DNA of 38,332 bases from a virus. Below are positions 1-38,332 of this stretch, one piece after another. Below the pieces are notes generated by a model, which made no database searches, had not been told where the DNA came from, and was given only the letters and a program-made list of their open reading frames with translations. The position numbers were made by a program, and so were the translations under genes. The stretch lies in the IMG/VR virus record IMGVR_UViG_3300009176_000052, positions 1-38,332 of that record. The stretch is one strand, 5' to 3'. The first letter of the stretch is position 1. Each line of letters starts with the position of its first letter.

Positions 1-230
1 CCGCCGCGGCAGGCGCCGACGTCGTCCACATCGCCGGCCACACCGAGCGGCAGCCGGGCGGCGGCGAGCAGGCGCTGTTGTTCGTCGGCGCGTCCGGCCA
101 GCTGGAGCGCGTGTCGTGGAAGACGATCGTCGCCTCGCCCGCGCTCAGCCGCGGCGTGGTGGTGCTCGCCGCCTGCGAGACGCTTCGCCCGCCCGCCTCC
201 TCCGCCACGCGCGCGATGAGCCTCGGCGCC
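1..230 (+). pseudogene. CHAT-domain protease, fragment cut at both ends
   Basis: The reading frame that starts at base 3 encodes the core of a CHAT (caspase HetF-associated with TPRs) domain. HIAGH near base 30 carries the catalytic His and VLAACET near base 165 carries the catalytic Cys. CHAT domains are proteases found in bacterial immunity and regulated cell-death proteins, and are common in Myxococcota. The frame is open to the left edge, so the N-terminal part lies outside. To the right, similarity stops soon after MSLGA (216-230), where the helix and strand after the Cys should follow. A phage HNH nuclease sequence takes over in the same frame. I read this as a host gene interrupted by prophage integration. 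It could instead be a real CHAT-HNH fusion, which seems less likely. Confidence 0.7.
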
Positions 231-605
231 CTCTGGCTCCTGCACCACGGCAAGGCCCGAGAGCTCGTCATCGACGAATACACGCGGTGGCTGCGCTCAA
301 GGCCGTGCGCCATCTGCTGGGCCAAACCCCCGAGCGAGGTCCACCACTGGCCGACGCGCGGCTCGCTCGGCTATATCGACGACCTGCGCGCCATGCCGCT
401 TTGTCGCATTGACCATCTCCTGGCGGGAGGGGAGAGGGTGGTGCACGAGGGCCGGGTCCTCACGCCGCACACGCAAAAGGCGCAGGACCGGGCCCTCCTC
501 GCGACGCAGGCTTATGCGCTGCTGCATCTCCCTATCGAGACCCTGGAGGCCATCCTCGAGGCTCGACGGGCTCAGCAGGAGCGTTGCCCTCCGTTTCCGT
601 TCTGA
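216..605 (+). CDS. HNH endonuclease, phage type
   Basis: About 129 residues. The pattern C-A-I-C, then SEVHHW, then DDLRAMPLC and RIDH matches the small zinc-binding HNH nucleases of phages, with two Cys in the first knuckle, the paired His of the active site, and a second Cys/His group. Such enzymes nick or cut DNA, often in packaging or recombination. The ATG at 216 is the first usable start beyond the host-like CHAT sequence, but no clear ribosome-binding site precedes it. In the integrated state the frame is continuous with the CHAT fragment. The 3' end overlaps the convergent gene at 532-747 by 74 bases. The domain call is firm; the start is uncertain. Confidence 0.7.
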   Translation: MSLGALWLLHHGKARELVIDEYTRWLRSRPCAICWAKPPSEVHHWPTRGSLGYIDDLRAMPLCRIDHLLAGGERVVHEGRVLTPHTQKAQDRALLATQAYALLHLPIETLEAILEARRAQQERCPPFPF

Positions 606-747
606 GCGCGCGGATGCACTCGAACGCCACGATGCTCCGCACCCCGACGGGGAAGGCCAGGAGGGCTCGCCGCAGCGCATCCCGCTTGATAATCCCGCAC
701 GGGCCGCAGACGCACTGGCCGCCCCTCACGTGCTCGCTATCCGCCAC
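532..747 (-). CDS. Small cysteine-containing hypothetical protein
   Basis: About 71 residues from a GTG at 747, preceded by a good AGGAGG at suitable spacing, which is why this start was preferred to the ATG at 765. Near the N-terminus is CVCGPCG, a half zinc knuckle, followed by an amphipathic stretch (IIKRDALRRALLAF). It is the last gene of the minus-strand group that starts near 2512 and overlaps its upstream neighbour by 11 bases, which suggests translational coupling. The function is unknown. Its tail overlaps the HNH gene in a convergent arrangement. Confidence 0.5.
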   Translation of the reverse strand: MADSEHVRGGQCVCGPCGIIKRDALRRALLAFPVGVRSIVAFECIRALRTETEGNAPAEPVEPRGWPPGSR

Positions 748-952
748 CGCAGACCTCCTGCTCACGCTCGAGCGCCCAGGCCACCGCCGCCATCGGGTCT
801 TTGCGCAAGAGCGCCAGGATGCGGCCCCGTTCGCGATGGCCGAGACGCGCCAGCTCGCGCTCCCACGTGGCGAAGAAGAGGCCGGCGGCGACCGGCGCGA
901 TACGCACCTCCGCCAGGACCCGCCGCAGCTCGCGCGCGGTACGGCCGTTCAT
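737..952 (-). CDS. Small hypothetical phage protein, 71 aa
   Basis: The frame is open much further upstream, but the ATG at 952 forms a four-base ATGA overlap with the stop of the preceding gene (949-1131), so this is taken as the start. The product is basic and helical (NGRTARELRRVLAEVRIAPV near the start), with no zinc motif or membrane segment. I do not recognise a family. The tight coupling to both neighbours is the main support that it is a gene. Confidence 0.5.
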   Translation of the reverse strand: MNGRTARELRRVLAEVRIAPVAAGLFFATWERELARLGHRERGRILALLRKDPMAAVAWALEREQEVCGGG

Positions 953-1131
953 GGGCCTCTCCGGGAGCGGGCCACCGCCACGCGCGTGAGCGCGACCGCC
1001 ATCCATTTGCTGCGTAGCTCGCTCGAGAGCTCGGCCCAGGAGGTCGGCGCCTCCCGGTCGTGCGCCGCCTCTGCCGCGCTGTAGAGATGCCGGGCGAGGC
1101 GCTCGGCCTCGCCGCCGTCGTCGATCTTCAT
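949..1131 (-). CDS. Small hypothetical phage protein, 60 aa
   Basis: Begins with ATG at 1131 behind AAAGGGGA, a good ribosome-binding site. The product is mostly helical (GGEAERLARHLYSAAEA, then SWAELSSELRSKWMAVALTR), a style seen in small phage early proteins. It lies just after the exonuclease gene (gap of 18 bases) and overlaps the next gene by ATGA. No function can be given. Confidence 0.55.
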   Translation of the reverse strand: MKIDDGGEAERLARHLYSAAEAAHDREAPTSWAELSSELRSKWMAVALTRVAVARSRRGP

Positions 1132-1149
1132 GGGGTCCCCTTTCTCGGG

Positions 1150-1902
1150 CTACAGCCCAGGTAACCTTGACGGTGGCTCCTCCACGCGACGGGCCCAGCC
1201 CAGCGCCTCGGCATCCTCGATGGCCATGCGGCGCAGCCAGCGCTTCGTGGCGGCCTCCCAGCGAAAGCCCTTCGCCTTGTGCGTGTCGTTCTGCTCGAAG
1301 GGCAGGGTCGACTGGAAAAGGGCCTTCGGGCGCAGGCCACGGGCGAGCAGGGCACGCAGGGCCGCGGCGCCTCCGGCCTCCGCCACGCGGTCGAAGAGCC
1401 GGGTCAGCAGCTCGACGTCGGCTCCGGCTCGATGGGCGTGCGCGACCCCAAGGCCGTGCTCGAGCGCGAGCGCCACGAGGGAGCCGCCCTCTCGCGTCTG
1501 GAGGGGCCATGCGAGGTCCTCCTTGCTGCACACCCACGGGACCTCGAGCGCAGCAAACGCAGCGCCCATCTCGGCCCCGAGACGCATGGCCTCGGCGAGG
1601 AGGAACGAGCGGTCGAAATCGGCTGAGTGCGCGACCACCGCATCGACGCTGGTCATCGCCATCGCCAGGCGCTTGAGGACGAGCGAGAGGGGCTGTCCGT
1701 GGGCGCGGCAGGCGGCGAGCGGGATCCGATTGATGGCCTCCGCCGGGTTTGCCTCCTGCGCGCTATGGATTAGGACGGCGGTGGAGAGGACGGTGGTGGT
1801 GTGCTCGACGGAGTAGAGGGACCAGGCTATCTCGAGAACGCGGTCGACCGTCGGGTCGATGCCGGTCGTTTCGGTATCCACCACCAGCACGGTATAGATC
1901 AC
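1150..1902 (-). CDS. DnaQ-like 3'-5' exonuclease (DEDDh)
   Basis: 250 residues from a GTG start. Motif I is VVDTETTG (Asp9 and Glu11), motif II lies in HSADFDRSF (around residues 92-100), and motif III is HRAGADVEL, which supplies the last His and Asp. These are the metal-binding residues of the DEDDh exonuclease family (DnaQ epsilon, RNase T, oligoribonuclease). The family removes nucleotides from 3' ends. The C-terminal 60 residues (KAKGFRWEAATKRWLRR) are basic and may bind nucleic acid. It sits in the minus-strand operon between two unknown genes. The role is probably DNA processing or proofreading in phage replication. The family call is firm; the substrate is not known. Confidence 0.85.
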   Translation of the reverse strand: MIYTVLVVDTETTGIDPTVDRVLEIAWSLYSVEHTTTVLSTAVLIHSAQEANPAEAINRIPLAACRAHGQPLSLVLKRLAMAMTSVDAVVAHSADFDRSFLLAEAMRLGAEMGAAFAALEVPWVCSKEDLAWPLQTREGGSLVALALEHGLGVAHAHRAGADVELLTRLFDRVAEAGGAAALRALLARGLRPKALFQSTLPFEQNDTHKAKGFRWEAATKRWLRRMAIEDAEALGWARRVEEPPSRLPGL

Positions 1903-1930
1903 AAGGGGATTGATACCATGGGGGCTTGAC

Positions 1931-2512
1931 CTAGCGCCTTTTCTTCTTGCGTGTGGAATAGCGGCCCGTGAGAACGGCCATCTCGCTGTCGATGGCGCGC
2001 TTCCGGCGAATGCACGCCTCCAGCTCGGGGCCAGGAGGGAGCGTGAGTATGCGGCGGCGAAGCTCGCGCTGCTCCCGTGCGAGCCGGCAGCGCGTGAGCT
2101 GTACTGGCGGCCTCACCTTCTGCGCCTTGGGGCCGGGCGGGGAGGTCAGTACAAAGACCGCGTTCGAGGCGCGCGCCTCCCGGGGATGGATGTTCTCGAG
2201 CCGGAGCAAGGGGCCTTTTACCCGGTCCGCGAACCGCCCTGCGGGGTCGGCCTGGCGCAGGTGGCCGGCCTCGTTCTCGAGGGCTGCGCCGCCTCCTCGC
2301 AGAAAGCCCACCACCCGGAGCACGAGATAGCGCGTCGGCAAGCCCGGCAACGGGGCCACGACCTCGTCCCCCTCCTGGATCGTCGCGAGCCAGCGCATGC
2401 GGGTCAGCGCCCTCGCTTGACGCTCTCGGCGCACCCGGGAGCCCAGCAGCCGGTCGAGAAACGTGGGTTCATGGTCCCTGAGAAACCGCCAGTGACTCGC
2501 GAATCGTCGCAC
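1931..2512 (-). CDS. Hypothetical basic protein, first gene of left operon
   Basis: About 193 residues from a GTG at 2512 with AGAGGG six bases upstream. The frame stays open to 2623, but that extra part runs into the structured non-coding region and has no better start. The middle contains GDEVVAPLPGLPTRYLVLRV, a beta-rich stretch that could be an SH3- or OB-like fold. The C-terminus is helical and ends in a run of Lys and Arg (KKKRR), which suggests nucleic-acid binding. It is the first gene of the leftward operon, so its promoter should lie between 2513 and about 2650. The function is unknown. Confidence 0.5.
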   Translation of the reverse strand: MRRFASHWRFLRDHEPTFLDRLLGSRVRRERQARALTRMRWLATIQEGDEVVAPLPGLPTRYLVLRVVGFLRGGGAALENEAGHLRQADPAGRFADRVKGPLLRLENIHPREARASNAVFVLTSPPGPKAQKVRPPVQLTRCRLAREQRELRRRILTLPPGPELEACIRRKRAIDSEMAVLTGRYSTRKKKRR

Positions 2513-2559
2513 TCGTTGCCCTCTTTTCGTTAGTGGCCATAGGACAGCCGGACCTTGCG

Positions 2560-3325
2560 GCGTCCCCCCTCTGAGCCGAGGAGGCACAGGAGGTACTAGC
2601 TCGCAAGATCTGGGGAGCGGCACCGGAAACCCATCCGGCCCTGCGGTCGCTCAGCGCAGTCGTATCTGGGATCCGGGTTCCGTACGCCGATGCTCGCCCA
2701 TCCCCACCTTTGCTCCGCTCTTCGCTCGGCGGGGGGTCCTCGCATCGGGTCCTGCTCCTAACGAGATGCGCGCAGCGAGGGTCGGCTCGTCTTGGAGTGC
2801 TTCGCTGGACGGCACTCCCCCCCCTCGCGTGGAATCGGGCGCAAACCCGACCGCCCCACGGTCCGCTCTTTCAGCGCGCTCAGCCGGGTGGCATCCCCGG
2901 TTACCCCATTGCGGACCCCTCGACTCTGCGGGGTCCTGCTTGCCAGCGCGCACCCCAATCGGGACAGGATTCCCGACGAAGGCGCTGGCGAATGAGACTG
3001 GCAAGAGAAGACGAGGGCAAGGCCAGCCCCCGTCCAGAGTCGCCGTCGGTGTGCATATGGCCTGTAAGGCGGACCGGCTCAAGCAGGAGGCCATCGCGCC
3101 TCCCTCGTCCGGGGCGATGAAGCAAGGGCGATACAAAGTGCTCTCTGGGTCACTCTGGGAGGTCCCCGCTAGGGGGACCTCGGCTCCCGTGCTTCGGGCC
3201 CAGGCGCGTCGCCCTACAGCGAGCAGGGCATGCTCGCGCGGTGATGCCGCGCACGCCGTCCCCCTGTCGCTGTCGTATCTCGCCTGGGTCTGCAAAAATA
3301 AACTTGCGGGGCCAGATCGCGCGCG
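2560..3325. ncRNA. Candidate large structured non-coding RNA
   Basis: No convincing gene is found here on either strand; the open frames lack recognisable protein motifs and good ribosome-binding sites. Perfect, often nested stems follow one another: 2641-2645/2655-2659 inside 2625-2636/2669-2681; 2741-2746/2765-2770; 2775-2781/2822-2828 enclosing 2794-2800/2812-2818; 2835-2839/2846-2850; 2884-2888/2896-2900; 2913-2919/2930-2936; 2942-2949/2982-2989 enclosing 2959-2964/2971-2976; 3086-3091/3098-3103; 3126-3131/3209-3214 enclosing 3159-3167/3173-3181 and 3186-3189/3195-3198; 3219-3225/3231-3237; 3284-3287/3312-3315. The size and density recall giant phage-borne RNAs such as GOLLD and ROOL, but I cannot assign it to a family. 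The strand is not settled by the wobble pairs. Confidence 0.5.
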
Positions 3326-3480
3326 ATATGAGGGGCGCTCGTCTGGTCGTCCGTCCTTTCTCTGGGTTTCTCGCCCTTGCGTCGGTCGGTCGTCAGTCGG
3401 AGAACGCCAGCTCGGTTTCACGCGCACGTAGCCTTGGCAAGGGAGAAGGGCGCGGGTTAGCGAGTGGCGGTCTCGGGTTT

Positions 3481-3602
3481 TTAAAAAGGGTCACATCATC
3501 GGGGGGCCGTAATACCCCGACCCACGACAGCCAGCCAAATAAAAAGCATCTCCCCCTCGGGGGACCCCGGGTATACCCTCCCCTCTGGGAGGCCCCGCAC
3601 GC
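3481..3602 (+). promoter_or_regulatory. Hairpin-rich leader of the early operon
   Basis: Three perfect stems stand in tandem before the first early gene: TCGGGG (3499-3504) with CCCCGA (3515-3520), TCCCCC (3551-3556) with GGGGGA (3559-3564), and CCTCCC (3577-3582) with GGGAGG (3587-3592). Between the last two lies the palindrome GGGTATACCC (3569-3578). The only Shine-Dalgarno-like sequence for the ATG at 3603 is the GGGAGG arm of the third stem, so translation could be controlled by opening it. The palindrome might also be a repressor operator. No clear -35/-10 pair was identified. Confidence 0.45.
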
Positions 3603-3968
3603 ATGCCCCTTTGCGCAGTCTGCGACTCCACCAACGAGACCACGCGCCTCTGTGCGACGTGCCGCCGGGACCCAGCCAATGGCGCCTGGCAAGCCACCCC
3701 GCACGCGCAGGAGGGGGCCGGAGGGGCTCGCTACGCGGTGACCTGGGACCCTGCGCGCCATGGCCGCCCGCAGGCCGTCCAGACGCTTGCTGAGCGCATC
3801 GCGTGGCTCGCAGCGTACGGGAGGCGGGTCGAGACCCGGGTCTACCTGGATGCGAGGGGGAGGCGGAGGGGGCCGCGCGAGAGGCGCCGCTATCTCGGCC
3901 AGCGGTCTATCGCGAGGCTGGCCGGGTGCTCGAGGGCCTACGTGCGCAAGGTGCTGGGGCGAATTTAA
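3603..3968 (+). CDS. Zinc-ribbon and HTH protein, first early gene
   Basis: 121 residues. The N-terminus has two CxxC pairs (CAVC at residue 4 and CATC at residue 17), a likely zinc ribbon. The C-terminal 25 residues (RSIARLAGCSRAYVRKVLG) read as a helix-turn-helix, like the end of many phage regulators. Between them is a basic, Arg-rich section. As the first gene of the plus-strand early block, behind a hairpin-rich leader, it is a good candidate for an early transcription regulator. That role is inference from the motifs and position. Confidence 0.6.
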   Translation: MPLCAVCDSTNETTRLCATCRRDPANGAWQATPHAQEGAGGARYAVTWDPARHGRPQAVQTLAERIAWLAAYGRRVETRVYLDARGRRRGPRERRRYLGQRSIARLAGCSRAYVRKVLGRI

Positions 3969-4035
3969 TACTGCTCCTCGCGCTGAGCCGGGTATAAAGG
4001 GCCGCTCTTAAACGCGCCGACCCCGGAGACCCAAA
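3969..4035 (+). promoter_or_regulatory. Possible promoter and RBS before the exonuclease gene
   Basis: The 67-base gap holds TATAAA at 3993-3998 within CCGGGTATAAAGGG, a possible -10 element in otherwise GC-rich DNA. The -35 position has no good match. GGAG near 4024 is the ribosome-binding site for the ATG at 4036. The stretch CCGGGTATA also occurs at 3567-3575 in the leader of the preceding gene, which hints at a shared regulatory element. Confidence 0.3.
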
Positions 4036-4965
4036 ATGAAGACGGAATCAGAGTGGCTCGAGGTCCGCCGCCAGACCATCGGCTCGAGCGAAAGCCCGAT
4101 TGTGCTCGGCCTGAGCCCGCACGCAAAGCCCGTGGAGCTCTGGGCGCGCAAGCTCGAGCTTATCCCGGCCTGGGAGGAAACGCCCGAGATGCGGCGGGGC
4201 AAGCGCCTCGAGCCCTATGTCGCGGCGGAGTATGAGGAGGCGACGGGGCGCAAGCTCGTGGACCTCGGCCGTACGCACTCCGTCGTGAGCGAGGAGGACC
4301 CCTTGCTGTCGGCCACCGTCGACCGCGTCATCGTCTCATCCCGAGGGGGCGATGTCGTGGAGCAGGGTCTACCCGGCGACCGATGGTCGGGCGATGGAAT
4401 CTGCGAGCTTAAAACGGTCAAGGGCTGGCTCGCGCACGAGTGGGCCGAAGAGCCGCCGGTGCACTACCAACTCCAGCTTCAGCACCAGCTCTTTGTCATG
4501 GGCAAACGCTGGGGCTCGCTCGCGGCCCTCATCGGCGGGGACGACCTGGTCTATTACGATTTCGAGCGCGACGACCAGGTCATCGCCATGCTCCGCGAGG
4601 AGGCCCACGTTTTTTGGCGCTACGTCGAGCGCAGGGAGCAGCCCCCGGTGGATGGAAGCGCCTCGACGTCGAAGGCCCTGGCGGCGCTCTTCCCGCGGGC
4701 TGAGAGGCGCGAGGTCGCGCTGCCCGCCGACGCAGACCAGTGGGCCGAGGAGCTGGCCGCCTGCAACCGCGAGGTCAAGGCCGCGTTGCTCGAGCGCGAC
4801 CTTTACCGCAATCAGCTACGGGCCGCCCTCGGTGCGGCCGATGCGGGTATCACCCCCGGCGGCATCCGGTTTACAAACCGCCTCCAGCAGCGCAAGGCCA
4901 TGCTGGTGGCCGAGTCCGAGTTTCGCGTTTTGCGCCGCGTCGGCGGCGACCCAGAGGAGAGCTAG
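4036..4965 (+). CDS. YqaJ-family viral recombinase (lambda Exo-like exonuclease)
   Basis: 309 residues, a normal length for the family. TIGSSESPIVLG (about 14-25) is the conserved N-terminal signature. The PD-(D/E)xK active site is visible as Glu59 in RRGKRLEPYVAAEYEE, Asp96 in LSATVDRVI, and Glu124-x-Lys126 in ICELKTVKG, followed by the Gln-rich helix HYQLQLQHQLFV. Lambda-type exonucleases digest the 5' strand of double-stranded ends to expose single strands for annealing. The C-terminal ~100 residues form a helical extension. The RecT gene follows after four bases, so the two act as a pair in phage recombination and possibly in concatemer formation. The call is firm. Confidence 0.93.
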   Translation: MKTESEWLEVRRQTIGSSESPIVLGLSPHAKPVELWARKLELIPAWEETPEMRRGKRLEPYVAAEYEEATGRKLVDLGRTHSVVSEEDPLLSATVDRVIVSSRGGDVVEQGLPGDRWSGDGICELKTVKGWLAHEWAEEPPVHYQLQLQHQLFVMGKRWGSLAALIGGDDLVYYDFERDDQVIAMLREEAHVFWRYVERREQPPVDGSASTSKALAALFPRAERREVALPADADQWAEELAACNREVKAALLERDLYRNQLRAALGAADAGITPGGIRFTNRLQQRKAMLVAESEFRVLRRVGGDPEES

Positions 4966-4969
4966 AGAG

Positions 4970-5998
4970 ATGACCACGAAGAGAGAGACCGCGAAAGAGA
5001 CCCCGCCCGAGACGACTCCGCAGGCCGTCCCGAAGGGCCCCACGAGGCTCGAGAAGCTGAGCCTCTACCTCGTATCCGAGGCACCCAAGCTCAAGGAGCT
5101 GGCGCCGCCTGGCTACGACTGGAGGCGCGGCGCGCGCATCCTGGCGATATCCGCCATGCGCGTTCCCACCCTCCTGCAATGCACGCCGCAAAGCATCGTG
5201 CGCTCGCTCGGCCGCGCCTTCGAGCTGGGCCTCGACCCGGGCGGCGCGCTCGGCGATGCGTACCTAATTCCGAGGCGCATGGGAAAGGCGGTGCTCGAGC
5301 GCTGGAAGGGCACTGACTTTGACCATGAGTGCGAGCTCCAGCTTGGCTATCAGGGGCTCATCACGCTGGCTCGCCGCTCGGGCGAGGTGCAGCGCATCGA
5401 GGCGCGCTCCGTCTACGTAGGCGACCACTTCCGCCTGGCGTACGGGACCCGTCCCATCATCGAGCACGAGCCGCGCTTTGTCGCCGAGGCTGAGAAGCGC
5501 GGCTACTACGCGGTGGCCTTCCTGCGCGAGGGGGAGCCGCAGTTTGAGTACATGACCTTTGAGCAAGTCGTGGAGGTGCGGAACAAGGCCGCGGCGGATA
5601 CCCCGGCGTGGCGCGAGTGGTTTGACGAGATGGCGAAGAAGACCGTCATTCGCCGGCTGTCCAAGCTCCTCCCGAAGAGCGCCGAGATGCGCCACCTCCT
5701 CGAGCGCGAGGATGCCACGAGCTTCGGCGACCTCAACGTCATCGACGACGGCGACAGCCCCGAGGGGGTGGTGACCTACGACAAGCCGCATCAGGTGGGC
5801 GGCAAGCTGCGCCAGGTGATGCAGGACCAGCAGGCGAAGAAGGCCCGCCCCGTCGTCATCGAGCACGTGCCTCCGGTCGCCCCGTCGCCTCCTCCGCCCG
5901 AGTCTCCGACGCCTGCTCCCGATGAGTACCCGCCCCATCCCGACGAAGAGGACGATGTCGACATGCCCGAAGAGCGCGAGCCGGGAGCCGACGGATGA
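4970..5998 (+). CDS. recT: RecT-family single-strand annealing protein
   Basis: 342 residues from ATG 4970, with GGAGAG upstream. The longer open frame to the left is only an overlap with the exonuclease gene. A Lys/Glu/Pro-rich N-terminal tail is followed by the RecT core: TPQSIVRSLGRAFELGLDPG, DAYLIPRRMG, LGYQGLITLARRSGEVQRIE and VYVGDHFRLAYG, all in the usual order. The last 60 residues are Pro- and Asp/Glu-rich and probably disordered, as in other RecT proteins that bind SSB or partners. It anneals complementary single strands made by the YqaJ exonuclease. It ends in the octapeptide EREPGADG, which the next gene product also ends in. Confidence 0.93.
   Translation: MTTKRETAKETPPETTPQAVPKGPTRLEKLSLYLVSEAPKLKELAPPGYDWRRGARILAISAMRVPTLLQCTPQSIVRSLGRAFELGLDPGGALGDAYLIPRRMGKAVLERWKGTDFDHECELQLGYQGLITLARRSGEVQRIEARSVYVGDHFRLAYGTRPIIEHEPRFVAEAEKRGYYAVAFLREGEPQFEYMTFEQVVEVRNKAAADTPAWREWFDEMAKKTVIRRLSKLLPKSAEMRHLLEREDATSFGDLNVIDDGDSPEGVVTYDKPHQVGGKLRQVMQDQQAKKARPVVIEHVPPVAPSPPPPESPTPAPDEYPPHPDEEDDVDMPEEREPGADG
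5972..5998 (+). repeat. Gene-boundary repeat, copy 1 (ends in EREPGADG)
   Basis: This 27-base stretch at the end of recT differs at only two positions from 6481-6507 at the end of the next gene. Both encode EREPGADG plus stop, and both carry the overlapping start of the following gene. Such shared boundary sequences can serve as crossover points in module exchange between phages. Confidence 0.75.
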
Positions 5999-6507
5999 CG
6001 GCCGCGCCCGTCGACGTGAAGGCGCTGCGCGAGCTCATGGCGCAGGCCACGCCGGGGCCGTGGCGTCAAGGCTCAGTCGAGAAGGATGCCATTTTCGTTT
6101 CTCACCCCGAGGGCCTTGCGGGACCCGGCGGCGAACGCGTCATCGCGCGTGCGAATATGCACTACCCGTATGAGGCGGACATCGCGGTGGCAGTCGCCGC
6201 CGTCAACGCACTCCCGGCGCTGCTCGACAAAGTTGAGCGCCTGTACTCCGTCATCGAGAGCGTGCAGGCTGAGCTCGCCGAAGCCCGCGCCCAAGAGACG
6301 CACGAATCGTACCTGCGGGTCATCCGCGCGGCGCTGGGCGGGGCGCGGATGACAAGGGAGTGTGTCCGATGCGGCGCCGGTTTTGAGGTCGACGAAACGC
6401 TAGACGCCAAGATTCGCGCTCGCCATGGAGAAGGCCACGGACAGCGGGTGTGCCCCTTCTGCGTGCTCGCGGCTATCAACGAGCGCGAGCCGGGAGCGGA
6501 CGGGTGA
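5995..6507 (+). CDS. Ea22-like hypothetical protein with C-terminal zinc knuckle
   Basis: 170 residues, starting in an ATGA overlap with recT. The N-terminal 75 residues (LRELMAQATPGPW, then ADIAVAVAAVNALPALLDKV) match the pattern of the Ea22-like proteins common in phage early regions, whose function is unknown. A coiled-coil-like helix follows (about 80-105), and the C-terminus has CVRC and CPFC, a zinc-binding pair. The C-terminal part may be a separate small module joined to the Ea22-like part. It ends in EREPGADG, like RecT before it. Confidence 0.65.
   Translation: MTAAPVDVKALRELMAQATPGPWRQGSVEKDAIFVSHPEGLAGPGGERVIARANMHYPYEADIAVAVAAVNALPALLDKVERLYSVIESVQAELAEARAQETHESYLRVIRAALGGARMTRECVRCGAGFEVDETLDAKIRARHGEGHGQRVCPFCVLAAINEREPGADG
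6481..6507 (+). repeat. Gene-boundary repeat, copy 2 (ends in EREPGADG)
   Basis: Second copy of the 27-base sequence found at 5972-5998, with 25 of 27 bases identical. It ends the Ea22-like gene and overlaps the GTG start of the ParB-like gene. Confidence 0.75.
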
Positions 6508-7076
6508 GCCTCAAGCTTGAATGGATCCCTCTCCTCGAACTGCAACCCACTCCTGGCAACCCAAAGAAGCACGACGTCATCGCCATCGCGCAGAGCATTG
6601 TGCGTTTCGGCTTCCTCGACCCTATCGAGCTCGACGAGGCGACCGGCCGCGTGACGGCTGGACACGGACGCATCTCAGCCCTGCGGGCGCTCCATGACGG
6701 CGAGGTAGAGTGGGCGCGCGAGATGATGGGCGCGCGCGGTGGAGAGCCGCCAATGAACGTCCAGGTACTCGACGGCGGACGATGGGCGGTGCCGGTCATC
6801 CGCGGCCAGCAATTCGCCTCGCCCGCCGAGGCGCGCGCCTATCTGCTCGCCCACAACCAACTCACCATCGCCCCAGCCTGGGACGACGACCTGCTTGCGC
6901 AGATGGTAAAAGACACAATGGGCCTCGTGGAGAGCATCCCGGGATGGACCAGCTACGCACTCAGCGATCTTGTGAACGGCCCATCATTCGAGCCAGAGCT
7001 GGCTGACAACCAGCCCCGGCTCGACACGGCGCGATTGCACACATGCCCGGCCTGCGGCAATACTTTTAAGACATGA
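6504..7076 (+). CDS. ParB/Srx-fold nuclease-like protein with zinc tail
   Basis: 190 residues from GTG 6504, which overlaps the previous stop. Residues 5-65 follow the ParB N-terminal pattern: IPLLELQPTPGNPKKHD, then SIVRFGFLDPIELDE and GRVTAGHGRISALRAL. The GHGR box is the nucleotide-binding motif (CTP in true ParB). There is no HTH domain, so this is the phage ParB-like form usually placed next to DNA-modification genes rather than a partition protein. YLLAHNQLTIAPAWDDDLLA is the usual motif after the core. The last residues (CPACGNTFKT) are a CxxC knuckle. It overlaps mom by ATGA, which suggests a shared role. Confidence 0.82.
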   Translation: MSLKLEWIPLLELQPTPGNPKKHDVIAIAQSIVRFGFLDPIELDEATGRVTAGHGRISALRALHDGEVEWAREMMGARGGEPPMNVQVLDGGRWAVPVIRGQQFASPAEARAYLLAHNQLTIAPAWDDDLLAQMVKDTMGLVESIPGWTSYALSDLVNGPSFEPELADNQPRLDTARLHTCPACGNTFKT

Positions 7077-7768
7077 GGCTGAAGCTCGACTGGGTCTCAC
7101 AGGAGGCCGCGCGATATGCAGTGATGCACTGGCACTACTCCCAGCGCATGCCGAGCGGCAAACCGGGGAAGGTGGCAAGGATCGGGGTCTGGGAAGACGG
7201 GCGTTTTTGTGGGGCCGTCCTCTTCGGAAGTGGCAACTTCCAATGCTGCCAGCCCTACAAATTGCACCACACAGAAGTGTGCGAACTCGCGCGCGTAGCG
7301 CTGAGCTGCCATGACACGCCAGTCTCTCGCATTGTCAGCATCGCAGTGCGCATGTTGCGCGCCCGGAACCCGGGGCTGAGGCTTATCGTCTCATTCGCTG
7401 ACACATCACAAGGCCACCACGGTGGTATCTATCAGGCCGGCGGGTGGGTCTACGTCGGGGCTTCTTTTGACCGCGTTTATCGCATCCTGGGTACAGTGAG
7501 CCACGCAAGGTCGACCCATCACCGCTACGGAACCGCGTCTCTTGCGTGGCTCCGCCAAAACGTCGACCCAAGGGCTGAGTGCATCATCACTGAGCCCAAG
7601 CACAAATACTTGATGCCTCTCACCCCTGAGACGAGGGCACGCATTCAGCCCTTGTCCCTCCCATACCCAAAGCGCGCCGAAAGCAAAGCAGGCGTTGCGC
7701 TCGTCGACCAGACGAGAGAGGGCGGTTCAACTCCGACCTCGGCGCTCCATCCTTCCGACTCTGACTAG
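7073..7768 (+). CDS. mom: Mom-family adenine-modifying enzyme
   Basis: 231 residues; the start overlaps the ParB-like gene by ATGA. The fold is GNAT-like. HWHYSQRMPSGK (about 19-30), the strand around VSFADTSQGHHGGIYQAGGW (106-125), and the late LPYPKRA are hallmarks of the Mu Mom family. Mu Mom converts adenine in DNA to N6-carbamoylmethyl-adenine and so shields phage DNA from many restriction enzymes. The same reaction is inferred here from family membership. In Mu the gene needs com and Dam methylation for expression; no com is seen here, but an adenine-methyltransferase fusion gene lies 0.9 kb downstream. The DNA directly after the stop codon is a remnant of a tape-measure gene, a sign of transfer. 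Confidence 0.85.
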   Translation: MRLKLDWVSQEAARYAVMHWHYSQRMPSGKPGKVARIGVWEDGRFCGAVLFGSGNFQCCQPYKLHHTEVCELARVALSCHDTPVSRIVSIAVRMLRARNPGLRLIVSFADTSQGHHGGIYQAGGWVYVGASFDRVYRILGTVSHARSTHHRYGTASLAWLRQNVDPRAECIITEPKHKYLMPLTPETRARIQPLSLPYPKRAESKAGVALVDQTREGGSTPTSALHPSDSD

Positions 7769-7822
7769 TCACGCTCGATGGCCAGGTGCTCAGCAAGTCG
7801 TGGCGAAGCACATGGCCAAGGA
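7769..7822 (+). pseudogene. Remnant of a tape-measure gene 3' end
   Basis: These ~54 bases match, by eye at about 90%, the minus-strand sequence of 30346-30400, the part of the tape-measure gene encoding TLDGQVLSKVVAKHMAK. One base is missing here, so the frame breaks after LDGQVLSK. It begins immediately after the mom stop codon. This is a leftover of a tail gene, brought in with mom or copied from within the genome. Confidence 0.75.
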
Positions 7823-7927
7823 TAGGTAGCGCGCAACCGCTCCAACCCCTCGCCGTGCTACTTTGCCGGCATAGTGCCCGGTCGAAACCCGCCCTGCATA
7901 ACGCGCCGCCCCTCCCGGAGGCCATAA
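7823..7927 (+). other. Gap after the remnant, RBS only
   Basis: About 105 bases between the remnant and the next gene. Apart from GGAGGC before the ATG at 7928, I see no convincing promoter pair or terminator. Confidence 0.4.
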
Positions 7928-8710
7928 ATGCCCACCCCTGATATCAATGGGCGCGTCTATTGGCGCGCGCTCTCCTACGCCACGCGCGCCTGCCCCACGA
8001 GCGACGCCTCGCAGAGGCTGCAACACCTCGTCTTCCACGGCCCCCGGATTATCTCGAGCGACGGCGAGCGCTGGCACCTCGGCATGCTGCCTGCCGAAGC
8101 CGCGCTCGCCCCCGTCGCCGTCTCGCGCTCCTCGGTGACGGAGCTCATCCTCACGCTCCAGTACGCTTACAAAATGGCCAAGCGTCGGTGCGGCGATTTC
8201 TTCGTCCGCCAGGACGGGCCGCGCGTGGAGGTGCACTACGGCAACACGGTGCCGCTTATCCACGAGCTACAGCAAGTCCATATGGGCGGCCTCCCCGATA
8301 TCTGGGAGGAGCCGGTGCGCGCCGACGCGCCCATCCTCGACGGGCCGCCGCGTGTCTCCTGCGAGGCCATGCGCGATGCGGTGTCCTGGTATCGCGCATG
8401 GGACCATGACCACGGGGACCTCACGTGGCGAGGGCAAGGCCCCGACCGGCCGGTGCGCCTCGACCTGCACGTCGAGCAGGAGCACGTGGCCTCGGCCATC
8501 CTCCTGCCGATGGGCCGCCCTGCGGCGCAGCTCCCGCTGGATGAGCCCCTCTTCAATGGCGGGCGGGCAGTGGGCCAAAGCATCCTGCACCTCGAGATTG
8601 ACACGCCAGCGGCGCCGCCTGAGGTGCTGGCGACCGTCGAGGCGAAGGCGCGGCGCGAGGCGAGGGCAGCGAAGAAGAAGGCGAAGGCCCCGGCCGAGGT
8701 CGCCTCGTGA
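7928..8710 (+). CDS. Hypothetical protein, possibly sliding-clamp-like
   Basis: 260 residues from ATG 7928 behind GGAGGC. The beginning (YWRALSYATRACPTSD, then LQHLVFHG, then SSDGERWHLGM) resembles the first DnaN-type repeat, in which a helix is followed by strands and a D-G-x-R turn. The spacing of beta strands in the rest would allow two clamp domains. The tail is a Lys/Ala helix (RREARAAKKKAKAPAE). If it is a clamp, it would help processive DNA synthesis or recruit the neighbouring methyltransferase. The similarity is weak by eye, and it could be an unrelated phage protein. It overlaps the next gene by GTGA. Confidence 0.4.
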   Translation: MPTPDINGRVYWRALSYATRACPTSDASQRLQHLVFHGPRIISSDGERWHLGMLPAEAALAPVAVSRSSVTELILTLQYAYKMAKRRCGDFFVRQDGPRVEVHYGNTVPLIHELQQVHMGGLPDIWEEPVRADAPILDGPPRVSCEAMRDAVSWYRAWDHDHGDLTWRGQGPDRPVRLDLHVEQEHVASAILLPMGRPAAQLPLDEPLFNGGRAVGQSILHLEIDTPAAPPEVLATVEAKARREARAAKKKAKAPAEVAS

Positions 8711-10239
8711 AGCGAGCGGCAGCTCGCGCACCTCGCATCAAGCCGCCGCCCACGCAGACCACCGAGCCCGCCGCCGTCTGGGTGCCCATCGACAACCTCA
8801 TCCCCTGGCCGAAGAACCCTCGCCGTAATGATGCTGCCGTTGACGTGGTGGCGGCGAGCATCAAGCGATTCGGCTTCGGCGCCCCGCTCATCGTGCGCAC
8901 GGCGAATCGGATGGTCATCGCCGGCCATACCCGACTGAAGGCCGCGCACAAGCTCGGGCTCACCGAGGTCCCCGTTCGCTTCCTCGACATCGCCGAGACC
9001 GAGGCGGAGGCGATGGCCATTGCCGACAATAAGACCGGCGAGCTTGCCACCTGGGATGACACCGCCCTCGGAGAGATTCTCTCGACGACGCCCAACCTCG
9101 AAGGCCTCGGCTTCAGCCAGAGCGACCTCGACGACCTCTTGAGCGGCCTGAGCTCCAATGACCCACCGGGGCCTGCGGAAGGGCAGCTCATCGCGCCCTT
9201 CCCCTACTTTGGCGGAAAGCGCGACGTGGCCGTCGAGGTGTGGCGGCGCTTCGGGTTGGTGCGCCAGTACGTCGAGCCCTTCTGCGGGTCTGCCGCGGTA
9301 CTCCTCGCCGCGCCACAGCCGGCGGCGCTCGAGGTGGCCGGGGATGCCAATGGCTTCCTCGCCAACTTTTGGCGCGCGGTCGTCATGCAGCATCTCGAGG
9401 TCTGCCGCTGGGTCGATTACCCGGTCTCGCACGTCGACCTCGGGGCGCGTCATGGATGGCTCATGGCGCAGCGCGAGCGCATCGCGGCAGAGATGCAGGA
9501 CCCCATGTGGCCAGGCGATGCGCAGGTCGCCGGCTGGTGGCTTTGGGGGCAATGCGCGTGGATCGGGAGCGGGTGGTGCGAGTGGGGACGCGAGACGCCG
9601 ATGCCACCGCCGCCCGGCGCCACCGGCGTCGACGACGCCGGTGGAACGATTCCGCTCATCGGCAATGCGGGACGAGGAGTGCAGGCCGGAGGGCAGGTGC
9701 CGCACGTGGGCAACGCGGGGGTGGGAGTTCAGGCTCTCGGGCAGATACCGCAGATGGATGCCGGGCGTGGCGTGCTCGCCACGCCCGGCGAGGCCGCCGG
9801 CACGGGCGTCGGCCCTCCCTGGACCAGCGCCGGCCGCACGGCGCTCGAGTGGCTCGGGCGCATCGCTGCGCGCATGGAGCGCGTTCGCATCGTTCACGGA
9901 ACGTGGGACCGCTGTCTCAATCACCACTTCGGCGGGGATGACACGGCGGTTTTTTTTGACCCGCCTTATCTGGGATACGAGGAGCCCTACAGGACGGCGC
10001 CGGTCGCCGCCGATGTCGCCGCGTGGTGTCGCGAGAACGCTCGTCTACGCATCGCACTCTGCGGGCACATCGGCGACTACGAACTGCCAGGATGGACCGT
10101 CTATGAGTGGTCGCGCCGCCGGCTGACCTACTCGGGTGGCGGGACGCGCCATCGTGAGGCCATCTGGTTCTCCCCGGCCTGCCTCAATCCGGGTGACCCC
10201 GGAGACCCGCCCGAAGACCCCGCCACGCCCCTGATTTAG
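8707..10239 (+). CDS. ParB-like / D12-class adenine methyltransferase fusion
   Basis: 510 residues from GTG 8707. Residues ~25-115 are a ParB N-terminal domain: LIPWPKNPRRND, SIKRFGFGAPLIV and MVIAGHTRLKAAHKLG. From ~163 the D12 (Dam-like) N6-adenine methyltransferase begins with PFPYFGGKRD (SAM-binding FGGK), then VEPFCGSAAVLL, and the catalytic DPPY at about 418-421. Between them, about residues 315-360, three 16-residue imperfect repeats of the GNAGRGVQAGGQ type form a glycine-rich insertion. A run of eight T lies directly before the DPPY codons. The enzyme should methylate adenine in DNA, either as self-protection or as a regulatory mark. The neighbouring Mom and ParB-like genes point to a DNA-modification module. 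Confidence 0.9.
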   Translation: MKRAAARAPRIKPPPTQTTEPAAVWVPIDNLIPWPKNPRRNDAAVDVVAASIKRFGFGAPLIVRTANRMVIAGHTRLKAAHKLGLTEVPVRFLDIAETEAEAMAIADNKTGELATWDDTALGEILSTTPNLEGLGFSQSDLDDLLSGLSSNDPPGPAEGQLIAPFPYFGGKRDVAVEVWRRFGLVRQYVEPFCGSAAVLLAAPQPAALEVAGDANGFLANFWRAVVMQHLEVCRWVDYPVSHVDLGARHGWLMAQRERIAAEMQDPMWPGDAQVAGWWLWGQCAWIGSGWCEWGRETPMPPPPGATGVDDAGGTIPLIGNAGRGVQAGGQVPHVGNAGVGVQALGQIPQMDAGRGVLATPGEAAGTGVGPPWTSAGRTALEWLGRIAARMERVRIVHGTWDRCLNHHFGGDDTAVFFDPPYLGYEEPYRTAPVAADVAAWCRENARLRIALCGHIGDYELPGWTVYEWSRRRLTYSGGGTRHREAIWFSPACLNPGDPGDPPEDPATPLI

Positions 10240-10294
10240 CTCGCCGTTTTCCGCCCTCCTTCCGGGCGCCTCCCACGTCCTGTCACTTTGTGCT

Positions 10295-10322
10295 TTGATT
10301 CAATGCGTAGTTCACGTATTGT
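10295..10322 (+). promoter_or_regulatory. Candidate sigma-70-like promoter for the small-gene cluster
   Basis: TTGATT (10295-10300) and TATTGT (10317-10322), 16 bases apart, form a possible -35/-10 pair in a conspicuously AT-rich patch. The patch lies in the 111-base gap before the gene at 10351. Each element matches consensus at four of six positions. Confidence 0.4.
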
Positions 10323-10350
10323 TTCTTGGTACCGACGAAGGAGAGAGACG

Positions 10351-10725
10351 ATGACGACCCGCATCCTGAACATCCCGACCCGCGAAACCTGCACGCTCGC
10401 CAGCCTGACCGCCGACCCTTGCGACTGGGCCTACGATGGCGGCGCTCCGATTGTGAGCTTCGTCTGCGGCGGGGCCTCGATGTTTCTCTACTTCGAGGCG
10501 CGGACGGCGTGCCTGTACACCGAGGCCACTGCCGAGGACGAGATGGGCAACGCGACGCCCACTGAGGTCTCGCGCTTTCGCGCAGGCGGGGCCGACGCGA
10601 CGGATGACGCCCTCTTCGCCGCGAGCGTCGCCTGCTTCGCCCTGGCTGGCATCGGCCTCACGACGGGAGACCTCGCCGCCCTGCGCCGCGCCATCGCGCA
10701 TATCGGCCCGGAGGTGCGCTCGTGA
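10351..10725 (+). CDS. Hypothetical protein, first of the small-gene cluster
   Basis: 124 residues. ATG 10351 was chosen for its strong AAGGAGAGAGAC ribosome-binding site. The frame is open a little further upstream, but that part covers the candidate promoter. The product is acidic and soluble, with no clear motif; the end (FALAGIGLTTGDLAALRRAI) is helical. The same ribosome-binding sequence recurs at 12524 and 13889. The function is unknown. Confidence 0.55.
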   Translation: MTTRILNIPTRETCTLASLTADPCDWAYDGGAPIVSFVCGGASMFLYFEARTACLYTEATAEDEMGNATPTEVSRFRAGGADATDDALFAASVACFALAGIGLTTGDLAALRRAIAHIGPEVRS

Positions 10726-10949
10726 GCGCCCTTTACGCCCGCGTTCAGGGCCGCATCTTCGCCCTTATCGAGGCGCGCGGCATCGCTACGCTACTCGACC
10801 TCTTCGACGCCACGGCCGAGGCGCAGGCGCTGGCCGAGCTGAGCGCCGAGGAGCGCGAGGCGTACAGGGCCGAGGCCGCCCGTCGCTCGGCTGAGGATGA
10901 TGCGCAGGTCGATGCGGCAGACGGCGCCTGCGTCGGGGGTGCCAAGTGA
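10722..10949 (+). CDS. Small helical hypothetical protein
   Basis: 75 residues from a GTG that overlaps the previous stop as GTGA. The sequence is Ala- and Glu-rich and almost wholly helical (ELSAEEREAYRAEAARRSAE), acidic toward the end. No known family. The coupling to both neighbours supports it as a real gene. Confidence 0.5.
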   Translation: MSALYARVQGRIFALIEARGIATLLDLFDATAEAQALAELSAEEREAYRAEAARRSAEDDAQVDAADGACVGGAK

Positions 10950-11470
10950 GCCGCCGCAAGATGGCCGCTGAGGCCCCGCTTACCGAGGCCCAGCTAGAGA
11001 TGTCCGACGCGGCGCCTTGGGTCCGGGTAACCGCGCCCCTTGCCGAGCGCATCCGCGATATCGCCGAGGCCGTCTGGCTGCGCAGGCTCAACCCTCGCGC
11101 AGTCCACGTAATCGGCAACTCGGGCTCCTCCTCCTCGCGCCGCGTGCACAAGTGCAACGCCTGCGGGGCCGTGGTCGCGACGAGCGCGCAGGCTTACCGC
11201 CCAACGGTGGCGGCCCTCGATGCTGAGGCCGCGCACCTCCTCTCGCACGAGGGCGAGGTCGCCCCCTATCTCGCGGTCGCTGCGATGCTCGAGGCGGTGC
11301 GCCCGGCCTCGCTATCGAGCGGCACTGCGCACGACGTTGCGCGCTGGTACTGGAAAACGCTGCGCTCGGCGCCTGCGCCTATCCGCGAGCTGGCGCAGCA
11401 GGCGCTCGCAGAGCAGGAGGCCGCCTCTGTGCTCGGCGACTGGCTCCTTGAGCACGGGGGTGGCCAATGA
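10946..11470 (+). CDS. Hypothetical protein with single zinc-finger-like motif
   Basis: 174 residues from a GTG overlapping the preceding stop. Around residues 68-100, HKCNACGAVV and the later HLLSH could form a CxxC/HxxxH zinc finger. The N-terminal 50 residues include IRDIAEAVWLRRLNPRAVHV, and the C-terminal half is helical. No family was recognised. A DNA- or RNA-binding adaptor would fit the finger. Confidence 0.5.
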   Translation: MSRRKMAAEAPLTEAQLEMSDAAPWVRVTAPLAERIRDIAEAVWLRRLNPRAVHVIGNSGSSSSRRVHKCNACGAVVATSAQAYRPTVAALDAEAAHLLSHEGEVAPYLAVAAMLEAVRPASLSSGTAHDVARWYWKTLRSAPAPIRELAQQALAEQEAASVLGDWLLEHGGGQ

Positions 11471-11949
11471 GCTTCTCGACGATGGTGGGCCTCGCCCTGC
11501 GCGAGCGCGGCCTCCCGGTCGATCCGTGCGGGCTCAACGCCGACTGGTCTTGCCGAGCATGGTGCCTCGCTCCGGGGGTGTACCTCCTCGATGAGGAGCG
11601 CGGCAGGCTGCGCGACGGCATCCCGCTCTTCTCGGTGGTGCGGCGGGTCGACGATGAGCACAGGGGCGAGGCCGAAATCACGCCCATCACCGACGACGAT
11701 ATCGAGCACACGCTTGAGGAGGCGCTCTTCGCCTATGCCGAATCGTCCGAGAACTGCGCGCCGCGATCCGCAGTCCATGCCGAGGTCGCGGCCGATGCTG
11801 AGGCCGCGTTCTGGGAGGTAGTCAAGGCCGCCTACCCGGAGGCCGAGACCGGCGATTTTCTCCCCGAGGATGCCGTCGATTTTGCGCGCGCCACTCGCCG
11901 GGCCGTGCGCGCCTGGGTGCTCGCCAACGGCAAGGCCGGTGCGCGATGA
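11467..11949 (+). CDS. Hypothetical acidic protein, 160 aa
   Basis: ATG 11467 overlaps the previous gene by ATGA. The N-terminal half contains short beta-like strands (GVYLLDEERGRLRDGIPLF), and the C-terminal half is acidic and helical. Strongly acidic small phage proteins are sometimes DNA mimics that block host nucleases, but nothing here proves that. The family is unknown. Confidence 0.5.
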   Translation: MSFSTMVGLALRERGLPVDPCGLNADWSCRAWCLAPGVYLLDEERGRLRDGIPLFSVVRRVDDEHRGEAEITPITDDDIEHTLEEALFAYAESSENCAPRSAVHAEVAADAEAAFWEVVKAAYPEAETGDFLPEDAVDFARATRRAVRAWVLANGKAGAR

Positions 11950-12254
11950 GCGGCGTCCATCTCTACGTCTTCGAGGTCGACGGCGCCTGGCATTGGTGCA
12001 CCGGCGCCCTGCGCGAGACCGTCGAGCACGGGTGCATCACCCATATCTACGACGCACGCGGCAAGGCCCACGGGAGCGCCGCCAAGGCCACGGAGGCAGC
12101 TATCGCCTACGCCCGCAGGCACGGCCTCGCTATCGAGGTCCTGAGCGGCGAGGCGGCCTGCGAGGCGACAGCCAAGCGCCTCGGGGAGAGCGTGCTGCGC
12201 TGCCGCGTTTTTCCGCCTTGCCGAGTCCTGCGCAGGGATGGGTCCCTCCGATGA
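11946..12254 (+). CDS. Hypothetical protein, 102 aa
   Basis: Starts with ATGA overlapping the previous stop. The N-terminus reads HLYVFEVDGAWHWCTGAL, a beta hairpin, then a helix with AAKATEAAIAYARRHGL. Four Cys are spread without a zinc spacing. The next gene starts within its last codons. No function is assigned. Confidence 0.5.
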   Translation: MSGVHLYVFEVDGAWHWCTGALRETVEHGCITHIYDARGKAHGSAAKATEAAIAYARRHGLAIEVLSGEAACEATAKRLGESVLRCRVFPPCRVLRRDGSLR

Positions 12255-12913
12255 GCCCTCACTTGCGGCGGCGAAGAAAGGGAAGTGACCGAATCATGAG
12301 CACCTACGTGCGCACGACAGACGGAAAGTACCTCGTCCAGGTGTCCGACGCCAACGCGTGGGGGTTTGTCCTCGCTGACGACGATCAGTCCTGGCCCGGC
12401 GGATTCGGCGTGGCTGCGAGCTGGGAGGCCGTGCCATCGAACTGCGTGCCGGCCGACGTAAGAGAACGACTCGAGTATCTGCTCGAGGACCCGCGCCTTT
12501 CAGCTACCGCAACCACCACCACCGAGGAGAGAGACATGACCATGACCGCAAACACCGCCCCGACGTCCACGCCCGCGCAGGACCCCGAAACCCTCGGCTA
12601 CCACGACGGTGTAACCCATATCGAAGCCCTCGCCGGCCTCGCCCTGACCCCGGCTGATGTCGCTCGGCTGCGTCAGAAAATCCAGGGCTACGTCGACCGC
12701 GGCGGCAAGCCTCCCGGCGAGGCGTGGAGCGATGGTTTGGTCAACGCGCTCGGCCGCAGCGAACTGCTGACCAATCTGGTCGGCTGCGCGGATACGGAGG
12801 AGGCGTGGGAGTCGCAGGGGGTGCCCTGGCTCGCCGCCTATGACGTCGCCGCCAATGGCGCGGCGCTCGCTGCGGCGCACGAGTGGCTCCTCTCCTTCGA
12901 GGCCCGCTCGTGA
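12251..12913 (+). CDS. Hypothetical protein, possibly two genes in one frame
   Basis: Up to 220 residues. ATG 12251 overlaps the previous stop as ATGA; ATG 12296 is an alternative. Residues about 16-92 have the pattern of a small beta-rich domain (TYVRTTDGKYLVQVSDANAW). At 12524 there is a strong GAGGAGAGAGAC followed by ATG 12536 in the same frame, which would yield a separate 125-residue protein (NTAPTSTPAQDPETLGYHDG onward). Either a stop between two former genes was lost, or both a long and a short form are made. The function is unknown. Confidence 0.55.
   Translation: MSPHLRRRRKGSDRIMSTYVRTTDGKYLVQVSDANAWGFVLADDDQSWPGGFGVAASWEAVPSNCVPADVRERLEYLLEDPRLSATATTTTEERDMTMTANTAPTSTPAQDPETLGYHDGVTHIEALAGLALTPADVARLRQKIQGYVDRGGKPPGEAWSDGLVNALGRSELLTNLVGCADTEEAWESQGVPWLAAYDVAANGAALAAAHEWLLSFEARS
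12524..12544 (+). repeat. Repeated RBS/start module, copy 1
   Basis: GAGGAGAGAGAC followed by ATGACCATG. It recurs at 13889-13910 with one extra C and, more loosely, at 10338-10353. This copy lies in frame inside a longer gene. Confidence 0.6.
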
Positions 12914-13290
12914 GCCTCGGCGGAGAGGTGAGCGTCGAGATCGTGCGCCTGCTGAGAGCCGGGGCCTTCGCGCTCCAGGACCATCGCAGCGCCGAGGCGC
13001 GGCGCGATGCGACGGCGGCGGCGGAGCTGGCCGATGCCATCGAGGCCGTGCAGGATCAGCCGGAGAACCCAGGCGCAGGGCTGAGCGGCGCCGTCGTCCT
13101 CGTGCTGTCGAGGGGGCAGGTGGCCGAGCTGCGGCAGGTGGCCGCAGGTAGCCTCGCGCGCCAGCTCGACGGCGCAATGCCGGCAGACTTCATCCTCGGC
13201 GCCATCCGCTCGGGCTCCCGTAGCGGCGAGGCGCAGGAGGATGCCGACGCTGTATGCGCGTCCATCGAGGCATGGTCGGTGGCCAAGTGA
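12910..13290 (+). CDS. Hypothetical protein, 126 aa
   Basis: GTG 12910 overlaps the previous stop as GTGA. The sequence is Ala- and Gln-rich and helical, with AARRDATAAAELADAIEAV-like heptads, but no motif that I recognise. It ends with another GTGA overlap into the next gene. Confidence 0.5.
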   Translation: MSLGGEVSVEIVRLLRAGAFALQDHRSAEARRDATAAAELADAIEAVQDQPENPGAGLSGAVVLVLSRGQVAELRQVAAGSLARQLDGAMPADFILGAIRSGSRSGEAQEDADAVCASIEAWSVAK

Positions 13291-13739
13291 CGACGAAGAC
13301 GCTGCCCGTCCGCGCCTGGATTGCGCCGAGTCCGACCGTCGATAACGTGGCGGCCCTGCTGCGCGCAGACGGCGTGCCGTTCCCGTCGGTACAATCCTCT
13401 CGCGCTACTAGGCTCGCCGAGGCATGGGTCGCCTGGCGCCTCCTGCACGGCGACGCGGAGGCGCTATTAAGCTCCCCCCGTATCTACAGCCTCGGCGATT
13501 CTGCGGGCTTTGCCCTCCTCGGCCCTCCGTACTGGAGTCCCATCCCGACCGCGCGCGGCGGAGAGCCGGCGGCGGCGGAGGCGGCTCGCCGCTTGGAGCA
13601 GGCTCGCTGCTTCCTCGGGGGTGACCGCATCCCCGAGGAACTATGGCGCCAGTGGCTCGAGAGGGGCGAGGAGACCACCGCTCGCGTCATTTTTGACCGG
13701 CTCGAGGAGTGCGGGTGGACGCTCGTTCAGACGGCCTGA
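13287..13739 (+). CDS. Hypothetical protein, 150 aa
   Basis: GTG 13287 overlaps the stop of the gene before. The middle has YSLGDSAGFALLGPPYW, and the end has PEELWRQWLERGEETTARVI. It is soluble, has no membrane segment, and has no recognised family. It ends at TGATG, shared with the next gene. Confidence 0.5.
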   Translation: MTTKTLPVRAWIAPSPTVDNVAALLRADGVPFPSVQSSRATRLAEAWVAWRLLHGDAEALLSSPRIYSLGDSAGFALLGPPYWSPIPTARGGEPAAAEAARRLEQARCFLGGDRIPEELWRQWLERGEETTARVIFDRLEECGWTLVQTA

Positions 13740-13921
13740 TGCTGTGCCCCGACTGCCACGGCGTCGGAGTGCTGACCACCACGCACGCCTACGCGAGCGA
13801 TCGCGACCGCTACCACCCTGCGGAGGAGGAGGGCGAGTGCCCCGCCTGCGAGGGGAGGGGTCGCGTCGACGCTGCAACCTATTACCTGGAGGAGAGAGAC
13901 CATGACCATGGCGAAGACTGA
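13739..13921 (+). CDS. Small DnaJ-type zinc-finger protein
   Basis: 60 residues from ATG 13739, which shares a base with the previous stop (TGATG). Two CxxCxGxG boxes, CPDCHGVG and CPACEGRG, are spaced by about 30 residues as in the DnaJ central zinc domain or the short zinc proteins that resemble it. These motifs bind one zinc and mediate contacts with unfolded or partner proteins. A free-standing phage copy might act as a chaperone adaptor or a regulator. The motif is clear; the function is inferred. Confidence 0.65.
   Translation: MLCPDCHGVGVLTTTHAYASDRDRYHPAEEEGECPACEGRGRVDAATYYLEERDHDHGED
13889..13910 (+). repeat. Repeated RBS/start module, copy 2
   Basis: GAGGAGAGAGACC followed by ATGACCATG, nearly identical to 12524-12544. 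It provides the ribosome-binding site for the gene at 13902. Confidence 0.6.
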
Positions 13922-14867
13922 TAAGCGCGGCGGCGCGCGCGAGGGGGCCGGGCGCAAGCCCCGCGCCGATTGGATGCAAGTCGGCCGCGTCTATTCCCGG
14001 AGTTGGGAACGCGCGACGTACCGCGCAGAGGTGGTGCTCGAGGCCGGCTCTCCCGTCCTGCGAGTGCAGCGCGCAGGCGCTCGCGGCGGCGACGTGGCGA
14101 CCCATCTCGGGGACTACTCCTCGCTCACGGCCGCAGCGCAAGCGGTGACAGGCTCGACGCATGGGCCGCTCTTTTGGCGAGTGGATGACCCGACGGCGGT
14201 TTCGCTCGACGTCTGGCAGCGAGGCGCCAGGGCTGCGGCGGCGGCCCTCTGCGCGGCTGTCGGGATGGCGGTGCCCGGAGATACCCGAGGCGTGGGCCGG
14301 CTGCTGAGGCGCGCTGCCAGGGCCCTTTGCGTGGCCCTCGCGCTCCTCGGTGCAGTGGCGCAGGCCGACGAGGTGGAGCCGCAGCCTCCGCCCTCGCCGG
14401 CCTTGATGGTGCCCGAGGAGTACCAGGCGCCGCGCCGCGCGACCGAGGAGCAGGTCATGGCGGCGTACAGGGCCGCCGCGCGCAAGGGGCTGAGCGCTGA
14501 GGAGGTGGCCGAGCTGGACGCATCCGAGGCGCTCGAGCACGACAAGCTCGCGCTACGCACGGCCTGGAGCGGCTACCTGTGCGGATGGCAGCGAGAGCTC
14601 GCGGCGGATATGGAGGGGCTGCGACGCGAGCGTGAGGCGTCCTCGCTTGGGGGCGTGGTCGACCTGACGGCGGTCCACGACTGGCAGGAGAGGGCGATGG
14701 AGGCGCGCACGAACGTGCGCGAGGCGAAGAGGATGCTCGCGAAGGTCGGCGTCCTGGCGTGCAAGAAGGGCGGGCTGGTCGAGCGCATCTCGTGGTGCGT
14801 CGTCGAGAGTAGCGGGGACGAGTGCGTGGCAGGGGTGCGGCGCTACACGCGGCTGGTGGGGCGATGA
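13902..14867 (+). CDS. Membrane-associated protein with GGAREGAGRKP motif
   Basis: 321 residues. The N-terminus (KRGGAREGAGRKPRADW) carries the GAREGAGRKP motif seen at the start of many phage DNA-associated proteins, including some terminase small subunits. Residues ~15-95 form a beta-rich domain. A hydrophobic segment near 145-155 (ALCVALALLGAVAQAD) looks like a membrane helix or an internal signal sequence ending in AQA-D. The rest (about 165-321) is helical and Glu-rich, with four late Cys. The combination of an N-terminal DNA-type motif and a secreted C-terminal part suggests that two genes have fused. The function is unknown. Confidence 0.55.
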   Translation: MTMAKTDKRGGAREGAGRKPRADWMQVGRVYSRSWERATYRAEVVLEAGSPVLRVQRAGARGGDVATHLGDYSSLTAAAQAVTGSTHGPLFWRVDDPTAVSLDVWQRGARAAAAALCAAVGMAVPGDTRGVGRLLRRAARALCVALALLGAVAQADEVEPQPPPSPALMVPEEYQAPRRATEEQVMAAYRAAARKGLSAEEVAELDASEALEHDKLALRTAWSGYLCGWQRELAADMEGLRREREASSLGGVVDLTAVHDWQERAMEARTNVREAKRMLAKVGVLACKKGGLVERISWCVVESSGDECVAGVRRYTRLVGR

Positions 14868-15049
14868 GGGCGCTTACAAGGGCGGCGGATGAGGCGGTGC
14901 GAGTGCTCAAGATGGAAGCGCGTAATTACGTCGACCACGAAGACGGCAAGGAGCGCCCGCAGCCTCGCGCCCGGCGACTGCTCGAGGTGGCGGCGAAGCT
15001 GGAGCGAGCCCTTGCGAGGGCGGTTATCGCATCGGCGGTGCGGCGATGA
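14864..15049 (+). CDS. Small basic hypothetical protein, 61 aa
   Basis: ATG 14864 overlaps the previous stop as ATGA. It is helical and basic (RRLLEVAAKLERALARAVIA). No family was recognised. The overlap with both neighbours is the main support. Confidence 0.45.
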   Translation: MRALTRAADEAVRVLKMEARNYVDHEDGKERPQPRARRLLEVAAKLERALARAVIASAVRR

Positions 15050-15273
15050 CGCGATACGAGTACGTACCTTGCGCCGAGAGCGATATTCCGGCGGGTGTCC
15101 GTTTCACCGTGCCTCGCCACCTGCAAGGCCAAACGGTCGAGAGGGCCTATGGCCACACCGGGCGCGAGGATGGCGGTCCCGGAGACCCGTGGATGCGTTT
15201 CACGGATGAAACGAGACGGGTGCAATACTTCGTGCGCCGCGACTACGCATGCGCGACGGGTGTCGTCCTATGA
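15046..15273 (+). CDS. Small hypothetical protein, 75 aa
   Basis: ATGA overlap with the preceding gene. It is beta-rich (GVRFTVPRHLQGQTVERAYG) with several Tyr and Arg, and could be a small nucleic-acid-binding fold. No family was recognised. Confidence 0.45.
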   Translation: MTRYEYVPCAESDIPAGVRFTVPRHLQGQTVERAYGHTGREDGGPGDPWMRFTDETRRVQYFVRRDYACATGVVL

Positions 15274-15827
15274 CGCCGGCGTCTCCGCTCGGCTACGTCT
15301 GCGGGGTCTGCGGGAGGCGAGGGGTCAAGCTTTGGCGCGAGTTGATGGAGCGTGTAGCCGGCCGTGTCGCCCTGCGCTGCCGGTCGTGCGCCGAGGAGCG
15401 CTACTTCGAGGGCCGCGCTGACATCGCCGAGGAGGCTATCGGCGAGCTGCTGCCGGCCATCCCGGTCTCGCCGATGCCAGACGGTGGCTATTGGGCGCCG
15501 GCCGTCGCGCCGGCCGAGGGGCTGGCGTGGTGGCGCGGCCTGCCCGATGAGGTGGCGCCAGGCATCATCATCACCGGCGCTACTGAGGTCAGGCGGCGGC
15601 CGGTCTTCGCGCGCGCGTACGCCTTCGCCGTCATCGACCGGGAGGGGTGCGTGCGCAGGACTCGCGTCTCGAGCGCGCCTATCGACGAGCAGAGGCGCGA
15701 GGCGACGGAGTACGTGGTGCAGATGGGGGAGCGGATTGGGGACACGTTCGCGGATGCGGCGCGCTTGCTGCGGGAGGAGTTGCGAGAGGCCGGGGCGGCT
15801 TGGTTCGATGAGAAGTTGGAGCAGTAG
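15270..15827 (+). CDS. Zinc-ribbon hypothetical protein, 185 aa
   Basis: ATG 15270 overlaps the stop at 15271-15273. The first 40 residues hold CGVCG and CRSC, a treble-clef-like zinc ribbon. After it comes a mixed section with a likely strand-helix-strand core (RPVFARAYAFAVIDREG) and an acidic helical end. The function is unknown. Confidence 0.5.
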   Translation: MTPASPLGYVCGVCGRRGVKLWRELMERVAGRVALRCRSCAEERYFEGRADIAEEAIGELLPAIPVSPMPDGGYWAPAVAPAEGLAWWRGLPDEVAPGIIITGATEVRRRPVFARAYAFAVIDREGCVRRTRVSSAPIDEQRREATEYVVQMGERIGDTFADAARLLREELREAGAAWFDEKLEQ

Positions 15828-15828
15828 C

Positions 15829-16158
15829 GTGGCGACGAGGCCGACGTTTACCCTGCATTGCGACGTGAAGCGCCGGGGCCACTGCCTCGGCAATCTGGGA
15901 GCCTATGACTCGCGGCGGGCCTTGCGCTGCGCAGCCCGTAGCCAGGGATGGACACGGCCCTTTGTCGGCGGCAAGCAATGCGATAGCTGCCCCGCTTGCG
16001 CCGCCGTGCTCGAGGTGGCGCTCTCGGCCGAGCGGGCGGCCTTCCTCGAGCGCGCGAGCGACCCGACGGCGAACATCACGAAGCTCTGCCGCGAGATGCA
16101 CATCAGCCGCATGACGGCTTATCGCTGGCTCGCTCAGGCTCGGCCCGCCCTCCCGTAG
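15829..16158 (+). CDS. Cys-rich HTH protein, last early gene
   Basis: 109 residues from GTG 15829, one base after the preceding stop. The N-terminal half has four Cys (positions 11, 19, 34 and 51, plus CPAC), perhaps a zinc site. The C-terminal end (ITKLCREMHISRMTAYRWLA) is a clear helix-turn-helix of the resolvase/insertion-sequence type. As the last gene before the convergent late operon, it could be a late-gene regulator. That is inference from the motif and position. Confidence 0.55.
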   Translation: MATRPTFTLHCDVKRRGHCLGNLGAYDSRRALRCAARSQGWTRPFVGGKQCDSCPACAAVLEVALSAERAAFLERASDPTANITKLCREMHISRMTAYRWLAQARPALP

Positions 16159-16394
16159 CGCGCTCCTGTCACGTGGCGCAGGCCATGCTCCACTTGCTTG
16201 AGCGTCACCCCTAGCGCCTCGCAGTCTCGCCGGCTGGCGAGGACGTCCCTCCCGCACGAGCACCGTATCAGCACCCCGTCGCTATCCCAGGTCTGGAGCA
16301 GCACCGTATGGCGCTGGTCGTCATGGGCTGGAGCGAAGAGGAGCAGCACGTCGCGCGCGGTCTCGATGCGTGGCGGGGTGGGTACCATCATCAT
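16134..16394 (-). CDS. Small hypothetical protein, end of late operon
   Basis: 86 residues; ATG 16394 overlaps the upstream gene by ATGA. It is a mixed alpha/beta sequence with CSCG in the middle (VLIRCSCGRDVLASRRD). Its 3' end overlaps the convergent HTH gene by 25 bases, so early and late transcription meet here. No terminator hairpin with a T-run is visible between them. The function is unknown. Confidence 0.5.
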   Translation of the reverse strand: MMMVPTPPRIETARDVLLLFAPAHDDQRHTVLLQTWDSDGVLIRCSCGRDVLASRRDCEALGVTLKQVEHGLRHVTGARYGRAGRA

Positions 16395-16882
16395 CCCTTG
16401 ACTCTCTCATGGAGGCGACGAAGCCGCGCGAGGTCGGCGCGCGCCTCGAGCGCGCTGGCGTCGGCGCGGCGGCAGGCTGAGCGGATGGCCTCGGTGGCTT
16501 GCTCGGCCGTGAGGTCCCCGCTTACGGCACGCCTCGTGATACCGGCGACCTCGCAGAGGACGAGCGAGGCAAGGCCCGCATAGCCTCGCCACTCGTGCGT
16601 CGTTGGCGCTGCGTCGATGACGTCCGGCATGGAGCGCTCGAGCGCCCCGAGGACATGCACGGCGAGCGCGCTCCAGAAGGTCATGACCCACCGCTCCCCT
16701 CGGCGGCCGTCGAGATAGTGCGCGAAGCCCGCGTCGGGGTGGCGCTGGCGCTGCGAGCGCTCGGCCTCGAGAATCACCGCCATGGTAAACGTTGCCCTCG
16801 CCTGGCGCAGGGTGCCGGCCTCGCGGTGGAGGTGGCAGGCGGAGGCGAGGAGGAGCAGGAGCAGGAGAGCGATTCGGGTCAT
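16391..16882 (-). CDS. Lipoprotein, late operon
   Basis: 163 residues from ATG 16882, which overlaps the esterase gene's stop as ATGA. The N-terminus has one Arg, a run of seven Leu and the lipobox LASAC, so Cys16 should be lipidated and the protein anchored in a membrane. The remainder is helical with conserved-looking WVMTFWSALAVHVLGAL. Phage lysis regions of Gram-negative hosts often contain an outer-membrane lipoprotein (Rz1-type spanin). This one is larger than Rz1 and not Pro-rich, so a spanin role is only possible. Confidence 0.65.
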   Translation of the reverse strand: MTRIALLLLLLLASACHLHREAGTLRQARATFTMAVILEAERSQRQRHPDAGFAHYLDGRRGERWVMTFWSALAVHVLGALERSMPDVIDAAPTTHEWRGYAGLASLVLCEVAGITRRAVSGDLTAEQATEAIRSACRRADASALEARADLARLRRLHERVKG

Positions 16883-18006
16883 GGGAGGTAGCCTTTCAAT
16901 CGAAGCCAGGCGTCGGCCATGCGCCGGCCGATGGCCTCGGCGCTGGCGTGGTCGACGTGCATGTCGCCCCTGTACGAGACCGCCCCGGCGGCCGAGACCA
17001 CCGCCGAGGCCACGCGGAACTCGGGGAGCTGCGCGAGCTGCGCGTTGAACGCCGTCCCGTAGGCCGGCTCTGCGCTGGTGGCGTGCATGATTTCGACCCA
17101 GACCATGGGCATGCACGGGGCGGCGAAATCTTCGCGGAGCTCGTCCACGCGCAGCAGGATTTTTGACAAGGCGTCCGGGTCCGTGCGATTGCCATCGCCG
17201 AGCCATCGGATGACGCCATCGATACGCACGCCGCCTGCGCGGCCTCGCTCCTCAATCCAGATTTTGTTGGTCGAGGAGGACGTCCCTCGCGCCCACTGCT
17301 CGAGCTTGGTCGAGCTGACCGCGTTGACGAAGACGCCTACGGTCTTGCAGCCGTCCGCGCTGGCGCAGGTGACCTCGCGGATGCGCTTTGCGAGGCCTGC
17401 GGCGGGGCCGTATCCCGGCGAGACGGGCTGCGTGCTGTACCGGTTGCTCGGCTCGCCGAAGGGCTCCCAGGCGTGCTGGGCGGCCACTCCGGCGGCGACG
17501 CGGTACCCGAGGAGGGAGGCCCCCTCGATGGCCTGACCGTCCTCCCATCGCAGGACGTTCTGGCCCTCGGCATTGCTCTGGCCGTCGAGCTGGAGCTGGA
17601 TATCGGCGACGTCGCGCGGCTGCGGATGCTGCGCGTACCAGGCGGCCGAGGAGGACGCAGAGGGGACGAAGGTGTTGACGCCGGATGCGGCCCCCTCACA
17701 GGCCGCCGAGGCGGCATCGGATGGGGGAGGCGCGATGGGCGCGGCATCCTCGAGAGCGGGCGTGCTCGCATCGAAGCCGCACGTCGCGCAATCGCACTCG
17801 CAGGAGGCGCGCGCGACGCGAAAGCTAACCGGCGGCGAGCAGCCCCCTTGGAGGACGATGAGCCAGAAGACGCCGAGGACGGCGAGCATCGACAGCACGA
17901 GCGTGAGGATGCGCGCGGCCCAGGTTTGCTGGGTGATGGCCACGGCGACGGAGACGCCGACGAAGAGCGCGCCGAGCATCTTGTCATCGGGGCTGAGCTG
18001 CACCAT
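16879..18006 (-). CDS. Membrane-anchored SGNH/SASA-type esterase
   Basis: 375 residues from ATG 18006 behind AAGGAG. Residues ~11-25 and 33-53 are two hydrophobic helices, ending in GGC. A Cys-rich, Ala/Pro-rich linker follows (about 56-130). From 137 the SGNH hydrolase domain starts with LQLDGQSNAEGQ, in which Ser144 is the nucleophile, and ends with a DMHVDHASAEAIGRR block that supplies the Asp/His pair near residues 348-350. SASA-type enzymes remove O-acetyl groups from sugars. The N-terminal 55 residues look like a two-helix holin joined to the enzyme. It may act on surface polysaccharide or O-acetylated peptidoglycan during lysis or entry. Confidence 0.8.
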   Translation of the reverse strand: MVQLSPDDKMLGALFVGVSVAVAITQQTWAARILTLVLSMLAVLGVFWLIVLQGGCSPPVSFRVARASCECDCATCGFDASTPALEDAAPIAPPPSDAASAACEGAASGVNTFVPSASSSAAWYAQHPQPRDVADIQLQLDGQSNAEGQNVLRWEDGQAIEGASLLGYRVAAGVAAQHAWEPFGEPSNRYSTQPVSPGYGPAAGLAKRIREVTCASADGCKTVGVFVNAVSSTKLEQWARGTSSSTNKIWIEERGRAGGVRIDGVIRWLGDGNRTDPDALSKILLRVDELREDFAAPCMPMVWVEIMHATSAEPAYGTAFNAQLAQLPEFRVASAVVSAAGAVSYRGDMHVDHASAEAIGRRMADAWLRLKGYLP

Positions 18007-18016
18007 GGGGCGCTCC

Positions 18017-18448
18017 TTAGCGGGTGATGGCGCTGGCGACGAGGCTGAGCACGCCGATGGCAAAGACCACGAGCAGCTTCCACCAGTGGGCCCACGGATT
18101 CGCCTGGGGCTCCTCGAGCGGCGCAGGCGCTGCTACTGCCGCGGGTGGACCCGTTCCCGGGTCGCTGCGGCGCCTGACCGAGAGGTCAAGCGTGGGCTCA
18201 TCGCGCAAGCGCATGCGGATGGCCGAGGCCACCCCGACCAGGTAGGAGCGGCTGTCGTGGGTATGGGCGGCGGTCTCGATGGCAGCGTCTGCCGCGGCGC
18301 GCAGCTCCCGCCGAGTGGCATAGCCTATCTCGGCCGGGAGCTGGTCCACGCGCTCGCGTAGCTCGCGGAGGGAGACCGCCTGGGAGTCGAGCCGCTCGCT
18401 GATACCGGCGAGCTTGCCGACGACCGAGGCAATCTCCTCCTCGGTCAC
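18017..18448 (-). CDS. Coiled-coil protein with C-terminal membrane helix
   Basis: 143 residues from GTG 18448 (GTGA overlap). Residues 1-60 form a coiled coil (ISERLDSQAVSLRELRERVD). A Pro-rich linker follows, and then one hydrophobic helix at the very C-terminus (LLVVFAIGVLSLVASAI). Tail-anchored topology in the lysis area could suit a holin-type or spanin-type helper, or a DUF-type phage membrane protein. The function is not known. Confidence 0.6.
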   Translation of the reverse strand: MTEEEIASVVGKLAGISERLDSQAVSLRELRERVDQLPAEIGYATRRELRAAADAAIETAAHTHDSRSYLVGVASAIRMRLRDEPTLDLSVRRRSDPGTGPPAAVAAPAPLEEPQANPWAHWWKLLVVFAIGVLSLVASAITR

Positions 18449-18867
18449 TTGCCGGTGGCCTCGGCCGCTTTCGCGGCGAAGGCCCGAGCTATCCGGTCGC
18501 GCTCTTCCGCCTCGCGCCGCGCCTCCTCGTCTCGCTCGAGGTGGGCCCGCTCGGCGGCCGCCTGCTCGGCTTTGCGTTTGGCCTTGCGCTCGAGCACGGG
18601 CCGGGCAGCATCGCAGTCGAGCCTATCGAGCGCCTCCGCCTCGCTGCCGCCCTGCGTGTCCTTGATGACGCGCGCGTCGCTGCGCAGGATGGCGGCGGCC
18701 GTGGCGGCCTCGATGAGGGCGCGCTCCTTGTCCGTCAGCTCGTCCTCCTCGACCTCGTAAGCGGGGCAATCCTGATAGACGCCGCCCTCCACTACGCGCC
18801 GGCAGGAGACGTACAGCTTGCCGTCGAAAATGTGCACTTCATGTCGTTCTGTTTTGATGTCGGCCAT
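18445..18867 (-). CDS. Hypothetical protein after the tail fibre, coiled coil
   Basis: 140 residues, ATG 18867 with GGGGAG upstream. The first 40 residues are beta-rich (HEVHIFDGKLYVSCRRVV). The last 70 form a highly charged helix (KRKAEQAAAERAHLERDEEA). Its position just after the fibre gene suggests a fibre-assembly chaperone, as in many tailed phages. That is inference from order only. Confidence 0.55.
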   Translation of the reverse strand: MADIKTERHEVHIFDGKLYVSCRRVVEGGVYQDCPAYEVEEDELTDKERALIEAATAAAILRSDARVIKDTQGGSEAEALDRLDCDAARPVLERKAKRKAEQAAAERAHLERDEEARREAEERDRIARAFAAKAAEATGK

Positions 18868-18884
18868 GGTTGGCTCCCCGCCCC

Positions 18885-21209
18885 TTAGGTCTGATTCATG
18901 GCTCGGCCCGTCTCAATCCAGGTCGTGCCGTTGTAGTAAAACGAGATGGACGAAATGATGTTGACGCCCGTCGTCGGCGTGAAGGCGCCGCCGGTGAGCT
19001 TGGCGCCTGACCAGGAGGCAATCGTGTACGTGCCCACGGTGCCGTCCTGCGCGAAAGAGAGCGTGCAGCGCTGGCCGCTGGTTCCCGCGCTCATCGTCAC
19101 GCTCGTGACGTTGGCGCTCATCGTGTACGACTTGAGCTCTCCGGCGACGAGCGTGTCCGCAGTGACGGCGCCGCTTGCCGAGGTAACGAGCACCGTCGAG
19201 ATGAGCTGCGTCGCGTAGCACTGCTTCCAGCGCTTCGCCGCCGCGCCCAGGGTCTGGCCCGTGGTGTTGTCGTTATTGGGGAGCCAGCCTCCCGCGAGAA
19301 ACGAGAAGTCCGTGGAGCCGCAGGCGATGCGGCCCGTGCCGCCGATTTGCTTGAGGCCCGTCGAGCCGGCGCAGTAAATCATACCGTCCTGGCCGACCTC
19401 GAACTTCGGGACGTTGTTGTTGCGGAAGCTGGTGAGGAGCGTGGTGCCGGTCAGCGCTTGCAGCGTATCGACCACGACGCCGACGTTCGTCCCCGAGTTG
19501 GGCACGTTGGACTTCAGAGTGTGCGTGGTGTCCTGCGTGAATTGCCAGAGGTTCCAGACGCCCGCGCCGGCTCCATTGGTCTGCCCGGCGAAGAGCGTCG
19601 ATTGCAGCGCGGCCGCGTCGCCCTTGAGCGCGAGGGGCCCGCCCGTCGTCGACATCTGGGGGAGGTGGTCCGCTGACCTGGCGGCGTTCTGATAGCCGAG
19701 GAGCAACGCGGTCCTCGAGCTGGCCCCGTCGTTGCGCTTGCGGCCCGTCTCGTGCCACTTGCTATCGACCACCGACCAGCCGAGCTCGAGGATATCGATG
19801 GCGCCTGGCGTCGTCGACGGCGAGAACGTCCCGCCTTGCAGCTTGACATTGCTCGGGGTGCCGGCGATGGAGCGCCCGCCCACGCCGTCCTGCGCCCAGG
19901 CGATGCGCACCTGCTGGCCGGCGACGCCGCTGGTGATGCTCCAGCTCGTCGCGTTCGCATTGAGCAAGATGTAAATCGAGTCGCCGAGGGTCGTATCGAA
20001 GCTGGGCGTGGCGCTCGAGGGGGCCGTCTGCTCGACGCCGCCGCGGGTGCGAAACCATCCCTCCCGCCATATCTTCGTCGAGCTGCCGACCAGGGCGCCG
20101 CTGGCCACGCTGGTCTCAGGGAGCACCGCGATGCCGGCCTGCACTTGCAGGGTGGCCGCCAGGAGTTCGACGTACGAGGTGGCCGCGCCGCTCGTCGAGC
20201 TGTAACCCTGAATCCTGGGGCCGCTCGAGGAGGGTCGCACGCCGAATGCCTTGACCCCGACGTCGCGCCACTCGGCGATGTTCTCGACGCCCGCATAGGC
20301 GTTCGCCGTGTCGTAAAGGAAGGCGGGCTGCGCGCCGGTGGTGGCCTCCGAGTAAAACTTGGGCGCGCTCGTCATCATCGTCCATCGGGCTGCCGCCGTC
20401 GACGCATCGCGCGAGCGCCACTGCTCCGTGTAGTTGCCCGAGTTGTAGCGCCGGAAGAACACCAGCTCATGAGACGTCGGGTTGCCCGAGACGGGCCGCG
20501 CGTCGAGGAGCCAGCGATGGTCCCGCGCAGCCGAGGCGCCGGTGTCCCAGGCCGACGAGCGCAGCTCGAGGCCAGGGCTGTACTGCGCCGGGACGCCTGC
20601 GGTGGCCGCTACAGGGTTGTCGAAGAGCAGGGCATAGCGCGTGGCGGTCGACCCCTCCGGATTCGCCGTGAGGCCGGTGGAGCGCGAGACGGTGTTGCTT
20701 CCATCGTTGGCGATGGAGAGAAAGATATTGGCGAAGGCGTTACTGCCGACCTTGAAGAGGACGGGCCCGATGGTGCTGGCCGCGTCCTGGATGCCGACGA
20801 GGGACCCCGTGGCATTGAGCGTGATGATCGAATCCGAGGGCCCGCCGCCCGCGTTGTATGCGCCCGAGAGCGTGTTCGCCGAGCCGCCGGCCAACGTGTA
20901 GTTGCTCCCGTTGTACGTGTATTTCGGGTTGCCCGCCGAGTCGATCCAGAAGCCTGATTCCTGCGCGCCGAAGGGGCTCGTGGTCTGCGTCCGCACCCGG
21001 AGGCGAGTGCCGCCCTTGAGGTCTCCGCTCATGAGCATGAGCAGCTCGCTCATGCGCGTTACCTGGAGGCCGCCGAAGTAATACTGCGACGGCGGCTCCC
21101 GCCGGTCGAGGCGCGGAGTGCCGAGCGTTAGCGTGGTCTCGGCGAAGCCTGGGGCGCCGCCGGTCGAGAGCCCGAAGTTGAGTGTGGCGAGCCAGTCAGT
21201 AGCGCCCAT
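18885..21209 (-). CDS. Tail fibre / receptor-binding protein
   Basis: 774 residues, ATG 21209 with GAGGAGG upstream. The sequence is Gly/Ser/Thr/Asn-rich and full of short strands, as in trimeric fibres. The N-terminal ~60 residues probably dock to the baseplate. Near 640-665, GQTLGAAAKRWKQCYA is the common fibre motif LG-x-x-x-KRW. About residues 401-494 and 680-774 are two copies of one beta domain (SITSGVAGQQVRIAWAQDG and TMSAGTSGQRCTLSFAQDG), each ending in a W-x-E-T-G-R motif. The last copy is likely the receptor-binding tip. It is the longest gene after the tail protein at 22315-24987. Confidence 0.85.
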   Translation of the reverse strand: MGATDWLATLNFGLSTGGAPGFAETTLTLGTPRLDRREPPSQYYFGGLQVTRMSELLMLMSGDLKGGTRLRVRTQTTSPFGAQESGFWIDSAGNPKYTYNGSNYTLAGGSANTLSGAYNAGGGPSDSIITLNATGSLVGIQDAASTIGPVLFKVGSNAFANIFLSIANDGSNTVSRSTGLTANPEGSTATRYALLFDNPVAATAGVPAQYSPGLELRSSAWDTGASAARDHRWLLDARPVSGNPTSHELVFFRRYNSGNYTEQWRSRDASTAAARWTMMTSAPKFYSEATTGAQPAFLYDTANAYAGVENIAEWRDVGVKAFGVRPSSSGPRIQGYSSTSGAATSYVELLAATLQVQAGIAVLPETSVASGALVGSSTKIWREGWFRTRGGVEQTAPSSATPSFDTTLGDSIYILLNANATSWSITSGVAGQQVRIAWAQDGVGGRSIAGTPSNVKLQGGTFSPSTTPGAIDILELGWSVVDSKWHETGRKRNDGASSRTALLLGYQNAARSADHLPQMSTTGGPLALKGDAAALQSTLFAGQTNGAGAGVWNLWQFTQDTTHTLKSNVPNSGTNVGVVVDTLQALTGTTLLTSFRNNNVPKFEVGQDGMIYCAGSTGLKQIGGTGRIACGSTDFSFLAGGWLPNNDNTTGQTLGAAAKRWKQCYATQLISTVLVTSASGAVTADTLVAGELKSYTMSANVTSVTMSAGTSGQRCTLSFAQDGTVGTYTIASWSGAKLTGGAFTPTTGVNIISSISFYYNGTTWIETGRAMNQT

Positions 21210-21221
21210 TTCGGAGCCTCC

Positions 21222-21797
21222 TCAGAGGTGGTAAACGAGCGCGCTAAAGGGCGCATCGGCAGCGGCACCGGCGGCGTCGTGGATTCGAATCGTAATCTCG
21301 TCCGTATCGAAGACGATGGGGTTGGCGGTTCGCACTGCGCTGAAATAGGCGGGCGTGACTATGACCGCGAGCGCGCCAGCGAACGACGCCGGGGTGACCA
21401 GATTGAAGGTCAAAATCCCGGTGGCGTTCTTCGTCCATGCCGCCACGTTGAGCGCCCTGGAAAGGACGTAGACCCCGCCTGTGAAATCGAGCAGGAGCGC
21501 TCCGAAGAGGGGGGACTCGATTCCGCCGACGCCTCGAACCCCTGCCGGCGTAGGGACCACGCTGGAAAACACGGCCTGGGTGAGCGCGAGCTGCTGCGTA
21601 CTCACCATCCCGGGCGCCACCGTGATGGCCTGGCCGCCGATGCCGTCCACCTCCAGGCTTTTGAACGTGCCGTTTCCGGTGCCGGCCTGGGAGGCGTACA
21701 GGCCGTTGATGGTGTCCTGAACGTTCTGGAACCAGGTCGCCGGGGCGACGGTCCCATTGACCCAGGCTGCGGGGCTGGTGATGAGGCCGACGGCCAT
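21222..21797 (-). CDS. Tail-associated hypothetical protein
   Basis: 191 residues, ATG 21797 with GAGG upstream. It is beta-rich and uncharged (PAAWVNGTVAPATWFQNVQD at the start, which is typical for small baseplate/fibre proteins). It sits between two coiled-coil proteins and the fibre and probably belongs to the distal tail. No enzyme motif is present. Confidence 0.6.
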   Translation of the reverse strand: MAVGLITSPAAWVNGTVAPATWFQNVQDTINGLYASQAGTGNGTFKSLEVDGIGGQAITVAPGMVSTQQLALTQAVFSSVVPTPAGVRGVGGIESPLFGALLLDFTGGVYVLSRALNVAAWTKNATGILTFNLVTPASFAGALAVIVTPAYFSAVRTANPIVFDTDEITIRIHDAAGAAADAPFSALVYHL

Positions 21798-21801
21798 GGA
21801 G

Positions 21802-21978
21802 CTACCTCGCTCGGTGGATGGTGCGATTGTCCTCGGCCAGCTTGTCGCCCGGCTCGAAGCAGTAGCGCGCGCGCAGCTCAGCGACGAAGAGTTGGAGGCA
21901 TTCCGTCGTCTGCACGACCACGCGAGTCAGCCGCGCCAGCCGCGCGGCGTCGCGGTCCGATAGCTCGTCAGCAGGCAT
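21802..21978 (-). CDS. Small helical protein, 58 aa
   Basis: Read directly from the minus strand: ATG 21978 to TAG 21802. The product starts with MPADELSDRDAARLARLTRV and ends with DNRTIHRAR. It overlaps the preceding gene by 11 bases and lies 4 bases before the next. It is mostly helical and has no membrane segment. The tight fit between neighbours supports it. The function is unknown. Confidence 0.55.
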   Translation of the reverse strand: MPADELSDRDAARLARLTRVVVQTTECLQLFVAELRARYCFEPGDKLAEDNRTIHRAR

Positions 21979-22318
21979 CTTGCTTGGGCTTGCGCACGAT
22001 GCGGCGGTCCTCGGTGAGGGAGTCGGGGCCGAGCTTGAAGCGATATTTCGCCTCCATCTCGCGGCCCATTTCCTCCATCGCTGCTTGCGCTCGCGCGCAG
22101 GTCTCCTGCTGCTTTTCGTACTCGCGCCGCGCGAGCTCTCGCCTGAGCGTCGCGTTCTCGATGGTGACCCCTTGCAGCATCATGCGCAGGTGGTCCTCCT
22201 CGCTGATGCGCTCGGGGAGCGGCTCCTCCTCGCCTGCGTCGCTGCCGCCCTTGAGCAACTCGAGGTCGGGTTTTGCTGCGGTGTCTTCCGTGGGTCCCAT
22301 GTCCATCCTCGCCGTCAT
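21968..22318 (-). CDS. Small coiled-coil protein in tail region
   Basis: 116 residues. ATG 22318 overlaps the previous stop as ATGA; the frame is open further upstream but only inside the neighbouring tail gene. It has an acidic N-terminus, then a long charged helix (ENATLRRELARREYEKQQET). It may be a tail chaperone or scaffold. The family was not recognised. Confidence 0.55.
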   Translation of the reverse strand: MTARMDMGPTEDTAAKPDLELLKGGSDAGEEEPLPERISEEDHLRMMLQGVTIENATLRRELARREYEKQQETCARAQAAMEEMGREMEAKYRFKLGPDSLTEDRRIVRKPKQDAC

Positions 22319-24987
22319 GCTGGGAGGCTCCCAATCTGGAAAGCCTCGAGGTTGGTGAAGTATCCGTCCATCGTCTCGCCGCCGTCGTAGCGCCCCCCCA
22401 GCGTGAGGGAGTCGAGGCCCGCATCGGTGGCCACCCATCCCACGGGGGACGTCGCCTGCGCGTTGCCATCGCCGGCCCCGAGCATGAGGGACTCCGCATC
22501 CCAGAAGAGCCGCACGAGGATGGCCGTATCGCGCACCCACTGCACCCGGCCGCCGCCTGCGCCGGCTGAGAGCGTGAGCGAGCAGGAGCGGGTAAGGCCC
22601 GCCGCATCGCGCTGGCTCGCCGTGAGGATGCCGCCGGAGACGCGCAGCGTGAGCCGGTTGGTGATGACGACGCCCGCGACGCAGAGGTCCAGCAGCGTCG
22701 CCGTCGGCTGGTCCTTCGAGAAGACCGGCACCACCGTGAAGCTGAGCGCGCCGCGCTGGAGGCTGATGAGGGGCCGCAGCGTATTGGCGTCGAGGACCGA
22801 GCCCGCGGCGCGGTAGACGTTGCCGTAGAGGCGCCCGCTCGTGGCCGTCGTCAGGGTCTCCGACACGAAGACCGGCGGTCGCATGGCACTCGGCGCTTTG
22901 CTCGAGGTGGGGTAGCAGTACGCGCAGGCCGCGGCGAAGGGCGCAGCCGCCGCGAAGCGCAAGCCGAGCGGGTTGCTGGCAGCGCCCGCCGCGACATTGC
23001 GCAGCGCATAGCGGCGCCACTCTGGCGTGACGGTGAAGCGCTGCGTGTAGCCTTGCAGCACGCCGCCGATGGAAACTTCGTTGAGGATGGCTGCGCCGGA
23101 GCGCAAGGACACGTCGACGTCGAGGGTGCCGCTCGCGCACTGGAGCCAGACGCCGCAGGCGTAGCGCCCCCCCGAGGGGTCGCTGACAATATCGGTCTGC
23201 TCGAGGTAGCCGCTCGCGCCGGTCGGCGTGACGAGCGTGGCGTTGGCCGGCGTCGCGTACGGCCCCGGCGTGGTCGAGGCGGTGGCCGTGCCGAGGGTCC
23301 AGCCCGTCGTGGTGGCGAGGCGCGAGTTGAGGAGCAGGTTGAGCCAGCCCGAGAACGTCCGCAGCGCCGGCCCGCTGAGCGCCGGATGATAGGCGTTCTG
23401 CGTGGCGGTGTCGCTCAGGTACAGCTCGGCCTCTGCCGCATCGTACGGGACCACTTGCTTGCCGGTGCCGGCGAAGTAGCTCTCGCTCTCCACCACGCGG
23501 CCGTAGGGCACCCAGAGCGTGCGCTCCCCGGCGGCGAGCTGCTCCTCCTCATACGAGTAGCACTGGTAAAACGCGCAGCGATAAATCACGTACGAGAGCT
23601 GCGTGGTTCCCGTCTCATCCGAGCGCATGCGCAGGCGCAGGACGAGCGAGGAGGAGGGCGGGAGGTCATCGACACCCCCGGCGGGATTGACCCCAAGGTC
23701 GATGGCGTAGCGTGTCCGGGAGGCCGAGCCGGGCGCCGTATTCCAGGTCTCGCCGGGCACCCACGTTGCGGTCGAGGCGTCGTAGAAGGCCGCGCCCAGC
23801 ACGTCGTAAATCTGCACCTCGAGCACGTTGACCACCTGGTCGTTGCGGTACTGGTAGTCCAGCTCGAAGCGCCAGGGCAGGCGGTAGTCGAGGCCGGTCA
23901 CCGCCTGCGAGAGCTGCCGGTAACCGCCCATCGCTACGCCCGAGAGATTGATGACGGCGGCGTAGTCCGAGAACTCGCGGTTGATTTCGGGTGCCAGCAC
24001 CGTCGACCCGTAGCTGCCGCCCGAGCCGGAGACCGTCCACGAGTCCGCGACGCCCGCCGTCCACGACGAGAAGTGCTCATTCGATACGAGGGAGATGCGC
24101 GAGCCGACCGGCATCACGACCTCCCCGGCGGCCGAGTAGCCGGCGCGGAATTGGGCGTAGCCGATGCCGAGCACCGAGGCCTTGGAGTACAGCGGCTCGA
24201 GGGTGCGGCGCATGACGTCGAGTATCCAGGGCCGCCCCAAGGGCTCGAGCACGAGATACAGCGGGAGGGCCGAGCCGGTGGTCGGCGCCACGGGCGAGAG
24301 CGTGAGGTGCGTCGGGTCCGTGTAGCCGAGGACCGCGTAGGCCGTGCCGTTGAAGAGGAGCCGGCTCCCGACCATCCCAGCATGAAAGGCCGTCGCCGTG
24401 CCGGTGAGGATGCCGGAGGCCGCGACCATCGCGCCCGACCCTGCGAGCGGCAGCACGCGCGCGCACCACGAACCATGCCCCGGCGAAGGAGAGCCGTCGG
24501 GGATGACGATGGAGAAGTTGTCCGGGGGCTGTGTCCACGAAAGTACCGGCCCGTCGGTGAGTATCGAGGCGATGCGCAGGAGCTCGCGCCGGTTGCCCTT
24601 GCGCAGGAGGGCCGCGCCGAACTCGGCGGCGAGCGCCTGGCGCGTCTCGAGAGTCACGTTGCCATCGACCGGCCAGGGGACGCCGGCCAGAAAGAGCAGC
24701 ATGTCGAGCAGGGTGTCTTGCGAGGGCGCCAGGAGCGGCGCCTCGAGCGGCGTCGCCAGGTAATCGGACGCCTCGCCAGGCGGCGTGGCGGTCGGCGTGA
24801 GCGCGGCCACGCGCGCCTCGGCCGCGCAGAAGAGTCCGTCCCAGATGTCCCATTGCGCGCCGAGAGCGTTCAGCAGCTCCTCGACCCATGGCTCCTGGTC
24901 GCGGTATCCCCGGTAGGGCACGAGGTCCACGGTCGAGGCGCGGCCCCCGTAGCTGGCGCCCCCCTCGCCGTATCCGCCGATAGCCAT
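22315..24987 (-). CDS. Tail protein with C-terminal LamG-like domain
   Basis: 890 residues. The N-terminal ~170 residues resemble the tail-protein-I group (LETRQALAAEFGAALLRKGN, then RELLRIASILT). The middle is a long beta-rich region. About residues 700-890 look like a LamG/concanavalin-type sugar-binding domain (VYRAAGSVLDANTLRPLIS, and near the end DGYFTNLEAFQIG). Its place after gpJ fits a baseplate-to-fibre adaptor that binds host glycans. It overlaps the gene before by TGATG. Confidence 0.7.
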   Translation of the reverse strand: MAIGGYGEGGASYGGRASTVDLVPYRGYRDQEPWVEELLNALGAQWDIWDGLFCAAEARVAALTPTATPPGEASDYLATPLEAPLLAPSQDTLLDMLLFLAGVPWPVDGNVTLETRQALAAEFGAALLRKGNRRELLRIASILTDGPVLSWTQPPDNFSIVIPDGSPSPGHGSWCARVLPLAGSGAMVAASGILTGTATAFHAGMVGSRLLFNGTAYAVLGYTDPTHLTLSPVAPTTGSALPLYLVLEPLGRPWILDVMRRTLEPLYSKASVLGIGYAQFRAGYSAAGEVVMPVGSRISLVSNEHFSSWTAGVADSWTVSGSGGSYGSTVLAPEINREFSDYAAVINLSGVAMGGYRQLSQAVTGLDYRLPWRFELDYQYRNDQVVNVLEVQIYDVLGAAFYDASTATWVPGETWNTAPGSASRTRYAIDLGVNPAGGVDDLPPSSSLVLRLRMRSDETGTTQLSYVIYRCAFYQCYSYEEEQLAAGERTLWVPYGRVVESESYFAGTGKQVVPYDAAEAELYLSDTATQNAYHPALSGPALRTFSGWLNLLLNSRLATTTGWTLGTATASTTPGPYATPANATLVTPTGASGYLEQTDIVSDPSGGRYACGVWLQCASGTLDVDVSLRSGAAILNEVSIGGVLQGYTQRFTVTPEWRRYALRNVAAGAASNPLGLRFAAAAPFAAACAYCYPTSSKAPSAMRPPVFVSETLTTATSGRLYGNVYRAAGSVLDANTLRPLISLQRGALSFTVVPVFSKDQPTATLLDLCVAGVVITNRLTLRVSGGILTASQRDAAGLTRSCSLTLSAGAGGGRVQWVRDTAILVRLFWDAESLMLGAGDGNAQATSPVGWVATDAGLDSLTLGGRYDGGETMDGYFTNLEAFQIGSLPA

Positions 24988-25865
24988 CAGCTCACCACGA
25001 GGCTGGTCACGAGGACGCCCGCCGGCTCGGTGTCCTCGTAGGCGGCGCGTGAGGTCACGCTATAGGCCGAGCCGACGGCGGCCGCAGGCGCGTACTGCGC
25101 CGTGCGGAGGAGCGTCGCCGTGAGCACCTCGGCGACCTCGAAGAGGGCCGCGCCGATGGTCAGCGTGTAGCCGACCCACGAGGGGGAGAAGGCCGTCCCC
25201 AGTCCCTGGATGAGATTACTCCCCAGGGTCGCGGTCACCGTCCCCGCTGCCGTGATGCCGGCGGCAGGCTGGCGCAGGACGAGCGCTCGAGCGAGCGGCG
25301 CCACCTCCTCGATCCAGAGGCGCACGACGTAGCCGCGCGGCGGCGGGATGCGGACGCGCACCGGCCCACGCATGGTCTCGTTCGGCGGCGTGACGAGGGA
25401 GATGGCCGTCGCCGTGGCCACGTGGTCTATCGCGTACCACTCAGACGAGCCCACCTGGACCTCGAGCCCATCCCAGCTCCCATCGAGCGGATAGGCCGCG
25501 CCCACGGCCGTCACCGCAGGGTCGGTGTTGGCGAGGAGATAGCCGGAGCCCTCCTGCTCGTCGGCCTGCGAGACGTAGACGGGAGGGCTCACGGCGAGCG
25601 TGCTCTCGCCGCCGGCCACGTCGAGGTCGGATTGCGCTGCAAGGAGCGAGTCCGCGCCGCCCACGAGGAGGGGCGTGCGGAAGAGCGCAAGATGGGCGAG
25701 CGCCTGGGTCTCGGCGTAGAGGGTGGCGGTGACCTGCGCCGTACGCGAGGGGACCACGGCCTCGGCCATGAGAGCGCCAGCAGGCGTGAGCCTGAAAGGA
25801 TACCCATTGAAGGGCGCGAGCCAGCCGTTGGCAGCGCGGCCCAGCTTGAGGAGGGCCGCCGTCAT
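24987..25865 (-). CDS. Baseplate-associated protein of unknown family
   Basis: 292 residues. ATG 25865 overlaps gpJ by ATGA; the longer frame upstream is only an overlap with gpJ. It has strand-rich, low-charge sequence with repeated short beta motifs (YVVRLWIEEVAPLARALVLR). The position between gpJ and the tail-I-like protein suggests a baseplate wedge or connector part. Confidence 0.6.
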   Translation of the reverse strand: MTAALLKLGRAANGWLAPFNGYPFRLTPAGALMAEAVVPSRTAQVTATLYAETQALAHLALFRTPLLVGGADSLLAAQSDLDVAGGESTLAVSPPVYVSQADEQEGSGYLLANTDPAVTAVGAAYPLDGSWDGLEVQVGSSEWYAIDHVATATAISLVTPPNETMRGPVRVRIPPPRGYVVRLWIEEVAPLARALVLRQPAAGITAAGTVTATLGSNLIQGLGTAFSPSWVGYTLTIGAALFEVAEVLTATLLRTAQYAPAAAVGSAYSVTSRAAYEDTEPAGVLVTSLVVS

Positions 25866-27451
25866 CCCGCCACCCCTACAACGATGATGGAGCTCGGCGG
25901 CGCCGTCTGCGAGACCGAGAGATTGACGTGCGGCAAGGAGTACCAGCTCGCGAGCGCAGTATCTCGGCTCGTGAAATGGGGCACGGCGAGCACCGCCCCC
26001 AAGGTCCCGGCCCAGGCGCGGTCGAGCGTGAGCGTCGTGCCGGCGATGACCTTGACGAGATAGACCTGCTGATTGGCGATGTCGACGAGGAAGGTCTTGC
26101 CGGCCGTCATGAGCGCCGCATCGCCTGGCGCGCAGGTGGCGCTGGTCGAGGCGGCGAAGGTGATGGCGGCAGCGCAAAGCTGGTAGTCGGTACCGACAGC
26201 CGGCACGCTCTCGAGGTAGACCACGCGGTCCACGGCCTTGACCCGCTCGGTGAGGTCGGCGAGGTCGGCCACGTAGATGGTCCGGCCCCACTCATAGGTG
26301 CTCGGGGAGAGGTACTTGTTGAAGGCGCGCGCGATGTCGAGGCGCGTCGACAAGGCGTCGTACTGCGCGCCGCGGTAGACGGCCACTGCGATGGAGGCGC
26401 CGAGGTCCTGGAGGTGCGCCGGCACGTCGACCACGGTGATACCCGTCTGGATGGCCCCGGCGAGGTCGCGCACGACGGCGGCGCGCTCGGCGGTGGAGAC
26501 GGCGCTCGCCAGCGTCCACGTGCGTGAGAGGAGGGCCACCGTCGCATAGCCGGAGGCGGGCAGCGCGAGGTCGTAGCCGTTGCGCGCGATGGCGCGCGAG
26601 GAGCCGCCCAGCATGTCCCTGGCGGCCTGCGCGTAGTCGTAGTCGGAGAGCGCCACGGCCCGGTGCGCGAACGCCTTGGGCGCGCGCTCGATGGCCTCGG
26701 CGATGGTCTCCTCGTCGCTCCCGCCGGTGGCGTCGGCCACGTTGGTCACGGCGGCGACATTGGCGAGGGAGGAGACGAGCGTGGTCAGGGTATCGGCGCC
26801 GACGTTGGTCTGCGCGCCGCCGACCGTGGCCTCGGCGCGGACCCGGCCGACGATGGGCCCCACGTGCCAGCCTGCCGCCGCGATGGCCGAGGGGACGGCG
26901 GTCGTGAGGACGAGGCTCGTGGGCGAGGCGACGGAGGCCACCGTGTACCAGGTCGCCGCATCGGCCACGCGAATCTGCCAGCCCTCCCAGGTGGTCCCCA
27001 GCTCAAAGGCCGTGCCCACTCCCGTCACGGCCGTGGACCCTGCCGGCACTGAGATGGTGCCAGCCGGCGCCGAGTAGGCCGGGATGAGGAGGTCGCTCGA
27101 GGTGGCGAAGATGATGTCCCCGTCCTCGGTCGAGACCTCCGAGGCCGCAGGCACGAGGGTATCCGTCGACTGCGGCGAGGAGAGCGTAAAGGCCAGCGTG
27201 GCCGTCGCCGCCTCCAGCTCGATAAGCAAGATGCCGATGAGCGCGAGCAGCTTTTGAGCGAGTGCCCTTGGCCACCGGTTGAGCTGATAGATGAGCTTGC
27301 CCAGCATCCAGCCCGATGCCTCGGTGAGCACGACGGCCGGGTTGCTGTCGCTGCGGTCGCTCATCTCGCCAGGCAAGGAGCCGATGCACTCGGCCACCAC
27401 CTGGTCCTCATTGCGCGTGTCCAGGACGGGCGCGGGGACGGGATTAGCCAT
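25862..27451 (-). CDS. Baseplate J-like protein
   Basis: 529 residues. The J-like features are an N-terminal helical part (ASGWMLGKLIYQLNRWPRAL), a central beta domain, then ADATGGSDEETIAEAIERAP and FAHRAVALSDYDYAQAARD, which is the conserved block of the P2 gpJ/T4 gp6 family, and a C-terminal domain with DLAGAIQTGITVVDVPAHLQ. This protein forms the wedges of contractile-tail baseplates. It is followed by gene overlaps of 4-8 bases on both sides, in the same order as in P2- and Mu-type phages. The call is firm. Confidence 0.9.
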   Translation of the reverse strand: MANPVPAPVLDTRNEDQVVAECIGSLPGEMSDRSDSNPAVVLTEASGWMLGKLIYQLNRWPRALAQKLLALIGILLIELEAATATLAFTLSSPQSTDTLVPAASEVSTEDGDIIFATSSDLLIPAYSAPAGTISVPAGSTAVTGVGTAFELGTTWEGWQIRVADAATWYTVASVASPTSLVLTTAVPSAIAAAGWHVGPIVGRVRAEATVGGAQTNVGADTLTTLVSSLANVAAVTNVADATGGSDEETIAEAIERAPKAFAHRAVALSDYDYAQAARDMLGGSSRAIARNGYDLALPASGYATVALLSRTWTLASAVSTAERAAVVRDLAGAIQTGITVVDVPAHLQDLGASIAVAVYRGAQYDALSTRLDIARAFNKYLSPSTYEWGRTIYVADLADLTERVKAVDRVVYLESVPAVGTDYQLCAAAITFAASTSATCAPGDAALMTAGKTFLVDIANQQVYLVKVIAGTTLTLDRAWAGTLGAVLAVPHFTSRDTALASWYSLPHVNLSVSQTAPPSSIIVVGVAG

Positions 27452-27881
27452 CGGTGGTGGGCCTCGCGAAGAACGGGTAAACGAGCGTCTGCGACGTGGC
27501 TTCGTTGACGACGGAGTAGGGGATGTCCACTTCGACCGTTTCCATCGTCTGCCCGTTGCGCGGCTCGATGTCGCCGAGGCCCGTCACTCGCGGCTCATGG
27601 TCAGCCACGGTCTCCTCGATGGCAGCGCGGATGCGGTGGCTGTCCTGCGGCTCGAACGTCGCCGTGGCTGCGCCGTAATCGGGCTGCATGCAGCGCTCCC
27701 CTGGCTCGGTCGAGCAGATGGAGGCCATCGACTCCGAGACCGCCGTAAGGCCCCAGCTCAGCGCGAGCCGCCCTTTGCTGTCGGCGCGCACCGGGTAGGC
27801 GATGCCCTGGCCGAGGTGGGCCGCTTGCGAGGGCACGGCCGGGAGGGCGCCTGGCGTGCCGACGATGGGAGGCCCGCTCAT
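27444..27881 (-). CDS. Baseplate wedge protein, gp25/gpW-like
   Basis: 145 residues, ATG 27881 in an ATGA overlap. The sequence has the gp25 pattern: GQGIAYPVRADSKGRLAL early, QDSHRIRAAIEETVADHEPR in the middle and VDIPYSVVNE at the end. gp25 is part of the baseplate wedge that starts sheath assembly, and it is found next to gpJ in most contractile systems. The call is good. Confidence 0.87.
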   Translation of the reverse strand: MSGPPIVGTPGALPAVPSQAAHLGQGIAYPVRADSKGRLALSWGLTAVSESMASICSTEPGERCMQPDYGAATATFEPQDSHRIRAAIEETVADHEPRVTGLGDIEPRNGQTMETVEVDIPYSVVNEATSQTLVYPFFARPTTDG

Positions 27882-28489
27882 GGGCCCACCTTGACGCTCT
27901 TCGAGAGCACGACCTCAGAGGAGCTCTTCGCCGCTACCGCGCTGCCGTCGGCCCCCTTGACCTTCGCGGCATCAGCATCCGTGTCCATGTCTGGGCCGGT
28001 GCCGAGTGGCGCAGTGGCGCCGGGCTTCACGGTGACTGAGGGGGTGGCGACAGCGGCAGCGCCCTTTGAGTCGATATAGCCGTGCGTGTGCGAGTTGAAG
28101 AGCGACTTGAGATTGTTGAACTTGGCAACGAGGTCGTTGTACATGGCGGCCATCATCGACCCCAGCATCGCGGCCTCAGTGGGCCGGCTCTTCGTCTTCG
28201 TCGAGGGGGCCCAGAGGTAGAGGCCCCGGTGCGGGTCGCCATCGACGAAGAGCACGAAGCACGGGTCCTCCTTACGGGGGATGCACTCGAGCGAGCCGGG
28301 CCATGCAGGCGACAGCCAGTTGCTGAGCTGGTCGCTGCGCATCGAGCCGATGCGGGCCTTGACCCTGCCGAGCTTGTCCGGGTCGGAGACGTCCTTGATT
28401 AAGCCGTACTGCGCGCCATAGATGCGGCCCTCGCGCCCGTCCTCATCGGTCGTGCCCCGGGCCATCGACTCGAGCAGCTCGTTGTACAA
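27878..28489 (-). CDS. Baseplate spike / gpV-like protein
   Basis: 203 residues from a TTG at 28489, preceded by the strong TAGGAGG. An OB-like N-terminus (YGAQYGLIKDVSDPDKLGRV, with CFVLFVDGDPHRGLYLW) is followed by a short helix and the Gly/Ser/His-rich segment SHTHGYIDSKGAAAVAT, usual for the gp45/gpV spike of Mu- and P2-like phages. It forms the membrane-piercing tip of the tail. TTG starts are rare, and the strong ribosome-binding site compensates. Confidence 0.82.
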   Translation of the reverse strand: MYNELLESMARGTTDEDGREGRIYGAQYGLIKDVSDPDKLGRVKARIGSMRSDQLSNWLSPAWPGSLECIPRKEDPCFVLFVDGDPHRGLYLWAPSTKTKSRPTEAAMLGSMMAAMYNDLVAKFNNLKSLFNSHTHGYIDSKGAAAVATPSVTVKPGATAPLGTGPDMDTDADAAKVKGADGSAVAAKSSSEVVLSKSVKVGP

Positions 28490-28497
28490 GGGGCCTC

Positions 28498-29601
28498 CTA
28501 TTGCGCGAAGGGGATGCCGGCGGCCGAGGAGGCCGAGGAGGAGACCGCGCGCGCGAGCGTGAGCTGCGTCGTCGGGAACTCCCCCTTGATAAGGCCGTGC
28601 TTGATGGTCGGCAGTATCCAGTCGCCGTCGACCTTGCCGCCCCAGCCCTCGAGCCGCACGTAGTGGTGCAGCCGGATATCAGGGCTGGCAGCGAGGGTCA
28701 GCGTCGCATCGTCCTTGCGGCGCCGCTTGAGGTTCGCTTCGTTGGTCCAGCCCGCGTTACCCGGGGCCTCCCCGTGCGAGACGTTGCTCTTCTCCGCTGC
28801 CCCCACGGGCCGCCGGTGCGTGCGCTCGTCGGCCTTGACCTTGGCGGCCTCCTCGGCTGCGGCGCCGGTGAGGGCCTTCGCCGTGTCCCCGTTCTCGAGC
28901 GCAGGCGACCCGCTCTTGTCAGCGCCGCTGGCGATATGGTGGATGCCGACCTCGAGCCCCATCACGGGGTGCTGGCCCCGTTTGAAAATCGTCCGGTAGA
29001 GCTGCTTCGCCGCGCGCCGCACGCGCAGTTGCCGCCCGTCTGCGTAGGTCTCGAGGCCATCGAAGGAGAGTGCTCGCGTGGCAAATTCCCAGTCGGTCAG
29101 CTCGGCGCCAAAGCAGAACTCGCGCGGCTTGATGCTGCCGAGGTCGTCCACCTCAATCACCACCTCGAGCCCATGCTCTCGGCCGATAAGCTCGATGAGC
29201 TGCGTGGAGGTCTTGTTTGCGTAGCTGCGATATTTCTTTTGGCGGCGGGCCTGGATGCTCTTGTCGTGCGCCACAATCGTAATGTGCTCGACCCCCGGAT
29301 AGCTCAGGAGGAGCGAGGTCTGCACCCCGTCAAAGACCACCTGCGGCCGCTCAGAGCCCGCCACCACGCCCATCGAAAAGCGCACCGGCACCACGCTGAA
29401 TGCAGGGTCGGGGAGGGCATTGAATATCTCCTGGCGCGGGTCCTCGATGACAGCGGTCAGAAATGAAATGCGCTCCCCGTCCTTCTTTAGCTCGACGTCC
29501 ACCGAAGCGAGATTGTTCGTGCCGGCGTCGAAAGTCCAAACGCGCGCGCCTTTCTTGACATTGGCCGGTGTGGACATCTCGAGCTTATAGGGCACGCCCA
29601 T
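28498..29601 (-). CDS. Tail hub protein, gpD-like
   Basis: 367 residues, ATG 29601. It belongs to the late-control gpD/Mu gp44 group: GVQTSLLLSYPGVEHITIVA, then YANKTSTQLIELIGREHGLE, and FGAELTDWEFATRALSFDGL. The protein is the hub ring at the centre of the baseplate, on which the spike sits. The long linker in the second half (KALTGAAAEEAAKVKADERT) is variable in the family. The order spike, hub, LysM protein matches P2/Mu-type loci. Confidence 0.85.
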   Translation of the reverse strand: MGVPYKLEMSTPANVKKGARVWTFDAGTNNLASVDVELKKDGERISFLTAVIEDPRQEIFNALPDPAFSVVPVRFSMGVVAGSERPQVVFDGVQTSLLLSYPGVEHITIVAHDKSIQARRQKKYRSYANKTSTQLIELIGREHGLEVVIEVDDLGSIKPREFCFGAELTDWEFATRALSFDGLETYADGRQLRVRRAAKQLYRTIFKRGQHPVMGLEVGIHHIASGADKSGSPALENGDTAKALTGAAAEEAAKVKADERTHRRPVGAAEKSNVSHGEAPGNAGWTNEANLKRRRKDDATLTLAASPDIRLHHYVRLEGWGGKVDGDWILPTIKHGLIKGEFPTTQLTLARAVSSSASSAAGIPFAQ

Positions 29602-29602
29602 T

Positions 29603-29839
29603 TCAATCCTCCGGGGCGAATGCCGGGATGGTCAGCACCGTGCCGATGGTGAGCGCATCGAGGTCCTCAATGCCATTGGCCTCCGCCACCTGCCGCCAGT
29701 ACTCACTGGAATAGCCGAGGGCAGGCGCCCAATACGCGGCAATCTTTTGCACGGTATCACCTGCGAGGATGGTGTGCTTGCGCGCCTGCGGTCCGAGCGG
29801 CTGCGGCGTCCCGTAGCGTGCGTAAACGCTCTTCGCCAT
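29603..29839 (-). CDS. LysM tail protein (gpX-like)
   Basis: 78 residues, ATG 29839 in a TGATG overlap. The N-terminal region has the LysM pattern KHTILAGDTVQKIAAYW, ending with LTIGTVLTIPAF. gpX-like LysM proteins of contractile phages attach the tail tube to the hub. Its position before gpD matches the usual order. The call is good. Confidence 0.85.
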   Translation of the reverse strand: MAKSVYARYGTPQPLGPQARKHTILAGDTVQKIAAYWAPALGYSSEYWRQVAEANGIEDLDALTIGTVLTIPAFAPED

Positions 29840-30297
29840 CAGCGGCTCCCCGGGCGAATCACGAGCAATACGAGATTGACGAGCGCCTGCTTGCGGCGGA
29901 GCTGCTCGTCCCAGAGGCGCGGGTCGATGGTCATCGTATCGATGCGGACGCGGTCCGTTTGCCCGAAGGTCAAGAGCAGGTTCGGCGGCTCGCCGGTGCG
30001 CTCGTCTTTGCGCCGGAATCCCTCGAGCGTCGAAATGAAGTCTTCGATATGCGCCGTCCCCGAGCCGGTCAATTGCTTGAGGTCGACCAGCAAGAAATCA
30101 AGCGTGATGCGGCTCGGGTTATTGCGCGACCACGAGAAGGGGGCGCCGCCCGCCTCCGCTATCCAGTCGGCCTGCGCCACGCCGCTCGGCGAGTAGCTGG
30201 CGCTGTGCTCGCGGCGGCATTTCTCCGGCCGCAGGGGAAAGATGAAATCATCCGAGCTCGAGCCGCCCACTCGCCCGAGCCTGACTTGCGCGACCAC
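29839..30297 (-). CDS. Tail protein between tape measure and LysM protein
   Basis: 152 residues, GTG 30297, overlapping the tape-measure stop. It is beta-rich with FIFPLRPEKCRREHSAS and the typical RITLDFLLVDLKQL near the middle, and resembles the tube-to-hub connecting protein of contractile injection systems. A tube-capping or hub-linking role is likely by order and resemblance. Confidence 0.65.
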   Translation of the reverse strand: MVAQVRLGRVGGSSSDDFIFPLRPEKCRREHSASYSPSGVAQADWIAEAGGAPFSWSRNNPSRITLDFLLVDLKQLTGSGTAHIEDFISTLEGFRRKDERTGEPPNLLLTFGQTDRVRIDTMTIDPRLWDEQLRRKQALVNLVLLVIRPGSR

Positions 30298-32156
30298 TAC
30301 GTGCCTCCCGCAGGCGCGGCGCCGTTTGCCGTGGCGGCCTTGACCCCTTTGGCCATGTGCTTCGCCACGACCTTCGAGAGCACCTGCCCATCGAGCGTGA
30401 GGGTCACGGCAATCTCTTTCTCGACATTGCCATCGCGCGACATGAAGCGCGCTTCGTGGCCGGGGTTGTCTGCGAGGTTGACCGCCATGCCGTGCGAGAG
30501 GCCCGTGCCTTCGAGCTCGCGGATGCGTCCTGCGCGTCTTTCGTTGATGCGCTTGAGCATCAGCTTGTGATTATCGACGCCAGCCTTTTCGTAGGCGCGC
30601 TCCTTGTCCCCCGCCCCGGACCACTCGTTGAGGTCCTCGGATATCTTGTCGGAGAGGCCCGTCGCCTCGTCGAAGGCCGTGCCAATCGCATAGCCGACCT
30701 GGGCAGCGATAAGCGCGCCTGCGACCTTGCCCATCACGCTCCCGGCCTTCTCGGCGATGCCTGCGGGCCCTCCGGCTGCGCCTCCTCCGACGCCTCCCAT
30801 GGGGCCATTGACCACGTAGACGGGGATAGGCTTGCCGCTGCCGCCGCCGGCCAGCTCGGCGAGGGCTCCGCCCTTCGGGCCGCGAAAGGCGTCGATGACT
30901 TCCCTCCCGGCCTTGATGCCCTGGCCGATTTTAAAGCCGCCGTAGAGGATGGCGGCCGTACCGCCGAGCAGCTCGAGTTGCGTCCTGTGGCGCTCGATGG
31001 CGCCGAAGAAAGTGGGCACTGCCTCGATGAGCTTAACGAAACCGGTGGCCGCTCGCTCGACGTTCTTCGCCACGTTCCCAATCATCTCCTGGCCCTTCGG
31101 CGAGGAGATGGCCGCCTCGAGCTTCTGGGCGATGGTCACGCCCTGGCCGAGTTGCTTGTTCAATTCCTTGACGGCACGGGTGCCGATATCGCCGACGACG
31201 CCGAGCGCCTGAACGCCGATGCTCTGCATTTGAAAGTCGAAGGTCTTGCGCTTGTCGCCGGCCGCTTCCTCGGTGATGCCGCTCTGCCGGAGGATGGCGT
31301 CGAGCACCGTGCCTTGCCCTGCTTGCTGCCCACGCTTGACCCCGAGCGAGTCCGCCTGCTCCTTGCCCAGCAGCTCGAAGAGCTTGCCCTTGGCGTTGGC
31401 GTCCTGCACTCGCTTCGCGAAAACCTTGTTGAGGTGGAGCGAGGAGACGAACCGCTTCATCCCCTCGGGGCCGCTGCCGGCCTCGGAGATAATCTGGCCC
31501 GTCTCGGTGGCGTCGTTCCCCGTGACAGTCACGATGCGCTCGAGGAGGCCCGCGCCGAACTCGAACGTTTGCTTGCGCAGCGCTGCGGCCCCGGCCTCCG
31601 TGAGGCGCTTGCCGCGATACCGCGAGCCCGCCTGCGTCGTGGCCACGGCCTCCGCAATCGGGGTGAGCCCCTGGAGTGCGTCGTCATCGTCGATGGCCCC
31701 GCGCCGCCCGAGCGAGGTGGCGCGGTCGATGTAGCGCTGCCCCTCGGCATTGCCAAACTCGCGCCGGATGCGCTCCTGCGCGCGCACCGTCTGCCGCCCC
31801 TCATCGAGCAGGCGCTTGATGCCGTAGCCGGCTGCGCCCACGAGGGCCGCCCCGGCGATGGCGCCGCGCAGCTTGCCGAGCTTGTCGGCGAGCACCTCGA
31901 TGCCGGCGCCGAATTGTTTCAGCTCGCCGCCGGCCTTGCGGAAGTCGCCTGCGATGGCGGAGCCGGTCTTGGCCATCGTCGAGTGCAGCGACTTGAGGGC
32001 ACGCTCCGTATCGCGCGCGATACGGTTCTGCTGCTTGCCGAGATCGATAATCTCGGTCTTCTGCTCCTTGACGAGCTTGGCCTGCTCCTTGAGCGCCTTA
32101 CTCGCCTCGGGGGTGAGCTTGGCGCGGATGACGAACGATGCTTCGCGTGTCGCCAC
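30297..32156 (-). CDS. Tail tape measure protein
   Basis: 619 residues from GTG 32156. The N-terminus is a long coiled coil (SKALKEQAKLVKEQKTEIID), then a hydrophobic core around 95-115, several helical stretches, and a Gly-rich hydrophobic region near 440-500 (GGVGGGAAGGPAGIAEKAGS). The C-terminal motif TLDGQVLSKVVAKHMAK is common in tape measures. The length predicts a tail of roughly 90 nm by the usual 0.15 nm per residue. It follows the chaperone gene, as expected. A broken copy of its 3' end lies at 7769-7822. Confidence 0.87.
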   Translation of the reverse strand: MATREASFVIRAKLTPEASKALKEQAKLVKEQKTEIIDLGKQQNRIARDTERALKSLHSTMAKTGSAIAGDFRKAGGELKQFGAGIEVLADKLGKLRGAIAGAALVGAAGYGIKRLLDEGRQTVRAQERIRREFGNAEGQRYIDRATSLGRRGAIDDDDALQGLTPIAEAVATTQAGSRYRGKRLTEAGAAALRKQTFEFGAGLLERIVTVTGNDATETGQIISEAGSGPEGMKRFVSSLHLNKVFAKRVQDANAKGKLFELLGKEQADSLGVKRGQQAGQGTVLDAILRQSGITEEAAGDKRKTFDFQMQSIGVQALGVVGDIGTRAVKELNKQLGQGVTIAQKLEAAISSPKGQEMIGNVAKNVERAATGFVKLIEAVPTFFGAIERHRTQLELLGGTAAILYGGFKIGQGIKAGREVIDAFRGPKGGALAELAGGGSGKPIPVYVVNGPMGGVGGGAAGGPAGIAEKAGSVMGKVAGALIAAQVGYAIGTAFDEATGLSDKISEDLNEWSGAGDKERAYEKAGVDNHKLMLKRINERRAGRIRELEGTGLSHGMAVNLADNPGHEARFMSRDGNVEKEIAVTLTLDGQVLSKVVAKHMAKGVKAATANGAAPAGGT

Positions 32157-32159
32157 TCG

Positions 32160-32740
32160 CTACCTCCGCTTGCCGCCGAAGAGCGCCAGCAGCGCTCGCG
32201 AGGCATCATCCAGCTCCGGCAGCTCCGAGAGCACGGCCTCGGCCACCGCCATCTCCGAGCCCATCATCTCGCTCCACGTGGGCCGGACGGCGCGCGCCAC
32301 GAGGGCTATCAGCCCAAAGGGCTGTCGCCTGCTCGGCCACTCGCAGCCACCGCCGCGGCCGCCGCCTCGAGCGACTGGTCGAGCTGGCGCAGCGCCTTCG
32401 CCGTCGCTTCCTTCGCATCGAGGATGGCGCGCTGGAGCTTTTGCAGCACGAGCTCCGGCGCGTCCTTCTTGCGCACGAGGCGAGCGCGCTCAGCCTCTTT
32501 CTCTTCGACCTCTTCCCAGAGCGCTGCGTAATCGTTCTCGTCCCAGTCGCGCACGTCGGAGAGGGAGGCCCCGGTCTTCGCCCCTATCGAGACGATGCGA
32601 GCGGCGAGGAGGGAGGGCGCCTGATAGGGGACCTGCGTCCCCGAGTACAGCATCTGGATATCGATTTGCTGGCCGACCTTGAGCGGGACCCAGCGTACGG
32701 CCTCGCCGGAGACGGGGAGCTTGTACTCGTACGGGGTCAC
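32160..32740 (-). CDS. Tail assembly chaperone, predicted -1 frameshift product (GT-like)
   Basis: On the minus strand the chaperone gene ends with C CCT TTG GGC TGA. C-CCT-TTG is a perfect X-XXY-YYZ slippery heptamer, and T-TTG-GGC forms a second, overlapping one. A -1 slip there skips the TGA and adds 51 residues (GLIALVARAVRPTWSEMMGS at first, ending LLALFGGKRR), to TAG at 32162-32160, four bases before the tape-measure start. The total is about 193 residues. Programmed -1 shifts between tube and tape-measure genes are conserved in tailed phages. The sequence fits this very well, but the shift itself is not proven. The extension has no start codon of its own with a good ribosome-binding site. 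Confidence 0.75.
32309..32740 (-). CDS. Tail assembly chaperone, normal product (G-like)
   Basis: 143 residues from GTG 32740, overlapping the tube gene by GTGA. It sits between tube and tape measure, the standard place for the assembly chaperone. It has a beta-rich N-terminus (GEAVRWVPLKVGQQIDIQML) and helical C-terminus (EEVEEKEAERARLVRKKD). It ends four codons after the slippery sequence at 32312-32321. It would bind the tape measure during tail assembly, together with the longer frameshift form. Confidence 0.75.
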   Translation of the reverse strand: MTPYEYKLPVSGEAVRWVPLKVGQQIDIQMLYSGTQVPYQAPSLLAARIVSIGAKTGASLSDVRDWDENDYAALWEEVEEKEAERARLVRKKDAPELVLQKLQRAILDAKEATAKALRQLDQSLEAAAAAVAASGRAGDSPLG

Positions 32741-33141
32741 AGGGTCCCTTCGCAGACGAGCGTCACGGTGACGTCGCCGACGGTGTTATCGCCGGCCTTG
32801 CCGTCGGGCGTCTTGACGTCCTTGACCTTGACGATAAACGTCTCGGTCTGCACCACCGCGCCGAGGGTGTTGAGGTATTTCTTCGTGAGCTGCCGCGGCT
32901 TGGTATCGATGCCCGAGAGCGATTGCTTCCACCACTCCACGAGTAAGTTGTCGCGACCTGGCGTGTACGCTCGCGTGATGACGAGGTCGGTAAAGTTGCC
33001 GGTGAAGCTGACCTTGGTCGGCGTCTTGGCGCCAGGCTCGTGATGGTCGGTGAAATTCTGGACGCGGTCACCGCCGGTCACCGACTCGAAGTCGCCGAAG
33101 CCGCTGAGGGACGGGATGATTTGCGCGTGGACGAGGGGCAT
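32737..33141 (-). CDS. Tail tube protein
   Basis: 134 residues, ATG 33141 with AAGGAG upstream. It is beta-rich with the pattern SFTGNFTDLVITRAYTPGRD, typical of the T4 gp19/contractile tube family, and DVTVTLVCEG at the end. It follows the sheath gene after a short gap and overlaps the chaperone. The call rests on family resemblance and position. Confidence 0.82.
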   Translation of the reverse strand: MPLVHAQIIPSLSGFGDFESVTGGDRVQNFTDHHEPGAKTPTKVSFTGNFTDLVITRAYTPGRDNLLVEWWKQSLSGIDTKPRQLTKKYLNTLGAVVQTETFIVKVKDVKTPDGKAGDNTVGDVTVTLVCEGTL

Positions 33142-33153
33142 GGGCCGGGCTCC

Positions 33154-34758
33154 TTATTGCTGCGACCGGCCGATGAAGCCCGGCGTCGTCATGATGAGGT
33201 TGCAGGAGACTTTCTCGGCGGTGTACGTCGGCACGTACTCGACGTCCACGTGGACCTCGCCGGCTGCGATCATCGCCCCGGGGTTGTTGCTCTCGTTGCA
33301 GGTCACGAACCAGGCATCCTCGGAGGACTTCTGGAGGCCGGGCTCCTGGCCGTACAAGGTGCCTCGCCGCTTGAGCGACCAGAGGAACGCGTCGAGGTCG
33401 CCCTTGATATCCCCGAAGAGCTTCCCGTCGATGGGCTCGAACGTGTAGTTCTCGAGCGTGTTCCAGGCCGTCAGGTAAATGAGGTGCAGGATGCGGACGA
33501 CGGGGACCTGCCGGAAGCGCGGGTCCTGCGAGAGCGTGCGCATGCCCCACGAGACGACGCCGCCGGGCTGCCCCTTGATGCGGTTGGTGTTGATGAGGGA
33601 GGCGGCCAGCAGGTCGGAGCCGCCATTGTCGACGAGCTCCATCTGGGTGCCTGGTGCGCGCTCGACATCGATGGCCGAGCGGAAGGCGTGACGGATGCCG
33701 GCGCCTGCTTTGTGCGGGCCTCCGTAGAGGAGGTCCATGCGTGCGTGGAGGCCCGCCAGGTGGCCGACGTTATCCACGAGGAGCTGCCCGCCCTGCCGGC
33801 TCCCGGCATCGGCGACGTACAAGCCAGGCCACCAGTACGCGAGGTCTCGTCCGTTGGTCGCGAGGTCTGCCACCACGGTGGTCAGCGTGAGCGAGCTGGG
33901 CGCCCCAAGGAGGCCCATGCGGTAATAGGCCGCCGCATGGGTCGCGATGCCGGTCCTGGCCGGCGCCGTGTACAACCCCGGGATGGCGACGAAGCCCGTG
34001 CCCAGGGCTTGGTCGGCGAAGACCTGGAGGCCGGTCTTTACGCCGGCCGTCGTCACCGTCCCCACGTGGTCCGGGGCCGTCGCCGTATAGGGGTCGGGGG
34101 TGGCGGGCGTCGAGCCGAGGCCGTTGTTGAGCTTGCCCCTCGCCGCCGTGACCGGGAGCTGCCCGCCGGCTGGGAGCGCGATGGTAATCAACTCGGACTT
34201 CTTCGAGATGTTCGCAGCGTCGAGCGAGGAGCCGAGCTCCCAGATTTCGCGGATGCCGCTCTGCACGTGCTCGGCGATGACCTGCGCGTAGTCGGCCCCG
34301 CCCGTCGGCGACGGGTTGGTAATCGTGACCAAGGTGGCCCCGCCATCGCGGCCCGGCCACTTGCTCGTGATGGTGGTGTTGTTGGTCGTCAGGTCCGCGA
34401 AGGTCTTCGCTGCGGCCGTCGGGCCGGCGGTGGTGGCGACCACGCGGCAGAAGTACAGGGCGCCTGGCCCGTTGGGCCCCTTCTCCTCGAAGTAGGCCTT
34501 GACCGAGTAGTACGCTTGCACGACGGCGTTCGTCGTCTCGGTGGAGTATGTCTCGGCCGTCGTGCCGGCAGCGACGGTGGTCAGCTTGCTGAGACCGCCG
34601 TATTGGCGTATCCACTGCCCGAAGCTCGTCGAGATTTGATAGGTGTTGGGGATGCCCCACGGGGTTTGGCCGACGACGAAGAAGTTGCTGTAGCCAATCT
34701 CGCGCACCCCGCCGGGGCCTGCTGAGCCGATGCGAATATCGCTGCCGATGACACTCAT
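33154..34758 (-). CDS. Tail sheath protein
   Basis: 534 residues, ATG 34758 with AAGGAG upstream. Typical sheath signals are VGQTPWGIPNTYQISTSFGQ near the start and DGKLFGDIKGDLDAFLWSLK near the end. The length fits the family (roughly 400-700). This protein forms the contractile outer tube and defines the phage as a myovirus. Order sheath, tube, chaperone, tape measure is canonical. The call is firm. Confidence 0.92.
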   Translation of the reverse strand: MSVIGSDIRIGSAGPGGVREIGYSNFFVVGQTPWGIPNTYQISTSFGQWIRQYGGLSKLTTVAAGTTAETYSTETTNAVVQAYYSVKAYFEEKGPNGPGALYFCRVVATTAGPTAAAKTFADLTTNNTTITSKWPGRDGGATLVTITNPSPTGGADYAQVIAEHVQSGIREIWELGSSLDAANISKKSELITIALPAGGQLPVTAARGKLNNGLGSTPATPDPYTATAPDHVGTVTTAGVKTGLQVFADQALGTGFVAIPGLYTAPARTGIATHAAAYYRMGLLGAPSSLTLTTVVADLATNGRDLAYWWPGLYVADAGSRQGGQLLVDNVGHLAGLHARMDLLYGGPHKAGAGIRHAFRSAIDVERAPGTQMELVDNGGSDLLAASLINTNRIKGQPGGVVSWGMRTLSQDPRFRQVPVVRILHLIYLTAWNTLENYTFEPIDGKLFGDIKGDLDAFLWSLKRRGTLYGQEPGLQKSSEDAWFVTCNESNNPGAMIAAGEVHVDVEYVPTYTAEKVSCNLIMTTPGFIGRSQQ

Positions 34759-34766
34759 GGCGCTCC

Positions 34767-35837
34767 TTACGTGACGGAGAGGGTGGAGGAGTCTGAGAGG
34801 GCGCCTCGAGTGGCAGTGATGGTCACCACCCCCGTATCCAGCGCAGTAACGAGTCCGGCCTCGACGACAGCGATAGCCGGATTGCCGGAGGTCCAGACGG
34901 TCTCGGCCTCCGCGGTGATATAGGCGGAGGCGCCCGAGACGCGGTAGCCGATGGCCTCGAGCTGGAGCGTACCGGCGAGCGCGAGCGTCGCCGAGGCGGG
35001 CAGGACGCGCACCCCGCGCAAGGGGTCCTGCTCGGTGTTGCGAGGCGGCGGGCGGCCGCTGCGTGTGAGAGGCGGGAAGGCGGCGCCCTCCGGGAGGGGC
35101 TCGCGCTTCTCGTCGTAAAACGTCTGCCGGTCGGTATCGCGCTCGGGGAGCGGCAGCGGGGACTGGAACTCGAACGGCACATCGGGGTCGCCAGGCGGGA
35201 TGCCCGTCGGCTCGCCAGGGGGATGCGGCGCGACGGCCACCGCGCCAACGCGAAAGATGCCGCGCTCGACCCGCTCCCCTCCCGGCTCGGGGTACTGCGA
35301 GGGGTCGAAGTCGGCGATGAACTCGAGCCCAATCGAGAGGTCGGCGAGCGCATAGCCGGCATCCGCCATGATGCGCGGGCGCCCACTCCGTAGCGTGGGG
35401 CCGGCGCGATTGGCCAGGCTCTCTATCTCGCCCTTGCGGTACGCCTCGAGGGCGGGCTGGCCGAAGGGCACGGGCTCCCCGTCTGCGCGCACCCAGAGGC
35501 CGCGCATGCGCATCACGCGTTGCTGGAGGTCATCGAGCGCCAGGCGCATCGCCTTGTCCGCCTCGCCCTGCGTGGCCTTGATGCGCAGCTCGGCGAGCAC
35601 CTCGAGCTTGACCAGGCTCGACCAATCGCCCTGGTCCTCGAAGAGCACGAGGCCGGTCTTGAGGAGCAGGAACGGCAGCACCGCATCGGCCACTTTTTGG
35701 ATATCGCAAAAACGATGGTCGACCGTGAGGCGCGCACCGCCGGTCATCGTGCTCCCGTGGAGCCCGCGCAGCAGCGTTTCAAACACCGTGTCGATGCGCG
35801 CCACCTGGGCAGGCGGCAGGCCGACGGCGAGCCTCAC
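34767..35837 (-). CDS. Tail terminator-like protein with Ig-like domain
   Basis: 356 residues from GTG 35837, overlapping the previous stop as GTGA. Residues 1-170 are mixed helix and strand (QKVADAVLPFLLLKTGLVLF, then SSLVKLEVLAELRIKATQGE), and look like a neck or tail-terminator protein by position. A Pro-rich linker follows. Residues ~275-356 form a Big_2-type immunoglobulin-like domain (VLPASATLALAGTLQLEAIG, then NPAIAVVEAGLVTALDTG). Such domains decorate capsids and tails and bind surface carbohydrates. A domain of this type on a neck protein is unusual. Confidence 0.65.
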   Translation of the reverse strand: MRLAVGLPPAQVARIDTVFETLLRGLHGSTMTGGARLTVDHRFCDIQKVADAVLPFLLLKTGLVLFEDQGDWSSLVKLEVLAELRIKATQGEADKAMRLALDDLQQRVMRMRGLWVRADGEPVPFGQPALEAYRKGEIESLANRAGPTLRSGRPRIMADAGYALADLSIGLEFIADFDPSQYPEPGGERVERGIFRVGAVAVAPHPPGEPTGIPPGDPDVPFEFQSPLPLPERDTDRQTFYDEKREPLPEGAAFPPLTRSGRPPPRNTEQDPLRGVRVLPASATLALAGTLQLEAIGYRVSGASAYITAEAETVWTSGNPAIAVVEAGLVTALDTGVVTITATRGALSDSSTLSVT

Positions 35838-36295
35838 TTGAGCCGGCTCCCTAGCGCGTCCAGGATGACCTCAGAGCACGCCTCCAGCTCGGCTGGGTGC
35901 TCGATGCCGAGGAACTCGCGCTGCTTCACAGGCGACGTGATGGGCGCGTTGTGCGTGAGGGCCTTGAGCGCCTGGAGCGGGTCGTTGAAGACCACGTGGA
36001 CCTCCTTGCCCACCACCTCCGGCTCCATCGAGCCGAGCATGGTGCCAATCATCGCGAGGTCCGGGGGAGAGACCTGGCGCGGCTTCCTGCGGCGCACCTC
36101 GGCGTAGGCTGGCGAGTAGGGCTTGAAGGGCTCGAGGCGCAGGTCCCGGCCACTGCGCGTCCGCAGCACGACGAGGCGGATGCCGAAGAGCCCGAGCGTC
36201 TCGAGCTCCGCATGGGTGAGGTCAACGAATTGCCCGGCGGTCGTCTCGAGCAGCTTGATGGCGCCGTCGAAGTCGCGGTCCTCCTGGCTACCCAC
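35834..36295 (-). CDS. Tail completion / virion morphogenesis-like protein
   Basis: 153 residues from GTG 36295, which overlaps the previous gene by 8 bases. The longer upstream frame lies wholly inside other genes. The region YSPAYAEVRRRKPRQVSPPD and GTMLGSMEPEVVGKEVHVVF is like the virion morphogenesis / gpS tail-completion family. C-terminal HPAELEACSEVILDALG is helical. It lies directly before the tail-terminator-like gene. The call is moderately sure. Confidence 0.65.
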   Translation of the reverse strand: MGSQEDRDFDGAIKLLETTAGQFVDLTHAELETLGLFGIRLVVLRTRSGRDLRLEPFKPYSPAYAEVRRRKPRQVSPPDLAMIGTMLGSMEPEVVGKEVHVVFNDPLQALKALTHNAPITSPVKQREFLGIEHPAELEACSEVILDALGSRLK

Positions 36296-36752
36296 GGACA
36301 AAGACCACGGAGAAGGGGCGCCCCTGCTCATGCAGGCCAATGGTGCCGTCGGCGTCGGCGTCGTAGTCGAGGGCCAGCGCCTCAATCGAAAGCCAGGCGG
36401 CGGCCATCTCGAGGTGCGCCCTGGCGCGCAGCCCCATGCGTCCCTCCGGCCCATCGCCGAAGGTCTGGTTCTGGTCGTAAAGAAAATGCAGGGCGAAGCG
36501 CGCAGTCGCCGGGCGCAGGCGCTCCTTCGAGCGCAAGCCGAGCCGGCCCATCTCGAAGGCTTGCCCGGTGGAGCGGGTGCCGCGCAGGCGCCTCTCAACC
36601 TCGTCCATGCCGAGGTCAATCGCCATCGACCAGAGCGGCGCCTCGTCGCGCGCGCGGATGCGCGGAACGTCGCTCTCGAGGTTGGGTTCGTAGACGAGGA
36701 GGTCGCCCTCCTCGGCGAAGCGCAACGGCCACTTGGGGACCCAGAGGGCCAT
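36288..36752 (-). CDS. Neck or head-tail protein
   Basis: 154 residues, ATG 36752 in a TGATG overlap. It contains APLWSMAIDLGMDEVERRLR and ends with a long helix-to-strand section (HEQGRPFSVVFVRG). There is no enzyme motif. By position it is a head completion, neck or tail-joining protein. The exact family was not recognised. Confidence 0.5.
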   Translation of the reverse strand: MALWVPKWPLRFAEEGDLLVYEPNLESDVPRIRARDEAPLWSMAIDLGMDEVERRLRGTRSTGQAFEMGRLGLRSKERLRPATARFALHFLYDQNQTFGDGPEGRMGLRARAHLEMAAAWLSIEALALDYDADADGTIGLHEQGRPFSVVFVRG

Positions 36753-37183
36753 CAGGTATACGCGTCCGTCGGGTCGCCGGTGATCACCATGCGGACGCGC
36801 GCGCTCGTCGTCGCCCCGGGTATCGGCTCGAGGTAGACGGCGGTCACGGTGCCCGTGATGAGGAACGCGCAGCACTCGGGCTGCGGCGTGCCCACGTTGA
36901 CCACGGCCCGCCCGTTGGTCTTCAAGGTGAACTGCGTCCCCGCGATGTCGTTGAGCCGCACCTGCACCGGGTAGTCCGAGAAGAGCGCGAAGAAGTAGCC
37001 GGCGGTCACGGGGGCAATCGAGACCAGCGCCTCCGCCGAATTGGGCGCGACCTCGCGCGTGGTGCTGCTGACCCGCCGGTCGGCAGTCTGCTCGATGGCG
37101 ATGCGCGCTGGCCCGAAATCGGGCGAGGCCATCGAGGAGTCGGGAGCGACGCCGACCTCGACCCGCGTGTAGCGATAGGCCAT
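36752..37183 (-). CDS. Structural protein, head/neck region
   Basis: 143 residues, ATG 37183 with GGAGG upstream. It is beta-rich and low in Lys (TGTVTAVYLEPIPGATTSAR). By position and composition it is a virion protein, perhaps a head decoration or fibre protein. The family was not recognised. Confidence 0.5.
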   Translation of the reverse strand: MAYRYTRVEVGVAPDSSMASPDFGPARIAIEQTADRRVSSTTREVAPNSAEALVSIAPVTAGYFFALFSDYPVQVRLNDIAGTQFTLKTNGRAVVNVGTPQPECCAFLITGTVTAVYLEPIPGATTSARVRMVITGDPTDAYT

Positions 37184-37203
37184 GGGTACCTCCGAAGGGA
37201 CAC

Positions 37204-37232
37204 GGGAGCCTCGACGCCGGGCCGAGGCTCCC
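37204..37232 (-). other. Intergenic hairpin in the late operon
   Basis: GGGAGCCTCG (37204-37213) and CGAGGCTCCC (37223-37232) form a perfect 10-base stem with a 9-base loop, in the 56-base gap between two structural genes. There is no T-run on either side, so it is not a standard terminator. It may protect or process the mRNA or reduce expression of the next gene. Confidence 0.65.
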
Positions 37233-37239
37233 TGAGGGG

Positions 37240-37743
37240 CTACGCGACGCGGATGCCGAGGACGTAGAGCAGCCCCGTCTCATCGGTGGATGCGGTGCGC
37301 GTGCGCGTGGTGCGGAGGGTGCCGCCGGCTGCAATCTCGTGCGAGGCATCGTCAATGGTCAGGGCGCGGACCACGCTCTTGTCGGCGAGCGCATTGATGG
37401 GCATGGCGTCGCTGATGGCGGTGGCCCCGTTCTTGACGGTGATGGTGCCGGTGCCGCCGGATGCCGCATTGGTCTTGACGAACCAGACGTCAATGACTCG
37501 CGTCTTGTTGGTCAGGACGACGTCGACATCCCCCGTCGCCCCGGCGGGGATGGGGACGACGTGCAGGACAGGGACCCCGCCGACGACGTTGCTCGGAGCG
37601 ATGGGGGCCACCGAGGAGCCGGAGACCGTGGTGGTGATGGTGTTGACGTCGCCTGCGATGGCCGAGGTGGAGCCCGCGAAATTGAGCGCGCTCGCCGGCT
37701 CGCAGTTGACGCCGCCAGCCTGGATGAGGACGGGGGCGGGCAT
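37240..37743 (-). CDS. Structural protein, head region
   Basis: 167 residues, ATG 37743 in a TAATG overlap. Upstream alternatives lie inside the neighbouring gene. It is rich in Thr, Val, Ala and Gly with beta strands (PVLHVVPIPAGATGDVDVVL), like decoration or tail-lumen proteins. It is followed by a hairpin. The family was not recognised. Confidence 0.55.
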   Translation of the reverse strand: MPAPVLIQAGGVNCEPASALNFAGSTSAIAGDVNTITTTVSGSSVAPIAPSNVVGGVPVLHVVPIPAGATGDVDVVLTNKTRVIDVWFVKTNAASGGTGTITVKNGATAISDAMPINALADKSVVRALTIDDASHEIAAGGTLRTTRTRTASTDETGLLYVLGIRVA

Positions 37744-38198
37744 TACGCGACCTGGAAGGTGGCGGTGCACTTGGCGCCGACCGAGCCCGTGGTGACCTCC
37801 TTCACGCCGAGCAGGGTGCCTGCTGCAACGGCGACCTTGTGCGTCGCATCGCTGCCCGCCTTGGCCGTGCCGGTGATGGTCACGGTGAGCGTGGTATCCG
37901 TCCAGGTGGCGCCGTTGTCGACGGATTGGACGACCGTGAAGATGCTGGTGTCCGTCCCGGCGGGCGCCGTCTCCATCGAGGCATAGAGGTTCTGCGCGGT
38001 GCAGGCGGCCGACGCCAGGAAGAGCTTTACCGCGGCGGCGGCGTGGACCTCGCCGGGGTTCGCGAGGTACTTCGTGCCTGCTGCGATGGCGTCGGTGCCA
38101 GCGCCGGTGACAGTCGTCATGAAGGCCGTCGTACCGGCGGAGTTTTGCGAGTTGTGCAGGACAGGGACGACGTCGTAGTTGGTCGATGCTGGTGCCAT
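37743..38198 (-). CDS. Structural protein, head region
   Basis: 151 residues, ATG 38198. It is a beta-rich Thr/Ala/Val sequence (FTVVQSVDNGATWTDTTLTV) resembling capsid-decoration or tail-tube-like proteins. It lies next to an equally Thr/Ala-rich gene, so the two may be related by duplication, though I see no clear alignment. The family was not recognised. Confidence 0.55.
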   Translation of the reverse strand: MAPASTNYDVVPVLHNSQNSAGTTAFMTTVTGAGTDAIAAGTKYLANPGEVHAAAAVKLFLASAACTAQNLYASMETAPAGTDTSIFTVVQSVDNGATWTDTTLTVTITGTAKAGSDATHKVAVAAGTLLGVKEVTTGSVGAKCTATFQVA

Positions 38199-38214
38199 GG
38201 TGTCTATCCGTTCT

Positions 38215-38234
38215 CTCGAGGGACGGCCCTCGAG
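38215..38234 (-). other. Intergenic hairpin, 8-bp perfect stem
   Basis: CTCGAGGG (38215-38222) and CCCTCGAG (38227-38234) close over the tetraloop ACGG, between the partial gene at the right edge and the next structural gene. No T-run follows. The role is probably like that of the hairpin at 37204-37232. Confidence 0.65.
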
Positions 38235-38241
38235 CGGTCAG

Positions 38242-38332
38242 TCATTTGTCGTGCTTGCGCTTCGCCGGGGCGTGCGTGATATCGGGCGCCCCAATGGCGT
38301 CCTCCTTCGCGTGGCCCGGCTCGGCCAGCAGC
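38242..38332 (-). CDS. C-terminal end of a late gene, cut by the window
   Basis: Minus-strand frame open from the right edge to TGA at 38244-38242. The visible end includes HAPAKRKHDK, a short basic tail. The rest, probably a head gene, lies outside. No further identification is possible. Confidence 0.55.
   Translation of the reverse strand, partial: LLAEPGHAKEDAIGAPDITHAPAKRKHDK

Follow-up and report, generated by a model that had tools for sequence, protein, structure and literature searches.

The lambda immunity/early region is one type of divergent early control region in phages, and divergent promoter regions typically hold operators. GOLLD, a giant phage RNA, rises in expression during phage lysis. 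Both GOLLD (RF02032) and ROOL (RF03087), a second giant RNA, often lie near tRNA islands (PMC12286853, PMC6582537), and the structure of GOLLD exceeds 800 nt (PMC12286853). We analysed a virus record of 38,332 bases (the window), in which an initial annotation had put forward a 766-nt block, 2560-3325, as a candidate ornate RNA of this giant kind. Our analysis points to something smaller. The gap that holds the block is noncoding in composition, and about 3117-3310, together with a hairpin at 2936-3008, is fold-prone. With a little less than even confidence, we prefer to read the gap as a control region between the divergent operons of an orphan myophage. It would carry a structured element of compact size, probably a small RNA or an RNA leader, with early-operon promoters in its right part and linker in the rest. 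Like the lambda type, the locus has a gap between oppositely directed early operons and contains dyad elements; unlike it, the gap is long (~1.1 kb), and neither a repressor gene nor repeated operators nor sigma-70 promoters were recognised.

Across the gap, a leftward operon (an exonuclease gene at 1150-1902 and a 193-aa gene at 1931-2512) faces a rightward operon made up of a 121-aa gene (3603-3968), a YqaJ recombinase gene (4036-4965), RecT (4970-5998) and, farther along, a Mom-family gene (7073-7768). The placement between a leftward and a rightward operon in the initial annotation was correct, and the genes on both sides have genuine codon signal. The left edge of the gap is the GTG start of the 193-aa gene, with GAGGG before that start, and the right edge is the ATG of the 121-aa gene:

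1931-2512, minus strand: gene flanking the gap, encoding a 193-aa protein of unknown family (codon z 5.5)
2513-3602, no strand assigned: noncoding divergent intergenic region of ~1.09 kb, without coding signal on either strand
3603-3968, plus strand: first gene of the early operon, encoding a protein of 121 aa that has two CxxC motifs and ends in a helix-turn-helix-like part (codon z 3.5)

The exonuclease matched RNase_T (E 7e-7), and searches of Pfam, PHROG and NCBIfam with the 193-aa gene gave no match. In the 121-aa protein, the zinc ribbon and helix-turn-helix were assigned by eye; its match to the double zinc ribbon family was weak (E 0.025) and under the cut-off. Farther right, genes for tail sheath, baseplate J, gp25 and base V indicate a contractile-tailed phage, and we read the record as an orphan, otherwise unrelated myophage.

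By codon statistics, the ~1.1-kb gap is the longest stretch in the window without coding signal. From ~2480 to 3600, codon-position GC bias is absent in all frames and codon scores are negative in six of six, and the codon use of the longest open frames resembles that of their own shuffles, which bears out the claim that the region holds no gene-like frame. The noncoding stretch reaches ~3602, past the limit of 3325 given before. For the neighbouring genes, codon z was 3.5 (121-aa), 4.0 (Mom), 5.5 (193-aa), 9.8 (exonuclease) and 11.6 (YqaJ), with a training set that took in the exonuclease, YqaJ and Mom genes and left out the 193-aa and 121-aa genes. We regard the stretch as noncoding but leave a little room for a gene that is atypical or decayed.

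The giant-RNA idea had started from a list of many perfect stems. All five stems that we checked are exact (2942-2949/2982-2989, 2959-2964/2971-2976, 3126-3131/3209-3214, 2775-2781/2822-2828 and 2794-2800/2812-2818), but the number of stems of at least 5 bp is at chance level for the composition: 61 were observed versus 57.3 +/- 7.0 in 30 dinucleotide shuffles, and other 766-nt windows of the phage hold 61.6 +/- 15. Stems of at least 7 bp are above shuffles (11 versus 4.5 +/- 1.8); another window of the phage has 13, the maximum elsewhere. As the case stands, the main lesson is that a giant RNA cannot be identified from lists of perfect stems in GC-rich DNA.

Folding of the block as one unit of ~760 nt is not confirmed: against shuffles its z is only -1.31 on the plus strand and -1.51 on the minus strand. 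Taken as a 1-kb unit and compared by mean local z, it comes 90th on the plus strand and 17th on the minus strand among 465 positions. The left third (2512-2860) and, in all, about half of the 766-nt block are without excess structure. An Rfam scan, proposed together with the giant-RNA idea, gave no match, GOLLD and ROOL included: nothing was found over the whole window at gathering thresholds or over 2000-4000 at E<=5. The GOLLD and ROOL models run directly gave no match at E<=10, a result for which, in the case of ROOL, the control genomes were silent too. A lone weak Rfam match, mir-4738 (E = 2), was rejected as far under its cut-off. ARAGORN found no tRNA in the 38 kb. The locus resembles GOLLD as a long noncoding stretch inside a phage genome, and differs from it in the absent model match, in the absence of a tRNA island or embedded tRNA, and in structure limited to ~190-270 nt rather than >800 nt (PMC12286853); GOLLD is highly structured over hundreds of nucleotides, whereas here z is -1.3/-1.5 over 766 nt. 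ROOL is likewise noncoding and set in phages, but neither a match to its model nor a tRNA island near the gap, the setting of ROOL (PMC12286853), was found.

Excess structure is limited to about 3117-3310 and, to a lesser degree, 2881-3008. The 240-nt window 3121-3360 had the lowest z of the 192 plus-strand and 191 minus-strand windows sampled (-5.05 and -5.23, versus a phage mean of -0.5 +/- 1.3) in a scan that took in 433 of 686 windows and covered about the first 23 kb. The 176-nt block 3117-3292 reached -4.39 on plus and -5.41 on minus, and no shuffle was as good. Over 400 nt, the minus strand of 2960-3359 gave z -5.6, at or past the values of -1.4 to -5.2 obtained over both strands when seven genuine RNase P RNAs were folded in the same way. 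Folding energy below that of shuffled sequence was found only for 3117-3292 and 2936-3008, where three elements can be drawn, with z-scores that are rough (25-200 shuffles) and borders picked after the fold was seen:

2936-3008, minus strand: extended hairpin, minus favoured (z -4.56 on minus versus -2.51 on plus)
3117-3196, no strand assigned: P2, a branched structured domain of 80 nt (z -3.13 on plus, -5.15 on minus)
3194-3292, no strand assigned: P3, a structured domain formed by an imperfect elongated hairpin of 99 nt (z -5.24 on plus, -3.67 on minus)

In P2, a closing stem (3119-3124/3190-3195) encloses a hairpin and a perfect 9-bp inverted repeat (3159-3167/3173-3181). The repeat is exact; nothing close to it occurs a second time in the window, and it was not found in viral contigs. 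The hairpin at 2936-3008 has four G-U pairs on the minus strand and none on the plus strand. A compact kernel of ~190 bases plus one smaller hairpin is real in being unusually fold-prone. Of the proposed structured noncoding RNA between the operons, what stands is a real noncoding stretch in which 3117-3310 out-folds nearly all else sampled in the phage; a large ornate RNA of ~760 nt is not supported. Elsewhere in the window, 18121-18480, apparently inside genes, came second in fold-proneness when 240-nt windows were sampled (z -3.8 to -4.7, both strands). As windows inside genes reach z -4.7 there, the excess structure in the gap is moderate.

The right part of the gap, about 3290-3600, would hold the early operon's promoters and its ribosome-binding region:

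3478-3602, plus strand: likely start region of the rightward operon, with A/T-rich spots and an inverted repeat CCTCCC/GGGAGG, as judged from sequence and fold

The inverted repeat overlaps the GGGAGG that is probably the ribosome-binding site for the 121-aa gene, and the two halves of the repeat form a perfect hairpin at 3579-3592. A sequence nearly identical to the 15-mer around that site (CTCTGGGAGGTCCCC) is present at 3153-3167, within the structured block. A sigma-70 scan recognised no promoter.

We consider an atypical or decayed gene in the gap very unlikely. The plus frame 2505-3431 is stop-free over 308 codons and the minus frame 2651-3490 over 279; against shuffles, the longest run has P = 0.026 and the second-longest was matched in none of 500. 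However, the codon use of both frames is like that of shuffled sequence (z 0.5 and 1.0), their translations resemble GC-rich noise, and protein-family searches, tblastn against phages and viral contigs gave no match or relative. A giant RNA of ~760 nt acting like GOLLD or ROOL is not supported and is highly improbable: the noncoding length, the phage setting and the enrichment of stems of at least 7 bp fit it, against the weak whole-block z, the unstructured left third, the lack of tRNA and the lack of any Rfam match above chance. It is also improbable, though less so than a decayed gene, that the kernel is a locally lucky fold of GC-rich noncoding sequence, with structure that has no function in itself. 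Such an origin would agree with the chance-level count of stems of at least 5 bp, the global z of only -1.3/-1.5, the genic windows down to z -4.7, and the finding of one 100-nt window among 456 at or below -4.5 over 4000-38200. Against it, none of the sampled 240-nt windows lies lower than the block on either strand, and three separate elements each reach about -4.6 to -5.2 on the better strand.

The main rival to an RNA is a DNA-level dyad element, which we rate as unlikely. Here the dyads in 3117-3330 (the perfect 9-bp repeat, the 99-nt hairpin and a 12-bp palindrome, ATCGCGCGCGAT, at 3316-3327) would be operators, or a replication or recombination site adjoining the RecT/YqaJ operon. Both strands fold about equally well, and operators are expected in a divergent promoter region. 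Because both strands fold, RNA and DNA-level functions are not separable by folding. The main weakness of the DNA reading is that neither iterons nor repeated operators are present: the direct repeats are no more than short pairs, and the 9-bp repeat lacks a close second copy. The G-U pairs that the hairpin 2936-3008 gains on one strand also argue against it and favour a minus-strand RNA. The preferred reading, a control region with a structured RNA element, draws on the noncoding composition (codon-position GC, codon scores, no protein families), on the divergent genes that flank the gap and have genuine codon signal, and on the local excess structure in 3121-3360, 3117-3292 and minus-strand 2960-3359. 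Its main weakness is the mixed strand preference, as P3 favours plus while P2 and the left hairpin favour minus. It also lacks a recognisable promoter, a terminator fitting a leftward RNA that ends near 2936, and any homologue, hence covariation support, and its z-scores stand beside genic windows to -4.7 and borders chosen after the fold. On this structured-RNA reading, transcription of the fold-prone block, more likely in the leftward direction, would give a 5' leader or a separate small RNA of ~200-400 nt. This RNA may regulate the leftward operon in cis or be a small regulatory RNA, and the remainder of the gap would be unstructured linker. A more specific proposal, in which minus-strand ~2936-3310 would encode a structured phage RNA of ~375 nt (branched domain, 99-nt hairpin and extended hairpin) that is new and of no known family, we consider unlikely. 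A real RNA in the compact block would be an orphan regulatory RNA at the junction of the two early operons of the phage, a place where control elements decide gene order. As the case stands, the testable part of the gap is ~200-375 nt.

The gap is ordinary in kind, and its sequence is without known relatives. No homologue was found in phages or plasmids (blastn), in viral contigs reached via neighbouring genes, or in 474 bacterial genomes. Single-protein scans (YqaJ, tail sheath, RecT, the 193-aa gene and the gap's own frame) led to no related gap, and neither did the 37, 80 and 80 loci from Mom and RecT-alignment scans. A single-sequence covariance model of 3117-3292 gave three weak matches (L016-L018, E 0.02), which overlie a helix-turn-helix gene and were rejected as chance. 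DNA search of 95 genomes from the phylum of a Rokubacteria MAG found no relative. The initial annotation had also suggested a phage of Myxococcota, for which a CHAT-domain fragment at the left end is an indirect hint; DNA, neighbouring-protein, CHAT-fragment and RNA-model searches of 379 genomes from the phylum of a Myxococcales MAG matched neither that fragment nor the gap nor the neighbouring gene.

The first ~230 bases (window 1-240) encode this partial CHAT peptidase domain, a weak match (E 0.0057), which continues in frame into a DUF968 HNH-like phage protein (3-605); near base 230 there is what looks like a junction, host-phage or chimeric. In the early operon, the Mom-family DNA modification gene at 7073-7768 (Pfam E 4e-47) is preceded by a ParB-like gene, and this Mom/ParB pair was found again in many viral contigs (L002-L034). 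At 8707-10239, a 510-aa frame is ParB-like in its N-terminal part, and its C-terminal half has DNA methyltransferase-like matches.
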